Shown here: piece by piece, positions 1 to 64,000 of the stretch | Position numbering within the stretch: position 1 is the stretch's first letter | Layout: every line of letters starts with the position of its first letter | The notes under the pieces: generated by a model | Told to the model about the DNA's origin: nothing | The model's database searches: none | The model's input: only the letters and a program-made list of their open reading frames with translations | NCBI RefSeq assembly: GCF_004376845.1 | Contig: NZ_SNUW01000003.1 | Coordinates: 1-64,000, forward strand | Source: Psychromonas algarum | Lineage (GTDB): Bacteria > Pseudomonadota > Gammaproteobacteria > Enterobacterales > Psychromonadaceae | DNA: 64,000 nt | Direction: 5' to 3' | Translations under genes and position numbers: made by a program

Positions 1-274
1 ACTGAGGCTCAAAAGAGCCTTCTCTGTCACGGGGAGTTTCAAGTTCAAACTGGCCATCGTCAGTAATAATAGTTTTAGTTGAACTGCCATTACGACTGTT
101 AGTGGTTGATGATTTTCGATGTTTGGAATAACCAAGGTGGTCGTCTAACTCTGCATTCAATGCAGCTTCAACGGTTATCTTAGTCAGCATCTGACTAAAG
201 TTGTTGAGGTCTTTTTCTGTTTTTAATGTTTTCGCGGCTTCACGAGCAAACGCTTCTAATTGCTTCTGATCCAT
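1..274 (-). CDS. IS256-family transposase, N-terminal part
   Basis: The first 91 codons of a mutator-type (IS256) transposase are visible; the rest runs off the window. The protein starts MDQKQLEAFAREAAK and contains the family's N-terminal signature ELDDHLGYSKH, followed by NSRNGSSTK and TPRDREGSFEPQ. In IS256 enzymes this region precedes the DDE catalytic domain, which is not visible here. An AAGG-type ribosome site lies just upstream of the ATG. Whether the full transposase is intact cannot be judged. Confidence 0.9.
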   Translation of the reverse strand, partial: MDQKQLEAFAREAAKTLKTEKDLNNFSQMLTKITVEAALNAELDDHLGYSKHRKSSTTNSRNGSSTKTIITDDGQFELETPRDREGSFEPQ

Positions 275-341
275 AACTGCTTATCCTTTTCCAAATAGTA
301 GGATTATAAATAAGCAGTTACACAGTTTTTATTACAGTCTC
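1..341 (-). mobile_element. IS256-family insertion sequence, one end (partial)
   Basis: The transposase start and one terminal region of an IS256-type element lie at the window edge. Read from the outer end on the minus strand the terminus begins GAGACTGTAATAAAAACTG, followed by about 70 bases to the transposase start. The outer boundary near 341 is inferred from this terminal motif; the other end is outside the window, so inverted repeats and target duplication cannot be compared. The element ends about 8 bases past the stop codon of the next gene, so it sits immediately downstream of that gene without breaking it. Confidence 0.75.
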
Positions 342-348
342 TTAACGA

Positions 349-1149
349 TTACATTTTTACACCGTTACACCAACCGTCAGGGGCTGTATTTGAAGTGCTT
401 CGAGAAGCGTCGACTAAGAAGGCTTTATAGGAATCGCCAAAGTTGTGTTTCTTAACAAGGTCTTTGATTTCATTTAGTTTATCTTCAGCTTGATAAAAAC
501 GTTCACTGTATTCTTTATCACACCAATTAGGTTTTTTAAGATCAATATCAAAGGCAGTAAATTCATCCATTAATTTAACGACTTCATCTTGTGCTTTTCT
601 TTTCTCTTCAGCAAGTGCAGCTGCTTTATTAATTTTTGCAGATTCTTTTTGCCACTTTCTGAATTCAACCATTTCTTTTTCAAGCACATCATTTTTGGCT
701 TTTAATGCTAAGTTTTGACTGTTCAGTCGGTTGATTTGTGCTCGGTTATTACCTTTTGATGCAAACTCAGCACGAATTTCTCTTTCAATTTGTTTTCTAG
801 AGACATTAGGAGTGTTAGAATTGTAATTAGCTTTTAGTTTTTCGATCTCTTCTTTATATGCAGCTCGCTCAACTTCAAATTCCTTAAATGCTAAATTTAA
901 TTCTTCTTCTTGAGCTGCAATGTATTTTGTATCTCTTATTATTTTTAATTCCCACTTATCTTGTTTTTCCAGTAGATCAACCTCAGCAAGTTTTATTTCT
1001 GACCTTAAGTCTTCTAATTCTTTTTTGCTTAAGTCCACTTCCGAAAACTGATTAATTAAAAATACAACAGCGGCCACTAGTATCGCGAGAACAACAATAC
1101 CACTAATAATGCTATCTTTAAGGTTAGATTTTCTTTTATATTCCGACAT
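349..1149 (-). CDS. Membrane-anchored coiled-coil protein, unknown function
   Basis: A 266-residue protein not recognised as a named family. Residues 1-12 are polar and basic. One strongly hydrophobic segment at about 14-34 (IISGIVVLAILVAAVVFLI) should be a membrane anchor. Residues about 37-190 are rich in Glu, Lys and Leu with heptad-like spacing and probably form a long coiled coil. The C-terminal 70 residues have no obvious motif and contain two Cys (WCDKEYS, WCNGVKM). A signal-anchor topology is likely, but the side of the membrane is not determined. It stands alone between an insertion sequence and a pseudogene, so context gives no clue to function. Confidence 0.7.
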   Translation of the reverse strand: MSEYKRKSNLKDSIISGIVVLAILVAAVVFLINQFSEVDLSKKELEDLRSEIKLAEVDLLEKQDKWELKIIRDTKYIAAQEEELNLAFKEFEVERAAYKEEIEKLKANYNSNTPNVSRKQIEREIRAEFASKGNNRAQINRLNSQNLALKAKNDVLEKEMVEFRKWQKESAKINKAAALAEEKRKAQDEVVKLMDEFTAFDIDLKKPNWCDKEYSERFYQAEDKLNEIKDLVKKHNFGDSYKAFLVDASRSTSNTAPDGWCNGVKM

Positions 1150-1582
1150 TGATAATCCCTTGCAATGTAATGGAGGCTCACTTTAAAGAGCTTTTGATTA
1201 TAGATTTTTAAATACAAACTTTTCGTTTTAGGCTAAAAACTAAAGAAACGAAACCATGCCAGATTCTAATGTTTCAGCCACAAAAAACAACTATAAACAT
1301 CAAAAAATATAATCTATTTAACGTTGTGAACGCTTTAATTAAGTCATTTGTATCAAGATAGATATAAAACCTCTATGTCTTTGATAAAACTAAATTTTAC
1401 TGCCATTTACTTTACATTTAATTTATAAAAAAGGTGAAAGGAAGAACCGCATAAAAAGGGTTGAACAGCAAATATTTCTATACCTGCTAAATGTACCCTA
1501 ATGATTTCAAAACCACATTTACCTTCATATCCATTCCCTTTAAAATTGAATAAATAACTCTGAGAAAAAACTTATAAAATAT
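1150..1582. other. Intergenic, no gene seen
   Basis: About 430 bases of very AT-rich sequence between the coiled-coil gene and the porin-like pseudogene. I see no credible reading frame, RNA gene or clear terminator. It may hold the promoter of the minus-strand gene at its left and decayed sequence to the right. Confidence 0.5.
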
Positions 1583-2165
1583 TTATTTTTTAGCACCAAA
1601 AGGAATGCTGATTGTAGTGAAAATAGCGGTACCTTCAACACGATGCTTAGCAGAAAACTCCCAATAACCGCGTAAGTTAATATAAGCTTGTTGCTCATTC
1701 ATTGTAAATGAATAGCCTATTTCAGGTGCAATAGAGGCAATGCTTGATTTTAACCCATCATTGTAGGCATAAGCGCTAGTATCTTCCGTTAATTGACCGT
1801 AAACATAACCAACGAGACCCCGTATGATAGTTCTCAAAGTTATAAGTAGCGCCAAGCACTGCCAAAAACTCTCTACCACTTGTTTCATTAAAATAAGTAT
1901 AACCACCGCCAATATCGATAGCAGAATGACCTATACCGATATTAGCTAATCGGCTTGAATCATAATCACCAACAGGAATGCCACCTGTTACATAAGTCAT
2001 CCAATTATTCTTATCTTCATTCCACGCAAGGCTTACTATCGGGTATAAATCGGTAAATCCAGTAACAGAGTCGTCACCTTTTATAGAGGGTTTACCTGTA
2101 GGAGAAATATGTCCTTCACTATGATTATTACCCCACCCAAAACATAACCCCATAACTCTTGGAAA
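1583..2165 (-). pseudogene. Remnant of SphA/MetA-type outer-membrane transporter (PF13557-like)
   Basis: Two overlapping minus-strand frames together encode the C-terminal part of a COG4313-type outer-membrane protein of the phenol-degradation MetA family. The upstream frame has GDDSVTGFTDLYPIVSLAW, TGGIPVGDYD, RLANIGIGHSAIDIGGGYTY and GATYNFEN. The downstream frame resumes with GLVGYVYGQLTED and ends TTISIPFGAKK. They are out of register at about 1820-1830, and roughly 25 residues usually present between the two parts are missing, so a deletion caused the frameshift. The N-terminal third, with the signal peptide, is also absent; the upstream frame runs into the next gene. The gene is dead unless the assembly is wrong. 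Confidence 0.75.
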
Positions 2166-2196
2166 ATTTTCTGCAGATACTTTAAAAATAGCGATT

Positions 2197-2973
2197 TCAA
2201 AACAATGACTCGTCTTTATCCTCGTTAACATTCCAATGGGACTCTACTGTATTTTGATAATATTCTTGAAGTACAAGACGGTAATCCATTAATGCCTTTG
2301 TATTTAATTCCTGATCAAGCTGGCTTAATTTATGACTCGAATCTGAACTTTCCATACGTTGATAATGTGCAATAAGTTTAACGAGATATTGTTTATGAGA
2401 GTTTTTTGGCTCCCATATTTTTTTTCCACTCAAAGAAATTTCTTTACCTACAACTTGGTTAACCAATAAGAGTTCATAACCTCGTTTATTTTCAACCACC
2501 AAGCGCTCTTCTTTTAACTTAAAGTTTAATTTAATCAATGCAGTCCGTAATTTATAAGTATGCTGTACCGGACATAATAAATAATCGATGTTATATCCAC
2601 GATAACGTTGCATTAAACCTTCAAGCATATCAATCATTAACTCTCCCCCTACTCCGCTGATAATAACTAATTGCTTAGGAATCGGTGATAATTGACTCTG
2701 ATGCTTGTCTTCCATTAATTGTAGACTTGCTACATCTTGGCAAAAGGTATTCCAGCTAACATCATTAGGTAAATGGTACGCATACATTGATAATTTTTTA
2801 TCTAATTTATCAATAATAGCAGGAACAAGATCCACAAAATTAACTTGTTTAACCAAGCCATCTGCTAGGATTTTAAATCCTAATAAACCATGATCACAAC
2901 AACAATCCCATACAAGGTGGTAGGGTGAAGTGACCATTTCCGATAAATTTAACAAACGTTTATTTAACTTCAT
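2197..2973 (-). CDS. TrmK-like tRNA (adenine-N1) methyltransferase family protein
   Basis: A 258-residue class I SAM-dependent methyltransferase of the COG2384/TrmK type, whose studied members methylate N1 of A22 in tRNA. The N-terminus KLNKRLLNLSEMV followed by VWDCCCDHGLLGFKI is the family's motif I (usual form DIGSDHGYLP), here with three consecutive Cys. IISGVGGELMIDMLEGL matches the IAGMGG motif and CPVQHTYKLR the later P-Q motif. The tRNA target is inferred from family only. The gene ends inside the upstream frame of the porin remnant and is followed upstream by tex after a short gap. The ribosome site is weak. Confidence 0.75.
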   Translation of the reverse strand: MKLNKRLLNLSEMVTSPYHLVWDCCCDHGLLGFKILADGLVKQVNFVDLVPAIIDKLDKKLSMYAYHLPNDVSWNTFCQDVASLQLMEDKHQSQLSPIPKQLVIISGVGGELMIDMLEGLMQRYRGYNIDYLLCPVQHTYKLRTALIKLNFKLKEERLVVENKRGYELLLVNQVVGKEISLSGKKIWEPKNSHKQYLVKLIAHYQRMESSDSSHKLSQLDQELNTKALMDYRLVLQEYYQNTVESHWNVNEDKDESLF

Positions 2974-3012
2974 TTTATCTAATTACTTATATCAGTTATC
3001 AGTTATCAGTTT

Positions 3013-5196
3013 TTATATTGATGGTTGTTTAATGGACTTCATAGTCAATGCAATACGCTTTCTTTCTGTATCAACACTAATAATTTCTACATTAACTATT
3101 TGCCCTACTTTAACTACCTTCTGAGGATCATCGACAAAACCTTCTTTTAACATTGATATATGAATTAACCCATCTTGATGAACACCTAAATCAACAAAAG
3201 CACCAAAATTAGCCACATTCGTGACTGCACCTTGTAGTGCCATTCCGACACTGAGATCAGTTATTTTTTGAATATTTTGATCAAACTCTGCACTTTTAAA
3301 TTCAGCTCTAGGATCACGGCGTACTTGTTTAAGTACATTCGAAATTTCCCGATAAGCAATGACTTTATCTTTATCCATATCCTCAGGTATGTTTAATTCA
3401 CATGTTTCTGGTGATGCTAATACTTGTTCAACGGTTATCTTATTTAAAAGAAGAAACTCTTTCGTTAATAGGTATTGCTCTGGATGCAGAATGGTTTCAT
3501 CTAAACCGTTTTCTCCTTTATTGACTGTTAAAAAACCAGCGGCTTGCTGAAATGCTTTTGCTCCTAATCTATTAACATTGTTGAGTGCTTGACGAGAGTT
3601 AAAGCGCCCATGCAGATCTCTATATTCAACAATGTTATTAGCAATCGTTGTATTTAACCCTGCGACATGCGATAACAAATGAGCCGAGGCCGTGTTTAAA
3701 TCAACACCAATTTTATTAACACAGTCTTCTACCACCGCTTGTAATCGATTTGCTAACAAAGTCTGTTGTACATCATGTTGATATAAACCTACACCAATAG
3801 CTTTTGCTTCAATTTTAACGAGCTCTGACAAAGGGTCTTGTAAACGGCGGGCAATAGAAACAGCACCACGTACTGTAACATCTAAATTTGGAAATTCCTC
3901 TGCTGCTAATTGTGATGCAGAGTAAACTGATGCACCCGCTTCACTCACTGAGATAGCTTTTATGGGTAAGTCTATTGATTGCAATATTTCAGCAATAAAC
4001 TGCTCACTTTCACGTGACGCTGTGCCATTACCAATTGCAATTAATTCAACCTTATATTGTTTGATCAACTGACTTACTTGCTGTATTGCTTTAGCAATTT
4101 GTCGCTGAGGTTGATGCGGATATATAGTCGCGTAATCTAATAGTTTTCCTGTTTTATCAATGATCGCTAATTTACAACCACTTTTAAAACCAGGATCTAG
4201 ACCTAGTGTCACTTTTTCGCCTGCGGGTGCAGCCATTAATAATGAGGTTAAGTTATTAGCAAACTGTTCTATGGCCTCATTATCGGCTTGTTCTTTTAAT
4301 TGTACGAGGAATTGTTTTTCAAGGTTGAGTAACAATTTTGTACGCCACGCAGTATCGATGACTTTTCGATGCCAAGAGTCATGATCATCTTTAGCAAGAT
4401 AAATATTAAGATGTTTTGCCATTAAGGTTTGGCAATAACTATAAGTTTTTTTGTCTTTTTGAAATGGGTCTGCATTAATTTTTAAACGTAAAAAACCTTC
4501 TGATTTTCCTCGTAACATAGCGAGTACTCTGTGTGCAGGTATCTGGTTTAATTTAGCACTAAAATCAAAATAATCTTTATACTTAATTGCTGCGTTTATT
4601 TTTGATTTCACAACGACTGCAGTCAATACACTTTGTTCTCCTAAATGCTTTTTCAGTAATGTTAACAATTCAACATCTTGCGTTATATTTTCAACTGCAA
4701 TAGCTAATGCACCTTCTAATGCTTGCTCTGGTGTTACAAAACCTTTGCTGGCATTAATATAACGACCTGCAATCCTATTAAATTGTTGCTTCGGAGATTG
4801 CCATAATTGTTTGGCTAATAACATTAAACCTGCTTCTTCTGCTAATTTAGCCTTGCTAACACGTGTAGTCTTAAATGGTGCATAGCAATGTTCTAAACTT
4901 ACTTTATCTTGTATTGATTGTATTTGTGTTTGTAACTGTTTGGTCAATTTACCTTGGCTATCAATCGATTTTAATATGCTGACTTTACGAGTCTCTAATT
5001 CTCTAAAATAATGAAGCTTGGTTTCTAATAAACGAAGTTGATTATCACCTAATGACTGAGTTAAATGCTTACGATATCGTGCGATAAATGGAACTGTATT
5101 GCCATCATCCAATAATTTAATTGCACTATCAGCTTGTTTAAAGGAAATGTGACATTCTTGAGCTAAATACTCAGTAATTTTAGAGGTTGATGGCAT
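3013..5196 (-). CDS. tex: Tex-family transcription accessory protein, S1 RNA-binding
   Basis: Homologue of Tex/YhgF, a cytoplasmic nucleic-acid-binding protein linked to transcription and RNA turnover. In order: N-terminal helical region with NTVPFIARYRKHLTQSLG, the YqgF/RuvX-like nuclease fold (LGLDPGFKSGCKLAIID), helix-hairpin-helix repeats (SAHLLSHVAGLNTTIANNI, LGAKAFQQAAGFLTV), and an S1 domain near the C-terminus (LQGAVTNVANFGAFVDLGV). I chose the ATG at 5196 (MPSTSKITEYLAQ), which matches where Tex proteins normally begin. An upstream in-frame ATG at 5226 would add ten residues and has no better ribosome site. Length, about 727 residues, is slightly short because the usual basic tail after S1 is missing. 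Confidence 0.93.
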   Translation of the reverse strand: MPSTSKITEYLAQECHISFKQADSAIKLLDDGNTVPFIARYRKHLTQSLGDNQLRLLETKLHYFRELETRKVSILKSIDSQGKLTKQLQTQIQSIQDKVSLEHCYAPFKTTRVSKAKLAEEAGLMLLAKQLWQSPKQQFNRIAGRYINASKGFVTPEQALEGALAIAVENITQDVELLTLLKKHLGEQSVLTAVVVKSKINAAIKYKDYFDFSAKLNQIPAHRVLAMLRGKSEGFLRLKINADPFQKDKKTYSYCQTLMAKHLNIYLAKDDHDSWHRKVIDTAWRTKLLLNLEKQFLVQLKEQADNEAIEQFANNLTSLLMAAPAGEKVTLGLDPGFKSGCKLAIIDKTGKLLDYATIYPHQPQRQIAKAIQQVSQLIKQYKVELIAIGNGTASRESEQFIAEILQSIDLPIKAISVSEAGASVYSASQLAAEEFPNLDVTVRGAVSIARRLQDPLSELVKIEAKAIGVGLYQHDVQQTLLANRLQAVVEDCVNKIGVDLNTASAHLLSHVAGLNTTIANNIVEYRDLHGRFNSRQALNNVNRLGAKAFQQAAGFLTVNKGENGLDETILHPEQYLLTKEFLLLNKITVEQVLASPETCELNIPEDMDKDKVIAYREISNVLKQVRRDPRAEFKSAEFDQNIQKITDLSVGMALQGAVTNVANFGAFVDLGVHQDGLIHISMLKEGFVDDPQKVVKVGQIVNVEIISVDTERKRIALTMKSIKQPSI

Positions 5197-5332
5197 AGTA
5201 TGATTCTTATTATGTTCACATAACAAGCATCACTTTTTTAAATTGATACTTGTTTGTGAATACTAGGGGTCAATATAGTTGAGGTAAATAACAACTTATT
5301 GCATAGGTTAAAATGCTGAATAAGCTCTTTTC

Positions 5333-5695
5333 TTAAAGTTTGCTAAATTCTGTTGCTAAGGCTAATAGTTCAGTTTCACTTATTATCTCAACATTACTGG
5401 TACTCACTGCTTCACCATTTTTAATGAGTACAGTGCGCGGATAACCATGCCCACCGAAATGTTCAACTAACTGTTGATAAGCAAGATCAACAAAAACACC
5501 TTTTTCATGCTGAGCAATTAGTTGCACTACGTCTAATTCTTGCTGTTTCAACTCGTTAACAAAAGAGATGATATTTTCTTGCTGATCCATACAATCAGAG
5601 CACCAAGTGGCAACGATATTTAATACAAAACTCTGTTTATTTTCTATTTTTTCATTAACTTCAAGTGGTGTAACAGTACGAAGGTGATCAAACAT
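5333..5695 (-). CDS. Thioredoxin-fold protein with CSDC active site
   Basis: A 120-residue protein with a thioredoxin fold. The motif ATWCSDCMDQ at about residues 29-38 replaces the usual WCGPC, and the cis-proline region GYPRTVLIKNGE follows at about 87-98. There is no signal peptide, so it should act in the cytoplasm. The CSDC motif suggests a thiol-disulfide or monothiol redox role, but the substrate is unknown. It stands alone between tex and rhlE. Confidence 0.8.
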   Translation of the reverse strand: MFDHLRTVTPLEVNEKIENKQSFVLNIVATWCSDCMDQQENIISFVNELKQQELDVVQLIAQHEKGVFVDLAYQQLVEHFGGHGYPRTVLIKNGEAVSTSNVEIISETELLALATEFSKL

Positions 5696-5966
5696 AAAAG
5701 GGCTTCCTGATAAAATATAATTAAAGTTATCATACTGTAAGCAATAGATTACGCCAAGACACCCACCCTATTATTTATAGCCGTTATAAAAGTACCCAAT
5801 AAATAAAAGAACACATTAGAGAAAAATTACTTAATAAAAGATCAATGACATTTGTCGACTAATAATTTCAGTAAGTCACCTCAATAGCCTTATTATTTTT
5901 CCAACATTACAAATAGAGTTTGTTATACTGCGCTGATTTTATAATGTACTTACATAGGGTTTAATT

Positions 5967-7259
5967 ATGAGTGTTGATGCAGCAGGTTTATCTGCAAATC
6001 TTTTAAAAGCAGTTAAAGCATGTGGTTATTCCAAATTAACCCCAATCCAGCAACAAGCAATTCCAATGATCCGTGCCGGACACGACCTATTAGCCAGTGC
6101 ACAAACCGGCACCGGAAAAACGGCTGCATTTACTCTTCCTTTATTAGATATTTTAGCGAAAAACCCACCAAATAATATTGGTAGCTCTCGTACGATTAAG
6201 GTTCTTATCTTAACTCCCACACGCGAATTAGCATTACAAGTTGCTGAAAATGTTAAACAATATAGTCAATTTCTACCTTTAACATCGTGTGCTGTCACTG
6301 GTGGTGCAAACATGTCACCTCAAACTCAAATGCTTAAACAAGGTGTAGATGTTTTAATAGCAACACCTGGGCGTTTAATTGAACATGTTAATGCTCGCCA
6401 AGTAGATCTTGCCCATATTAAACACTTAGTACTTGATGAAGCTGATCGTATGTTGGATATGGGGTTCTTAACTGACATCCAAAAAATAACCGATATTATT
6501 AAACAAAAACATCAAACATTAATGTTTTCAGCGACTTTCTCCAATAAAGTTAAAACACTTGCTAATAAATTGTTACATACACCTAAGAACATCGAAACAG
6601 CAAAACAAAACTCAACTTCAGGCAAAGTTAAACAACAGGTCTATTGGGTTAGTGAAACACGTAAACGTGAATTATTATCAGAATTAATCGGTGTTAAAAA
6701 CTGGAAACAAGTTTTAGTTTTTGCAGGGACAAAAGAAAGTGCCAACTTATTAGCACAAGAATTAAAATTAGATGGTATTAAAGCTGCATTATGCCATGGA
6801 GATAAAACCCAAGGTGCCCGAAATAAAGCAATTCAACAATTTACAGAAGGTAGTGTTCGAGTATTAGTTGCAACAGATGTTGCCGCTCGTGGTTTAGATA
6901 TTCCTGATTTACCTTATGTTGTTAACTTCCATTTACCATTCTTAGCTGAAGATTATGTACATCGTATTGGACGTACAGGTCGTGCAGGTAAAAATGGTCA
7001 AGCTATTTCATTAGTCAGTCCTAAAGATGAGCAATTCTTGGATAATATTGAAACATTAATTGATAGAAAATTCGATCGTATCGTTTATCCCGGATATGAA
7101 TTCGATAGAAGCACTGAAGTACAGCAAGATGGAAAAAGCTTTAAAAAAAGTCGTTATAAAGCAACACAAGAACGTAACCAAATGCTAGAAAAACGTAAAG
7201 CAGAAACAAAACCCTCTGCTGTTCGTCGGGCTAAAAATAAAGCAAGAAAAGCAAGATAG
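5967..7259 (+). CDS. rhlE: DEAD-box ATP-dependent RNA helicase RhlE
   Basis: A 430-residue DEAD-box helicase of the RhlE branch. Visible motifs in order: Q motif (GYSKLTPIQQQAIP), motif I ASAQTGTGKT, PTRELA, TPGR, motif II DEAD (VLDEADRMLDMGF), SAT (MFSATF), and the C-terminal helicase motifs ATDVAARGLDIP and HRIGRTGRAG. A basic, low-complexity tail (KRKAETKPSAVRRAKNKARKAR) follows, as is common in RhlE and useful for RNA binding. Known members remodel RNA structure during ribosome assembly and mRNA decay, often in the cold. It is monocistronic and followed by a hairpin terminator. Confidence 0.92.
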   Translation: MSVDAAGLSANLLKAVKACGYSKLTPIQQQAIPMIRAGHDLLASAQTGTGKTAAFTLPLLDILAKNPPNNIGSSRTIKVLILTPTRELALQVAENVKQYSQFLPLTSCAVTGGANMSPQTQMLKQGVDVLIATPGRLIEHVNARQVDLAHIKHLVLDEADRMLDMGFLTDIQKITDIIKQKHQTLMFSATFSNKVKTLANKLLHTPKNIETAKQNSTSGKVKQQVYWVSETRKRELLSELIGVKNWKQVLVFAGTKESANLLAQELKLDGIKAALCHGDKTQGARNKAIQQFTEGSVRVLVATDVAARGLDIPDLPYVVNFHLPFLAEDYVHRIGRTGRAGKNGQAISLVSPKDEQFLDNIETLIDRKFDRIVYPGYEFDRSTEVQQDGKSFKKSRYKATQERNQMLEKRKAETKPSAVRRAKNKARKAR

Positions 7260-7366
7260 CTTTAAATAATGTTATTGAATACTAAAAAACAGACTAAAAA
7301 ACTTCAAAATATTTTGTACAAACATGATTTTAAACAAGAAATAAATGAAGGAATTATGCGGTCAAG

Positions 7367-7396
7367 CACAAGCTAGGCATAAAGCTTGTGTTTTTA
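7367..7396 (+). terminator. Rho-independent terminator of rhlE
   Basis: An 8-bp stem CACAAGCT/AGCTTGTG with an 8-base loop, followed directly by TTTTT, about 110 bases past the rhlE stop. Confidence 0.7.
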
Positions 7397-7616
7397 CGAC
7401 ATAAAAACAAAATAAATATGATATTTCTGTAAGTTAAGGCTGATAACTTGTAAAATAAATAACATTAAACTAGTTTTGTAACGCAATGAATAATTAGCCC
7501 TTATTTCTAATACAGCATAGCTAGTCACTCAATTAATCCGAACAAAGCAACATCTTTTTTGAAAAGAATTTTTATTATTAATACTATAATAAAATCCAAC
7601 ACTTATTGGAGAGTAT
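7397..7616 (+). promoter_or_regulatory. Upstream region of fbp
   Basis: AT-rich leader between the rhlE terminator and fbp. It must hold the fbp promoter, but I cannot assign -35/-10 boxes with confidence. The only clear signal is the ribosome site TTGGAGAG, six bases before the fbp ATG. Confidence 0.4.
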
Positions 7617-8621
7617 ATGATCACTTTAGGCGAATACATTATTGAAAAACAGCATGATTTCCCAGAGGCTAGTGGGGAATTGACAGGCTTATTAGGAGCC
7701 ATTCGCTTAGCTGCTAAAATAGTTAACCGTGAAATTAATAAAGCTGGTATTACTAATATAATCGGTGCTACCGGTATTGAAAATATTCAAGGTGAAACAC
7801 AGCAAAAACTTGATTTATACGCCAATGATAAATTTAAAGATGCGTTAGAAGCTCGCGGCGAAGTGTGTGGTGTTGCTTCTGAAGAAGAAGATGATTTTGT
7901 TAGTTTTGATAGTGAGCGTGGCCATAACAGCAAATATGTTGTATTGATGGATCCACTAGATGGCTCTACTAATATCGATGTTAATGTTTCAGTAGGTACT
8001 ATTTTTTCAATCTATCGCCGTATTAGCCCTGTTGGTACTCCAGTTACTCTTGAAGATTTCTTACAGCCTGGTATTAATCAAGTTGCCGCAGGTTATGTTA
8101 TCTATGGTTCATCGACAATGCTTGTTTACACTACAGGTAACGGTGTTCATGGCTTTACTTGTGATCCCTCATTAGGTGTGTTTTACCTTTCACATGAAAA
8201 TATGACAACACCAAAAATGGGGAATTGCTATTCTATTAATGAAGGTAATTACTTAAAATTTCCATTAGGTGTTAAAAAATATATCAAGTACTGCCAAGAA
8301 ATTGAACCTACACAGAACCGTCCTTATACTTCGCGTTACATTGGTTCATTGGTTGCTGACTTCCACCGTAACTTGTTAAAAGGTGGTATCTTTATTTATC
8401 CATCAACAGCACAAGCTCCAACTGGTAAACTAAGACTTTTATATGAATCAAACCCAATTGCCTTCTTATCTGAACAATCAGGCGGTGCGGCAACTGATGG
8501 TTTCCAAAGAATATTAGAAATCAATCCAACAGAACTACATCAGCGTGTACCATTTTTCTGTGGTAGTGCTGATATGGTAAAAGAAGCTGAAAAAATGATG
8601 CAAGAAAATAAAGAAGAATAA
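7617..8621 (+). CDS. fbp: Class I fructose-1,6-bisphosphatase
   Basis: A 334-residue cytoplasmic enzyme that hydrolyses fructose-1,6-bisphosphate to fructose-6-phosphate in gluconeogenesis. Family motifs are clear: VASEEEDDF (metal ligands), the signature [20 protein letters not shown] near residues 109-128, and the substrate-binding [18 protein letters not shown] and [17 protein letters not shown]. Length matches the class I norm. The start is supported by a strong GGAGAG ribosome site. The gene is followed by its own terminator and appears monocistronic. Confidence 0.96.
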
Positions 8622-8651
8622 ATTCAATTTTTTAAAAACTGCATCAAAAAT

Positions 8652-8683
8652 AAAAATACCAAACATTTATGTTTGGTATTTTT
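8652..8683 (+). terminator. Rho-independent terminator of fbp
   Basis: A perfect 14-bp stem AAAAATACCAAACA/TGTTTGGTATTTTT with a TTTA loop, about 30 bases after the fbp stop. The A-rich side would also allow termination on the other strand. Confidence 0.85.
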
Positions 8684-8901
8684 ATTTGTAATTAAAAACA
8701 GAAAATAAATAAAATATCTGCATTACAAAATACACTTTCCAATCAATATCTATAGTTTTAGCCAAAAATATTGGCTATTTATACCGTTATTTCACATTAT
8801 TTTTAAGAAAGTCCTTTGAAATGACATTTCAATATACCAATGCCCTCAATGATCTGTCATATTTATATTTACAATACCGCTTATACTCATTAGGAATGTA
8901 C

Positions 8902-9483
8902 ATGAAAGTCACAGGATTATTTTTAGCCTTAGTAGTAAGTCCATTTGCTTTTTCAGGAGAGATTATTCCAAGTAATAATATCGAAATATTAGCTATCAAT
9001 GGCGTTAAAGCACAATCTTCATTTTTTGGTAGTAAAGATATTGAAGTAGAAGATGGTCCACAACAAGTTGTCGTTAAATATATTGACTCATTTGGTAATG
9101 AAGATTTTATTGAAAGTCGACCTTATATATTTACAATCAATATCGATGGAAAAACCTCTATTAGAACAGAAAAATTTAATAACCTTTCACAAGCGACTAA
9201 ACAAATAGATAACGGCTTAAAATGGTATGTAAAAAATCAGAAAGGAGAGTTTCAAGTAGAAAAAGCAGAGCAATTAAAGGGGAAAGGTTTTATGCCATAC
9301 TCTGATATCGAAGCAATAGTTGCCGAATATAACAAAAATAATATCACAGTTGCCGATATTAAGAATAATAGTCATAAAGTCCCTGCTAAAAATTCAAATG
9401 CTTTGATTGAACAATATAAAATATCCAATAAAGCACAAAGAAAAGAATTTAAAATGTGGTTAATTGAAAATGAAACAAAATAA
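8902..9483 (+). CDS. DUF2057-family secreted protein
   Basis: A protein of the DUF2057 (YccT-like) family, about 193 residues. I place the start at 8902 (MKVTGLFLALVVSPFAFSG). This gives a classic Sec signal peptide cleaved near residue 19 and has an AGGA ribosome site seven bases upstream. The longer frame from 8821 would bury the signal peptide behind 27 residues. The mature part begins IIPSNNIEILAINGVKAQS and has QVVVKYIDSFGNEDFIESRPYIF, typical of the family. The C-terminal half is Lys-rich. Function of the family is unknown; a periplasmic location is inferred. It stands alone, with no terminator seen. Confidence 0.75.
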   Translation: MKVTGLFLALVVSPFAFSGEIIPSNNIEILAINGVKAQSSFFGSKDIEVEDGPQQVVVKYIDSFGNEDFIESRPYIFTINIDGKTSIRTEKFNNLSQATKQIDNGLKWYVKNQKGEFQVEKAEQLKGKGFMPYSDIEAIVAEYNKNNITVADIKNNSHKVPAKNSNALIEQYKISNKAQRKEFKMWLIENETK

Positions 9484-9568
9484 CAAAACCATTTAACAGC
9501 ATCACTTAATGACACACAAAAAGTCATGAGATCAGAGTATTCATATAACTGATTTAAAGGAGTTTTAA

Positions 9569-10159
9569 ATGATCACTGTCGATATTCCTGCTAGTTTTGA
9601 GTGGAATCAGACTAATTTGAATTGGGTTAAACATTATTTAATGCCAAAAACAGACTTAGTTATAAAATTAACTCATGGTACTGGATTAGATACTGATAAT
9701 CTTGATGAAGATAAATTCAAAGCATTTTGTCATCAATTAGAAGGTACTCCCGAAGGGCGTGAACTGCGCAATAAAATGTTCAAAGCATGGCGGAGTAAAA
9801 AATCACGCGATAGTGATAATGGTAAGAAGCTATATACTTTTAATTTGTCTATTAAAGCAGGTATTCAATTAAAAAAAATAGCCAAACAAGCCCCGCTTAA
9901 TCAAACTTTAGAATCACTTATCTTTGCGGGAAAAAAATCCTCTGAATTCGATATACAGCAAGAAAAAAAATTAGAACAGCTTGAAGCGGAAAATAAAGAA
10001 CTTAAACAACAACTTGCTAACATCGATAATAACAATGACGAATTACAAGCAGAGTCTATACTTGCAGGAGATACTCAAGTCACTCAATTAGCTAAATTAG
10101 AAAAATCACAGTTAATAAAACAAATTTTAATATTGAAAAGAAAGATTAAAGAATTGTAA
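9569..10159 (+). CDS. Hypothetical protein with C-terminal coiled coil
   Basis: A 196-residue soluble protein I do not recognise. Residues 1-60 are mixed; 60-85 are basic (GRELRNKMFKAWRSKKSRD). Residues 95-120 could form a short helical bundle. From about 133 on it is a coiled coil (KKLEQLEAENKELKQQLANI) ending in a Lys-rich helix. The basic patch and coiled coil would suit a DNA-binding or structural dimer, but this is inference. The start has a good AAAGGAG ribosome site. It lies just upstream of a hexanucleotide repeat tract. Confidence 0.75.
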   Translation: MITVDIPASFEWNQTNLNWVKHYLMPKTDLVIKLTHGTGLDTDNLDEDKFKAFCHQLEGTPEGRELRNKMFKAWRSKKSRDSDNGKKLYTFNLSIKAGIQLKKIAKQAPLNQTLESLIFAGKKSSEFDIQQEKKLEQLEAENKELKQQLANIDNNNDELQAESILAGDTQVTQLAKLEKSQLIKQILILKRKIKEL

Positions 10160-10213
10160 TATTAATATTAATGTTAATGTTAATGTTAATGTTAATGTTA
10201 ATGTTAATGTTAA
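10160..10213. repeat. TTAATG hexanucleotide tandem repeat
   Basis: Seven perfect TTAATG copies (10168-10209), preceded by degenerate TAATAT units and followed by a partial copy. The tract begins at the stop codon of the preceding gene and ends about 65 bases before the lipoprotein start. It lies outside coding sequence, so copy-number change would alter promoter or leader spacing rather than reading frame. Confidence 0.95.
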
Positions 10214-10277
10214 CAGCATGAGTTTTATAAATGGAAATATCTACCATTATTGTAGATAAACAATATAAGGATATAAT

Positions 10278-11357
10278 ATGCGCTACCCTCTTTTATTTTC
10301 TATTGCCTCAAGTGTGGCACTATTATCAGGTTGTGGAGAGCAATCAATAGATGATAATTGCAGATATTACGTTCAACAAGATCTTGATAATAAGAACTAC
10401 GATGATGCGATTACAAAATTAGAGTCGACTACATGTCAAGATAACTATTCTGATGATGATTATTTAATTGACCTTGCTTCTGCTTATTTAGGCAGAGCGG
10501 GTTATTCATTACCTTCAATATTAGCAGCCGTTTTAGATAACAAATCAACTGATGATAGTTTTTTAAATTTTTCTACCGATATAGCAGATCTAAAAACAAC
10601 AAATACACTTGCAAATCTTCAGCTATCACATGATACCTCACTTCAATATTTAAACGCTCAATGCAACGACATTGCAGACAAAACTCCAACAGAAGTTGGC
10701 ATCTGTCTAACTCAAGCAGTCATTGGTTTAACTAAAACAGCCTTAGCAATTGATTTTTTAAGTGGTGGAGATATTAAAGACTGGAAAGATAATGCCTCAG
10801 GTGCAATGAAACAATCTACCTGTGCCATCGGATATAGTACTGCTTATACTGCCGATAATAGTATAAGTTTACCTTATTCAGCTTCCTGCCAATCTCCAAT
10901 ACAAGTTGAATCAAGTGAAGAAGTTACTTTCTCTAATGGAACGATTAGCAAAACGTATCAACACCTAAAAGTAACAGGAGGAACAGAAGATAAATATTAT
11001 TTACAAAGTTCTTCTACCGATAGTGCTACAAATAATGTAGCAAGCAATATCGTATTTACAGAAAACTTCTGTCAAACAGATTTCACTGTTTGTAGCGTTA
11101 TTAATGAAACAACTTGTTATGTTTGCCCAAGTCAGGAAGAAGATGATCTTGTTGTTAATTCATTTGTACTTGATTCTTTAAATGATGGTCTGAGTAATAT
11201 CGATAGTTTATTCGCCCATAAAGAAGATGGTAATAGTGATATCACTGAAGCAACAGGTAAGTTTAAAGAGGAGATCAAACCTGGTGGTTGTGATACTACA
11301 TCGGATCAACCTTGTTTTACTATGCAAGATATTACTGACTACTTAAATAAAAAATAA
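10278..11357 (+). CDS. Predicted outer-membrane or periplasmic lipoprotein
   Basis: A 359-residue lipoprotein. The N-terminus MRYPLLFSIASSVALLSGC has a signal peptide and an LSGC lipobox; Cys19 would be acylated. The residues after Cys (GEQSIDD) contain no Asp at +2, favouring the outer membrane under the E. coli rule. The rest is acidic and Cys-rich (for example TTCYVC, CDTTSDQPC), suggesting periplasmic disulfides. An N-terminal stretch of about 35-75 could be a TPR-like helical repeat. I do not recognise the family. It is 28 bases upstream of a TraF-like outer-membrane protein and probably forms an operon with it. Confidence 0.8.
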   Translation: MRYPLLFSIASSVALLSGCGEQSIDDNCRYYVQQDLDNKNYDDAITKLESTTCQDNYSDDDYLIDLASAYLGRAGYSLPSILAAVLDNKSTDDSFLNFSTDIADLKTTNTLANLQLSHDTSLQYLNAQCNDIADKTPTEVGICLTQAVIGLTKTALAIDFLSGGDIKDWKDNASGAMKQSTCAIGYSTAYTADNSISLPYSASCQSPIQVESSEEVTFSNGTISKTYQHLKVTGGTEDKYYLQSSSTDSATNNVASNIVFTENFCQTDFTVCSVINETTCYVCPSQEEDDLVVNSFVLDSLNDGLSNIDSLFAHKEDGNSDITEATGKFKEEIKPGGCDTTSDQPCFTMQDITDYLNKK

Positions 11358-11385
11358 TTAGCAAAGAATTACGAAAGGAATCAAT

Positions 11386-12555
11386 ATGAAAAAATTACCA
11401 ATGCTCATCTTTGCAGGGTTAACAACACCAATGCTAGGGTTAGAAGCTTCAGAGCTAAGTTACTTATATAAAGACCAACGGATCATGGCAATGGGCGGAG
11501 CAAACGTTGCTGCCGGAGGTTATAGCACTTCAATATTTTCTAATCCAGCTGGGATTGCAAAAGTAAGTAATGAACATGGAATGGTGATCGAATTGTTAGG
11601 CTTCCAAGCAGGCACAAGTAAAAATGGTCAAGCATTATTTACCGATTTAAATGATGCTATTGATAGTGATAATGAAGGTGATATTTTAACAGTTTTTGAC
11701 GATTACTCAGGCCAAACTGTTCACGTTGATGTATCTAACTATAGCTCAATGACAAACAATCATGGTCAATTTGCTTGGTCAATCGGTTTATTAAGTGCTG
11801 TTGATGCAAATTTAACCCCACATGGTAATAGTTATAACCTACTTGAAGTACAAGCCAGAGGTTATGGCGGTATAACAGGTGCCGCAAGTTATACGATCAA
11901 ACCTAATGATCTTGGTGATTTATCATTTGGTCTAGGTTTAAAGGTTATTTCTCAACAATCTTACGAAGGCGCATTAACACCTGATCAGTTGGTCGATTAC
12001 GACAATATATTGGATAACTTACAAGACAAAATGGAAAATAATGGTACTGCAATTGGTGCTGATTTAGGCGCTATTTATCAGTTCAATAGTTTTCTCAAGC
12101 CTTCTTTAGGTGTCAGCGTATTAAATATTGGAGGATTAGATTACGACGATAGTTATGGCTCTCAACCTATGACAGTCAATCTTGGTGCAGCTATAGAGCC
12201 AGATTTAGGTTTCATTAAAAAAACGGTTATTGCACTTGATTATGTAGATTTACTTAATGCAAACCAAACTCGTACTTATACAATAGGTAGCGGAAAAAAT
12301 GTAACTTACACTGAAAATGATGATACTGACATTATAAAAAGAATTCGTTTTGGTGTTTCTGCATTATTATATGAGAACTCATGGTCTGCATTTGGTTTAG
12401 CGACAGGTATTTATCAAGGTGCATATACTGCAGGATTTGATTTTACTGCGAGTATTTTCCAAATTGGTTTCAGTACTTACGAAGAGCAACTTGGACCACA
12501 GCATGGAGACTACACAGATCGTCGCTATCAACTTAGAACAGGTTTTGCTTGGTAA
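11386..12555 (+). CDS. TraF-like outer-membrane beta-barrel protein
   Basis: A 389-residue secreted protein resembling the chromosomal 'conjugal transfer protein TraF' family (PF13729-type) of marine gammaproteobacteria. A signal peptide (MKKLPMLIFAGLTTPMLG) is followed by RIMAMGGANVAAGGYSTSIFSNPAGIAK, the N-terminal signature also seen in FadL/PorV-like barrels. Alternating hydrophobic strands and a terminal aromatic (RTGFAW) support an outer-membrane barrel. Despite the family name there are no conjugation genes nearby. A good AAAGGAA ribosome site precedes the ATG. It likely partners with the lipoprotein upstream; the cargo is unknown. Confidence 0.8.
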   Translation: MKKLPMLIFAGLTTPMLGLEASELSYLYKDQRIMAMGGANVAAGGYSTSIFSNPAGIAKVSNEHGMVIELLGFQAGTSKNGQALFTDLNDAIDSDNEGDILTVFDDYSGQTVHVDVSNYSSMTNNHGQFAWSIGLLSAVDANLTPHGNSYNLLEVQARGYGGITGAASYTIKPNDLGDLSFGLGLKVISQQSYEGALTPDQLVDYDNILDNLQDKMENNGTAIGADLGAIYQFNSFLKPSLGVSVLNIGGLDYDDSYGSQPMTVNLGAAIEPDLGFIKKTVIALDYVDLLNANQTRTYTIGSGKNVTYTENDDTDIIKRIRFGVSALLYENSWSAFGLATGIYQGAYTAGFDFTASIFQIGFSTYEEQLGPQHGDYTDRRYQLRTGFAW

Positions 12556-12575
12556 AAATATTATTTAGTAAAAAT

Positions 12576-12612
12576 AAAAAGGGCGACTAGTTTTTAACTA
12601 GCCGCCCTTTTT
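12576..12612. terminator. Bidirectional terminator
   Basis: A GC-rich stem AAAAAGGGCGACTAG paired with CTAGCCGCCCTTTTT (one mismatch) around a T/A loop, with T tracts on both strands. It lies between the convergent TraF-like gene and the VF530 gene. Confidence 0.9.
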
Positions 12613-12681
12613 AATACATGACTTCCGATAAGCTAAGCAATATAGACCCATTATCCAAAATTAAAGCCATATAAGTTTAAA

Positions 12682-13188
12682 CTATACGTTCCAAGGATTG
12701 CTTGGATCATATTTAGGCTCTTCTTTAGTGGTTTTAGGGCCTTTATTATCTCGCATTGGATGTTTACTGACTTGTTCTCTACGTTGACGAGAATGGTTTC
12801 CCTGACGCTGTTCATTTTGACGTTCTTGAAACGCTGAAGCCGCTTTAGCTTGTGATAACTCTATTGATTCAATCGTTAGTTTCATTGGAGATAAAGGGAC
12901 GATACCATGTTCAAAGCCGCGTTCTCTTGGATTCAAATGAAATTCAGCATCATTTGGTTTTGGCATACGCTTAAAACGATATAGGTAAAAGCTCTCTAAC
13001 TTTAAACGCGCCCACTCTGTTTTTTGTAGAAATTTCAGGCTACCTTTAATCGTTGGATTAACATCAAAACACTTAAAACGTGTTGCAGCGAATAATATTT
13101 TCCATCCATAAAATTCAACTAATTCAGTCAATAGTGTTTCGGTCTTTAATCCATGTAACGGATTATTACGTTGTAATTCAACAGACAT
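12682..13188 (-). CDS. VF530-family (DUF2132) protein, long paralogue
   Basis: A 168-residue member of the VF530/DUF2132 family, small proteins with a DNA-binding-like fold. The family core is residues 1-70: NNPLHGLKTETLLTELVEFYGW, FDVNPTIKGSLKFLQKTEWAR, LESFYLYRFKRMP. The tail (about 70-168) is basic and low in complexity (RQNEQRQGNHSRQRREQ) and ends KYDPSNPW. The same C-terminal motif closes the second VF530 protein about 0.6 kb away, so the two are paralogues with divergent middles. Function is unproven; nucleic-acid binding is plausible from the basic tail. Confidence 0.85.
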   Translation of the reverse strand: MSVELQRNNPLHGLKTETLLTELVEFYGWKILFAATRFKCFDVNPTIKGSLKFLQKTEWARLKLESFYLYRFKRMPKPNDAEFHLNPRERGFEHGIVPLSPMKLTIESIELSQAKAASAFQERQNEQRQGNHSRQRREQVSKHPMRDNKGPKTTKEEPKYDPSNPWNV

Positions 13189-13310
13189 TTTTTGTTCCTA
13201 AATGTAATGCCATCACAAAAGGTGAATCGATGGCGGTAATATAATTTATTATATCAGTTGTTTAAAATAATCAGAATCATTCTAAAAAAGAGTGAGCTTT
13301 AAATAAAAGG

Positions 13311-13775
13311 TTATAGCAATGATTCATTAATTAACAGCATTTCTATATGCTCTATACCATCTTCATCGTACGGATCTGATGTGACCTCAAAACCAAGAGA
13401 CTCATAAAATACTTGTAGATGCATTTGTGCCGATATTTTTATCCTAGGTTGCTGCATTTCCTGCCAAATAAAATTAATTGCTTTATTCAATAATTGTTTA
13501 GCAAAACCTTGCTGTCTAGCAGAGACATCAACCAAAATTCGACCAATGGACACTTCTGCATAACTTGTTCCTGCCGGGAGTATTCTACAATAAGCCAATA
13601 ATTCATCGTCTTCTTCTGATATTAGTAGTATATGTAATGCTTGTTGATCTAACCCATCAAGGTCAGCATATAAGCAAGCTTGCTCTAAGACAAAGACATC
13701 TTGTCGTAGCTTTAAAATTTGATACAAGCGTAAAACAGTAAGCTCTGAAAAAAATAATAATTTCCAAGTTAACAC
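13311..13775 (-). CDS. elaA: ElaA-type GNAT acetyltransferase
   Basis: A 154-residue GNAT-fold protein of the ElaA family. Diagnostic stretches are LKLRQDVFVLEQACLYADLD near the N-terminus, AYCRILP, SIGRILVDVSARQQGFAKQL (acetyl-CoA-binding motif A with a degenerate Q/RxxGxG/A loop), and FYESLGFEVTSDPYDEDGI at the C-terminus. The acceptor substrate is unknown in the family. It lies between two VF530 genes on the same strand and may be co-transcribed with them. Confidence 0.88.
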   Translation of the reverse strand: MLTWKLLFFSELTVLRLYQILKLRQDVFVLEQACLYADLDGLDQQALHILLISEEDDELLAYCRILPAGTSYAEVSIGRILVDVSARQQGFAKQLLNKAINFIWQEMQQPRIKISAQMHLQVFYESLGFEVTSDPYDEDGIEHIEMLLINESLL

Positions 13776-13802
13776 GCCTATCTCCTTTTTTATCTTTGTT
13801 TT

Positions 13803-14228
13803 TTATTTTATACCCCAAGGATTACTTGGATCATAAACAGGCTCTTTTTTAATAGCATTTACTTTATCATACACTCGATATTTACAAGCAATATCAACAC
13901 GTTCAATTAATTCATCAGAAATAATTTCTGGAGTGCCTTCAACTTGATCTTCAGGAATATGGCGATCTCTTGGCGGTTTAGCTAATAATTTTGGCTCTGG
14001 ATATGGGTATGCTTTAAATTCATGTAAATAAAACGTTTCAACCTTTTCACGAGCCCATTGGTTATTGCGTAAAAATTTACAAGTAGATTTCATGCCAGTA
14101 TGAAAATCAAAACGGTCAATACGCAATGCTTTACTTAATCCAGGCCAAGTATAATGTTCTGAAATTTCAGTTAAGAGTATTTCAAGTTTCAAACCATATA
14201 ATGGATTATTCTGTGTTTTAGCCGTCAT
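13803..14228 (-). CDS. VF530-family (DUF2132) protein, short paralogue
   Basis: A 141-residue VF530/DUF2132 protein. The core NNPLYGLKLEILLTEISEHY, FDFHTGMKSTCKFLRNNQWAR and VETFYLHEFKAYP aligns by eye with the 168-residue paralogue downstream, and both end in YDPSNPW. The middle is shorter and acidic here rather than basic and Gln-rich. It lies between pfaD and elaA; the 85-base gap to pfaD has no clear terminator, so some read-through from the pfa operon is possible. Confidence 0.85.
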   Translation of the reverse strand: MTAKTQNNPLYGLKLEILLTEISEHYTWPGLSKALRIDRFDFHTGMKSTCKFLRNNQWAREKVETFYLHEFKAYPYPEPKLLAKPPRDRHIPEDQVEGTPEIISDELIERVDIACKYRVYDKVNAIKKEPVYDPSNPWGIK

Positions 14229-14313
14229 GTATTACCTTGTTGTTGCGGTGTCGAGCACTTTTGAAAAAGTGCTGCTTAAAATTAAATATTCGAATTAAAA
14301 ATATTGATGAATT

Positions 14314-15948
14314 TTAAAAAGGTGCCGAGGGATGATAACTCAATAAATCATTATGTATTGAAATACCTTGGTATTTAAGTTGATTTATTCTTTGTAAATA
14401 CGCAGCACCAGTTAATAAATGTAATGCAACATCTACGGCTTTACGTTGTTCATAATCTGCAAGGTAGGTATTTTTAACCCAACTATTAAAAGCACCTAAG
14501 CTTGGGCCAGCCCAAATTTGATAATCCATCTCTCGCCCTTTTTCGCCAATATTTGACCATCGAGAAGATAGGCCTAAATACCAACGGAAAATTAGTGCCA
14601 TTTTACGTTTCGGATCCTGCTTCACTCGCGCTAACATTTCCGGGTCTCGTGCATGGAAAAATATCATGGTAGTTTCCCAGACTTGATCTAAATTTTGACG
14701 AAAGATTTGTTTTTCAATTTTTTCTCGTTCAACTGCTGGGATAGCTTCAATACTTGGGTAATTACTATAAAGCTCATAAAGTTTATTGGCTCGCATAGCA
14801 AACATTGAACCACGTTTAACCACTTGTAACTTAACCCCCATTTCAAACATATCAGCAGCTGGTGCCATGGTCACATCAGCCATCTCAACATTAGCGAGCA
14901 GCTTTCTGGTATGCTCTGAAGCCCCTGCTTCTACACAAGCTTGATTAACAGAACCAAGAACAACGTAAGCAGCGCCCATATTATAAGCGGCTAACATTGA
15001 CTCAGGAGTACCAACACCACCACCAGCCCCAACACGAAGTGGTACCACATAGTCATATCTAGCTTGAATTTGATCTCGCTGTTGAATAATAGTCGGTAAT
15101 AACGTTAAAAATGGTCGGTTATCAGTATGCCCTCCAGAGTCAGCTTCTGCAGTAATGTCATCGGCCATCGGTACTTGTAAAGCGAGCTTTGCTTGTAATG
15201 CAGTTATTTTTTCTGCTGCCAGTAACTTATCTAATATCTTTTGAGGTGCAGGAGACATAAATTTCTCTGCAACTTCTGTACGAGAAATTTTCGCAATGAC
15301 TTTATTCTTGATATTAATAGAGCCATCAGCGTTCTGTGACAGTCCTGCAACTCGATAATATACAATATGTTCAGTTAAGCCTAAAAATGCAGAAGCTTCG
15401 ACGGTATTCACACCTAGCTTCAAAAATCGCTCTACTGCACCAGACTCTAATGCTTCTTCACTTGGAGCATGAATTAAATTTACAGCAAACGGTCCATTAG
15501 GTAGCGCGCGTTGAATTCGTTTAATTGACTCTTCAATTACATCTGGAATTAAACCTGCAGCACCAAATGAACATAAAAAGCCAGCTTGCCCTAACGCAAT
15601 AACCAATTCAACAGAAGCAATCCCATTGGCCATTGCACCACCATGGTATGCGTATTTAACACCATGTGCTCTTTTAAACTCATTACAACCGAGCTCTTTT
15701 GCATTAATTGCCTGCGCAAAAGCAACAACATCTCCGCTCATTTCTGAAGCGCTCTCTTGAAGTTGATGTGTAGCACCAATCTCACCAGTTTGTGATTGAG
15801 CCAGGTACAAAGGTTTATCAATAGCTAAGAAAGCTTTCTTTACGCTATGCTCATCTGTCATTAATGTATTGGTATTAATATCCCAGTTCCAATTAATACC
15901 TGCTTGATTGGAAGTTATTAAGGGCGTTTTATTTTTATTCTGTGTCAT
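14314..15948 (-). CDS. pfaD: PfaD, enoyl reductase of polyunsaturated fatty acid synthase
   Basis: A 544-residue FMN-dependent enoyl reductase, the last component of the pfa (anaerobic PUFA) synthase, which reduces enoyl intermediates on the acyl carrier domains. It has the nitronate monooxygenase-like TIM barrel: GGAMANGIASVELVIALGQ, FCSFGAAGLIPD, PFAVNLIHAPSE, ADSGGHTDNRP, and the FMN phosphate-binding VGAGGGVGTPESMLAAYNMGAAYVV. Length is that of known PfaD. It is 12 bases downstream of pfaC and is the operon's final pfa gene. Confidence 0.97.
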   Translation of the reverse strand: MTQNKNKTPLITSNQAGINWNWDINTNTLMTDEHSVKKAFLAIDKPLYLAQSQTGEIGATHQLQESASEMSGDVVAFAQAINAKELGCNEFKRAHGVKYAYHGGAMANGIASVELVIALGQAGFLCSFGAAGLIPDVIEESIKRIQRALPNGPFAVNLIHAPSEEALESGAVERFLKLGVNTVEASAFLGLTEHIVYYRVAGLSQNADGSINIKNKVIAKISRTEVAEKFMSPAPQKILDKLLAAEKITALQAKLALQVPMADDITAEADSGGHTDNRPFLTLLPTIIQQRDQIQARYDYVVPLRVGAGGGVGTPESMLAAYNMGAAYVVLGSVNQACVEAGASEHTRKLLANVEMADVTMAPAADMFEMGVKLQVVKRGSMFAMRANKLYELYSNYPSIEAIPAVEREKIEKQIFRQNLDQVWETTMIFFHARDPEMLARVKQDPKRKMALIFRWYLGLSSRWSNIGEKGREMDYQIWAGPSLGAFNSWVKNTYLADYEQRKAVDVALHLLTGAAYLQRINQLKYQGISIHNDLLSYHPSAPF

Positions 15949-15960
15949 TTCTTTTTTCTC

Positions 15961-18900
15961 TTAAGCTTCAACAATGCTAAGCACAATATCTTTTATTTGA
16001 TAAATCCGCAGACCATCTTTAGATAGATTTGCATCACCTACTAAACGCACTTCTGAATCCGTTTTAATGATATCTGTTAAATGAATATCCAAACTCATTT
16101 GTTTATTCAGTGGCGTAATTTGCCCTCTATATTTCCATGCAACTTTTGTTTTCGGTGTAATGAAACGAGGATTAATAAACTGTTTACCTAAATCATTACT
16201 CAATGCATAACATTGTAATAATTCAATGATCGCTTCAACACCTAATGAACCTGGCATTACCGGATCTTGGTGAAAGTGATAACGGAAGAACCAATCACTT
16301 GCATCAATAGTACGTTCACCGTAGATATAAGCTAACTGGTGATCACCACCGCCTTCAACAATAGTCACGTTATCAACAAAGCTTAACTGCCCACCAGCCA
16401 GATGATAAGAAGGTTTATCTGTAGAAGGTTTATACAATGCCAACTCATTATCAGTTAAATCGATCCGTTTAACTTTTTCATCGGGTGTATTGTGTTCAAC
16501 AAACCAAGGTTGCGTGATTTGTCCGTTATCGATACCTAATTGATTAGTTAACGAATCTGCACTGAAATAACCAAATACTGCACCACCGCGATACATTGTT
16601 TCTCCTTCAACACTTAAATCAAAACTAAAGCTTTGAATAATGGCACCACCCGCCATACTGGTAGACAACAACACTGATTTATTAACAATCGTTTTACCAC
16701 GTAAATCAATCGCTTTGACCAATTCACCATGACCATCCAGATTACGGAAATACAGATCTTTATCAGGATATTTAAGCGTAGTGCCCATATAAGCGGAGAT
16801 GAAACCATTAGGTTGTAATGCTATTTCCATCAATAACGCATACGGCATCCAGTTTTCACTACTGTTTTTAGTGAAATACCAAGCATCCTCAGGTACAAAA
16901 TATTCAGCAACACAACTAGATGGCGTTTTAAAGTCCATACGCTGCCCTTTGACCTCTGTAACCTGTGTAACTACTTGTAGGTCACCACAAGGCGTTCTAG
17001 GAGGTGTCCTACCCAGGTATACGTCAAAGTCTTGACCAAAACATTGACTAATGTTGCCTGTCGCAAACTCAAACAAATGCCAAGGTGTAAATGGTGTTGT
17101 ATCTGGTTTTCTGTTTTGTCCTGCTACCATAGGTGCAGAGAAATGTTGGATTGGCACGACACCTTTATTTGTTGGAGCTGTTAAATCAGATTCAACACGC
17201 ATTAAAGGACGCTCTGGGTGTTTAAATGGTTTGATTCCGCGTTCGTCAATCACCTGTAATTCTTTTTCTGAAGTAACAGGAATGGCATTAACAGTTTGGA
17301 TTTGTTGCAATTGTTCTTCAATATTATTAACTGACGGTTGATTAATTGAAGCTTGGTTCGGATTGGCATCATCAACCAGCTCTACGTTATTCGGTAGCGT
17401 CACAGGGAATGGGCTATTTTGATCTTGCTCTTTTATTTCCATGCAAAGGTTTTTAAAATCAACCACTACTTTGCCATCAAGAATAATATCAATATTTGCT
17501 TTGATGAAAGGTCTTGGCTCCATGCCAATCGCAGTCACTTCCATACGGTAAGTTAGCGTATTATGTTGTGGTCTGACTTGTCCACGACAGCGAACCGTTT
17601 GTGCTTCACCCGCCATAGGTTGAAAACGCGCATTATTAACATGACCATTCATGCCTAACCACAGCATAAAGAACATTGCCATTTGCCCACAACCTTCTGA
17701 CATTAATGATCCTGCCATCACTTGGTCATCTTTAAAGTGACAAGGAAAATACCAGTGTTCAGGTGTAAGATCTTTCTGCCCTTCCAATATGCCTAATCCC
17801 CAATGACCGCCATTTCTATCAATCTTAGTAATACGTTCTATCATCAAGAATTTTTCAGATGAAAACTTCAATGAAGGATTACGTCCTTGTTGATCATAAG
17901 CGTGCCCAAAACAACCTTTGATGTCACCATGGACTAACTTCAACATATCTTGGTAGTTATACTGTGTTTTATTGTTCGCAATTAATGGTATAAATGACGA
18001 TTTTTTAGCGGAAGTTAATTGTGCTTTGTCATTCGCTGTTGCAATCACCCCTTTACCATCGGCCAACTCTTCATCTGTAAAGAAACCCGCACAGCCATTA
18101 CGCATAATTAATACTTTTTTATCCCCAACAAAACAGTCGTAATGGAAGAAGAATAAAAGCTGTTCACCATTTTTTGCATAAGAATCGATATGTATTTCAT
18201 AACGTAATGTTTCACCACCAAACGCCATCTCTTCCAGGAAAGTTAGCTCACAATCTAATAAGCGATAAACTCGCTCACCTTTATTTTGGAAATCGATACC
18301 AATATAAGAGATCAACATGAGATCACATTGACCAGACTCCACAGATACAGACCAAGGAATTTGACCATCAATTAAAAATGGCGCATCAAGAGGGATATCA
18401 TATTCAGTAAACATCGACGCTTTTTTGTATTGATTTGTTTTAGCATCAAGTTCAGTGACTCGGCTGACTAACAGATAATCCGTCGTTGGAAGACGTACTC
18501 GACGAGGATAACTATCAATAATTTTATATTGCTCACCAAATACGTTGGCAATATCCCCTTCAGCAAATTCAATTAATTGTTGCGTATCAAAAACCACGTT
18601 TTCAGGTTTATTATATTGCTCAATGAGTTGCAAATCAGGGTATTGGTAGCCTGCTTGCCCTTTGATTTGAATAACGCCATTAACCTGTTTAGTGACACCA
18701 TTCAATGGCAAGTAAATAGTGGAAGTTGGAGTATTAGTCGTCGTTCCAGCGATACTCATTTGCGCTTGTAACTTGATCAGCGTTGAAATTTGCTTTTCAG
18801 CCATAAAGCGAGCACGTAAAAATGCTTGATGTGTTTGGTTTGTTTGTTCGATATCCTGTGTTGCTTTATTAAATGCTAACTGACTTACAGCAGAGTGTTG

Positions 18901-21783
18901 TTGAGGTATTTTGACATTCATTAAAACTTGCTCAGGTTGAATAATGTTTGTTTTCACTATTTCTGGTGTTGGATTCAAGGCTTGATGTATTTGTACAATA
19001 AGAGGATTATTTCTTTCACAACAAATACTGTCATAAATAGATTTTCCACCTAAAGACACGCTCTTAATAAGGCTAGCTTTTTTAACTTGAGATTTATTAA
19101 GCGTATCCTCTAGCGTTGAACTTATCGCTTTTAATGCATTGTTATTTGATACGATAAGATGTGCAATGCTGTTATCAAGACCTAGTCCATTGATTGCTAC
19201 ATACTTAGTTTCTTTAATATTCGATTTAGCCGCTAACACACTAGCAATCAAACTCACCATACCGGAAGCATTATATAAATGTCCCACTTGCTGTTTTGAA
19301 GAGACTAATTTAGCCATTGGGTAAACAGCTGTTAAGGCACATTTCTCTTGTGTTAGTTGTGATTGGTTACCAGCAGCAAATAATTCAACTTGAGATATTT
19401 GATTAGCTTCAATACCTGCCTCATGCAATGCAAGAGACGCGACATCTTCGTTGCCTGATTGGTTTTGCTTGGCGGTAAATACACAAGATTCAATATTGGC
19501 ATAAACAGATTCAGAAAAGTTACCTAGCTCAAGGCTCTGTCGCTCACTACTGACAGCTCTCAGTACAATCGCTCCTGCTCCTTCACCCACTAACCAATTT
19601 TGCTGTTGAGTAGGATCCACTTCAACTTCTGCATTTTCAGAAACAGGATTAAAACGTTGTCTTAAACTGACATTTTCAAAACTACCAGCAAGATCAACAC
19701 TCGCAATAATGACAGCTTCAACATCCGATGTTTTTAATAAATTATCGGCAATATCAACACATTTATAAACTGAATTTTCTTCACTAGACACAGTAAACGC
19801 TGGCCCACTAAAATCCCATAAAGCAGAGATCCTAGACGCCATTATATTACCTATAAAACTGGTATATTGATTTAATTGCGCAGGCTCATTAATACTACTT
19901 TTACTAATATGAGTTAATTCAGTTAATTGTTGCTCTGTTAACTCAATACCTTGGTCAATTAAACTTTGCTCTATTTGTGTCTGTAAATTAACACGGCCGC
20001 GATACTGATGAAGGTCAAGCTCTAAGCCCATCGCCACCAAGACTGCAACATTTGCACCTTCTACTAGTTTTGCGTCTTTTGCTGCGTTATCTGCCACTTT
20101 CATCATTAACAATTGCTGTGGTATCAGGCTATCTTGGTCATTAGGCGGGATTTTGAAACGTAAAAAATCAATATCAAACTGTTCGATATAATTACCTAAG
20201 GGTGCTTTAGTTAAACCAACCTTCTTTAATACCGACTTCTGTTGTTCAATCCCTTGCCAGCGTTGTTTAGGTAACTCTCTAAAACAATTTCCCCCTTGTT
20301 CACTTAATCTATTTTTATAGTCAGCAATGCTTTCAATGGAACCAAAGTGACAATCCATACCAACGATAGCCAGACTAGAAACATCATTCAGTTTACGCTT
20401 ATCTTCAATTAACGGTGTATCACCTGCTTGCAAAACAATATGCGCATTACTGCCACCAAAGCCAAAGACACTCACCCCAGCAGTTGCTTGATGATCAGCT
20501 TCTGGCCATGCAACACTAGTAGATGGAATTTGTTGTTGAGAAAAATAAGCATGTTGCGTTGTAATGACATTAACAACATTGATTGTCGCAGGGATCACTT
20601 TTTCATTTAAAGCATAAATGGCTTTTGTCATCGCAGGCATTCCGGCGGCAGTTAACAAGTGTCCTAAATTGGATTTAGCCGATCCTAATAATGGCTTATG
20701 ATCATACTGGCTAAAATACTGCTCCATCGAACTCAATTCGACTTTATCGCCTTTTGGTGTTCCAGTCGCATGACATTCAATATAATCAATATGTTTAGGG
20801 TCGATCTGTGCATCTTTATAAGCCTCTTCATAAGCAAGCACCTGACCTTTACTATTTGGGCTAAGGACAAATTCTCCTTTGCCATCATTTGTTAACGCGC
20901 CACCTTTAATCACAGCATAAACTCGGTCACCATCTTTAATGGCATCACTATGTCGCTTAAGCACCATCATGCCCGCACCTTGTGCGGCAAATAAACCTTG
21001 AGAATCTTTATCAAAAGGCGCATGTCTATTATTTCCAGGAAAAGCTTGGAAGATAGAAAAACCCATATTAACAAATAGAGAATCTGCCGCAGATACTGCA
21101 CCAGCTAACATCATATTAGCTTTACCTGTTTGCAAATAATCACAAGCAAGTTTCACGCTGTAACAAGATGAAGCACAGGCTGCATCAAGCGCAAATGAAT
21201 TACCGCCTAGTCCATTTACTTGGGCTAACATTGCCGCTGGATACCCTGCGACTAACGCATTTTCAGGAGATACTGTTTTTCTTGCTGCAAAAGGTGTTAA
21301 TTGAAAGCTGCTATTGAGTGTTTTTTGTAAAGCGAGTTCAACTACATCATGATACAGATCCATAAATAGGAAGTTAGACTGCTTAGTAGGAAAAGATAGA
21401 TTACCTAAAATTAAACCACAATCTTTTAATGCTGCACTTTTCCAATAACCAGCATCCTGTAAAGCACGCTTTGTTACAAATAATGACCATTGATGTAAGT
21501 CATCTAATTGCATTAGTTTTTCAGTGCTTATGTCTGTAATATTTGGCTCAGGTAAATACTCAGTTGCATCAAAATTAAAGTCGCGGATATAACCACCGTA
21601 TAGACAATAATATTTATCACTATCGCCCTTTTTTCCTAAATATTTTAGCGGGTCAACACCTAACTCACTTTTAGTAATTTCCGTTCGATTATCTTGTTGT
21701 TGCAATAATTGCAGCCAAAATGCTTCAGGTGCACTTGACCCTGGAAATAAATTAGCAATACCAACAATGGCGATGTTTTCCAT
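15961..21783 (-). CDS. pfaC: PfaC, PUFA synthase KS-CLF-DH-DH subunit
   Basis: A 1940-residue megasynthase subunit. Residues about 1-450 are a ketosynthase with the active cysteine in LDAACASSCYSV (about 203), and later His motifs ECHATGTPKGD and SAKSNLGHLLTAAG. Residues about 470-890 are a second KS fold whose site reads FTVSSEENSVYKC with no nucleophilic Cys, so it is the chain-length factor. Residues about 1060-1930 are four hotdog units making two FabA-like dehydratases. Active-site regions are YFPCHFKDDQVMAGSLMSEG and FFRYHFHQDPVMPGSLGVEA; the unit before each lacks this motif. The dehydratases also isomerise double bonds in known systems. Spacing to pfaB is 9 bases. Confidence 0.97.
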   Translation of the reverse strand: MENIAIVGIANLFPGSSAPEAFWLQLLQQQDNRTEITKSELGVDPLKYLGKKGDSDKYYCLYGGYIRDFNFDATEYLPEPNITDISTEKLMQLDDLHQWSLFVTKRALQDAGYWKSAALKDCGLILGNLSFPTKQSNFLFMDLYHDVVELALQKTLNSSFQLTPFAARKTVSPENALVAGYPAAMLAQVNGLGGNSFALDAACASSCYSVKLACDYLQTGKANMMLAGAVSAADSLFVNMGFSIFQAFPGNNRHAPFDKDSQGLFAAQGAGMMVLKRHSDAIKDGDRVYAVIKGGALTNDGKGEFVLSPNSKGQVLAYEEAYKDAQIDPKHIDYIECHATGTPKGDKVELSSMEQYFSQYDHKPLLGSAKSNLGHLLTAAGMPAMTKAIYALNEKVIPATINVVNVITTQHAYFSQQQIPSTSVAWPEADHQATAGVSVFGFGGSNAHIVLQAGDTPLIEDKRKLNDVSSLAIVGMDCHFGSIESIADYKNRLSEQGGNCFRELPKQRWQGIEQQKSVLKKVGLTKAPLGNYIEQFDIDFLRFKIPPNDQDSLIPQQLLMMKVADNAAKDAKLVEGANVAVLVAMGLELDLHQYRGRVNLQTQIEQSLIDQGIELTEQQLTELTHISKSSINEPAQLNQYTSFIGNIMASRISALWDFSGPAFTVSSEENSVYKCVDIADNLLKTSDVEAVIIASVDLAGSFENVSLRQRFNPVSENAEVEVDPTQQQNWLVGEGAGAIVLRAVSSERQSLELGNFSESVYANIESCVFTAKQNQSGNEDVASLALHEAGIEANQISQVELFAAGNQSQLTQEKCALTAVYPMAKLVSSKQQVGHLYNASGMVSLIASVLAAKSNIKETKYVAINGLGLDNSIAHLIVSNNNALKAISSTLEDTLNKSQVKKASLIKSVSLGGKSIYDSICCERNNPLIVQIHQALNPTPEIVKTNIIQPEQVLMNVKIPQQHSAVSQLAFNKATQDIEQTNQTHQAFLRARFMAEKQISTLIKLQAQMSIAGTTTNTPTSTIYLPLNGVTKQVNGVIQIKGQAGYQYPDLQLIEQYNKPENVVFDTQQLIEFAEGDIANVFGEQYKIIDSYPRRVRLPTTDYLLVSRVTELDAKTNQYKKASMFTEYDIPLDAPFLIDGQIPWSVSVESGQCDLMLISYIGIDFQNKGERVYRLLDCELTFLEEMAFGGETLRYEIHIDSYAKNGEQLLFFFHYDCFVGDKKVLIMRNGCAGFFTDEELADGKGVIATANDKAQLTSAKKSSFIPLIANNKTQYNYQDMLKLVHGDIKGCFGHAYDQQGRNPSLKFSSEKFLMIERITKIDRNGGHWGLGILEGQKDLTPEHWYFPCHFKDDQVMAGSLMSEGCGQMAMFFMLWLGMNGHVNNARFQPMAGEAQTVRCRGQVRPQHNTLTYRMEVTAIGMEPRPFIKANIDIILDGKVVVDFKNLCMEIKEQDQNSPFPVTLPNNVELVDDANPNQASINQPSVNNIEEQLQQIQTVNAIPVTSEKELQVIDERGIKPFKHPERPLMRVESDLTAPTNKGVVPIQHFSAPMVAGQNRKPDTTPFTPWHLFEFATGNISQCFGQDFDVYLGRTPPRTPCGDLQVVTQVTEVKGQRMDFKTPSSCVAEYFVPEDAWYFTKNSSENWMPYALLMEIALQPNGFISAYMGTTLKYPDKDLYFRNLDGHGELVKAIDLRGKTIVNKSVLLSTSMAGGAIIQSFSFDLSVEGETMYRGGAVFGYFSADSLTNQLGIDNGQITQPWFVEHNTPDEKVKRIDLTDNELALYKPSTDKPSYHLAGGQLSFVDNVTIVEGGGDHQLAYIYGERTIDASDWFFRYHFHQDPVMPGSLGVEAIIELLQCYALSNDLGKQFINPRFITPKTKVAWKYRGQITPLNKQMSLDIHLTDIIKTDSEVRLVGDANLSKDGLRIYQIKDIVLSIVEA

Positions 21784-21792
21784 AAATACTCT

Positions 21793-24381
21793 CTATGATA
21801 CTAAATTGTTACAGTTATATTTTTTAACTGGACGAATTATCGTGCCTGTAAAAAAAGACTGTAAATTAACTTGATAACCAAGGCTAATTAAAGGTGCAAT
21901 GGTTTTTAAAATGGCACTATGATCATCTAAATTTTTCTGATTAACCGATAAGCATGTAACAGTTGTTAAATCATCTTTTAATATTCTTTCAATCCAAGTG
22001 CCTAAAGACTTTCCTGCGCCCATTTCAATAAATACACGTTCACCTTGTGCAGCAAGTTGCTTTATTAACCTTGGGAAATCTACTTGCTCGGTTAAACATT
22101 TACTAATACTGGTTGCGATGGCTTTTTCAGTGATCGGGATGGGTAAATAGCAAGAGCTAGAAAATAATTTACAGCTCACTTTTTCTTTAATATCCAAAGA
22201 ATAAAGCTTTTGCATATTTTCATATTCGCTTTTGGCTAAAGGACAATGAATAATATTAGGTACATTAAGTGCTATTGCTCTAACTGAAAGTTGTTTTGAT
22301 AAGGCTACACATTGTTCAGGATCACCAGCGATCACCAAACTATCAGGTGTATTAATAATAGTGATATACACCCGAGGGAAAGACTCTAATAGTGCTTCAA
22401 CTTGCAATAATTCCGCTTTAATATGGTATGACTCCCACAAAGGAGTTCCCGTTTTTTTAGCTAATTTAGGCCACTCATTATCCAGACGTTTTAATGGACC
22501 AGATAATTGCGCTGTAAATATTGGACTTTCTCGTAGCCGTTGACTCATTACATGAGGTGACTTCCAACAACCAAGTGCAGCAAACATACTCACTTCACCC
22601 ATGCTATAACCTGCAGCACTAGTTGCTTTTAATCCAAGTTGTTCTTGAAATATAGTGGTTAATAAACAAGCATAACTCACTCCTGCTTCAGCAATATTAG
22701 CTAATTCATCCCGTAATAAGTTTTCATATTCTATTATGTGAGTTTTATCAGGTTTACTTAATGAACGTGGGGTCATTAAGTTATCTTGTAATGCGGCGGC
22801 AAGATCATCTGTCATAGTTAATAGACGATGGTAACTTTCAGGAAATAATCGTAATAAATCTTTTCCCATCCCCACATACAATGCACCAACACCGGGATAA
22901 ACAAAGTTTAATGAACTCTGATCTTGTTTAGTTTGAATTAGCTCCCCACTAAAATAACTACCCGTAGGTGTTTTCCAAGGTTTAACCATTGGCTCAGTTA
23001 TGCCATGCAAAGCTAATTGAATTTGCTTTTCTAATGTCGAGAATGAACATGCAATCAGTACAATACAATAAAAGCTTTCAATATTTTCATCGGAAAAATT
23101 TTCAGTAAACAGATGATATTGTTGCTCACAAAAAAGATTAAAATTTTGTTCTAACTCTTTGACGTTATTTAACACTTTATTTAGATTTTGATGTAAGACG
23201 CTAATATTACATGCAGTAACGATCACGGGTTTGCTAGGTTGTTGCGCCAAAAACCCGTTATTCACGGACCTTTCATTTTCTTCACCGTTAATCTGATTTG
23301 CTACAGAAAGTTGTATCAGATGATGACTATCACCTAATGAAAAATTATCTGAACATATCTGGCTTAACAATATATGACGAAAGTGTTCTGTTTTGTTAGG
23401 CAAATAACTTGTTGATTGCTGTAAAGCGTATAAACCTGATAAGGGGTAGTCTTTAATTAACTGTTGATCAATAAAATTTTGTTTTCCAGCGATTCTGTAA
23501 CCTTGATCTAAACACAATATGCCTGAGACTAAAGCTAATAACGTATTAAAATTTTCAGAAGCAGAATCAAGGAGATCAACATTGCTTATTAATGAATTTG
23601 CAAACAGAGTTTTTTGATTTAGCTCGTGTAGTAACGGCGAGGAATTTAACGAACTAAAAGCATGCAAACACCCTTTTTGATGTGAAAATTCTAAAGGCTT
23701 AAAAGCATGCTTTTCAGATTTATCGTTCTGTGAAAGTAGAAATGAATCAATATGCTTAGTTTTTAACTTATTTTGGAACAGAAACTGTTGAATATGTTGG
23801 CTAATGTTTGTAGTGACACTTTCATTTTCCGCATTAAAATTCGCTAATTTCTCTACAGAGGTTGCATTTATCTCAGCATAACAATGGCAATGTTTAATTT
23901 GTGCTAATTGCGCTAAGTGTAATTGATCTTTTGTGTCTAGATAAAACTCATCATTCAGTAACTTTTTATCACACACTAATAAAGCAACCATTCCATCAAA
24001 ATGCATTTGGTTGATAGACAAAATCAATGTTGGTCGGTGATTTTCAAAACTTAATTGTTTTGCTAACTGTAAGCTTTGATTAATTTCATTTGCATGAGAA
24101 AAACTTGCAAAATCTGCTAAACAATTATTTTTTTTAATAATATCCGAGAAAATATTTTTGGCGTCATCAAGCGCAACCAGATCCACACATGACGCCACTA
24201 TATGATTAGCCGATAACACTCCATTAACAAATGGATAGATATCATCAACTAGTTGCTGAGAATCCATATAAAATTCATTATTATTCAGCGAGATAGGTTT
24301 ATTTCGGTAAAGGTGATAATCGAATGCATCGATACCTTTTACCGAAGTAAAACTAACGTCTAAACCTATCACTGACAACAT
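21793..24381 (-). CDS. pfaB: PfaB, PUFA synthase acyltransferase subunit
   Basis: An 862-residue protein with a C-terminal acyltransferase: FVYPGVGALYVGMGKDLLRL, nucleophilic Ser in AAGYSMGEVSMFAALG (about residue 592), and IHCPLAKSEY. The N-terminal 450 residues are poorly conserved and look like a degenerate ketosynthase-type domain without a catalytic Cys. PfaB is the least conserved pfa protein, and published work links it to whether EPA or DHA is made. The length here is nearer my recollection of the DHA-type Moritella protein than of the shorter Shewanella EPA type, but product cannot be called from length. Its ATG lies one base after the pfaA stop (TAATATG), implying translational coupling. 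Confidence 0.94.
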   Translation of the reverse strand: MLSVIGLDVSFTSVKGIDAFDYHLYRNKPISLNNNEFYMDSQQLVDDIYPFVNGVLSANHIVASCVDLVALDDAKNIFSDIIKKNNCLADFASFSHANEINQSLQLAKQLSFENHRPTLILSINQMHFDGMVALLVCDKKLLNDEFYLDTKDQLHLAQLAQIKHCHCYAEINATSVEKLANFNAENESVTTNISQHIQQFLFQNKLKTKHIDSFLLSQNDKSEKHAFKPLEFSHQKGCLHAFSSLNSSPLLHELNQKTLFANSLISNVDLLDSASENFNTLLALVSGILCLDQGYRIAGKQNFIDQQLIKDYPLSGLYALQQSTSYLPNKTEHFRHILLSQICSDNFSLGDSHHLIQLSVANQINGEENERSVNNGFLAQQPSKPVIVTACNISVLHQNLNKVLNNVKELEQNFNLFCEQQYHLFTENFSDENIESFYCIVLIACSFSTLEKQIQLALHGITEPMVKPWKTPTGSYFSGELIQTKQDQSSLNFVYPGVGALYVGMGKDLLRLFPESYHRLLTMTDDLAAALQDNLMTPRSLSKPDKTHIIEYENLLRDELANIAEAGVSYACLLTTIFQEQLGLKATSAAGYSMGEVSMFAALGCWKSPHVMSQRLRESPIFTAQLSGPLKRLDNEWPKLAKKTGTPLWESYHIKAELLQVEALLESFPRVYITIINTPDSLVIAGDPEQCVALSKQLSVRAIALNVPNIIHCPLAKSEYENMQKLYSLDIKEKVSCKLFSSSCYLPIPITEKAIATSISKCLTEQVDFPRLIKQLAAQGERVFIEMGAGKSLGTWIERILKDDLTTVTCLSVNQKNLDDHSAILKTIAPLISLGYQVNLQSFFTGTIIRPVKKYNCNNLVS

Positions 24382-24382
24382 A

Positions 24383-27300
24383 TTATGCGTTAGCCTTAAA
24401 TAACGCTTTTAATGTTGCACTGCAGGTCACCTCAGCAGAAGTTACCTTGCTAATAATGTTACCATCTTTATCAATTAATAAAATATTACCAATAACACGT
24501 TGTCCAACTGTTTTAGTGATAGTTAATTTAACAAAGAAGTATTCATTAATATTGACTTCTCTAAACACCTGCCAAGCATCTGTACTACTCGGTAGACTAC
24601 CTTCCCCTATAAATTTACTTGTCCAAATAAGTAAAGCTTGATAAACCAAGTCATTAGCTAAAACATTATTATCAACTAATAAAAATTCACCTTGAGAACG
24701 TAAAACTGATTGATCAATAACACACTCTAACAATATCCCTGACTCATCCATTTGATGTATCTGTTTTATTCCTTGGAAATTTTTTCCATGAAATAAACTA
24801 CCATCATGATAAAGCGCCAAAGCTTCTTCAGAGTCTTTTTTTATCAATGTAGGTAAAGCATCTTGATAAACTAACATTTCTGATTTTTGCTTAGATAAGT
24901 TAACCAATCCACGGAAATGGAAGAAGGTTTTACCTTTCTCTTTTTCACTACTGATCACGACATCAACACAAATCGATGACTCGCTGTCTTCAACTAATTT
25001 TGTTTCAATCAAAAACTGTTTTGCTTGGTTGCCATCAAATACAATACCTTTAAATAACTTAAACTCTTCAATCCCTTGGTATTTGTATTCTGGATATAAT
25101 TCTTCACATACACTTTTCATCCAAGCAATTGAACAAACCGTCGGTAATACCTGAAACCCATCAATCTGATGATCTCGAAGCAAAGAACTATTATCGGTAT
25201 TAAATACCTTAACCACACTGCTTGATAATGGTTTCGAAATCACTGGAGTTGAATCATCCTCTGTTGTTTTATCGTTCCCTGACATATCAGTACCAACAAC
25301 AATTTGTACACAACGATTAGTATTTGAAGCTAACTCTCGTACTAATAATGTGGCGCCTGATTGAATAGGAATAATGTAAACACCACGTTCATCAAACATA
25401 CGTTTTAATGCAGGTGTTACCATGCCACCATCCCATGGTCCCCAGTTGAAACTTAAAACTTGTGTCTCTGGATACAAAAATTTAAATCGATAAGCTGCTT
25501 TATTCAGTATTTCATTAGCAATTGCGTAATCAGATTGCCCTGGGTTGCCATAAAAACCAGCGGCAGAAGAAAACACGACAAGATGCTCTAATCGCTCTGG
25601 AACACAGCATGCTAACATCGCCTGTAGACCATTTACTTTTGTATTATAAACTTGATCAAACTCGAGCAATGTTTTTTGCTCTATATACTTATCAGCCAAT
25701 ACTCCAGCACCATGAATGATACCTGTGATAGCCCCCCATAACTCACAAATAGGTTCAATGGCTTGTTTTAGATTATATGCATCACATACATCTGCACTAA
25801 CATATTCAGCAATACCGCCCTCATCTGAGATACGGTTTAATGTTTGACTGATTTCTCGGTTCGCAAGCACAGGATTAACCATATTTTGAATTAGTTTAGG
25901 GTTTGGCTTTTCACCCTCAGCGATTAAAAATTGCATCGCTGCTTTTTTTAATGATTCTTCTGTTTCATGCTCTAATGACCAAGTTTCTTCCTGAGCCTGA
26001 TATGCAGAGCGACCTAATAAAAGAAATTTACACTGGTACTGTTTAGCAATCTCGATAACACAATGAGCAGTTACGCCTTTTGCCCCACCACTAACAAGAA
26101 AAACTGAATCTTGATCAATTGAGTGACTACTTTCTAAAGTATAACTATCCGTTGACTTCGCAACTAAGGTCAAACGCCCTTTACTGTTAAAACCAACTTC
26201 AACAGGTTTTGTTTGCTTATCATTCAACTCATTGATCACAATATTTGTTACTTTCTCTGCCGCATATTGTGATGGAATATCAAGGATACGACAGAAAACA
26301 TTATCCCATTCATGAGCGAGCGTTTTCACTAACCCTGCCAAACCGCCTTGCACAAGATCTGCTTTTTTCTCAATCTTATTGGTAGAAAAATCTCCGCCCT
26401 GACGCGTTAATACAACAAATGATGAACGGGTTTCATTATTAACTTGGTTAAGCTTACTTAGTTTTGCGAGTAAAAATGCAAGCTGTAAGCCTTTTTTATA
26501 TTTACTTTCAAAATGAATACCAAGCACTTCTGATTTAGGGTGTAGGTAAATAACTGATTGCCATTGTTCTTTACTTTCTAATACAACACTTAATGCGGCT
26601 TCAGTGACTTCATCTAAAGGAAGGTTAGTTACTTCTTTGTTAAAGACTTTGGTTGTTGCACTTTCGATCCAACTCGGTGTAATAACAACAACATTCCAGC
26701 CTAATTGAGATAAATTATTTGCAATATAAACACAACTTCCTTGGCCATCATTAACAAGTAGCATATTTTTATTTACAACACGTGAATCCATACATTCAAG
26801 TGCGGCTAATTGTTTAATCTGTACTGTAGCACTAGGAGATGGAGTGAATGCGATGATATTTTCTATCTCAGTAGAAACTAGAAGCGACTCATCTAACTCC
26901 TTTTTATCAATTGTTTTAGACACATTAAACCTAACAACCGAAGCACTAGAATCATTATTTACTTCATTCATGTAAGTGACAATTTCAGCTAAGGTGCGAA
27001 TTTGTGATAATTGCTCAGCATCTAATTCAGGTAAGTCGATGATCTCATCTTGCACTGCACCTAATATCTCAACACGCTTGATTGAATCAATTCCTAAGTC
27101 AGCTTCCATATCCATGCTTAGTTCAAGCATCTCAGTTGGGTAACCTGTTTTATCCGCCACCACGGCTAGCATAGTTTGCTCAATCAATTTGGCATCAATT
27201 GTTTTATTAGCAATGACGTTATTCGAAATGCTATTAGACAAAGGACTTTCTTCTAACAACTGAGGTAAAGCAACGCTTACTGAACTCATCACTTCGTTCA

Positions 27301-30300
27301 TGTAAGTGACAATTTCAGCTAAGGTGCGCATTTGTGATAATTGCTCAGCATCTAATTCAGGTAAGTCGGTGATCTCATCTTGTACTGCACCTAATATTTC
27401 AACACGTTTGATTGAATCAATTCCTAAGTCAGCTTCCATATCCATGCTTAGTTCAAGCATCTCAGTTGGGTAACCTGTTTTATCCGCCACCACGGCTAGC
27501 ATAGTTTGCTCAATCAATTTGGCATCAATTGTTTTATTAGCAATGACGTTATTCGAAATGCTATTAGACAAAGGACTTTCTTCTAACAACTGAGGTAAAG
27601 CAACGCTTACTGAACTCATCACTTCGTTCATGTAAGTGACAATTTCAGCTAAGGTGCGCATTTGTGATAATTGCTCAGCATCTAATTCAGGTAAGTCGGT
27701 GATCTCATCTTGTACTGCACCTAATATTTCAACACGTTTGATTGAATCAATTCCTAAGTCGGCTTCCATATCCATGCTTAGTTCAAGCATCTCAGTAGGA
27801 TAACCTGTTTTATCCGCCACCACGGTTAGCATAGTTTGCTCAATCAATTTGGCATCAATTGTTTTATTAGCAATGACGTTATTCGAAATGCTATTAGGCA
27901 AAGCACTTTCTTCTAACAGCTGAGGAGCAGCAACACTAATTGAACTCATCACTTCGTTCATGTAAGTGACAATTTCTGCTAAGGTGCGCATTTGTGATAA
28001 TTGCTCAGCATCTAATTCAGGTAAGTCGGTTATCTCATCTTGTACTGCACCTAATATTTCAACACGTTTAATTGAATCAATCCCTAAGTCAGCTTCCATA
28101 TCCATGCTTAACTCAAGCATCTCAGTTGGGTAACCTGTTTTTTTCGCAACCACCGCAAACATCGTACGTTCGATTAATTGAATATCGATAGCTTGAGTTA
28201 TTGCCGTAACCGTTTCAGTCAATATAGGTGCTGAACTCACTACCGCATGAATAAATGATGCCGCTACCTCATTCATGTAAGTAACAATCTCAGCTAAGGT
28301 ACGCATTTGTGATAATTGCTCAGCGTCTAATTCAGGTAAGTCGGTGATTTCATCTTGTACGGCACCTAGGATCTCAACACGTTTGATTGAATCAATTCCT
28401 AAATCAGCTTCCATATCCATGCTTAGTTCAAGCATCTCAGCTGGGTAACCTGTTTTTTCTGCCACTACGGCTAGCATAGTTTGTTCAATTTCTTGGCTAT
28501 CAGTAATATGGTTTTTTACTGCGATAGTTGAGACTTGAGGCAAAGAAACGCTTACTGAACTCACCACTTCATTCATATAAGTGACAATTTCAGCTAAAGT
28601 ACGCATTTGCGATAACTGCTCTGCATCTAATTCAGGCAAGTTAGGAATATCATCCTGCACAGCACCTAGGATCTCAACACGTTTGATTGAATCAATCCCT
28701 AAGTCAGCTTCCATATCCATGCTTAACTCAAGCATCTCAGTTGGGTAACCTGTTTTTTCTGCCACTACGGCTAGCATAGTTTGTTCAATTTCTTGGCTAT
28801 CAGTAATATGGTTTTTTACTGCGATAGTTGAGACTTGAGGCAAAGAAACGCTTACTGAACTCACCACTTCATTCATATAAGTGACAATTTCAGCTAAAGT
28901 ACGCATTTGCGATAACTGCTCTGCATCTAATTCAGGCAAGTTAGGAATATTATCCTGCACAGCACCTAGGATCTCAACACGTTTGATTGAATCAATCCCT
29001 AAGTCAGCTTCCATATCCATGCTTAACTCAAGCATCTCAGTTGGGTAACCTGTTTTTTCCGCCACCACGGTTAACATTTTATTCTCAATCTCATGTAAAT
29101 TGATTTGAGTAATAGGATGTTGATTTTCCACAACAGCTTTAGCACTTTGAATTGTTTGATGCGTAGCTTGTAACTGTGCTTGCAAATCATTAGATTTAAC
29201 AGCAGTTTGCTTAACAGTATTTTGATGAGCTGAAGTTACTTTTGCTGTATTCAACTGTGCGCTCTGATTTTGTGGCGTTTGCGAATGAGCATTGCTGGTC
29301 AAGTTAGCAACTTGATTATCGGAACTATGTGCAAACATTTGCTGCATATTATTAGTCTGATTGTTTAAATACGTTTCATGTACACGTAATGTTTCCGTTT
29401 GGAAATCGTGATACATAGCTAACGTTTTATCTAAACCTTCTGGTAATTTTTGTTGGCCAGCCTGTGCGGCTAATACGCTTTGAAAGGTTTCTGCATACTG
29501 ATTTGGCCCATCTAAATAAGCTTGATGAACGGCTAATAAGTCTGATTGATGCTTAATAAATAGCTCAATATTATTTTCAATATTGGAAGCTAAATTTTGT
29601 TGTGCCGTAGGCGTTTGAGCCGGTTGATTAGCAAGTGGTTTACCAGTGTTATCAACATAAACAACTTTTTCAACAACCTTTTCAACAACAACTTCTTTTA
29701 CAGTACTACTTGAAGAATGAGCATTACTTATTTTCCAATCATCCGTCAGAGCATCTTCAAAGGCCTTTTTAGTTTTTGGACTCACATAAGATGCACCAGA
29801 GAGCTTCATCGCAAGAGGTGATTTCTTAGGGGCAACAGTAGGTCGTGCTACTGCAGAATACGGGTCAATACCATCTAACTCTAATCCCATAACAGCAAGC
29901 TCTAAAGCAGCTAAACGTAGTTGTAAATCCGATGATTTTTTAGCATTACTATTAGTTGCAATAGTGAAAACGTCGTTTTTATCACTCAAGATATTATGAA
30001 CTAAACGAGTTAAGACATTTTTAGGTCCAAATTCAACAAAGATGCGTCCACCAGCGTTATATAACTGGCTAATTTCTTCACTAAATTGTACTGATTGTAG
30101 AATATGTTTTTTTAGTTCAGCTTTAATTTCTTCTGGATTGTTGTTGTAAGCTTTACCCGTTGCATTAGAATAAACAGCCGTGGTTGGTTTATTGAAGGTA
30201 ACTTCATCAATCGCTTGAGCAAATGGTTTTTGTGCATGCCCAACTAACGGCGTATGGAAAGCCGCAGAAACAGGCAACTCAATAACTTTAAAACCATTAG

Positions 30301-32659
30301 TATTTAGAGTAACTGAAGCCGCTTTAATTGCATCGGTTGTACCAGCAATAACGACTTGATTATGTGCATTATAATTAGCAATACTGACATTCTCAATTGA
30401 GGAAATTAACGTTTCTACCTCATCGGCATGACCAATTACCGCAGCCATTTTTCCTGCATCAATATCAGTATTTTCTGGTGTTGACATTGCTTGACCACGT
30501 GCAATAGTCAACTTCATATAATCAACTTCAGAAAACACACCTGCAGCCCACAACGCAGTTAGCTCACCAAAGCTATGGCCTGCACAGAAATCCGCTTTAA
30601 AACCTGCTTGTTTAAAAGTATTAAACAAACCAACTGATAAACCACCAATGGCAGGTTGTGCAAACTGAGTTAGGCGTAAATTAAGCTCTTGCTGAGAACG
30701 TTTCTCTGCATCAAAAACAGGAATAGGATAAACAATATTCGATAAACTTGCTTTACCTGCTTGATGAAATTGTTGATCCATTGCAACTTGAGTCGACATC
30801 ATACTTGGGAAATGACAAACCAACTCACGTCCCATATTAACGTATTGAGAACCTTGACCAGAGAAAAGTGCAACAACTTTACCTGTTGTTTTTATACCTT
30901 GTTCACGATAAAAAATGCCTGTGGATTGAGACCACTCTTTGCTTTCATTGGCCATTAATTGTTTAATAATGTCCTGAATTAATTTAATTGCCTCATTAGC
31001 GTCATGTGCAACAAAACCACAACGCACTTGAGACTGAGCAATTTTCTGAACGGGATACGAAAGAACCATTTTATTAAAGGCATAAGGTTGAAATTCAACA
31101 TCTACGTTTAATAAATTCAGGTTTTCATTTAATATTTTGATTAATTCAGCTTTGTTGTCTGCACTAAGTAAAAATGACTGTGCAACATCATTTAAACGAT
31201 AAGCACCACGTTGAGCTTGCGTATATTCTTCTAAAACAAAATGAAAATTAGTACCACCAAACCCGAATGAGCTAATACCTGCTTGACGTTTAGCTCCATC
31301 AGCTCGTTGCATCCATGGTCTAGTTTCAGTATTAATATACAGAGGTGTATTTTCGATATTTAAGTTCTTATTGGGTTTATCAACATTAATTGTTGCCGGT
31401 AATACTTTATGATGCAAAGCCAAAGCCGCTTTAATTAATCCAGCAGTGCCTGCAGCTGCTTTAGTATGACCAACTTGAGACTTAACAGAACCTAATGCGA
31501 CATGTTGTTTTTGATCATTATTTTCACTAAATAATAGCTCTAAACCTCTAAATTCTGCAGCATCACCCGCTTTAGTACCCGTACCATGAGCTTCAATTAG
31601 TCCACAAGTTTTTGGGTCAAAACCAGCGTCATCATAAGCGCGTTTTAATGCTTTTAATTGCCCTTCAGGTCTTGGCGCATAAATCGATTTAAATTTACCA
31701 TCGGAAGAACTGCCAATACCTTTGATCACAGAATAAATTCGGTCACCATCACGTTCAGCATCTTCTAATCGCTTCAAAGCAATCATACCAACACCTTCAC
31801 CGATCATCATACCATTTGATTTTTCATCAAAAGGACGAATACAATCTCCATCAGTAAATGCCGGTGTTTTAGAGAAAGACATATACATAAACGGTGAATT
31901 ATCACAACAAATACCACCAGAAATCATCATGTCTGAACGATATTCTAACAAGTCTGAAACTGCCATTTTAATAGCAGCTAAAGAGCCCGCACAAGCTGCA
32001 TCAACTACGCAGTTTGTGCCTCCAAAGTTAAAGCGATTAGCAATACGTCCAGCAATAACATTACCTAACATGCCTGGAAATGAATTTTCTTCCCAAGGAA
32101 TATAAGCTTTTTTAAATTTTTCAACAATCACGTCGGTATCGTTATCGCTTAAACCTGACGCTTTTAATACTTTCTCTAATACAGGGCCTTGTAAGCGAGA
32201 CATTAATTGCCCGCCTTGCTTCTGTCCGCCACCTACACCCAGCGTGATCCCCATTTTGTCACGATCAAAACTTGATTCCTCACTCACGCCAGCATCTGCT
32301 AATACGTCTCGAGCAACAACTAATGCCATTAATTGTGTAATATCGGTCAGCTCTAATAAATTAGGTGGTAAACCAAATTCCATTGGATCAAAGTCGATCT
32401 CAGGTAAAAAACCACCACGTTTACAATAACTTTTATCAGCGGCCTTTTTATCTTCAGAATAATAATCATCAATAGCCCAGCGATCTTCAGGTACATCTTG
32501 AATACCATTAACAGAGTTAACGATCATATCCCAAAACTGTCCTAGGTTTTTACTTTCAGCAAAAACAGAGGCCATTCCAACGATTGCAATCGGCGTTTCT
32601 TGTAAGCGAGAATTAATACGCTTATCTGACGCAGTGTTGGTGGTTTGTTCTTTTGACAT
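24383..32659 (-). CDS. pfaA: PfaA, PUFA synthase KS-MAT-7xACP-KR-DH subunit
   Basis: A roughly 2758-residue multidomain synthase. Order: ketosynthase (Cys about 222 in DAACAGSLAAIK), malonyl-CoA acyltransferase (ALFSGQGSQYVNMG; Ser about 696 in AGHSFGEL), a low-complexity linker, seven tandem acyl carrier domains (about 1190-1900; each has LGIDSIKRVEILGAVQD with the phosphopantetheine Ser), a ketoreductase (VFLVSGGAKGV about 2190; FSSAAGFYGN and QSDYAIANE), and a C-terminal PKS-type dehydratase-like domain (DHQIDGFQVLPTV). I start it at 32659 (MSKEQTTNTA), which has GGAGAAAG seven bases upstream; the ATG at 32677 lacks such a site. It elongates and ketoreduces chains with PfaB-D. Confidence 0.97.
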   Translation of the reverse strand: MSKEQTTNTASDKRINSRLQETPIAIVGMASVFAESKNLGQFWDMIVNSVNGIQDVPEDRWAIDDYYSEDKKAADKSYCKRGGFLPEIDFDPMEFGLPPNLLELTDITQLMALVVARDVLADAGVSEESSFDRDKMGITLGVGGGQKQGGQLMSRLQGPVLEKVLKASGLSDNDTDVIVEKFKKAYIPWEENSFPGMLGNVIAGRIANRFNFGGTNCVVDAACAGSLAAIKMAVSDLLEYRSDMMISGGICCDNSPFMYMSFSKTPAFTDGDCIRPFDEKSNGMMIGEGVGMIALKRLEDAERDGDRIYSVIKGIGSSSDGKFKSIYAPRPEGQLKALKRAYDDAGFDPKTCGLIEAHGTGTKAGDAAEFRGLELLFSENNDQKQHVALGSVKSQVGHTKAAAGTAGLIKAALALHHKVLPATINVDKPNKNLNIENTPLYINTETRPWMQRADGAKRQAGISSFGFGGTNFHFVLEEYTQAQRGAYRLNDVAQSFLLSADNKAELIKILNENLNLLNVDVEFQPYAFNKMVLSYPVQKIAQSQVRCGFVAHDANEAIKLIQDIIKQLMANESKEWSQSTGIFYREQGIKTTGKVVALFSGQGSQYVNMGRELVCHFPSMMSTQVAMDQQFHQAGKASLSNIVYPIPVFDAEKRSQQELNLRLTQFAQPAIGGLSVGLFNTFKQAGFKADFCAGHSFGELTALWAAGVFSEVDYMKLTIARGQAMSTPENTDIDAGKMAAVIGHADEVETLISSIENVSIANYNAHNQVVIAGTTDAIKAASVTLNTNGFKVIELPVSAAFHTPLVGHAQKPFAQAIDEVTFNKPTTAVYSNATGKAYNNNPEEIKAELKKHILQSVQFSEEISQLYNAGGRIFVEFGPKNVLTRLVHNILSDKNDVFTIATNSNAKKSSDLQLRLAALELAVMGLELDGIDPYSAVARPTVAPKKSPLAMKLSGASYVSPKTKKAFEDALTDDWKISNAHSSSSTVKEVVVEKVVEKVVYVDNTGKPLANQPAQTPTAQQNLASNIENNIELFIKHQSDLLAVHQAYLDGPNQYAETFQSVLAAQAGQQKLPEGLDKTLAMYHDFQTETLRVHETYLNNQTNNMQQMFAHSSDNQVANLTSNAHSQTPQNQSAQLNTAKVTSAHQNTVKQTAVKSNDLQAQLQATHQTIQSAKAVVENQHPITQINLHEIENKMLTVVAEKTGYPTEMLELSMDMEADLGIDSIKRVEILGAVQDNIPNLPELDAEQLSQMRTLAEIVTYMNEVVSSVSVSLPQVSTIAVKNHITDSQEIEQTMLAVVAEKTGYPTEMLELSMDMEADLGIDSIKRVEILGAVQDDIPNLPELDAEQLSQMRTLAEIVTYMNEVVSSVSVSLPQVSTIAVKNHITDSQEIEQTMLAVVAEKTGYPAEMLELSMDMEADLGIDSIKRVEILGAVQDEITDLPELDAEQLSQMRTLAEIVTYMNEVAASFIHAVVSSAPILTETVTAITQAIDIQLIERTMFAVVAKKTGYPTEMLELSMDMEADLGIDSIKRVEILGAVQDEITDLPELDAEQLSQMRTLAEIVTYMNEVMSSISVAAPQLLEESALPNSISNNVIANKTIDAKLIEQTMLTVVADKTGYPTEMLELSMDMEADLGIDSIKRVEILGAVQDEITDLPELDAEQLSQMRTLAEIVTYMNEVMSSVSVALPQLLEESPLSNSISNNVIANKTIDAKLIEQTMLAVVADKTGYPTEMLELSMDMEADLGIDSIKRVEILGAVQDEITDLPELDAEQLSQMRTLAEIVTYMNEVMSSVSVALPQLLEESPLSNSISNNVIANKTIDAKLIEQTMLAVVADKTGYPTEMLELSMDMEADLGIDSIKRVEILGAVQDEIIDLPELDAEQLSQIRTLAEIVTYMNEVNNDSSASVVRFNVSKTIDKKELDESLLVSTEIENIIAFTPSPSATVQIKQLAALECMDSRVVNKNMLLVNDGQGSCVYIANNLSQLGWNVVVITPSWIESATTKVFNKEVTNLPLDEVTEAALSVVLESKEQWQSVIYLHPKSEVLGIHFESKYKKGLQLAFLLAKLSKLNQVNNETRSSFVVLTRQGGDFSTNKIEKKADLVQGGLAGLVKTLAHEWDNVFCRILDIPSQYAAEKVTNIVINELNDKQTKPVEVGFNSKGRLTLVAKSTDSYTLESSHSIDQDSVFLVSGGAKGVTAHCVIEIAKQYQCKFLLLGRSAYQAQEETWSLEHETEESLKKAAMQFLIAEGEKPNPKLIQNMVNPVLANREISQTLNRISDEGGIAEYVSADVCDAYNLKQAIEPICELWGAITGIIHGAGVLADKYIEQKTLLEFDQVYNTKVNGLQAMLACCVPERLEHLVVFSSAAGFYGNPGQSDYAIANEILNKAAYRFKFLYPETQVLSFNWGPWDGGMVTPALKRMFDERGVYIIPIQSGATLLVRELASNTNRCVQIVVGTDMSGNDKTTEDDSTPVISKPLSSSVVKVFNTDNSSLLRDHQIDGFQVLPTVCSIAWMKSVCEELYPEYKYQGIEEFKLFKGIVFDGNQAKQFLIETKLVEDSESSICVDVVISSEKEKGKTFFHFRGLVNLSKQKSEMLVYQDALPTLIKKDSEEALALYHDGSLFHGKNFQGIKQIHQMDESGILLECVIDQSVLRSQGEFLLVDNNVLANDLVYQALLIWTSKFIGEGSLPSSTDAWQVFREVNINEYFFVKLTITKTVGQRVIGNILLIDKDGNIISKVTSAEVTCSATLKALFKANA
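26960..29085 (-). repeat. Seven tandem acyl-carrier-domain repeats within pfaA
   Basis: The common point TCCATGCTTA falls at 27120, 27450, 27780, 28110, 28425, 28725 and 29025 on the plus strand. In protein order the spacings are 100, 100, 105, 110, 110 and 110 residues. The first three copies share one linker type (SVSLPQVSTIAVKNHITD) and the last four another (QLLEESPLSNSISNN-like). Neighbouring copies are nearly identical at DNA level, notably about 330 bases around 27120-27780, which points to recent duplication or ongoing conversion. Confidence 0.95.
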
Positions 32660-32710
32660 TACTTTCTCCAATGGCATTACTATTAGTTCGGTTATTTGCT
32701 TACTGAGCTT

Positions 32711-33544
32711 TTACTGCTCATTTAATAAACTAAATCGACTTAAAAATTCATTATAATTTGCCGCTAATAAACGACGGATATGGAATGGTGCATGTTTCAA
32801 TACATGTTTCATGTATCGTCTAGCTGCATCAGCTTCATCATCTTGATATAAATCGACATAAACCCATTGGCTATCAGGATCATTAGCAATCAATAAACGA
32901 TGTTGGTTTGTTTTATTATTTTCTTCGCTGCCTGCTTTTTTATCTAATTCAGGTAGAGTGATAACATTAACTTGCACCACGTCCTCGCAAGTTAAACTAC
33001 GCGTTTTTGCAGTTCTCGCATAATCAGTAAGCAGGCTACTTTGCTGCTCTTCTGCATCTTCTAAGCGTAATTGGTTTAATACCTCTAACATCGCTTGTGG
33101 ATTCACTTCAGAGTTAAGAATTTTTTCTGAAGTATTATCTTGAATAGCCACACTCACTTGTTGTTCTAATTTTCCCAATTCATCAGCAGGATCAATATCG
33201 GCAAGTTTTGATACACCATGACGTTTTAAACATCGTTGCAAACCTGCGCGGGAGGTATTGGCATTAATAAACTGTCGACAAACTTTTAGTAACTCATCCA
33301 ATGAAAGCATTAAACGAGTACGTAATTGCACAACAACATATTGCTGCTGCAATGTCAGGGTTGTATTGGAATGTTTAGGGATATGAGAAGCATCTTCTAA
33401 GGTTTCACGCTGACGCCATTTACGTACGGTAGACTCAGATATTTTTAATAAACGAGCTAATACTGCCGTTGGTAACTCGGAGTCTCGGATAAAGGCTCTT
33501 ATCTCAGGCGTTGTTGTCGCGTTTTTATGCTGTTTTGCAGTCAA
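32711..33544 (-). CDS. pfaR: PfaR, transcriptional regulator of the pfa operon
   Basis: A 277-residue protein at the position occupied by PfaR, a positive regulator of pfa genes in Shewanella. Residues 1-130 look like an IS481-type transposase DNA-binding region: LARLLKISESTVRKWRQRE is a helix-turn-helix, followed by LQQQYVVVQLRTRLMLSLDE and a second HTH-like stretch (RAGLQRCLKRHGVSKLADID). The C-terminal part resembles the start of a DDE domain (HRLLIANDPDSQWVYVDLY) but is too short to be a catalytic transposase. It therefore looks like a domesticated transposase fragment. It ends about 50 bases before pfaA on the same strand. Name by position and similarity; regulation here is inferred. Confidence 0.85.
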   Translation of the reverse strand: MTAKQHKNATTTPEIRAFIRDSELPTAVLARLLKISESTVRKWRQRETLEDASHIPKHSNTTLTLQQQYVVVQLRTRLMLSLDELLKVCRQFINANTSRAGLQRCLKRHGVSKLADIDPADELGKLEQQVSVAIQDNTSEKILNSEVNPQAMLEVLNQLRLEDAEEQQSSLLTDYARTAKTRSLTCEDVVQVNVITLPELDKKAGSEENNKTNQHRLLIANDPDSQWVYVDLYQDDEADAARRYMKHVLKHAPFHIRRLLAANYNEFLSRFSLLNEQ

Positions 33545-33916
33545 AATAATTTAATTCACAAAATGTAAAGTAGAAATTGACTGTAATATACACAGGTATC
33601 ATTCCCTATACAATCTACCGATACTTTTATTTGTATTATTTATGAACGGATTAAATTTATGTGACTGAACACTCATTTAAGATCATTAAGATCAATATGT
33701 AAGAGGCTGATAAGATTGAAAATGCATAGGAAAAGCAGATGATTAAAACTGATATAAAAGGGAAATAATGACCTTAATGATAAGGCCATTGGATATTAAT
33801 GAATACAGTGAATCCTCATCAATTAGGTTCTATAAAGCACTTTAGTAAAGTGCTCATTCTAACATAGTTAGAATAAGTGCCAATGGATATCCACCAGCAC
33901 TAGAGCCTATCAGTAG
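33545..33916. other. pfaR upstream region and left edge of mobile island
   Basis: About 370 bases without a gene. The part next to pfaR should hold its promoter, but I cannot assign the boxes. The distal part has two adjacent hairpins: a perfect 19-base palindrome AGCACTTTAGTAAAGTGCT (33836-33854) and ATTCTAAC-ATA-GTTAGAAT just after it. They lie downstream of the TIR gene and may terminate it, though the T tract is poor. The left boundary of the island should be in this interval. Confidence 0.5.
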
Positions 33917-35218
33917 TTAAGCATAAAGAGCGTTAGCATCACACTCTATTCCCGCCTCTTTAAACTCTTGTAATAGCTTCATTTCCCAACTTTCATTAGT
34001 GCCTATGTAAACAACACCTTGTATATCATTTTGTATTTCTACGCTCGGGTCTACAATCGCCGCAACTTTATCCATACCTAATCTAGCAATGAAATAACCA
34101 TGTTCAAAAACTACATTCTGTCTAGCTCTCTTGTTTAAAACTGGCTCTTCTAAAGCACCTATAGCTTTGGCTTTTCGACCTTCGTCACAAGGCGTATAGA
34201 GAATAATAGCATAGGCAACATCACCATTTTTTATCAACTTATTAATAATAGTGTTACCACCATTAGCTCTATCCATAAGTATTATCGGGTCTAGCCCTAG
34301 CCTACGGACAAAGTTATCTACTTTTAATCTAAGTACTTCGTCGTGACCATGAACAATAAACACTTTTTGTTTAGGAGCTTGTTGGGTATTGGGAGTATTC
34401 ATATATGGTTCCGTAGTCTTATAATGTATAGGTCGTTCTATTATTTGCGGTTGAGGTCGTATTTGCTCAGTTAAAAACTCTCTATCTAAAATACTAGAAT
34501 GAGGTTGCATGTGCGCGGTTAGTGCCGTTAGGTCTATAGCATTTGGTTGAGTTAGTGCGTTGCTCATTTCCATTGCTTTAGTCATTTCTGCTAATGCACT
34601 TGGTTGATATAGCTGTTTGGTCATTTCTGCTATTGCACTTGGTTGATATAGCTGTTTAGTCATTTCTGCTATTGCGCTTGGTTGGGCTAGCTGTTTGGTC
34701 ATTTCTGCTATTGCACTTGGTTGGGCTAGTGCTTTGCTCATCTCTATCGATTTGGTCATTTCTGCTATAGCGCCTGATTGAACTTGTAGCGCAGTCAAAT
34801 CTAAAGCACTTGCTTGAGCTGGATAATAATCAGTCAATGACTTTACTTTACTCGCTTTACTAGAGTCTTCAGGTGTTAGTTTATTGGCTATATCAATGCA
34901 TTTTAAACGAGCTTGTTCGCTATATCCTGACTCACCTGAGTAGTGGTTATTACTTTCTCTATCATCATCATATCGCTGAATCAAACCAAGCAACACACCA
35001 CCAACAGTTTGATTATCACTTATAGTCCAAAAGCCACGCATTTTATTAGCTTTAGAGCCTGACTTTTGACCTACAGTATAAGCTTCATCATAGATATCAA
35101 TATCATAGTCTTCAAAAAAACTACCAAGACTCTTATGTGTAAAGTCAAGTAAATGACCATCTTCCATTTGTAAGTAGCTTTCTAAAATGTTTTTATCTCT
35201 GTTGGTCAAATCTGCCAT
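33917..35218 (-). CDS. TIR-like nucleotide-binding protein, probable defence effector
   Basis: A 433-residue three-part protein. Residues about 290-425 form a PF10137-type TIR-like domain: KVFIVHGHDEVLRLKVDNFV, IILMDRANGGNTII, YAIILYTPCDEGRK, RARQNVVFEHGYFIARLG. Relatives include Pycsar/CBASS effectors that cleave NAD on sensing a cyclic nucleotide. Residues 1-130 are an N-terminal domain I cannot name firmly (LDFTHKSLGSFFEDYDIDI, GSKANKMRGFW). Between them (about 150-250) is a hinge of 13-residue repeats (QPSAIAEMTKQLY and variants). No cyclase gene is adjacent, so the trigger is unknown; a stand-alone anti-phage or abortive-infection role is inference from family and from its place in a mobile island. 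Confidence 0.85.
   Translation of the reverse strand: MADLTNRDKNILESYLQMEDGHLLDFTHKSLGSFFEDYDIDIYDEAYTVGQKSGSKANKMRGFWTISDNQTVGGVLLGLIQRYDDDRESNNHYSGESGYSEQARLKCIDIANKLTPEDSSKASKVKSLTDYYPAQASALDLTALQVQSGAIAEMTKSIEMSKALAQPSAIAEMTKQLAQPSAIAEMTKQLYQPSAIAEMTKQLYQPSALAEMTKAMEMSNALTQPNAIDLTALTAHMQPHSSILDREFLTEQIRPQPQIIERPIHYKTTEPYMNTPNTQQAPKQKVFIVHGHDEVLRLKVDNFVRRLGLDPIILMDRANGGNTIINKLIKNGDVAYAIILYTPCDEGRKAKAIGALEEPVLNKRARQNVVFEHGYFIARLGMDKVAAIVDPSVEIQNDIQGVVYIGTNESWEMKLLQEFKEAGIECDANALYA
34540..34795 (-). repeat. Intragenic repeats encoding the TIR-protein hinge
   Basis: At least three 39-base units, with two longer variant units at the flanks, encode QPSAIAEMTKQLY-like blocks. The outer copies carry insertions (EMSKAL, EMSNAL) and are themselves bracketed by DLTAL on each side. 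The near-identical DNA of the inner units suggests recent copy-number change. Confidence 0.9.
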
Positions 35219-35324
35219 AAAATCTCCTAGTTAGAGATTCATTTTACCACAAACAATCCTTAGCAATATAAAGTGTTAACAGTTTCATATTACGGAATAC
35301 CCAAGTTGATAGGTCAAACCAGAA

Positions 35325-35867
35325 TCAACCTTTCAATTTCTTACTGACTTTTGCAACAGTGCCTAAAGAATACCCCGTTTCTGCAACTGTCTTTCTAATG
35401 CTTAGGCCATTATTCAAATGTTGCTCAATCAGTGCATAGTCTACAGTTGGCTTTCTACCCTTATACACACCTTTTGCTTTAGCTTTTGCAATGCCTTCTT
35501 TCTGGCGCTCTAACATTATTTCACGTTCGAACTGATAAACAGACCCAAGTAGGTTCAACATTAATTGATTCATCGGGTTTTTCTTGTCCGCTGTAAAAGT
35601 CATAGCCTCTTTTCTGAACTCAACCGCAACACCCTTGCTATTAAAGAACTCGATAATATCAATCAAGTCTTTTATGTTACGTGCAAGACGGCTTATATCA
35701 TGAACCGTTACCGTATCGCCTAATCTCGCGAAATCTTTTAGATTATTAAGTTCTGCCCTATCTGTTGTTGAACCACTAACTTTATCAGTAAACGTTTTGT
35801 CCGCTTCAATAAGTTGTCTGTCGTCATTTTGTTCTACGGTTGAAACTCGAATATAAGATAAAAGCAT
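35325..35867 (-). CDS. Small serine recombinase (resolvase/invertase)
   Basis: A 180-residue serine recombinase of the Tn3 resolvase/Pin invertase class. The catalytic Ser is in LLSYIRVSTVEQNDDRQL (Ser9). Conserved Arg residues are in HDISRLARN and QFEREIMLERQKEGIAKAK, followed by the C-terminal helix-turn-helix GLSIRKTVAETGYSLGTVAKV. Such enzymes resolve plasmid multimers or invert DNA. Here a dimer-resolution or stability function for the island is plausible. No paired res or hix sites were identified, but the gap just downstream of the gene is short. Confidence 0.93.
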   Translation of the reverse strand: MLLSYIRVSTVEQNDDRQLIEADKTFTDKVSGSTTDRAELNNLKDFARLGDTVTVHDISRLARNIKDLIDIIEFFNSKGVAVEFRKEAMTFTADKKNPMNQLMLNLLGSVYQFEREIMLERQKEGIAKAKAKGVYKGRKPTVDYALIEQHLNNGLSIRKTVAETGYSLGTVAKVSKKLKG

Positions 35868-35996
35868 AATACACCTGTGTCATTTAGAATCTAGAGTCCA
35901 CTGTAACAGGCTGTTATACTAATTCATACCAACTCATAATGAACGCTTTTTACAGCTTTTTACCGTTACATTTAGACCGCGCTCTATTAGATACAA
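35868..35996. other. Upstream region of small recombinase, nothing further seen
   Basis: About 130 bases between the recombinase start and the first terminator of the duplicated segment. It contains the imperfect palindrome TAACAGGCTGTTA (35903-35915), which could be an operator or recombinase site, but this is not supported by a second copy. Confidence 0.3.
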
Positions 35997-36024
35997 AAAA
36001 GCCGTAACAAAATTTACGGCTTTT
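35997..36024. terminator. Terminator after truncated gene copy
   Basis: An 11-bp stem AAAAGCCGTAA/TTACGGCTTTT with a 6-base loop, working on both strands. Its stem sequence is nearly that of the terminator at 36451, so it is part of the same duplication. Confidence 0.75.
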
Positions 36025-36035
36025 AAATTCAAACT

Positions 36036-36143
36036 TTAAAACTTAATACCTAAAGTTGCCATAGCTGTTTGCGTATTTGTTCGACTAGCCATTAATAGCT
36101 CATCAATCGCGCTCGATGCAATAACACTTTCAAATAGAGATTC
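36036..36143 (-). pseudogene. Truncated duplicate of the 80-residue island protein
   Basis: Reading the minus strand gives ESLFESVIASSAIDELLMASRTNTQTAMATLGIKF ending at a stop (given here as two runs: ESLFESVIASSAIDELLM and ASRTNTQTAMATLGIKF). This matches the start of the intact gene at 36477 (DVLFESVTVSSAID) joined directly to its end (DELLMVSRTNAQIAMTTLGI). About 30 residues between two similar ID(D/E) points are deleted and no start codon is present. Confidence 0.8.
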
Positions 36144-36262
36144 CCCCCACCAGATTTTTTATGACCTACATCCACAAATTGCAACATGAGAATATTGCAG
36201 GCCCACGCTTGGTGTATAGTTTTATTTGATATATTGATTTTCATTTAATAAAGGATAATAGT
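36144..36262 (+). promoter_or_regulatory. Upstream region of YHYH micro-gene
   Basis: AT-rich leader; TTGATATATTGATTTTCAT and the ribosome site AAAGGATAATAGT precede the ATG at 36263. Promoter boxes cannot be fixed by eye. Confidence 0.35.
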
Positions 36263-36421
36263 ATGAATAGTTTGATTAAGGCAGTTGTGATTATGTTTTG
36301 TGTGGCAGTTGCTTCGCCAGCTTTTTCTCACGGCGGAGGCCTGAACAAACAAGGAGGTCATAATTGCTCTGAGAAATCTAAAAGCAAAGGACTGTGTTCG
36401 GGCTATCATAAGCATCGCTAA
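36263..36421 (+). CDS. Small exported YHYH-type protein
   Basis: A 52-residue protein. The N-terminus MNSLIKAVVIMFCVAVASPAFS is a clear Sec signal peptide with a predicted cut after PAFS. The mature peptide, about 30 residues, starts HGGGLNKQGGHNC and ends GLCSGYHKHR. This is the pattern of YHYH-domain proteins (Ser-His-Gly-Gly-Gly, then Asn/Gly/His/Cys, then a YHxH end), which are usually encoded by mobile or phage-linked DNA and have no proven role. The two Cys could form a disulfide and the His cluster could bind metal; both are inference. A GGATA ribosome site lies upstream and a terminator follows. Confidence 0.75.
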   Translation: MNSLIKAVVIMFCVAVASPAFSHGGGLNKQGGHNCSEKSKSKGLCSGYHKHR

Positions 36422-36450
36422 CAAATATAGCGCAGTTTCATTAGACGCAG

Positions 36451-36478
36451 AAAGCCGTGACAATAGTCACGGCTTTTT
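36451..36478. terminator. Bidirectional terminator between micro-gene and minus-strand operon
   Basis: An 11-bp perfect stem AAAGCCGTGAC/GTCACGGCTTT with loop AATA and a T tract. It overlaps the stop codon of the 80-residue minus-strand gene, so that operon ends exactly here. Confidence 0.85.
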
Positions 36479-36719
36479 AATTAATGCCCAAGGTTGTCAT
36501 AGCTATTTGCGCATTGGTTCGACTAACCATTAATAGCTCATCAATAGTCTTGTGCTTGCACTTCGCAATCAGTCGCGTTCGCTCAGCATCAGAACACAAC
36601 ACTTTCACGTAACAATGAAAGCTCACCATATAATCATCAATCGCGCTTGATACCGTGACGCTTTCAAACAGCACATCATCATCACTGGCTTTTTTAAAAT
36701 AATTTTCAATGTAATTCAT
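36477..36719 (-). CDS. Unknown 80-residue island protein (operon gene 6)
   Basis: An 80-residue acidic-to-neutral protein, not recognised. Visible stretches are VLFESVTVSSAIDDYMVSFH, CYVKVLCSDAERTRLIAKCK and TIDELLMVSRTNAQIAMTTL; three Cys occur. It is the last gene of a six-gene minus-strand operon; its ATG overlaps the stop of the gene before it. A truncated second copy of this gene lies 0.4 kb further on, which shows the locus has been rearranged. Confidence 0.6.
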   Translation of the reverse strand: MNYIENYFKKASDDDVLFESVTVSSAIDDYMVSFHCYVKVLCSDAERTRLIAKCKHKTIDELLMVSRTNAQIAMTTLGIN

Positions 36720-37135
36720 TATAAAAAACTCCTCAAATCATTTAGGTCATCGGTAGATGTACGACTGAGGTCAATCATATTGTTTTTCAATAATTCAGTG
36801 ATTGTCATTTTTTCACCCGTTACCGCCAGCTCTTGTTTATTCGGCTGCTCTTTTAGCATTTCATCAAGTTCCGACTTTACAACCATTTGCTCTATTTTAT
36901 GACTATGCTTCAAAGACTCAGAGAACTGGACCGCTAACAATTCTTTAAGCAAGTAAATTTGAATTTCTTGTTTAACTCCATTTGATAGATTGAAATTGAG
37001 TTTGTAATCATCAAGCAACTCCAGCGGAGACTTAGAGGTAATTAATGCTTTTATCGCATTGCGTCGCTCGGCATTACAAGTGCGAGCTTCCGCACTCTTG
37101 GCTTGAGCTTGTACTGCATTATCTTTAGTAAACAT
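36719..37135 (-). CDS. Unknown 138-residue island protein (operon gene 5)
   Basis: A 138-residue, largely helical, soluble protein. The N-terminus is QAQAKSAEARTCNAERRNAI, the centre KSPLELLDDYKLNFNLSNGV, and the C-terminal 35 residues (EKMTITELLKNNMIDLSRTS) look like a separate helical unit. I recognise no family. Its stop overlaps the next ATG, and it starts 8 bases after the gene upstream, so it is translated within the operon. Confidence 0.6.
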   Translation of the reverse strand: MFTKDNAVQAQAKSAEARTCNAERRNAIKALITSKSPLELLDDYKLNFNLSNGVKQEIQIYLLKELLAVQFSESLKHSHKIEQMVVKSELDEMLKEQPNKQELAVTGEKMTITELLKNNMIDLSRTSTDDLNDLRSFL

Positions 37136-37143
37136 ACCAACTC

Positions 37144-37392
37144 CTATGCTACAGACGTGCTACAGGTTTTCTGTAGCTCATAAAAAACTAAATCTTGCTT
37201 CCGTAATCGCTCGACCCTCAATGAATCTGTAGTTAACAAATCCGATTCGATTTGCTCTCTTAGCTCATCAGGTAAAAGCTTTAACAAACCATGTTTAAAA
37301 GTCGAATATTTTTCGACCCTGAAAATGCTATCGAAGATTTCATTTGATATCCCATACGCTTTAAATGCATTCTGATTTACTATGTATATCAT
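37144..37392 (-). CDS. Unknown 82-residue island protein (operon gene 4)
   Basis: A small soluble protein, not recognised. It begins MIYIVNQNAFKAYGISNEIF and contains FRVEKYSTFKHGLLKLLPDE; the pattern looks alpha/beta. The ATG overlaps the end of the 241-residue gene upstream by 4 bases, which indicates translational coupling. No toxin or antitoxin signature was seen. Confidence 0.6.
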   Translation of the reverse strand: MIYIVNQNAFKAYGISNEIFDSIFRVEKYSTFKHGLLKLLPDELREQIESDLLTTDSLRVERLRKQDLVFYELQKTCSTSVA

Positions 37393-38114
37393 CGTAAGCC
37401 TCCTGCAATTAATTGCTCCAGAGTAACTTTGTTGTCAACTATCCCGTAACTAACGTTAGTAGTGTTTTTAGTCGCGCTTGCAGTTTCAGTGATTTTTTCA
37501 GATTCAGATTCAAGCTCGTCCTCCAAACTCAATACCTCAACTAATCGCTTCAAAACAGACTCACTCAAGCTATCAATTACAATTTCTGCATGTACATCAA
37601 CTAACTCACCAGTCTCAACCAAATGAGCATCGTCTACAATATCAATTTCAAAATCTTCCGATTCTAAATTTAAATCAAGTCTTGTTGTGTAAACACCACC
37701 TGTTTCAGTAAAAGCAACCAGTCCAACTCTATGCTGATAATTCATTTTGTCTGTGTTGAAATATAATTCCATACCACTGTCATTATGTTTTTTTAGATAG
37801 CAAGATTCAGTTACGTAGTGCATTGATTCAGTTTCGCTAGGCTCAAAAACCCCCGATTCATTTATAGAATTGTCATTACTAATGAAGTAATTGCCACGAG
37901 CGTCCGCATTCACGTTTAATGAAAATCCAGTGCGAAATAGTGATTGATACTTTTTGCCAACTGAATTGTCATCAAGAAACAGAATTGATTTTCTTTCTTG
38001 ATTGAATCGGCCAATGACCTTATTCAAATCTCGTTTTTGAGCCGATTCCTTATCAGCAAATACGATTGATTTGTGAGACGGTTCAATTCCGCTAATTTCT
38101 TTTTCAATTTTCAT
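37389..38114 (-). CDS. Unknown 241-residue island protein (operon gene 3)
   Basis: The largest gene of the operon, 241 residues, not recognised. Residues about 1-60 are basic (SAQKRDLNKVIGRFNQERKS), about 65-165 are rich in beta-type residues (TGFSLNVNADARGNYFISND, RVGLVAFTETGGVYTTRLDL), and the rest is strongly acidic with a Ser/Thr/Glu-rich linker (EDELESESEKITETASATK) before a short C-terminal helix (VTLEQLIAGGLR). A beta-rich core with an acidic tail would fit a protein-interaction or single-strand-binding-type layout, but I can show no motif for that. It overlaps both neighbours by 4 bases. Confidence 0.6.
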   Translation of the reverse strand: MKIEKEISGIEPSHKSIVFADKESAQKRDLNKVIGRFNQERKSILFLDDNSVGKKYQSLFRTGFSLNVNADARGNYFISNDNSINESGVFEPSETESMHYVTESCYLKKHNDSGMELYFNTDKMNYQHRVGLVAFTETGGVYTTRLDLNLESEDFEIDIVDDAHLVETGELVDVHAEIVIDSLSESVLKRLVEVLSLEDELESESEKITETASATKNTTNVSYGIVDNKVTLEQLIAGGLR

Positions 38115-38383
38115 ATACTCAATTCCTCAGCTTGTACAACCTCAGTTTCTGCCAGACCAAATTCATCAACAAGCCTCGACACTTGCTCTAACATTTCTAC
38201 ACCACTTAGCTTTACGTACTGTTCTGTATTTGCGCATAACAAATACGTATCGGGTTCAATACTGTTATTGCCCACGACTACTAATGAACCCACTTTAGTT
38301 TTAATGACTATGAACCGACGTACCGCTTGTGCATGATATTCAATTTCTACACCGAACCGTTCTGATAATATTGATAACGACAT
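38111..38383 (-). CDS. Unknown 90-residue island protein (operon gene 2)
   Basis: A 90-residue soluble protein, not recognised. The N-terminal half is beta-like (VEIEYHAQAVRRFIVIKTKV, GSLVVVGNNS) and the C-terminal half a helix ending in an acidic tail (DEFGLAETEVVQAEELSI). Its ATG shares a base with the stop of the gene upstream, and its end overlaps the next start, so it is coupled on both sides. Confidence 0.6.
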   Translation of the reverse strand: MSLSILSERFGVEIEYHAQAVRRFIVIKTKVGSLVVVGNNSIEPDTYLLCANTEQYVKLSGVEMLEQVSRLVDEFGLAETEVVQAEELSI

Positions 38384-38703
38384 TATTTTGCCCCTAGACG
38401 TTCGAGCATGATTTTCGAGACCAATTTCTTAGTTGAATTTTTAGTTAACTGTGATTGAGTTTCATCTAGAAGATTATCGCTGATATCACGATACATTTTT
38501 GCAAGCGCCTTGTTATCAACTCCTAATTTGTTTGTCGTTTTGAATTCAAGTAGAAAACTTGCCTCGTTTCTTACTTTATTCTCTGCTAACTCAGCCATAA
38601 GATTTGAGAACGATTTAACAGCCTTTCGGCTCTCATTAATTTTGTCTTTATTTTTTCTGTAGTGCTTTAAGCTTGATAAGCGTGATTGCTCTTGATTTGT
38701 CAT
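38383..38703 (-). CDS. Unknown basic 106-residue island protein (operon gene 1)
   Basis: First gene of the minus-strand operon, facing the parB-like gene across about 330 non-coding bases. The protein is basic and helical: RLSSLKHYRKNKDKINESRK at the start, then FSNLMAELAENKVRNEASFL, and a Lys/Arg-rich end (TKKLVSKIMLERLG). It could bind nucleic acid, but no helix-turn-helix is clear. Being promoter-proximal and basic, it is the best candidate for a regulator of its own operon. Confidence 0.6.
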   Translation of the reverse strand: MTNQEQSRLSSLKHYRKNKDKINESRKAVKSFSNLMAELAENKVRNEASFLLEFKTTNKLGVDNKALAKMYRDISDNLLDETQSQLTKNSTKKLVSKIMLERLGAK

Positions 38704-38865
38704 TTATGCCCCTTTGTTACATCTATTTAGTGATGTAATCAGACGCTTGACAGTAGATATGAGTAACTGCATTAACCAAGAGTGAATCAGCGTTAGAATC
38801 GATAGTAGGTCGCATACGCCGTAGGCGTTGTTGCTTCGCAACTTAAGCATACAAACGTAATGATT

Positions 38866-38914
38866 TAGGTTCCAGATAGAGTGCTACTTATATAGTAACT
38901 TTAAGTGGAGCCTA
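38866..38914 (+). repeat. 49-bp repeat, left copy (inverted pair)
   Basis: Begins TAGGTTCCAGATAGAGTG and ends TTTAAGTGGAGCCTA, so its own ends are inverted repeats. It matches the copy at 40574-40622 in opposite orientation at 47 of 49 positions. Its centre CTACTTATATAGTA is nearly palindromic and TATA-rich, so it could be a promoter or an operator. Confidence 0.95.
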
Positions 38915-38990
38915 ATTAGTTGCTACGCAACAATGCCTGCGGCATATCATTTTATGAATTCACTTTAGACGCTTGCGTCACCGTGATACT

Positions 38991-39026
38991 CTCGTGAGAA
39001 AATACACGTACGTACTTTTTCACGAG
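38991..39026 (+). promoter_or_regulatory. Hairpin covering the parB ribosome site
   Basis: CTCGTGA at 38991-38997 pairs with TCACGAG at 39020-39026. The right arm contains the GAGG ribosome site, five bases before the parB ATG, so folding would hide it. The loop holds the palindrome GTACGTAC. Confidence 0.55.
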
Positions 39027-39031
39027 GCAAT

Positions 39032-39847
39032 ATGAAACAAGCATTTATAAACGTCAACAAACTACTTGTACCCAAGAATCGAGAGCGAAAAGTTAATATC
39101 GCTAAGGTTAAAGAATTAGCAAAATCAATTCATACGCTAGGGCTAATTAGCCCTATCGTGGTTAGTCGAGACAAAAGGACCGTCGTTGCTGGCGCGCATC
39201 GAGTCGAGGCATGCAAGCTTCTTGAAATAGAGGAAATAGAGGCGCGCATTATTCTATCCGAGCAAGATGCAAAGCTGGTTGAAATTGATGAAAATTTTAA
39301 ACGAAATGATTTAAAGCCAGCAGAGCGCAAAGACCACGCAGTTAAGCGCATGAGTGAAATTATATTGAGAATTCGTGAAACTGAGAGTGACGAGGTTATT
39401 CGAAAAGCTATCCAAGAGAATGTCGACAACAAGAATTTGAGCGCAGATGATTTCAAAGAGGCTCTTGATATTGCTACTGGCTGGGCTTCGTTAGAATCCA
39501 ATACCAAGCCAAAGGTAAAAGAGGCAGTAAAGAAAGCTGAGCGTTGCGTTAAAAAGCTGGCCGAAGACATTGTAATGGGTGAATTGGGGCTGTCGCGACG
39601 ATACCTCAGGGATGCGGTGAAAACAGAAAAGAAAGTTGCAGTTGGTGACACTCCTCGAATTTACTTTGATGACCCGAAGCCAGAAGAGATGGAGGCGCAG
39701 GTTAAATTATTAACTGGTACAGCAATGAAAAAGGTAAGGCGATTAGGTAAAGAATTGCGTGCAGAGTTAAATGAAATCAATAGCAGTGATGCTAAAGAAC
39801 TTGAGACGTTGATTGCTCAAATAGAAAGGATTGGGGGTTTAACATGA
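39032..39847 (+). CDS. ParB/Srx-fold protein
   Basis: A 271-residue protein with an N-terminal ParB/sulfiredoxin-type domain: the start FINVNKLLVPKNRERKVNIA, then IHTLGLISPIVVSRDKRTVV and the nucleotide-site motif AGAHRVEACKLL (G-x-H-R), followed by LKPAERKDHAVKRM. The remaining 150 residues are Lys-rich and helical, without the usual KorB/Spo0J dimer domain that I could identify. ParB-fold proteins act in plasmid partition, as CTPases, or as nucleases; which applies here is not settled, and no parA is adjacent. The stop overlaps the next start (ATGA), coupling it to the clamp-like gene. Confidence 0.85.
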   Translation: MKQAFINVNKLLVPKNRERKVNIAKVKELAKSIHTLGLISPIVVSRDKRTVVAGAHRVEACKLLEIEEIEARIILSEQDAKLVEIDENFKRNDLKPAERKDHAVKRMSEIILRIRETESDEVIRKAIQENVDNKNLSADDFKEALDIATGWASLESNTKPKVKEAVKKAERCVKKLAEDIVMGELGLSRRYLRDAVKTEKKVAVGDTPRIYFDDPKPEEMEAQVKLLTGTAMKKVRRLGKELRAELNEINSSDAKELETLIAQIERIGGLT

Positions 39848-40497
39848 TAATTACAGCAAGAATTCTTGATGTGTTGAAAGCGTTTAGCAAGATTAACATG
39901 AGCCTTTATATGGAAAAGAATGGCGTACTGGCAACCAAGAACTTGAACGGTGGCGTCTACGCCAAGGTCAATTTCCCTGTTCAAATAGATAACGATTACG
40001 GAATTTATGATTTGCCAGAATTCATTGACAGGTGCTACTCAGGCTCAGAGTTGCAAATCAACGGCACCGATATCACAATTGACCGGAGCACAACAGCTAA
40101 GCTACACAGCGCAGACAAAAGCGTGATTGTCAGCCCTAAACCCATAGAAATGAAGTTATTTGAGAATATATCACCTTCAATTTTTGAGATGAATATCAAC
40201 GGCGCACTGGTAAAGGAAATTAAAAAGCATAAACATCATAACCTTGTGATTAGCGCCAGTGCAAACACTGTTCGTGCGACCATTGTAGATTATGGGCTCA
40301 GAAATGAAGTAATGCGACTGGCAGAAGCACCGCGAACAACTCCCGATTTCTCAGTAAACGTATCGACAAACAATCTAATGCACCTGCCTAGTGAAGATAC
40401 TAGGGTTCGAATTACAAAAGTTGGAGTCATTCTTTTTGAATCAAAAAACATTCAGTCCATGGTGATTGCCCAAGCTTGCAAGCACCCTTACCTATAA
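39844..40497 (+). CDS. Sliding-clamp-like protein, phage T4 gp45 type
   Basis: A 217-residue protein that, compared from memory with T4 gp45 (228 residues), matches over the first domain: LKAFSKINMSLYMEKNGVL, then LNGGVYAKVNFPVQIDNDYG, IYDLPEFID, and the domain-end ADKSVIVSPKPIEMK. gp45 has LKNFATIN, NGTTYAEANI, IYDLNGFL and a VVAPNKPI end in the same order and spacing. Residues about 100-217 would be the second clamp domain (FEMNINGALVKEIKKH, FSVNVSTNNLMHLPSED). T4-type clamps are trimeric processivity factors that also activate late transcription. No polymerase or clamp-loader gene is present in the island. The gene overlaps parB by 4 bases. The call is by eye and should be tested by profile search. 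Confidence 0.6.
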   Translation: MIITARILDVLKAFSKINMSLYMEKNGVLATKNLNGGVYAKVNFPVQIDNDYGIYDLPEFIDRCYSGSELQINGTDITIDRSTTAKLHSADKSVIVSPKPIEMKLFENISPSIFEMNINGALVKEIKKHKHHNLVISASANTVRATIVDYGLRNEVMRLAEAPRTTPDFSVNVSTNNLMHLPSEDTRVRITKVGVILFESKNIQSMVIAQACKHPYL

Positions 40498-40509
40498 GTA
40501 ACGGCTTGC

Positions 40510-40747
40510 CGTCCGTGCGTAGCACGTTTACTTCTGAGTGTTTACGCTTGACGTGCTGTTTTCATAACGATTTTAGGTTCCACTTAAAGTTACTATATAA
40601 GTAGTACTCTATCTGGAACCTAATTTAGAGGCTTCGCCTCGCGCTACGCGCACAAACCCTAATTAGAAATGGTTCTGAATAATCCATTGAAGCGTAGCGT
40701 TAATTGACGACGCAGTCGTCCGTGCGTAGCACGTTTACTTCTAAGTG
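40510..40747. repeat. 31-bp direct repeat pair
   Basis: Copies at 40510-40540 and 40717-40747 differ at one of 31 positions. Each contains the hairpin CGTGC-gta-GCACG followed by TTTACTTCTRAGTG. Confidence 0.9.
40574..40622 (-). repeat. 49-bp repeat, right copy (inverted pair)
   Basis: Inverted copy of 38866-38914. It starts TAGGTTCCACTTAAAG and ends TCTATCTGGAACCTA, with perfect 9-base inverted ends. Together the two copies bracket exactly the parB and clamp-like genes with their leader. Confidence 0.95.
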
Positions 40748-40821
40748 ACGTGCTGTTTACGTTTGAGTCGCTCCGCTCCGCGCTACGCGCGCAAACTCTA
40801 ATTATAAATGGTTCTGAATAA
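40641..40821. repeat. 42-bp direct repeat pair
   Basis: Copies at about 40641-40682 and 40780-40821 differ at three of 42 positions. Each begins with the hairpin GCGCTACGCGC and ends AAATGGTTCTGAATAA. Confidence 0.9.
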
Positions 40822-40913
40822 CTCTATATTTTAATCTTTTGATTTTAAGAGTTCGGCCTATTCGCGTAATTAGTTTTATAGTGGCTCAACCGCCTGCTAT
40901 CACTGAGCCGAGA

Positions 40914-40955
40914 GGAATAGAGTGTCGTACTTTTGGAATAGAGTGTCGTACTTTT
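40914..40955 (+). repeat. Iteron-like 21-bp tandem repeat, two perfect copies
   Basis: Two identical, directly adjacent 21-base units (40914-40934, 40935-40955), each starting GGAATAGAGTGTCGTAC and ending TTTT. They are about 255 bases before the next gene. The spacing of two helical turns suits an initiator or repressor binding site. Confidence 0.9.
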
Positions 40956-41088
40956 TTTAACTCAATATAGCTAACTTGTGCGCTTGCTCAGTTTGTTTAC
41001 TACCTTCCGAACCCCTAGTAAAATAAGACTTCAATTAGCTACTAAATAGATTAGTAGTCACTTCCGACTACCTAATCTAAATTCTTCG

Positions 41089-41170
41089 ATATCATTAGAA
41101 TGCGTACTGCATTTGATACTTCCAGTGTCTACCGCGTAATAACGTCAATTATTACGCATTCTAATGATAT
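41089..41170 (+). promoter_or_regulatory. Nested, mutually exclusive hairpins upstream of gene 41210
   Basis: A perfect 18-base inverted repeat (ATATCATTAGAATGCGTA at 41089-41106 and its complement at 41153-41170) surrounds a second perfect stem GCGTAATAA/TTATTACGC (41134-41142, 41149-41157). The two stems share bases 41153-41157, so only one can form at a time. A third hairpin with a bulge (GATTAGTAGTC/GACTACCTAATC) lies at about 41049-41078. Confidence 0.85.
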
Positions 41171-41209
41171 TGACCTTGTTGACGCAGGGATGGAATCCAC
41201 TGGAATAAA

Positions 41210-41893
41210 ATGAACTATCAAATATTCGCGAACTTAACCATCACTCGCGGTCAAAATAAAAAACAAGAATGGAAATCGTTCTACACCGTAAAATCTCTAA
41301 AGCTCAGAAACAAAAAAACAAAACAATATATCGAACTATCTGACGAATCGTTAAACAAGCAAATGCGCGGCCTAAACTTATCTAAATCTCGCCGTGATAG
41401 CTTAAATAGACGTATCCGAAAAATGGCCAGTGATAACTTAATCGACTTATCTGAATTCAAAGTGCATCTGCAATCGAAAGGTAAAACTATATCAGTATGG
41501 TTCGTAAAGAAGACTCAGGAACTCCAAAATATCACTATCGAAACGCACGTAATCGAAGAACGTCAAAAATCCAAAAATAGAGAATATATAGTATTCCATG
41601 ACTACGAGACTTTAAAGGTGGACCAAATGAACGCTAAAACTAAATCGATTGTTTTTAACTTAAACACTTTAGAAAAAGAAGAAAATCGTGGCTGGAAGCT
41701 TGGTAAATTACGTAAAAACGCGACATTAGAAGAAAACACAGAGAAGACGAATGAAATCATTGAAACTGTTAATACATTAACTGATAAATCAGAACAAATG
41801 GAGTCCACATTACAGGAAATGGAAGCGCGTATACGCGCTGAGTTTGAAGAAAAAATGAATTTAATGAGAGCGCAGATGCAAGAAGGCATGTAA
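41210..41893 (+). CDS. Unknown island protein with C-terminal coiled coil, possible replication protein
   Basis: A 227-residue protein, not recognised. The first 110 residues are basic and could include a winged-helix: LSKSRRDSLNRRIRKMASDN followed by LIDLSEFKVHLQSKGKTISV and VWFVKK. The centre contains NREYIVFHDYETLKVD. Residues about 175-227 form a coiled coil (TNEIIETVNTLTDKSEQMES, RAEFEEKMNLMRAQMQEG). Its position behind iteron-like repeats and alternative hairpins would suit a plasmid initiator with a leader-controlled level, but I see no Rep family signature. There is no strong Shine-Dalgarno; CACTGGAATAAA precedes the ATG. A terminator follows. Confidence 0.7.
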   Translation: MNYQIFANLTITRGQNKKQEWKSFYTVKSLKLRNKKTKQYIELSDESLNKQMRGLNLSKSRRDSLNRRIRKMASDNLIDLSEFKVHLQSKGKTISVWFVKKTQELQNITIETHVIEERQKSKNREYIVFHDYETLKVDQMNAKTKSIVFNLNTLEKEENRGWKLGKLRKNATLEENTEKTNEIIETVNTLTDKSEQMESTLQEMEARIRAEFEEKMNLMRAQMQEGM

Positions 41894-42016
41894 TTGTTAA
41901 AATGCATTATTAAGCGGCATTTCCGCATACTAACTAAGACAAAGATTTTATGAACACTAAATATTTTTGTATTCACTGCTTATTGATACAACAGCATTAA
42001 CACCCATTATGCTTTA

Positions 42017-42050
42017 AAAAAGCCGATTCATTAATTTGAATCGGCTTTTT
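42017..42050. terminator. Bidirectional terminator
   Basis: A perfect 14-bp stem AAAAAGCCGATTCA/TGAATCGGCTTTTT with a 6-base loop, between the plus-strand gene at 41210 and the convergent recombinase gene. Confidence 0.9.
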
Positions 42051-42122
42051 CGTCTAGAGTTTTAAACTCTTTTGATAAATGCTTTATTCTGCTGACACGA
42101 TTTGCCGTATCAGACTTACGAA

Positions 42123-43634
42123 CTAATCGACATATTCAAAATCTTCAACACCAACAAGAAGGCTAGCAATCTCCTTTAAAAGCTTCTCGCTATCGTGCGT
42201 ACCTAATAACGTAGAGTTACCAACTCCGTGGCGTTGCTCTAATGTACGGATAATTCTATGACCATTTTTCTGTATGCAAGTAAGCTTAAAAACAGCTCCA
42301 GTTTTTCCATACTTACGTAGGAAAAGCACTTCAACTTTATCAATCAATTTTCTGAAAGTAGCGTTCTGCTCTTGGGCATCCTCTAATTCAAACACTTTTT
42401 TGTATTCAACTTCCACTTCTGTGCTTTGCTTTTCATCTTCATCTTTGCTTTCTTCAATAAGTCGCTCTAATCGACTTATCTCAGCATTAGAACGCCTCGC
42501 GGCTTTTAAGTCTTTATTGTTTCTCGCATCAGATAATAGCTCTTCTTCAAACTGTTGTTGCTCTATTAGCTCAACGGTTTTTGATATATATCCTTTCTTT
42601 ATTGTGTAGCTCATTCCAGAAAGCATTTGCTTCATTAACAAATCTGGTTCACGTATTAAATGGACGTTCTGACATCGCCCTTCTGTTGCACCGATGCATT
42701 TTCTATACATGACTTTTTTCCCATTATACGCACTTGTTCTTTGCACCATCCCAGACCCACAATCGGCACAGCGCATTATTCCTGTAAAAGCACTTTTCTT
42801 GGATATCCTGCCAGTTTTCTTCTGCTGTAGGCTCTGCCAACTTTCAAAGTTAGTGAGCGGAGGAAACATATCAGGCACTTTCTTTATCGGTTTCATTTCA
42901 CCGCTACCAGTCGTATCGTAATAGACTTTTGCACCATATAAAGCGTGGTTCTTAATGGTCTGCCTTACAATCGAACCACCCCAACCTTTTCCAGATAACC
43001 CCCCTGGTAGAAGCTTGTTCAACTCTTTTGCAATAGTCTGGTTGCTATTACCTTTCAGCTTACCCTCAAGCATTACACTGGCATATTCGGCTTTGTCGTT
43101 TAAAGTCGGTATACCACCAACTAACTTTATCCAGAAAGGCAACTTACCTTTTATTATGTTGTTCTCAACAAGTCGTGATTTGGCATTTTTTATTAGGTTA
43201 GACTTTCGCTCACTTTCTTGCATTGCGCGGTCAGCATCTAACAATAGTGGCAGAACAGGCCCAAGATTTGTCATTGTTGTTTTGTTGTAGATTTGCCCAG
43301 TGTCGAGCATTACGATATTTACATTTAAGTCGACCAAGTCATTTACAAGGTCCAAAGCGTGTTGGTATCCTCGTCTAGTTAGTCGGTCTGTATTTTCAAA
43401 TAAGACGTAATCAACTGACACTCTATGGCTTTCTATTGCGTCAACTAAATCAACTAAAGCCGGACGCTTACCACCTTCTTTAAAAGCAGACACGCCTAAA
43501 TCATTGAATGTCTCTTCTATAAGTTCAACATCGTTGTACTTGCACCATTCCTTGGCTTTTTGAGTTTGTCGTAGGACTGAATCGCCCTGTTCTTGTTTGA
43601 GAGTAGAAAATCGTATGTAGAGTAAAGCTTTCAT
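42123..43634 (-). CDS. Large serine recombinase, probable integrase of the island
   Basis: A 503-residue large serine recombinase. The catalytic domain starts MKALLYIRFSTLKQEQGDS (Ser10) with DYVLFENTDRLTRRGYQHAL. A recombinase domain follows (SVMLEGKLKGNSNQTIAKEL, GGSIVRQTIKNHALYGAKVY), then a zinc-ribbon (FTGIMRCADCGSGMV, YRKCIGATEGRCQ) and a coiled coil at about 385-430 (ISRLERLIEESKDEDEKQST). Such enzymes integrate phages and mobile islands between short attP/attB sites. It lies at the right end of the island, as integrases usually do. No separate excision factor was identified. Confidence 0.92.
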   Translation of the reverse strand: MKALLYIRFSTLKQEQGDSVLRQTQKAKEWCKYNDVELIEETFNDLGVSAFKEGGKRPALVDLVDAIESHRVSVDYVLFENTDRLTRRGYQHALDLVNDLVDLNVNIVMLDTGQIYNKTTMTNLGPVLPLLLDADRAMQESERKSNLIKNAKSRLVENNIIKGKLPFWIKLVGGIPTLNDKAEYASVMLEGKLKGNSNQTIAKELNKLLPGGLSGKGWGGSIVRQTIKNHALYGAKVYYDTTGSGEMKPIKKVPDMFPPLTNFESWQSLQQKKTGRISKKSAFTGIMRCADCGSGMVQRTSAYNGKKVMYRKCIGATEGRCQNVHLIREPDLLMKQMLSGMSYTIKKGYISKTVELIEQQQFEEELLSDARNNKDLKAARRSNAEISRLERLIEESKDEDEKQSTEVEVEYKKVFELEDAQEQNATFRKLIDKVEVLFLRKYGKTGAVFKLTCIQKNGHRIIRTLEQRHGVGNSTLLGTHDSEKLLKEIASLLVGVEDFEYVD

Positions 43635-43690
43635 ATTGGCAACCTAATCAGTGGTATATTCGAAAAGCACATTAGCGAAGCCAGTTTACT

Positions 43691-43720
43691 AAAACCTAGC
43701 ACTGCATATGCAGGGCTAGG
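43691..43720 (-). terminator. Terminator of ppiC
   Basis: The outer stem CCTAGC/GCTAGG encloses a perfect palindrome CTGCATATGCAG; on the minus strand it is followed by TTTT. It lies just past the ppiC stop, so host sequence should extend at least to here. Confidence 0.7.
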
Positions 43721-43734
43721 TCAAGAAAACTATA

Positions 43735-44013
43735 TTAGATTCGGTACAGTACTTTAACAACATGCCAGCCAAATTTGGTTTTAACTAAGTGAGGAGTAAT
43801 TAATTCTCCGTTAAAACACACCTTATCAAAAGCAGGTACCATTTGGCCTTTTTTAAATTCACCTAAGTCCCCTCCTTTTTTTCCTGAAGGACAAGTTGAA
43901 TATTTTTTTGCCAATGTTTGAAACTTTGCACCTTTTTTTAGCTGTGCAATAATATCTTCAGCTTTATCCTGATGTTTCACTAATATGTGTAATGCAGATG
44001 CTGTTTTAGCCAT
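43735..44013 (-). CDS. ppiC: Parvulin-type peptidyl-prolyl isomerase PpiC
   Basis: A 92-residue single-domain parvulin that speeds cis-trans isomerisation of prolyl bonds in the cytoplasm. It matches the PpiC family end to end: [55 protein letters not shown] and [14 protein letters not shown]. The conserved His residues and the F-G-[YW]-H motif near the C-terminus are present. It lies immediately right of the island and is followed on its own strand by a terminator. The upstream neighbour is an acyl-CoA ligase, about 35 bases away. Confidence 0.95.
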
Positions 44014-44048
44014 TTTTTATACTCTTTGTAAAGCTATTGTTTATTAAT

Positions 44049-45773
44049 TTACATATGTAAATAACGTTTAATTTTTTTCGTTGGTGTTTTGATAAAAGGG
44101 TCTGTTTGCTCAAATACACTAGTCAGTTTTGAAAATGATGATAACTGTTCATTTGACTCTACTTTAATTTCTTCTAATGAAGATAAAATATCTTGATGTA
44201 ATTTAGCATCACTATTGTTTTTAAGATCATATTGTTGATCAAACAGATCATAATCTAGATGGATTTTTGCAACTACTTTATTGTCAAGTTCATAAACCAT
44301 AGAATCAGCAACTAAAGGATGTTGCTCAATCACAGCTTCTATACATTCAGGGTATATATTTTCACCGTTGGGGCCAATAATAACATTTTTACTACGTCCA
44401 TTAATGGTTAGGATCCCCATCTCATCAACATAACCTAAATCGCCTGTATTTAACCAACCTTCTGCGTCTAATACTTCAGCAGTGCGCTCTTGGTCTTTAT
44501 AATATCCCTGCATAATATTAGGGCCACGAACGTGTAATTCACCATCTCGATCTTGCTCATTTGTTTTCACAAAACGATATTCAATTTCTGCTGCGAATGT
44601 ACCCGTTGTTCCGACTCGAGTTTTACCAGGTATTGCACCCGCAATAATAGGAGCTGTTTCAGTTAATCCGTAACCAATGGCATATGGGAATCGCGCTTCA
44701 GACAAAAAATCTTCAACAAAACTAGATAATTTTGCCCCACCAACACCAAAGAATCTTATTTCACCACCAAAACTTTCTATTAATTTATTACCTGCTATTT
44801 TATTCATTTTTTTACGTATAAAAGCAACATTATCGTAAAGATACTTAATGGTCTTATTTTTATTAAATTGCGTTAACACTTTATTTTTGTAAATTTTTTC
44901 AATAACTAAAGGCACACTTAATATGCAAGTTGGTTTTACTTGCTGCATTGCACCTAATATTATTTTCGGAGAAGGGATTCGATTAAGGTAATGTATAGAT
45001 GCCCCATTAGCAAAAGGCACTAAAAAACCTACCGAACATTCAAAAGTATGTGCTAGCGGTAAAATGGATAAAAAGCGGTCATTCTCTTTTATCTCAATTA
45101 AGGTGTTAGCTTGATGAAGCTGTGCCATTAAATTATAATGACTGAGCATTACACCTTTAGATTGCCCCGTAGTTCCTGATGTATAAACAATAGCAGCAAG
45201 ATCATTTGGATTAATGGTTAAAAGATCGTCAATTTCACTGATTTTTAATAGATTTTTCTGTTTTGCAAAATCTAACACTTTATTTTTAATCTGCGCAACG
45301 GTCTGTGCCCCTTTAATAAAGAACTCTGAGTGTGCAGGCGTTTTGTCTTCCACTAAATCAAGTGTTTCTAATGAAAAAACATAAGATAAATTAGAACTAA
45401 AATCCTCTTCGTCTATTGTCTCCATTTTCTTATTTGAAGCAAATATAGCTTTCGCTTCAGAATGTTTAATAATGTGGTGAACTTCATTATTATGAAAGTC
45501 AGGCAAAATAGGCACAACAACTGCCCCCATGGCTGTTATTGCTAAATAAACAAGGCCCCAATGCGGCATATTTTCACTACATATTGCAATTTTATCACCT
45601 TGTTTTACCCCTAATTCTTTAAACATAACTTGTAATTGGATCACTTTTTGTTGTGCTTGTTGGTAAGTAATACCAGCTTCTCCAACATGTGTCACAAATA
45701 CATTTGAAGCATATTTTTTAAATGTATGGTCCGCTAAAGACATTAAATTGTTGTGAGAAAGATTAAGTGACAT
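44049..45773 (-). CDS. Long-chain acyl-CoA synthetase (AMP-forming)
   Basis: A 574-residue ANL-superfamily enzyme that activates fatty acids with ATP and CoA. Motifs in order: AAIVYTSGTTGQSKGVMLSH (AMP-binding P-loop), ILPLAHTFECSVGF, FGVGGAKLSSFVEDF, GYGLTETAPI (A5), and the adenylate-binding GWLNTGDLGYVDEMG and INGRSKNVII. The C-terminal lid ends TPTKKIKRYLHM, in place of the usual TPTxK motif. Length suits the bacterial FAA1-like branch. Without the island it would be close to the pfa operon, so a role in handling free long-chain acids is possible; this is inference. Confidence 0.92.
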   Translation of the reverse strand: MSLNLSHNNLMSLADHTFKKYASNVFVTHVGEAGITYQQAQQKVIQLQVMFKELGVKQGDKIAICSENMPHWGLVYLAITAMGAVVVPILPDFHNNEVHHIIKHSEAKAIFASNKKMETIDEEDFSSNLSYVFSLETLDLVEDKTPAHSEFFIKGAQTVAQIKNKVLDFAKQKNLLKISEIDDLLTINPNDLAAIVYTSGTTGQSKGVMLSHYNLMAQLHQANTLIEIKENDRFLSILPLAHTFECSVGFLVPFANGASIHYLNRIPSPKIILGAMQQVKPTCILSVPLVIEKIYKNKVLTQFNKNKTIKYLYDNVAFIRKKMNKIAGNKLIESFGGEIRFFGVGGAKLSSFVEDFLSEARFPYAIGYGLTETAPIIAGAIPGKTRVGTTGTFAAEIEYRFVKTNEQDRDGELHVRGPNIMQGYYKDQERTAEVLDAEGWLNTGDLGYVDEMGILTINGRSKNVIIGPNGENIYPECIEAVIEQHPLVADSMVYELDNKVVAKIHLDYDLFDQQYDLKNNSDAKLHQDILSSLEEIKVESNEQLSSFSKLTSVFEQTDPFIKTPTKKIKRYLHM

Positions 45774-46033
45774 AAAGCGCCTTTAAATTAGAATAATGAG
45801 CCATTTTCAAACAAGGTTTTTGATTGAAATTTAAGTATGAATATAGAGAAAATAAAAAATTGAACTCTATGATCTTAGTTTAAACTGAGCAAGTTTTTGT
45901 ATTATCTCACACCTTTTCAGTATGTTAGTTTATAAATCTATCATTTTTTTATTTTAGTAAAACCTTAAAAGGTTGTTATAGCTCAGTAACAAGCTGTGAT
46001 AAAATACTCTTTTTTATTCATTGGAACATCTCT

Positions 46034-46300
46034 ATGGCACGCCAAGTTACTTATTTTTACCAAGGTACCAAAAAAACAATTACATTTTCATTTAGTCAAC
46101 ACTTTGATATTTATGAAGGTGTTGCAGCTGCAGAAGGTGTTGATTTAACTTCATTTTGGGCAATGGAAAAGCAAATAGAAATGAGTTGTCGTGGTCAAGG
46201 TATTATGAAAAATTACCGTGCTAATGAATTTGAACGCATGGGCTTTTCTGATATTAAATTTGTTAGAGATGAGACCAAAGAACCTAAAGAAAAAAAATAA
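46034..46300 (+). CDS. DUF2960-family protein
   Basis: An 88-residue protein of the DUF2960 family, found in Vibrionales and Alteromonadales and uncharacterised. Recognisable by MARQVTYFYQGTKKTITFSF, HFDIYEGVAAAEGVDL and the conserved centre FERMGFSDIKFVRDE. It is soluble with no cysteine cluster. It is followed after 27 bases by a membrane protein gene and may be co-transcribed with it. Confidence 0.85.
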   Translation: MARQVTYFYQGTKKTITFSFSQHFDIYEGVAAAEGVDLTSFWAMEKQIEMSCRGQGIMKNYRANEFERMGFSDIKFVRDETKEPKEKK

Positions 46301-46327
46301 TGTTCGCCTATCGTTAGAGAATTATTT

Positions 46328-47044
46328 GTGAAAGCTTCTGAACCATTAAAATCACGTACCTTGTCTGAACAAGAAAAAAATCACCTAACTCAGGCACTGA
46401 GTTCACTACCCGTTCCTCGAAAAAGATACCTTAAAGCAGCCCTTAATACATCTGTATTTTGGGTATTTTCATTGGCTATCTTTTGTATCGTATGGTTTAT
46501 TAGTAGTTTATTGATTGCAGCTTTTACTGAATTCGATATTGGGATCAGCAGTGATTATGCAAAGCACATATTTCCAATCATTATCCTAATTGCTGGTTTC
46601 TTTGCAATTAATTCCACTAAAAAATGGCTTGCTACTTCTGAAAATGACTATGCACTTGTAAAAGCAGATTTAAAAGCACAGCAAGTCGTGTTAGACACTT
46701 ATCAAGTCATTGAGTCAAAATGCTTTAAAGAGCCTGAGCACGGTGGACTGTTATATTTTTTATTATTAAAAGCACCACACAATGAAACAACTAAAGTTAG
46801 AGCAATATATGACTACGAAAGCCAAAAAAAAGATCCTGATATAAAATCATTATTATCAATCACCCATCAAATAACAATTTGTACTGCACCACAATCAAAG
46901 TTAGTTGTAAGCAATCAATTTTCAGGGCAAGCAATGGGTAAAATAAGTTATTTTGCTTTAACAACAGAGCCTGAAAATTGGCCTCAACCTAATAGCTGGG
47001 TCAATAGTGATTGGCATACACTTCAACAAAAATTTGAAATATAA
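46328..47044 (+). CDS. Two-helix membrane protein, unknown function
   Basis: A 238-residue protein starting with GTG. Residues about 38-65 (TSVFWVFSLAIFCIVWFISS) and 85-105 (IFPIIILIAGFFAINSTKKW) are membrane segments joined by a short loop, with the remaining 130 residues a soluble domain. The N-terminus is Lys/Arg-rich, so N-in with a cytoplasmic C-terminal domain is likely. I do not recognise the family. It follows the DUF2960 gene closely. The ribosome site is weak and the start is uncertain by a few codons. Confidence 0.65.
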   Translation: MKASEPLKSRTLSEQEKNHLTQALSSLPVPRKRYLKAALNTSVFWVFSLAIFCIVWFISSLLIAAFTEFDIGISSDYAKHIFPIIILIAGFFAINSTKKWLATSENDYALVKADLKAQQVVLDTYQVIESKCFKEPEHGGLLYFLLLKAPHNETTKVRAIYDYESQKKDPDIKSLLSITHQITICTAPQSKLVVSNQFSGQAMGKISYFALTTEPENWPQPNSWVNSDWHTLQQKFEI

Positions 47045-47088
47045 AGTTACACTCCAGCAAGTCACTTTTATAGGATAATTTTTGCAGG

Positions 47089-47322
47089 TTAATAACTGTA
47101 TAAATATGAATGTCCATTGGATGTGACCATCTCAACCAAATCAACTTCAATTGTTTCGCCAATATTGTATTGTGATAAATTTTTATGACATTCAATTTTT
47201 GTATTAATAGGCAACTTGGCTGAGAAACAAGGACGTAGTTTTAACTTTCTTTTTTCTTCTTCATAACAAACTTGGGCAAGGATTGTTTTAGATTGGATGG
47301 CAATGATATTTTCTGTTCGCAT
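47089..47322 (-). CDS. Small hypothetical protein
   Basis: A 77-residue protein. I chose the ATG at 47322 (MRTENIIAIQSKTILAQVCY) because AAGG lies nine bases upstream; a longer frame from 47355 has no such site. The C-terminal two thirds (FSAKLPINTKIECHKN, IGETIEVDLVEMVTSNG) look like a small beta-barrel, but no family is recognised. It is flanked by convergent genes. Confidence 0.55.
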   Translation of the reverse strand: MRTENIIAIQSKTILAQVCYEEEKRKLKLRPCFSAKLPINTKIECHKNLSQYNIGETIEVDLVEMVTSNGHSYLYSY

Positions 47323-47532
47323 AAAAATGGCCTTATCAATAATAAAGAACTGCAATTAAGCAAAAAAAGTCCATTTGTTACTTATTCCCTAATTTTAATC
47401 TAAGGATTATAGCCAAGCTTTTTTGAAAAAAAATCATCTTTACAATTTTTTACACTTGCCAATTTTCATAATGGATATCATCAAAATAAACTAATCCATG
47501 ATATCCATTAACTTCTTCTGTAAACCTGATAT

Positions 47533-48192
47533 TTATATGTTTACAGCTTGTTCAGGTAACTTAACAATGCGCTTTTCAAGGACCTTCAACAACACTCCGT
47601 AAGCCGGTAAAAATAACAGTAAACTAACTAACAACTTAAATCCGTAATCTACTAATGCGATTTCAGGCCAGTGCGCTGCCATAAAATTATCTGTTGAAGC
47701 ATAAAATGCAAATGAGAAAAAAATCAGGGTATCTAATAAATTGCCAAATAATGTAGACATTGCAGGTGCAACCCACCATTGCTTAGTTCGACGTAATTTG
47801 GCAAACACTTTAATGTCTAATAGTTGCCCAAACAAATAAGCGGCAAAACTTGCAAAAGCAATCCTAAAAACAAAACTATTAAACTCAACTAAAGCCTGCC
47901 CTCCTTGAAATCCACCTTGATGAAATAAAACACCAATAACATAAGAAATAATTAAAGCTGGGATCATTGCTTTAAAAATGATCCTTCTAGCATTAGTTTG
48001 CCCAAAAATTCTTACTGTTAAATCAGTCGCTAAATAAACAAAAGGAAAACTAAAAGCGCCCCAAGTTGTATGCCAGCCAAAAATGGTAAAGGGTAATTGC
48101 ACTAAATAATTACTAGCACAGATAATGATGATGTGAAATCCAACCAATAGCGTAATAGCACGGCGAATTTGCGTGTTTGAAAGTGATAACAT
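47533..48192 (-). CDS. yhhQ: Queuosine precursor transporter YhhQ
   Basis: A 219-residue membrane protein of the Vut_1 (PF02592) family, which imports queuosine precursors such as preQ0/preQ1. About six membrane segments are visible, including RAITLLVGFHIIIICASNYL, FSFPFVYLATDLTVRIFGQT (the family signature with D-L-T-V-R-[IV]-[FY]-G), and WWVAPAMSTLFGNLLDTLIF. I place the start at 48192 (MLSLSNTQIRRAI) with AAAAAGG seven bases upstream; a longer frame to 48312 adds 40 non-family residues. A preQ1-I-like element overlaps this ribosome site. Confidence 0.9.
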   Translation of the reverse strand: MLSLSNTQIRRAITLLVGFHIIIICASNYLVQLPFTIFGWHTTWGAFSFPFVYLATDLTVRIFGQTNARRIIFKAMIPALIISYVIGVLFHQGGFQGGQALVEFNSFVFRIAFASFAAYLFGQLLDIKVFAKLRRTKQWWVAPAMSTLFGNLLDTLIFFSFAFYASTDNFMAAHWPEIALVDYGFKLLVSLLLFLPAYGVLLKVLEKRIVKLPEQAVNI

Positions 48193-48198
48193 ATTTGA

Positions 48199-48236
48199 CC
48201 TTTTTAACTGTAACAACGGGGTGAGGGAACCCGCTT
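48199..48236 (-). promoter_or_regulatory. Candidate preQ1-I riboswitch upstream of yhhQ
   Basis: On the minus strand the leader has a short stem GCGGG with CCCGT around a pyrimidine-rich loop (TTCCCTCAC), then TTGTTACAGTT and AAAAAGG. This layout, a 5-bp hairpin with an A-rich tail ending in AAGG that doubles as the ribosome site, is that of the preQ1-I aptamer. It lies 7 bases before the start of a queuosine-precursor transporter, the expected target. The loop and tail vary from the consensus I recall, so this is a candidate only. Confidence 0.5.
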
Positions 48237-48369
48237 TATGATTTATTCGAAAATAGGGCGTGCAGTATATACCTATGAGTGTTTGAGATGCAAAATAAGT
48301 AAACAATACCAATGCATTAATTTATCTAATCGAGGATATAACTTTGCAAATTTATGAGAGCTCAATATA

Positions 48370-48388
48370 TACTGTATATAAATACATG
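48370..48388 (+). promoter_or_regulatory. LexA (SOS) box-like sequence before recX
   Basis: TACTGTATATAAATACAT matches the LexA pattern CTG-N10-CAG except for the final base (CAT). It ends about 14 bases before the recX start, a position where a repressor would block the promoter. Confidence 0.5.
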
Positions 48389-48401
48389 CCATGGATTTAT
48401 T

Positions 48402-49067
48402 ATGTTTACTAACAAACCAATAAAAATTGCTAAAGATATTGAAGGCGTAAGACGTAGTGCACTCTGGCATTTATCCCGTCGAGATCACTCTCAGGCAGAA
48501 TTGCTAACAAAACTAAAACGTAAAACAGATAATCACGATTGGATTGAAGTAATCATTAATGAGTGTTTAGATTTTAATTATCTAAATGATCAACGATTTA
48601 CTGAGTCATTTATACGCAGTTCACAAAATAAAGGCTATGGAAAAACACGCATTAAGCAGGATCTAAAACTCAAAGGGATCTCAGAGCCTTTAATTAAAAT
48701 GAATATTGATGATAATGACTTTGATTACATCAATTCAGCAGAGCAGTTATTAAATAGTAAATATCAAGAAGCTATCGTAACGCAACATTTAAAACAGAAA
48801 GCGATGGCATTTTTACAAGCCAAAGGTCATAGTTTCGATATTATAACGCTTGCAATTGAATCACATAATGAACACTACCCCACTCCTAAATTTGATAATA
48901 CTGAACAAGCCTGTTTATTATTAAGTAAAAAATTTAGGAACAGTATTGACGATAAAAAACAAACAAATAAAGCAATACGATATCTCACTTCACATGGTTA
49001 TGACTATTCAAAATCAAATCAGGCGATAAAATTATTCAACCAAAATATAACCCTAGAAGATGAGTAA
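48402..49067 (+). CDS. recX: RecX-family regulator of RecA
   Basis: A 221-residue RecX-like protein; RecX binds RecA filaments and limits their activity. The signature is at the N-terminus: GVRRSALWHLSRRDHSQAEL, followed by FNYLNDQRFTESFIRSSQNK and GKTRIKQDLKLKGISEPLI, and two more helical repeats. I start it at 48402 (MFTNKPIKIAKDIEG); the longer frame from 48354 runs through the SOS box. It is longer than E. coli RecX (166 residues) because of an extended C-terminal repeat. recA is not beside it; radA follows after about 60 bases. Confidence 0.85.
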   Translation: MFTNKPIKIAKDIEGVRRSALWHLSRRDHSQAELLTKLKRKTDNHDWIEVIINECLDFNYLNDQRFTESFIRSSQNKGYGKTRIKQDLKLKGISEPLIKMNIDDNDFDYINSAEQLLNSKYQEAIVTQHLKQKAMAFLQAKGHSFDIITLAIESHNEHYPTPKFDNTEQACLLLSKKFRNSIDDKKQTNKAIRYLTSHGYDYSKSNQAIKLFNQNITLEDE

Positions 49068-49125
49068 AAAACTTACGCAATAGCACATTTAATATCTATC
49101 ATTGTTTTAAAATACGGAGCCTATA

Positions 49126-50550
49126 ATGGCAAAAGCAAAGACAAAAATTTCTTATGTATGCAGTGATTGCGGAGCTGATTATACGAAATGGCAAGGACAA
49201 TGTGGTGAATGTAAAGCATGGAATACAATTACTGAATTTCGAGAAGCATCAAGTACTTCAAAATCCGTTAATGCCGCTATAAATCGTAACCTAAATGCAA
49301 CTCAAGCTGGCGGTTATGCAGGTGTTACAAGTAATGGAGTACAACGTATTTCTACGGTACAAGTAGAGCATGCACAAAGAGTATCAACTGGATTAAGTGA
49401 ATTAGATCGAGTACTAGGAGATGGTATTACCTTGGGGTCTGTAGTGTTAATTAGTGGCGACCCAGGCTCAGGTAAAACCACCCTACTCACAAAGGTTGCC
49501 TCTGTCATGTCACAATCAATGTCGACGTTATACGTTACGGCAGAAGAGAGTTTAAGCCAGTGGGCCAAAAGAGGTATTGAACGTTTAAATTTAAATTTTA
49601 ATGAAGCAAATTTTTTATTATCTGATACCGATAGTATTGAAGATATTGTCGATCAATGTATCGAGAATAAAGTGAAGTTTTTAATTGCAGATTCTATTCA
49701 AGCTTTTGAATCTAATTCTGTTGATGGTTCTGCCGGTGGTGTTACGCAAGTTAAGACCTGTGCAAAAATATTAAACCGTTTATGTAAACAGCACGGCATT
49801 ACTCTTATTTTAGTTGGACAAGTTAATAAGAACTCTCAAATGGCAGGCCCTCAAACACTTAAACACATTATTGATACTGCAATTCATATTGAAGTAAATG
49901 ATGCATCTGTACGTATTTTACGAGCAGATAAAAATCGCTTTGGCGATACTGAACAAGTAGGTATTTTTCAAATGACAGAAAAAGGCATGCGGTCAGTTGA
50001 TAATCCAAGTCGTTTATTTTTATCTGGCAGCGAAGAACACTTTGAAGGCTCTGCAATTTCAGTGATCAAAGATGGTGCTCGTAACTTATTAATTGAAATA
50101 CAAGCATTAGCAACTGAGGTTGAAGGAGAAAAGTCGATCCGAAACTGTATCGGAATTTCATACAGTCGTTTATCTTTGATCACCGCAGTGTTAAAAAAAC
50201 ACGGAGGGATCCCAACCTATTACGATATAAATATCAGCTTAGTCGGAGGGTTAAAAATGGCTGATTCTGAAACATCAACTGATATGGCCGTGACAGCAGC
50301 CCTTCTAAGTTCAATCAATTCTAAGCCTTTACCTACTGATGCTGTCTTTATTGGTGAATTAGCATTAACAGGAGAATTACGTCAAATACCACAAATTGTG
50401 CCACGTGTGCGCGAAGCTTTAAGCCATGGTAAAAAACAAATTTTTATTCCATCAGTTGCTTACCATTCTTCCATGCAGCAATTTGTAAAAGGAGACCAAA
50501 AAATAATTCCTCTTAAAAATGTAAAAGAATTGATTGAGGCTCTACAGTAA
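49126..50550 (+). CDS. radA: DNA repair protein RadA (Sms)
   Basis: A 474-residue RadA, a RecA-like ATPase that drives branch migration during recombination repair. N-terminal zinc finger YVCSDCGADYTKWQGQCGEC (C-x2-C, C-x2-C), Walker A in LISGDPGSGKTTLLTKVASV, the RadA-specific RADKNRFGDTEQVGIFQM (KNRFG motif), and a C-terminal Lon-like domain with ALTGELRQIPQIVPRVREAL. Length is slightly above the norm of about 455. A methyltransferase gene starts at its stop codon. Confidence 0.96.
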   Translation: MAKAKTKISYVCSDCGADYTKWQGQCGECKAWNTITEFREASSTSKSVNAAINRNLNATQAGGYAGVTSNGVQRISTVQVEHAQRVSTGLSELDRVLGDGITLGSVVLISGDPGSGKTTLLTKVASVMSQSMSTLYVTAEESLSQWAKRGIERLNLNFNEANFLLSDTDSIEDIVDQCIENKVKFLIADSIQAFESNSVDGSAGGVTQVKTCAKILNRLCKQHGITLILVGQVNKNSQMAGPQTLKHIIDTAIHIEVNDASVRILRADKNRFGDTEQVGIFQMTEKGMRSVDNPSRLFLSGSEEHFEGSAISVIKDGARNLLIEIQALATEVEGEKSIRNCIGISYSRLSLITAVLKKHGGIPTYYDINISLVGGLKMADSETSTDMAVTAALLSSINSKPLPTDAVFIGELALTGELRQIPQIVPRVREALSHGKKQIFIPSVAYHSSMQQFVKGDQKIIPLKNVKELIEALQ

Positions 50551-51080
50551 TGCAGGTTCCTCAATTATTACAAAATTATGCCTATCTGTTTGATAACGGT
50601 CCCGATGCAGTTCTAGATTTAGCTTGTGGTAAAGGTCAAAATGGTTTGTATTTGCAACAGCACAAAATAAATACAATATTTGCAGATATTAACGAAATAC
50701 ATATAGATAATTTAATCAATCAGCATGCTATTAAAAAAGAACATTGTTGGTGTGCTGATTTTGAATCAGCTTCATCTGCAGACGCTAGCACACTCAGTAA
50801 AATGAAATTACAAGGGATCATTGTTTTTCGTTATCTACACCGCCCCTTATTCCAATATCTAAAAAAGGCAATAAAGCCTGGTGGCGTCATTATTTACGAA
50901 ACATTTACTGAACAAAATAAAGCCTTTGGCAGACCACACAGAGAAGCATTTTTATTAAAGAAAAATGAATTAAAAAATATTTTTAGTGATTGGGAAATCA
51001 TCTTTTATTTTGAAGGCATTAAACAGGATCCGGATAGAGCTATCGCACAAATCGTGTGTAGAAAACCAAACTGTCCATAA
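50550..51080 (+). CDS. SAM-dependent methyltransferase
   Basis: A 176-residue class I methyltransferase resembling the TehB/UbiE-like group. Motif I is AVLDLACGKGQNGLYLQQHK, the acidic ribose ligand is IFADINE, motif IV region is IIVFRYLHRPLF, and the post-motif is KPGGVIIYETFTEQNKAFGR. The substrate cannot be told. It starts on the last base of the radA stop codon (TAATG), so it is translationally coupled to radA; a methylation role in nucleic-acid metabolism is possible but unproven. Confidence 0.85.
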   Translation: MQVPQLLQNYAYLFDNGPDAVLDLACGKGQNGLYLQQHKINTIFADINEIHIDNLINQHAIKKEHCWCADFESASSADASTLSKMKLQGIIVFRYLHRPLFQYLKKAIKPGGVIIYETFTEQNKAFGRPHREAFLLKKNELKNIFSDWEIIFYFEGIKQDPDRAIAQIVCRKPNCP

Positions 51081-51152
51081 TCACAAGTTTCAGTTTATCT
51101 TTAAATATCATAGTGAGTTGAATTAAAAGACAATAATATAAAGAGGTAAAAA

Positions 51153-52634
51153 ATGCACAATATTAAGCAGCAAGATCTTATAAAAACAAGCTCTTTTATT
51201 AATGGCTCTTGGCTAAAAAGTCAGCATTCATCAATAGCATTTGATGTCGTTAACCCAGCTAACCTTTTATGTTTAACAAAAGTTCACGATGCACAAGCAA
51301 CAGATGCAGAAAATGCAATTGAGGCAGCCTCTAGATCATTTCCTACTTGGACAAAATTAACTGCATATCAACGAGCAGATCATCTTGTAGCATGGGCAAA
51401 ATTAATTTCACAACATGAAGATGATTTGGCACGTTTATTAACCCTAGAACAAGGTAAACCCTTATCTGAAGCATTAGCTGAAATCCGATATGGTATTAGT
51501 TATTTACATTGGTTTAGCGAAGAAGGTAAACGTATTTACGGCGATACTATTCCCGCTTTATCCCCACAACAGCGAATTTTAGTGACGAAACAAGCCGTAG
51601 GAGTAGCTACCGCAATAACTCCATGGAACTTTCCTAATGCAATGTTATTACGTAAAGCGGCAGCTGCATTAGCCGCAGGTTGCACCTTCGTTGTCAAACC
51701 TGCATCAGAAACTCCTTTGTCTGCGCTTGCTTTAGCTTATCTCGCAGAGCAAGCGGATCTACCACAAGGGAGCTTTAACGTTGTTGTTGGCACTGACGCT
51801 AAAGCAATTGGAGAAGTACTAACCAAACACCCAAAAGTCAATAAATTTAGTTTCACCGGATCAACTGAAACTGGGAAAAAGCTTATCGCACAATGTGCCG
51901 AAGGCGTTAAAAAAGTATCTATGGAATTGGGTGGCAATGCACCATTTATTGTTTTTGACAGTGCCGATATAGACCAAGCTATAACAGGACTTATCAGCAA
52001 TAAATTTCGTAATGCAGGACAAACTTGCGTATGTGCTAATCGTATTTATGTTCAACAGAATATATTAGATACTTTTACAAAGAAATTAACCCAATCATTA
52101 ACCACGCTTAAAACCGGTAACGGTTTTGATCAAACAACAAATATTAGCCCACTTATTTCATCTAAAGCAGTTGATAAAGTGCGTCATTTAGTAAATAACG
52201 CACAGCAGCAAGGCGCGACAATAGAGTTTCAAGGTGATCTGCACTTTGATAATAAAACAGGAAATAAATCAGATTGCTTCTATCCAGCAACACTGTTGAG
52301 TGGTGTTAGCCAGCAAATGGAAATAGCAAAAACAGAAATATTTGGCCCTGTCATCTCATTGATTAGCTTTAATAATGAAGATGAATTAATTGAACAAGCC
52401 AATGCAACAGATGCTGGTTTAGCTGCTTATTTTTATTCTCAAAATATCAATCAAATTTGGCGTGTTTCTGAGGCATTACAATATGGCATGGTGGGGATCA
52501 ATGAAAGTGCGTTATCAAATGCAGCAGCTCCATTTGGTGGGGTTAAGGGCTCAGGCAATGGACGAGAAGGTTCACATTATGGCTTAGATGATTATTTGGA
52601 AATTAAATATCTATGCTTCGGGGGAATTGATTAA
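51153..52634 (+). CDS. gabD: NAD(P)-dependent succinate-semialdehyde dehydrogenase
   Basis: A 493-residue aldehyde dehydrogenase of the GabD branch, oxidising succinate semialdehyde to succinate. Motifs: TAITPWNFPNAMLLRKAAAA, VVKPASETPLSALALA, FSFTGSTETGKKLIAQ, the general base Glu in VSMELGGNAPFIVFD, and the catalytic Cys in RNAGQTCVCANRIYV. The second Cys two residues on (CVC) is typical of GabD redox regulation. A GAGG ribosome site is present. gabT is not nearby; the substrate call rests on overall similarity. Confidence 0.9.
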   Translation: MHNIKQQDLIKTSSFINGSWLKSQHSSIAFDVVNPANLLCLTKVHDAQATDAENAIEAASRSFPTWTKLTAYQRADHLVAWAKLISQHEDDLARLLTLEQGKPLSEALAEIRYGISYLHWFSEEGKRIYGDTIPALSPQQRILVTKQAVGVATAITPWNFPNAMLLRKAAAALAAGCTFVVKPASETPLSALALAYLAEQADLPQGSFNVVVGTDAKAIGEVLTKHPKVNKFSFTGSTETGKKLIAQCAEGVKKVSMELGGNAPFIVFDSADIDQAITGLISNKFRNAGQTCVCANRIYVQQNILDTFTKKLTQSLTTLKTGNGFDQTTNISPLISSKAVDKVRHLVNNAQQQGATIEFQGDLHFDNKTGNKSDCFYPATLLSGVSQQMEIAKTEIFGPVISLISFNNEDELIEQANATDAGLAAYFYSQNINQIWRVSEALQYGMVGINESALSNAAAPFGGVKGSGNGREGSHYGLDDYLEIKYLCFGGID

Positions 52635-52695
52635 ATCATTATCTGAATAAATACTCGAATAAGTAAACCTATACGGTTTACTTATTTAAATCGAT

Positions 52696-53679
52696 TTAAC
52701 TAGCATATTTTTCTTCAACCAAGTTAATAAAATCACTCAGTTTAGTGTCTGGCAAACAATTGATTCCTGCGGCAGCTGCGCGCCCTCCTCCGGTTTCAAA
52801 TTGGCTACAAATATCACCGGCCCCTTGTTTATTATTAAGTGGCGCTCTTAATGAAACTAAATAGTTTTTTGTTTGCTCAACTAAGTCCTGTTTTTTTGTA
52901 TCGCAGGTCAGTACAGCAAAGGCACTATTTGGATTTTGATTCGCAAGAAAATTACCATATACACCACTAATACGTCGCGACCATGCTGCATCGGGCAACT
53001 CAAAAACACTTAAGTATTCAGAACGATATTGATAAGGGATAGCCAGTGCGAGAGCAAAGTCTGCTTGATAAGCCATTTGTAACTGTTTAAAAGGAGACTG
53101 TGCATCATCAATCACATCAAAGGGAGATTCATATTTTGATAATAATTGATACAAGGTTGCAGGATGAAAATGTAGATCACTTAAGTTTGAACCGTAACCA
53201 TTATAATTAATTAATGTACCTAACTCTTTTAACTGCTTTTTTTGTACTTCATTATAGCCTGTCGTATTAGCTAATTGCTCTGCAGTTGCAATCATATTAT
53301 CTCCATAAGCAGCACAAATAGCCCAGGCGTGATATTGGCCTTCTAAGTAGTTATCAATAATTAAAGCAGTACAAGTATTAGCATCAAGGTCTATCAATGC
53401 TTGCAGGTTTTTATGTTTAGGAATAGCGCCTGAACGATGATGATCGGCATAAAATACAGGGTTTCCTTTTTCTAGTATATGACGCAAAGCAGCACTATTT
53501 TTTTCCATTGAAATATCAAGTACTGTGACACTATCAGATGCTTCAACGTTAAGATTTTCTAATAATTGAATATCTCTTTTTACCCCAGTAATTAACTGAG
53601 AATCTTTTGGTTCACTAAGACGTAATTGTATCAGTGAAATAATGCCATCAGCATCACCATTGAAGACATCATAATGCAT
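52696..53679 (-). CDS. DHH-family phosphoesterase linked to sulfate activation
   Basis: A 327-residue DHH phosphoesterase. Metal-binding motifs are DVFNGDADGIISL (motif I), TVLDIS (II), FYADHHRSG (III, DHH) and AAYGDNM (IV); the C-terminal DHHA1-like part has FETGGGRAAAAGI. Relatives include NrnA, which cleaves nanoRNA and also dephosphorylates pAp, and other phosphoesterases. Its ATG overlaps the cysC stop (TAATG) at the end of a sulfate-activation operon, so removal of pAp produced by PAPS reduction is an attractive inference. Not shown by the sequence. Confidence 0.85.
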   Translation of the reverse strand: MHYDVFNGDADGIISLIQLRLSEPKDSQLITGVKRDIQLLENLNVEASDSVTVLDISMEKNSAALRHILEKGNPVFYADHHRSGAIPKHKNLQALIDLDANTCTALIIDNYLEGQYHAWAICAAYGDNMIATAEQLANTTGYNEVQKKQLKELGTLINYNGYGSNLSDLHFHPATLYQLLSKYESPFDVIDDAQSPFKQLQMAYQADFALALAIPYQYRSEYLSVFELPDAAWSRRISGVYGNFLANQNPNSAFAVLTCDTKKQDLVEQTKNYLVSLRAPLNNKQGAGDICSQFETGGGRAAAAGINCLPDTKLSDFINLVEEKYAS

Positions 53680-54314
53680 TATAGGTACTCATTTTCTTTT
53701 AAATAATCAATAACTTGCTGAGCACATTCCTGAATTGATTTTTGCTCTGTTTTAACATGAATTTCTGGATTGACAGGTATTTCATAAGCACTATCAATAC
53801 CAGTGAAATTTTTAATTTCTCCAGCTCGTGCTTTTTTATACAGGCCTTTAGGATCTCGTGATTCACAAACGCCTAAAGGAGTATCAATAAACACTTCAAT
53901 AAACTGACCTTTAGGCAATTGTGAACGTACCATTTCACGATCAGCAATAAAAGGAGAGATAAATGCAGTTGAAACTAATAAACCAGCATCGACAAATAGT
54001 TTAGACACCTCACCAACACGACGGATATTTTCAATACGATCCTTATCAGAAAATCCTAAATCACCATTTAAACCGTGACGGACATTATCTCCATCTAAGA
54101 CATAGGTTTTAGCTTGATGTTGAAACAACATTAAATCAACAGCATTTGCCACTGTTGATTTTCCTGAACCACTCAAGCCTGTAAACCACAAAACAGCTGC
54201 TTTATGACCATTTAATTTGCAATGTTCCTGATGAGAAACACTAGCCTGATGCCATACAACATCTGTAGATTTTTCACCATCTACTGTTACTTCCATATAC
54301 GGGTTATTCATCAT
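53679..54314 (-). CDS. cysC: Adenylylsulfate (APS) kinase CysC
   Basis: A 211-residue APS kinase that phosphorylates APS to PAPS in sulfate assimilation. The P-loop is [19 protein letters not shown]; family motifs [40 protein letters not shown] and [20 protein letters not shown] follow. I start it at 54314 ([13 protein letters not shown]), where AGAG precedes the ATG and the N-terminus fits the family; the longer frame to 54365 overlaps the permease gene. It is 22 bases downstream of the permease and coupled to the DHH gene. Confidence 0.95.
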
Positions 54315-54336
54315 AATTCTCTTTATTTCAAATAGT

Positions 54337-56064
54337 TTACAGTCCAAAAACACTAATAATCGCAATAATGGCGGTGATGCTGTACACCAAACTCACAGGT
54401 ACACCTACTTTAATAAAATCATTTAATTTATATTGGCCTGCATTAAATACCATTAAGTTGGTTTGGTAACCATAAGGACTAACAAAACTTGCACTCGCAC
54501 CAAAAGCAACAGCCATAATAAATGCAGTGGGGTTTGCATCGAGACTTAATGCAATGCCATAAGCGATTGGAAAAATAAGTGCAGCCGCCGCATTGTTTGT
54601 GACTAATTCAGTTAATAATAACGTCACAATATAGACACAGATAAGTGCAATTATTGGATTCATGACAATTGAACTATGTGCAAGTAATTCTGTAAATGAG
54701 CCTATTACCCCACTATTTTGTAAAGCATAAGACAATACAATAGCAGATGAAATAATAACCCAGATATCGGTAGGAAAACGTCTTAATATTTCACTACTTG
54801 TTAGACAACCACTGAGTAATAAAATACCTAATAATAAAACAACCGCTTTAAATAACGGGATAATACCAAATGCAGCCAACGCTATTGCTGCAAAAAATCC
54901 AACAATAGCTAAACATTCTTTTTTACCGGATAATCTCGAATCTAATTCAACATCAGAGAGTAATATAAAATTCTTACGGATATTTCGACGTGATTTAAAA
55001 TCTTCGCCAACAGCCAACACTAAAAAATCACCCGGTCTAATCTTTAGTTTTCCAATTTTACCCGATACTTTTGCACCATCACGTTTAATTGCAACGACGG
55101 CAGCATCAAACAAAGAACGAAAACCAACTGATTTTAATGTTTTCCCCGTTAAAATACTTTCAGGACGAACGACTACTTCTCTTAAATTTCCTAATGGCAA
55201 GCCACTATTTTCAGCAAAAATAGACAAACCATCAAATAAACGTAACTGGTTAACTTTCGAGATATCACCACTAAAAATTAATTTATCGTTTTCCTGTAAA
55301 ACTTCACTTGGTGAAATAGCCGTCAATAAAACATCCCCTCGCATTATTTCCACTAAGAATAAGGACTGTAAATGACGCAATCCATTTAGCTCAACACTTT
55401 TACCTATTAAGTTAGATCCTGGTTCAACCTTAGCTTCAATAAAATAGGACTGCGCTTTACCATCCTTCATTTTATGATCAGGTAAAAGAGAGCGGCTAAA
55501 ATACAAGGTAATACCACAGGTAACAACTAAACATAAACCGACTAATGTGAAATCAAAAAAGCCTAAAGATGGTAAACCTGCATCTAATACCAAGCTATTA
55601 ACAATAAGATTCGTGGATGTACCTACTAAGGTTAATGTGCCACCTAAAATAGCCGCATAGGATAATGGGATTAATAACTTGCTTGCAGAATGATTGGGGT
55701 TATTACGAATCGGCGCAAGCATAGTAGAAACAACAGCAGTGTTATTTAAGAAAGCAGATGATATGACTGTAAAACCAAACAATCTTGCCCACGTTGCTCT
55801 ATAACTAGGTTTAATTACTTTCATTGCAACCAAGCGTAACAAACGAGTTTTTTCAAGCGCAATTGAACACAACATCAACAGTATTAATGTTAATAAACCT
55901 TGATTAGATAGGCTTTTAATTACTTGTTCAGTACTTACCATTTGAGTTGAAAACAAAGCCAACAAAGCAACACCAAACACTAAGCTTGGGCGTTGTTGAA
56001 ATTTAATCAAACCCGCAATAGTTAGCACAAAAATAGCCAGTACAAAATACGATTGAAGTGTCAT
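54337..56064 (-). CDS. SLC13-family permease with two TrkA-C domains, probable sulfate transporter
   Basis: A 575-residue membrane protein. About ten membrane segments are arranged in two halves, around a cytoplasmic insert (about residues 200-370) with two TrkA-C-like ligand domains ([40 protein letters not shown]). The transporter motifs are [18 protein letters not shown] and [20 protein letters not shown], each with the conserved Asn-Asn/Thr pair of SLC13 sodium/anion symporters. Position between cysN and cysC strongly suggests sulfate as substrate. It replaces the ABC-type sulfate importer of enteric bacteria in this role. Confidence 0.9.
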
Positions 56065-56150
56065 AAATGCTCAATAAATGAAACCATTATTATCAATCGT
56101 TAGCATTAACGAGATGCTAATAACTAACGACTAATAAACAATGGGGAATA

Positions 56151-57560
56151 CTACCCTTTCAGGATATCTTTTGCTTCCCAATGAGGGAAATGTTTACGAA
56201 CTAGCGCATTGAATTCAACTTCAAATTCACTATAAGTCGTTTTCTCAGGTGCTTTAACGTCAACCGCTTGTTTGATCATACCAGCGCCAACTGTGGCGTT
56301 AGTTAAGCGGTCAATAATAATAAATGCACCTGTTGCTCGGTTCTCTGCATATGAATCAAATTGTACTTCTTTTGCCACTTCAAACTGACAACTACCAATT
56401 TCATTCAATGCCAATAATGTTGCTGGTTTTTGTTGAATTGTATTTACATCTGTTTGGTAGTTAACTTGAGTAACACAACCTACTGTTGAGTTACTGCCTA
56501 CTTTAATGATGTATTCACGATCAACTTGTAATGGCGTTTCATCCATCCAAACCACATCTGCTTCAAAGTTTTTAGTCGATTGAGGTTGCTCATGTGGACG
56601 AACAATCATATCCCCACGGCTAATGTCTATTTCATCTTCAAGCGTTAAAGTGATCGCCATACCTTGATAAGCAATCTCAATGTTGCCATCAAAAGTAACA
56701 ATCTCTTTAACTTTGCTTTGTTTACCAGAAGGTAAGGCTGCAATCGTATCACCCACACGGATTTCACCTGATGCAATCGTGCCTGCGAAACCACGGAAAT
56801 CTAGATTTGGTCGATTAACATATTGAACACCAAGACGGAATTGGTCATTTGCATTACTACTAATTTCAACAGTATTTAGTAAACGTAAAAGTGGAGAGCC
56901 TGGGTACCAAGGCATATTTTCACTTTGATTCACTACGTTATCGCCTTTAAGTGCTGAAATAGGCACAAAACGAACATCTGCTATGTTTAGTTGCTTAGCA
57001 AATTCACGGTAATCTGCTTTAATTTTTCTGTAAATTTCTTGGTCGTAGCCTACAGCATCCATTTTATTAATAGCGATAACAACATGTTTGATGCCTAATA
57101 AAGAGCAAATGTAAGAATGACGACGAGTTTGCACTTGTACACCATGACGTGCATCGATCAAGATAATCGCTAAATCACAAGTTGAAGCCCCCGTTGCCAT
57201 GTTACGAGTATATTGTTCATGTCCCGGTGTATCTGCGATGATGAATTTACGTTGCTCTGTTGCAAAGTAACGGTAAGCCACGTCAATGGTAATGCCTTGC
57301 TCGCGTTCTGATTGCAAACCATCAACCAATAAAGCTAAGTCAAAAGACTCATCGGTTGTATTGAATTTCTTAGAGTCTTTTTCAATCGCTGCCATATGAT
57401 CTTCAAAGATCATTTTACTATCAAATAATAAGCGGCCGATTAACGTCGATTTACCATCATCTACACTACCGCAAGTGATAAAACGCATCATGTCTTTATT
57501 TTCGTGAACACGTAAATATTCTTCGATATCAGCTGCGATTAGATTTGTATCATTAGTCAT
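56151..57560 (-). CDS. cysN: Sulfate adenylyltransferase subunit 1, CysN
   Basis: A 469-residue EF-Tu-like GTPase, the regulatory subunit of ATP sulfurylase. GTPase motifs: [20 protein letters not shown] (G1), [15 protein letters not shown] (G2), [15 protein letters not shown] (G3), INKMDAVG (G4). Beta-barrel domains follow ([20 protein letters not shown]). There is no C-terminal APS kinase fusion, in keeping with the separate cysC. Lies 46 bases after cysD and hydrolyses GTP to drive APS formation with CysD. Confidence 0.96.
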
Positions 57561-57606
57561 TTTTTTTCCTTAAATCTTTATGGTTATGGGTTATTTAAGC
57601 TGAAGC

Positions 57607-58515
57607 CTAGAAATAACCTTCCATTTTTTTCTTTTCCATTGAACCAGCAGAATCATTATCGATAACACGCCCTTGACGCTCAGATGTTGTTGTTAATAGC
57701 ATCTCTTGAATAATTTCTGGTAGTGTTTTAGCTTCTGATTCAATCGCACCAGTTAATGGGTAACAACCTAATGTACGGAAACGAACATTTTTAATTTCAG
57801 GGACTTCCCCCTCTTCAAGAGGCATACGCTCATCATCAACCATAATTAATGAACCATCACGCTCTACTACAGGGCGAGGAGCAGAAAAGTACAAAGGCAC
57901 CATTTCGATTTGCTCTTGGTATATATATTGCCAAATATCAAGTTCAGTCCAGTTAGAAAGTGGGAATACACGAATACTTTCACCACGGTCAACTTTAGAG
58001 TTATAAATATTCCATAATTCTGGACGTTGGTTTTTTGGATCCCAGCGATGTTTTTTATCTCGGAAAGAATACACTCGCTCTTTTGCACGTGATTTTTCTT
58101 CATCACGACGAGCACCACCAAAAGCGGCATCAAAACCATAATGATCTAGTGCTTGTTTTAGCCCTTGTGTTTTCATTACGTCTGTATGTTTAGCTGAACC
58201 ATGTGTAAATGGCCCCATCCCCATCGCAAGACCTTCAGGATTTTTATGAACTAATAAATCAAAATCATACTTCTTTGCCAGATTGTCACGGAATTGGATC
58301 ATCTCTTTGAATTTCCAGTCAGTATCAACATGCAATAATGGGAAAGGAATTTTACCTGGGTAAAATGCTTTACGCGCAAGATGTAATAACACAGATGAGT
58401 CTTTACCAATTGAATACAACATTACTGGGTTATCAAATTCAGCAGCGACTTCACGCATAATTTGAATCGATTCAGCCTCAAGCGCCTTAAGGTGAGTTAG
58501 TCTTTTATTGTTCAT
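57607..58515 (-). CDS. cysD: Sulfate adenylyltransferase subunit 2, CysD
   Basis: A 302-residue catalytic subunit of ATP sulfurylase, making APS from sulfate and ATP. PP-loop motif [20 protein letters not shown], then [31 protein letters not shown], and the C-terminal [14 protein letters not shown] and [20 protein letters not shown]. Length and motifs are canonical. It is the first gene of the operon cysD-cysN-permease-cysC-DHH; its promoter must lie in the gap 58516-58800. Confidence 0.97.
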
Positions 58516-58803
58516 GTGTTTCCTTACAAAGTCACAAGATATGTATAATTTGAGAGTATTATGCAGTGTTACAAGACAAATATGCAGGAACGAATTTAGA
58601 TAGGATATAGAAAATTGTTATAAGGGAAATTAGACCTTCAACGTATTGAAAATATTTAATTTTTTAAACTTACTGTTAGTTTTTAACCTATATAAACAAA
58701 ATAAATAGAATATTTTTTACAATAAGACTCTATCTTAGTTATATAGCATGGAAGGCATTCAGGGGCTTTGGGGTTTACTCTAAGAATTACCAATAATAAT
58801 GAG
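58516..58803. promoter_or_regulatory. Upstream region of cysD operon
   Basis: AT-rich, gene-free leader for the sulfate-activation operon on the minus strand. A CysB-type binding site would be expected here, but I cannot identify one by eye. Nothing else is seen. Confidence 0.35.
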
Positions 58804-58842
58804 AAAAAAGCATATTACTCAATCAAGTAAATATGCTTTTTA
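58804..58842 (-). terminator. Terminator of the YbaY/META lipoprotein gene
   Basis: An inverted repeat AAAAGCATATTACT with AAGTAAATATGCTTTT (one bulge) around CAATC, with T/A tracts on both sides, about 25 bases past the stop. Confidence 0.75.
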
Positions 58843-58867
58843 ATAAGGTTATAATAACTTAATCAAT

Positions 58868-59791
58868 TTACTGTTTATTAATGGTAATTAGTTTTGGTTT
58901 TTCAGGTTTAATTTCGCTGTTCTTATTATTAACCGTAATATCATCTTGTTTATTGGTATCAGCTTTGCTCTTATCAAGCATTGTCTCTGTTGCTTTATTT
59001 GTTTCTTTGATCGTTTCATTGCTTAACTGAATACTTTTATTCACTTTAAATCTCAAAATAACTTGCTCTAGTTTATTTGACATCGTTAACGAACTGCCAT
59101 TAATTTTATAAGTTTCAACGTGAGATAGTGCTTGTAAATAATTAAACTCATCGTCTCCATTTAAACAAGCCATTTGTGTAGAAATTAATGGGGCAAATGT
59201 TAATGTTGATTCAGTGACTTCATAACCGCCTGAAAATTGGTTACAACCTGCAAAGCCTGCCGCTCGTTTACTCTTTTGATTAAATGAAATTCCAACCGCT
59301 TTATCTGCAGCGGCAGCGGGTTCAACAACAATCTTATTAACTTCTGTTAATACCCATGGATGAGCTTGTAGCATAGTTTGATTATCGATTTCTATTTGTT
59401 GGCCTGCTGGAGATAATACAATATTAATGGCTTCTTTATTATCAAAAGCTGGCGTACTTGTAGTATTTATGAAACGTATTTTGCCATCAACTTTTATACT
59501 TGCTCGTAATGTATAATGACCTTTTTTATCAAGTTTTTTAGGGCTATATGAAAGTTCAAAATTCCATGGAGGGGCGGTATTTACCGTCATACTTTTTTCA
59601 GCAACACTAAAAGCAGCGACATCTTGTTTTGCAGTATCTTCAAGTTTAATGCTTAATACAGCATTTTCAGGTAATGCAATTCGTTCATGATAAGTCACAG
59701 TGCCAGAAATAATCGACGATTTAGGTGCGGAGCTACAGGCTGTTATTCCTAATAACACACAACAAAGTGCAATAAGTTTCCAATTGAACAT
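58868..59791 (-). CDS. Lipoprotein with YbaY-like and META (HslJ-like) domains
   Basis: A 307-residue lipoprotein. Signal peptide and lipobox MFNWKLIALCCVLLGITAC (Cys19). Residues about 28-130 are a YbaY-like beta domain (SGTVTYHERIALPENAVLSI, PPWNFELSY, YTLRASIKVDGKIRFI). Residues about 145-250 are a META domain (KRAAGFAGCNQFSGGYEV, FAPLISTQMACLNGDDEFN). The last 50 residues are Lys/Thr-rich and disordered. Both domains occur in envelope stress and heat-shock associated lipoproteins. Outer-membrane placement is likely (Ser at +2). Confidence 0.88.
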   Translation of the reverse strand: MFNWKLIALCCVLLGITACSSAPKSSIISGTVTYHERIALPENAVLSIKLEDTAKQDVAAFSVAEKSMTVNTAPPWNFELSYSPKKLDKKGHYTLRASIKVDGKIRFINTTSTPAFDNKEAINIVLSPAGQQIEIDNQTMLQAHPWVLTEVNKIVVEPAAAADKAVGISFNQKSKRAAGFAGCNQFSGGYEVTESTLTFAPLISTQMACLNGDDEFNYLQALSHVETYKINGSSLTMSNKLEQVILRFKVNKSIQLSNETIKETNKATETMLDKSKADTNKQDDITVNNKNSEIKPEKPKLITINKQ

Positions 59792-59929
59792 AATAATTCC
59801 TTTTAAAATAAGAGTTTGTAGAGCAGAAAAATATGAGAAAGAGTTATAGTCTATCTCATATTTTGATTAAATCATCTCTTTACACTTTAGTATAAAGGCT
59901 TTTCTTTGTGTAATAATTAAGAGTAATAA

Positions 59930-61051
59930 CTAACTGCCTAATATCATCAATGGTAGAGATAGTAATTGATCTCCTGATTTTGCAAAATAAAAAATGATCG
60001 CAATCAAACTCGCAACCGTAGCAAAATACCAAATAGAAGAGAAAATTTGTCCATAACGATCAAGTGGTAACAGATGACTGTTAAAACGCGCTTTCCACTC
60101 AAGTACAATTTCAACACTACCGATTAATAACATAAAACCAAGTAAAGCAAGTCCCAATGAATAGCTGATAACGACACCAGCTGCAGCGCCAACCGCACAC
60201 GCCAACAAGCCAACTTTACTGTTCATTGAAAAGCTAATACTTTTTAAAATATGTCCTCCATCAAGAGGCAAAATAGGTAACATATTAAATAGATTTAAAA
60301 GTGCATTAAAAGCTGCTAGTCCTGCAAAAAAATCACTCCCCGTTATCCAATAAATGCATAGGCATAATATTGACATTATCAAACCAAATGTTGGCCCCAT
60401 AATGGATATCACGACATCTTGCCAACGAGTATTAATTTTTTCATCCGAGACCGCTAAGCCACCAACAAAAGGGATCAAATAAATTCCCTTTGTTTTCATA
60501 CCAAAGTATTTCATAGCTCGAATATGGCCGTATTCATGAAAAACCAAACAAGCGATTAACGCTGCTGCAAATTGGAAAGAAAAAAACCAACTATAAGCAG
60601 CAACACTTGCACCCGCTAACACTACTTTTATAATTTTTGCACTTTTAAATAATTTAAGCGCTAATGACCCCAAACCAATTAAGCTTAATTTTTTAGGTTC
60701 ATTCACTACTTTTACAGGTGTTTGTTTTTCAATATCTTTTATATCACGCGACGCTTTTTTAATGAGTTGGTCATCTACATAAAATGTATACTTAACTAAA
60801 AAAGGCTGCCAAACTACATCAACTTCTAATTTACATTGAATAGCCCTTTTTACTGCTTCAGTCTCACCATTTTCAGTTTGTTCCTTAGCTTGTTGTACAA
60901 ACTCAAATTCATGCGTTTGTTTCCCTTGAACGTATTCACTTGCTGTAATTTGTGAAACAATTTGATCTCCCCAATACAATTGTTGCCAACCAGCCATAGA
61001 GGCTTCAAGTCTTAATATTTTTCCAAAATGTGGTAGTTGTAATAATTCCAT
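59930..61051 (-). CDS. Site-2-type (M50) membrane metalloprotease
   Basis: A 373-residue membrane protein with a rhomboid-unrelated S2P core. The zinc motif is CLVFHEYGHIRAMKYFGMKT (HExxH) in the second membrane helix, and the partner motif is NMLPILPLDGGHILKSISFS (N-x2-P-x4-LDGG). Six or so membrane segments lie between residues 140 and 365. The N-terminal 130 residues are soluble and without a known domain. The role may be regulated intramembrane proteolysis or protein quality control; no substrate gene is adjacent. Confidence 0.88.
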   Translation of the reverse strand: MELLQLPHFGKILRLEASMAGWQQLYWGDQIVSQITASEYVQGKQTHEFEFVQQAKEQTENGETEAVKRAIQCKLEVDVVWQPFLVKYTFYVDDQLIKKASRDIKDIEKQTPVKVVNEPKKLSLIGLGSLALKLFKSAKIIKVVLAGASVAAYSWFFSFQFAAALIACLVFHEYGHIRAMKYFGMKTKGIYLIPFVGGLAVSDEKINTRWQDVVISIMGPTFGLIMSILCLCIYWITGSDFFAGLAAFNALLNLFNMLPILPLDGGHILKSISFSMNSKVGLLACAVGAAAGVVISYSLGLALLGFMLLIGSVEIVLEWKARFNSHLLPLDRYGQIFSSIWYFATVASLIAIIFYFAKSGDQLLSLPLMILGS

Positions 61052-61211
61052 GTTTTATCCTTAATAAGTCGACGTAATTATGCCTTAAATTAAATAAACA
61101 ACCTATTATCTCATTTAATCATTCTTCATGATTTCTCACTATCAATTATCAGCTTAACCCGTATACTAAGCGCTTTAAGTTTCACCACTTTCACAATAAG
61201 AGAGAAACACC

Positions 61212-61571
61212 ATGACGCAAAACACTGCTGCATTAGAAAAATTTCAAGATGACGTTAAAGAAAGCCAGCTTTTATGGGCTCTACAAGATAAAGAGAGCGG
61301 TGATTGGGTAGTGATGGACTCAATGAACTATGAAGAAACTGAAGTAATGCCTTTATGGTCACAAGAAGATCTTGCAAAAACACATTGCGTAGAAGAGTGG
61401 GAAGATTATGTACCAGCTTCAATTACCTTAGCGGATTGGTTCGAGTTTTGGCTTGAAGATTTAGTAGAAGATGATGTTATTGTTGGTTTAAATTGGGTTG
61501 GTGATGAAGATGATCTTGAATTAGGTTTATCTGAATTTACTGAAGCATTAGGGCAAATAGAAGCTTTATAA
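61212..61571 (+). CDS. DUF2750-family protein
   Basis: A 119-residue, strongly acidic cytoplasmic protein of the DUF2750 family. Recognisable by WALQDKESGDWVVMDS, VMPLWSQEDLAKTHCVEEWE, ADWFEFWLEDLVEDD and VGLNWVGDEDDLEL. Function unknown. Ribosome site GAGAGAA upstream of ATG. It is followed by a TrmH-like gene on the same strand after about 100 bases. Confidence 0.88.
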   Translation: MTQNTAALEKFQDDVKESQLLWALQDKESGDWVVMDSMNYEETEVMPLWSQEDLAKTHCVEEWEDYVPASITLADWFEFWLEDLVEDDVIVGLNWVGDEDDLELGLSEFTEALGQIEAL

Positions 61572-61672
61572 AGTAAACCCTCTTTTATGTTATTTGCTTA
61601 TTTACCTTCAAGTAAATAAGCAATGCAAAAATGCATGCTTAATACTCACCTCTAAAATATCAATATTAAATT

Positions 61673-62275
61673 ATGTCTGAAAATAAAATAGATCTAACAT
61701 CGCAATCTCGTACTATCATCGCCCTTACAAATCCTAAAAGCTCTACTAATGTCGGAGGTGCAATGCGTGCGGCTGGATGTTATGACGCTCAAAAGGTAGT
61801 GTATTCTGGAGAACGATTTAACCGCTCAGTACGATTAGCGGCAGATACTCAAAAAGTGCATGAAATTGTACCTTTAGTACATTATGAAGATCTATTGTCA
61901 GCCTTAGAGCCAGGTATGAAATTGGTGTGTGTTGATTTAATTGAAGGTGCAACCCCTTTACCTAATTTTGAACACCCTCAAAATGCAATGTATTTATTTG
62001 GTCCGGAAGATAATACAATTAAACAACAGGTTATTAATAAAGCCGATGCCGTTGTTTATGTGCCAACGATTGGATGTATGAATTTAGCCGCTTCAGTTAA
62101 TGTTATTTTATATGACCGATTAGCAAAATCTCAACTTCACCAACAAGATAATGATTTAATTAGAAGTAGCCGAGATAAAAATAATAAGGTGAAAATTAAA
62201 GCGTTAAAGTACAAAAATAACTTAATTAAAGAAGCTAAAAATTTAGCAAGACAAGAAGAATCTAATAACAGTTAA
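61673..62275 (+). CDS. SpoU/TrmH-family RNA methyltransferase
   Basis: A 200-residue SPOUT methyltransferase that 2'-O-methylates RNA ribose. Motif 1 is TNPKSSTNVGGAMRAAGCY (N-x-G-x2-R), motif 2 is MYLFGPEDNTI (usually FGxExxG), motif 3 is VYVPTIGCMNLAASVNVILY (N-L-[NS]-x-S-x-A variant). The C-terminal 45 residues are Lys-rich. The substrate RNA is unknown; close relatives are annotated only as tRNA/rRNA methyltransferases. Confidence 0.88.
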   Translation: MSENKIDLTSQSRTIIALTNPKSSTNVGGAMRAAGCYDAQKVVYSGERFNRSVRLAADTQKVHEIVPLVHYEDLLSALEPGMKLVCVDLIEGATPLPNFEHPQNAMYLFGPEDNTIKQQVINKADAVVYVPTIGCMNLAASVNVILYDRLAKSQLHQQDNDLIRSSRDKNNKVKIKALKYKNNLIKEAKNLARQEESNNS

Positions 62276-62341
62276 TAGCCATTTGAAGATAACAAGCTGT
62301 AAAAATTAATTAACAGCTTGTTTGATATTTATTTATAAACT

Positions 62342-63721
62342 CTACAAATGCTCTTCTGCAAATTCAGCTAATCGACTTCTCATTACACCATTTAAATATA
62401 CATTTGCGCTGCCTTCGAAGTTTTTAAATCGTTCCACAATATAAGTTAGACCAGATGTAACAGGCGTGAGATAGTTACTATCAATTTGCGCTAAATTACC
62501 CGAACACACTATTTTAGTCCCCTCCCCACAACGAGTAATGATGGTTTTAAGTTGTGAGGCAGTTAAGTTTTGACATTCATCTAATAAAACAAAACTATTT
62601 TGAATACTTCTACCGCGCATAAAATTCACTGATTTAAACTGAATATTCGCTTTATCCATAATGTAATTTACCGAACTCGCACTACAATTATCGTTTTTAT
62701 GTAGCACTTCCAATGTATCAGTCACGGAAGCTAACCATGGCATCATTTTTTCTTCTTCAGTACCGGGTAAAAAACCAATGTTTTCAGCAATATCTGGCGT
62801 ATTTCGTGTGACAATAATTTTGTCATACTGCTTTTGTTCTATCACTAACTCTAATGCAGCAGCCACTGCAAGCAATGTTTTACCACAGCCGGCAGGTCCA
62901 GTTAAAATAACCAAATCAACGGATGGATCTAATAACGCATTCATTGCCATACCTTGATAGATATTTTTAGGCGTGACGCCCCAAGCTTGTTGTCCCATTA
63001 ATCGTTCGTAGCCAATATCTAATAACTCAACGCCATCTTTAAAATGATCTGTAACTTTGCCTACAAACTCATGGTCAGTATCTACAATATATTGATTAGG
63101 GTAAGGTGCGGTTATTTTTTCAGTTTTAAATTGATGATAAGTATCCTCACCTCTATTAAAAGTTTCACAATTTTGGATACTCTCCCATAAGCTTCCTTCA
63201 ATATGTTGATAACCTTTGCTCAATAGGTCGACATCAGCAAGTAATTGATCCGTTCTATAATCTTCAACATATTTCAGCCCAGCCCCTTTAGCTTTAAGGC
63301 GCATATTTATATCTTTAGTGACTAGAATAACTTTTGCAGGTAACTTACTTTCCTGTAAATAAAGTGCAGCATTAATAATTCGATTATCAGGCTCATCCTC
63401 ACTAAATGCTTCTTTTACAAAAGCACTATGATGATCTGCAAAAATCGAAATAACGCCCCCAAGCTTAACCCCTTTATGATCTATCTCTACCCCTTGACTA
63501 ATTTGTTGAGAACTCGCATCTTGAAAAATAGCTTCCAAACTTCTGATGGCTACGCGCGCATCACGACTAACATCTTTTTGCCTGTCTTTAATACGGTCTA
63601 ATTCTTCTAATACTGTCATGGGGATCACGACATTATGCTCTTGAAAAGAATATAGCGCTAAAGGTTCATGTAACAAAACGTTGGTATCAAGTATGTAAAA
63701 TTTACGTGGGGTATCTGTCAT
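62342..63721 (-). CDS. PIN-PhoH family ATPase/ribonuclease (PhoH2-like)
   Basis: A 459-residue two-domain protein. N-terminal PIN nuclease: FYILDTNVLLHEP (first Asp), VIPMTVLEELDRIK, SRDARVAIRSLE and DNRIINAALYL, VTKDINMRLKA hold the four acidic residues. C-terminal PhoH ATPase: VILTGPAGCGKTLLAVAAAL (Walker A), FVLLDECQNLTASQLKTIIT (Walker B), CSGNLAQIDSNYL. Related PhoH2 proteins are RNA helicase-ribonucleases; the family is often linked to toxin-antitoxin or RNA turnover. It stands alone. Confidence 0.92.
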   Translation of the reverse strand: MTDTPRKFYILDTNVLLHEPLALYSFQEHNVVIPMTVLEELDRIKDRQKDVSRDARVAIRSLEAIFQDASSQQISQGVEIDHKGVKLGGVISIFADHHSAFVKEAFSEDEPDNRIINAALYLQESKLPAKVILVTKDINMRLKAKGAGLKYVEDYRTDQLLADVDLLSKGYQHIEGSLWESIQNCETFNRGEDTYHQFKTEKITAPYPNQYIVDTDHEFVGKVTDHFKDGVELLDIGYERLMGQQAWGVTPKNIYQGMAMNALLDPSVDLVILTGPAGCGKTLLAVAAALELVIEQKQYDKIIVTRNTPDIAENIGFLPGTEEEKMMPWLASVTDTLEVLHKNDNCSASSVNYIMDKANIQFKSVNFMRGRSIQNSFVLLDECQNLTASQLKTIITRCGEGTKIVCSGNLAQIDSNYLTPVTSGLTYIVERFKNFEGSANVYLNGVMRSRLAEFAEEHL

Positions 63722-63951
63722 AAAGAACTCCTCAGTTATGGTCTAATATAAGCATACTTTCATATAAACAATCCTTAATGACCGTTTTATGACAATAGCT
63801 ATAAATCAGTTACCTATGTGAAATTATTTAAAAAATCTGTTTCGTAAATCATTGTGCAGCGTATAATCAAATTTGCTGATTGAAAATCATTAATCTCATC
63901 AACTAGTTTTAATTATTAATTAAATAATCATGAAATACAAAAGGAACAAAA

Positions 63952-64000
63952 ATGAGTAGTAACGTACTTGAACTTGTAAAAAATACTCGTCGTAAAAACA
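63952..64000 (+). CDS. Start of an unidentified gene (cut by window edge)
   Basis: An ATG with a good AAGGAAC ribosome site opens a frame reading MSSNVLELVKNTRRKN to the window end. Sixteen codons are not enough to name a family. Upstream about 230 bases separate it from the divergent PhoH gene. Confidence 0.6.
   Translation, partial: MSSNVLELVKNTRRKN

Follow-up and report, generated by a model that had tools for sequence, protein, structure and literature searches.

The PLE satellites of the Vibrio cholerae phage ICP1 rely on helper products for their replication (PMC7145576), are excised by a large serine recombinase under the direction of a helper protein (PMC6002521), and remodel the capsids of the helper (PMC10945586). 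Satellites also interfere with their helper phages (PMC7145576, PMC10945586). The core replisome of ICP1 is not T4-like (PMC7145576). The PICMI of marine Vibrionaceae are small satellites of virulent phages, and they carry defence genes (PMC10803314). In the open-access literature, we found no paper on satellites of T4-like (Straboviridae) phages or on a satellite-encoded sliding clamp. To our knowledge, no PLE encodes a sliding clamp or a vertex protein. The locus described here lies in the window, that is, the whole stretch of 64,000 nucleotides of Psychromonas algarum DNA that was analysed, and it carries a strongly diverged clamp of the T4 gp45 type (Table 1).

The limits of the island were placed where nucleotide homology to relatives ends. 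Seven neighbourhoods from the same genus were compared by blastn and tblastn; fadD-ppi is kept, pfaR-pfaA is kept in two, and the interval between ppi and pfaR differs. The initial annotation had placed the clamp gene on a mobile island. The large serine recombinase and the differing DNA at the same site in relatives agree with this, and it is very probable that the whole interval is such an island. A search for an att core in the window island was negative, and neither its own att sites nor an empty site was found. As a separate observation, the ppi-pfaR stretch is a variable site in the genus, its gene content differing between species (window, L151, L154 and L156).

Table 1. Positions of the features discussed (window coordinates unless a locus is named).
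Feature	Position	Strand	Basis or context
Island, ~10.1 kb	33646-43732		between pfaR-like regulator of PUFA-synthase cluster and PpiC-like gene
TIR-domain protein (PDC-S35 / CAP12-like TIR)	33917-35218	-	PF10137 E 3.8e-32; PADLOC PDC-S35 E 2.5e-64
Small serine recombinase (DNA invertase type), 180 aa	35325-35867	-	PF00239 E 6e-32
Small operon gene, 80 aa, last of operon	36477-36719	-	ORF list
Small operon gene, 138 aa, family-conserved	36719-37135	-	phmmer E 1e-4 (L162), 5e-4 (L166)
Small operon gene, 82 aa	37144-37392	-	103-aa sister gene in same place; position only
Hallmark protein of island family, 241 aa	37389-38114	-	homologues in G208, G307
Small operon gene, 90 aa	38111-38383	-	91-aa sister gene in same place; position and length only
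Small operon gene, 106 aa, family-conserved	38383-38703	-	phmmer E 5e-5 (L166), 8e-5 (L162)
51-nt repeat, left copy, imperfect palindrome, inverted relative to right copy	38865-38915	+	hairpin z -3.8
ParB-fold gene, 271 aa	39032-39847	+	PF02195 ParB_N E 4.5e-7 (above cut-off); phrog_3264 E 7e-20
T4 gp45-like sliding clamp, strongly diverged, 217 aa, ATG start	39844-40497	+	phrog_223; PDB sequence and fold matches
51-nt repeat, right copy, imperfect palindrome	40573-40623	-	hairpin z -3.7
21-nt unit GGAATAGAGTGTCGTACTTTT, present as two identical tandem copies, resembling iterons or operators	40914-40955	+	repeat search
Inverted repeat, 21-bp arms, 46-nt loop, just upstream of coiled-coil gene	41086-41173		folding z -6.2
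227-aa protein, N-terminal domain and C-terminal coiled coil	41210-41893	+	positional counterpart of L162:9819-10562
Large serine recombinase (phage-type integrase), 503 aa	42123-43634	-	PF00239, PF07508, PF13408; phrog_95 E 4.8e-57
gp24-like capsid vertex protein of sister element, 379 aa	L162:10725-11864 (G208:C18)		after coiled-coil gene; PF07068 E 2.5e-64

Judging from its profile matches, the TIR-domain protein is probably anti-phage defence cargo. Its gene contains 39-nt tandem repeats at 34538-34789 (peptide repeat around AEMTKQLYQPSAI), which possibly encode a linker of variable length ahead of the TIR domain. Six small genes make up a tight operon on the minus strand (36477-38703). 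Parts of the last of these genes recur in degenerate form at 36043-36137, with stretches that are 88% and 82% identical, and this similarity suggests a decayed tandem duplication. When ten island proteins were searched against Pfam and PHROGs, no loader subunit and no polymerase was found, which agrees with the earlier remark that neither lies beside the clamp. No replication initiator was detected by profile in the window island or in the sister island described below, and the island has no Rfam RNA. Strings of the T4 late promoter (TATAAATA) do not occur in the island, and in the whole window they are at chance level.

The clamp ORF had been annotated as a gp45-type protein and not as a copy of the host dnaN. 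A PHROG profile search matched residues 1-210 to positions 1-217 of the 222 in phrog_223 ('DNA polymerase processivity factor'), with E 6.4e-24. Using phmmer against the PDB, domain 1 matched gp45 of RB69 (1b77, E 6.6e-8) and of T4 (1czd, E 3.2e-5); the significant sequence matches in the PDB are phage gp45 only, from RB69, T4 and one further phage clamp. The best tblastn matches among 1,291 phage records have approximately 28-30% identity across 96-99% of the protein. An AlphaFold2 model of the single chain, computed from an alignment with 35 gp45 proteins taken from viral and MAG contigs, has a pLDDT of 89.9 and a pTM of 0.84. The four PDB folds closest to this model are all T4/RB69 gp45 (E 5e-16 to 1e-13, TM 0.82-0.83), followed by PCNA and beta clamps, so the predicted fold is that of a sliding clamp, as anticipated. 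DnaN and other cellular beta clamps have about 370 aa and three domains, and the island protein has 217 aa and a two-domain gp45-like fold. The sequence, profile and fold matches therefore show the original identification to be right, and we regard it as practically certain that the ORF is a gp45 homologue. A match to a gp45 profile had been named as one check on the assignment; it holds for PHROG 223, which is significant over the whole protein, but not for Pfam, where no match appears up to E 1 (PF02916 and PF09116 included). There is no NCBIfam match either, and routine annotation would therefore overlook the gene. Since the protein is too diverged for Pfam, our claim is that of a divergent homologue and not of a canonical gp45.

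The island clamp resembles T4 gp45 (phrog_223; 1czd, 1b77) in its length, its two-domain clamp fold and the order of its secondary structure, and it has the N-terminal motifs (IN near residue 17, IYDL and PKPI). In contrast, identity is only ~20-28%, and most of the conserved residues of domain 2 are gone. At positions that are at least 80% conserved in other clamps, the island protein retains 15 of 28 in domain 1 and 5 of 17 in domain 2; the lowest retention among 35 phage clamps is 68% and 59%, respectively. The proline at the domain linker is retained, and the conserved C-terminal glutamate is lost. The net charge is +3, whereas the median of other clamps is -7, and the helix stretch of domain 2 is more basic than in other clamps. 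In a gp45 tree, the protein groups on the Straboviridae (T4) side with support of 99/99. Its branch, at 3.96 changes per column, is far longer than the median (0.36), and its exact place is unsure because of this length. Taken together, sequence and model indicate that the clamp fold is kept but the protein is re-shaped. Owing to this divergence, chiefly in domain 2, ordinary clamp function is not to be assumed; the lost residues and the charge of +3 are as compatible with altered partners or with a poison as with a working clamp.

The gene is rare. Among 395 genomes of the order, the phrog_223 profile finds no real gp45 besides it, and 369 genomes of the class likewise yielded no other. The order gave one more match (G207), rejected as false because it is an efflux-adaptor protein. 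We found no relative by tblastn in 72,556 plasmids, and single-query searches with the clamp returned none from viral contigs or genome contigs; single-query searches of viral contigs with the ParB-fold protein and the hallmark protein returned none either. The usual setting of gp45 is different. Across 89 gp45 loci from MAG and viral contigs, gp44, gp62, RegA, gp43, gp46 or gp47 lies nearby wherever the contig reaches. One locus initially taken for a lone clamp (L047) proved to be an ordinary T4-like contig. We know of no T4-like phage that occurs as a prophage. Because of this, and because the other loci have replication genes alongside, it is abnormal for gp45 to stand by itself on an island with an integrase. 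The island clamp differs from T4 gp45 in being away from gp44/62/43/RegA and coupled to a ParB-fold gene.

This coupling, proposed at the outset, is seen as an ATGA overlap between the stop of the ParB-fold ORF and the start of the clamp. The ParB-fold protein retains the GAHR and ENFKRNDL boxes. Its matches in 369 genomes are all weak, of the kind that any ordinary ParB protein gives, and those in the 72,556 plasmids are likewise weak. The two 51-nt inverted repeats enclose exactly the ParB-clamp pair; they are 96% complementary and are the only two copies in the genome. We considered them as transposon ends and rejected this, as there are just two genome copies and no transposase. A relationship to 89-nt repeats of the sister (shared ACTTAAAGT...TACTATA) was also rejected: it reaches p ~0.025 repeat against repeat, post hoc, and is non-significant against the whole locus. 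Short GC-rich palindromic units of the REP-like kind recur in a cluster between the clamp and the hairpin (40510-40540, 40717-40747, 40624-40682 and 40763-40821). At the place equivalent to the 21-bp-arm hairpin, the sister island has a hairpin with 22-bp arms (L160), unrelated in sequence and with a folding z of -6.2. The protein encoded after the hairpin has no Pfam, PHROG or NCBIfam match, and it is significantly similar to its sister counterpart nowhere but in the coiled coil. We infer that it is a candidate origin- or hairpin-binding protein.

The hallmark 241-aa protein and its operon are found in 3 of 395 genomes of the order: the window genome, G208 from the same genus, and G307 from another family. 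The G208 homologue is 34% identical (E 1.1e-17). Searches of phages and of viral contigs, the latter by single query and by alignment, gave no match to the hallmark protein, and its structure predicted from the three sequences has a pLDDT of 36. The island family has three known members, that of G307 being partial, on a 7.8-kb contig ending near the invertase. The sister in G208 is complete, with the conserved small genes, the invertase, the hairpin before the coiled-coil gene, and a large serine recombinase. It is an insertion of 14.83 kb, one end of which adjoins the recombinase, and it lies within an M32 carboxypeptidase gene, which it interrupts in the 5' part. The intact empty site is present in G188 (L178, G188:C13, reverse strand, ~1850-1857), where the flanks join with an 8-bp overlap. 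The large serine recombinases of the window and sister islands are 25% identical. A DNA-invertase-type recombinase occurs in both related islands (E 3e-13 to L160:14358-14981). A 760-aa TPR plus DUF2971-like protein (phrog_1762) is 69% identical between two elements (L162:776-3058 and L166:4911-7190) and is probably defence cargo. Both the window island and the sister element have defence-like cargo at one end.

The slot that holds the ParB-clamp pair in the window island is occupied in the sister by two unrelated genes, with no clamp. The pair was found nowhere else, and a recurrence of ParB-clamp pairs on other islands, a point raised in the initial annotation, is unsupported. The sister has a different T4-type gene, coding for the gp24-like capsid vertex protein. 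This protein is closest to T4 gp24 (PDB 1yue, E 1.7e-43) and has 41-46% identity over 99-100% to gp24 of Aeromonas T4-like phages. It is like T4 gp24 (PF07068) in extending, with its 379 aa, over the whole domain, and unlike it in that no other T4 head gene accompanies it on the integrated element. Of 336 genomes of the order, one alone matched the PF07068 (Gp23/Gp24 family) profile, and it did so through the gene in the sister element. Chance would hardly place independent T4-type genes in two members of one rare family.

Satellites commonly depend on and modify the replication and capsid functions of their helpers, and this family carries one part of each; the best reading is therefore a satellite of T4-like phages. 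That the window island is such a satellite in integrated form, and its clamp a helper-derived replication part that has been re-specialised, has in our estimate a probability of about 0.5. It is likely that the family as a whole comprises undescribed satellites of T4-like phages. The odds that the clamp serves satellite replication or transcription, rather than only opposing the helper, fall just short of even. The initial annotation had offered two functional guesses, recruitment of a polymerase and a decoy against a T4-like phage. Both are possible, and the gp24-like gene of the sister moves them from speculation to a testable model of a satellite of T4-like phages.

Infection by a T4-like phage would be followed by excision through the large serine recombinase; we know of no T4-like helper phage of this host. 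The ParB-fold protein, the hairpin-linked protein or both may then mark a satellite origin made up of the 51-nt inverted repeats, the hairpin and the 21-nt repeats. The satellite clamp would be loaded onto satellite DNA, probably by the gp44/62 loader of the helper, and the loaded clamp would bring to it the polymerase of the helper, perhaps along with the gp33/gp55 machinery for late transcription. From the carriage of a gp45 homologue we infer that the helper replisome may be captured in this way. As a result, the satellite would be amplified and the helper diverted. The gp24-like protein of the sister would act later, at capsid assembly. In T4, late transcription is linked to replication through the clamp; a satellite encoding its own clamp could therefore govern the two processes with a single protein. 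For the family, we tentatively suggest, at somewhat less than even odds, parasitism of T4-like phages by modified copies of the helper's machine parts: here a private clamp marking satellite DNA together with ParB, the latter at origin sites in the inverted repeats, for the helper replisome and late transcription, and elsewhere a private vertex protein redirecting head assembly. The hallmark operon is a sequence handle for finding further members, each perhaps with a different T4-type part.

The same genes could act against the phage. The diverged clamp might be a poison or decoy that mixes into the gp45 trimers of an infecting T4-like phage, occupies gp44/62 or captures gp43, gp33 or gp55, while the gp24-like protein of the sister poisons capsid vertices; the islands would then be chiefly defence elements, or satellites with a purely anti-helper clamp. 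The strong divergence centred on domain 2, the reversed net charge and the long branch speak for this, as do the lack of a loader or polymerase, the defence genes in both elements, and the interference with helpers already known from satellites (PMC7145576, PMC10945586). However, the predicted clamp fold is intact, its domain-2 helix stretch is more basic and not less, and the coupling to ParB, together with the repeats on either side, points to a function on the island's own DNA. A dominant-negative subunit should also retain the subunit interface, which the single-chain model does not allow us to judge. We consider a poison or decoy rather unlikely, though it is the foremost of the alternatives.

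Two readings that need no phage infection, or no function, are much less probable. The ATGA coupling, and the 51-nt repeats that lie exactly around the pair and nowhere else in the genome, would suit a plasmid-like replication and partition module, in which ParB and clamp use host enzymes on an excised circle and the repeats bound a small replicon or a transposable cassette. Against such a module, no replication initiator was detected by profile and there is no ParA, the 72,556 plasmids gave no clamp relative and only weak ParB matches, and the gp24 of the sister is left unexplained. Moreover, the loaders of gp45-type clamps are of the gp44/62 type, and we know of no precedent for a host clamp loader acting on one. 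We find this reading improbable. We give equally little credence to a fossil, that is, a T4-like phage gene that strayed into a mobile island and has lost its function. The very long branch and the lost conserved residues would be expected of one, but the ORF is intact, translationally coupled and modelled with a confident fold, and the sister element independently retains an intact T4-type gene. An integrated satellite of T4-like phages is our preferred reading.

Like satellites in general, both islands carry an integrase, here a large serine recombinase, site-specific integration being evident from the empty site for the sister only, and the phage replication or virion genes found in them are limited to the gp45-like one (window) or the gp24-like one (sister). 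The island differs from P4, PICI and cf-PICI, as no tyrosine integrase, AlpA/Stl-type regulator, Pri-Rep, or terminase and capsid set of its own was found among the proteins searched. With PICMI it shares small size and defence genes. PICMI are, however, defined by their integrase, AlpA, primase and position beside fis; AlpA, primase and fis were not seen here, and the window island lies between pfaR and ppi. Compared with PLE, no RepA_N initiator was matched among the island proteins searched and no sequence relation was found. What the window island has in common with PLE is a satellite size, a large serine recombinase, and many small ORFs of unknown function.
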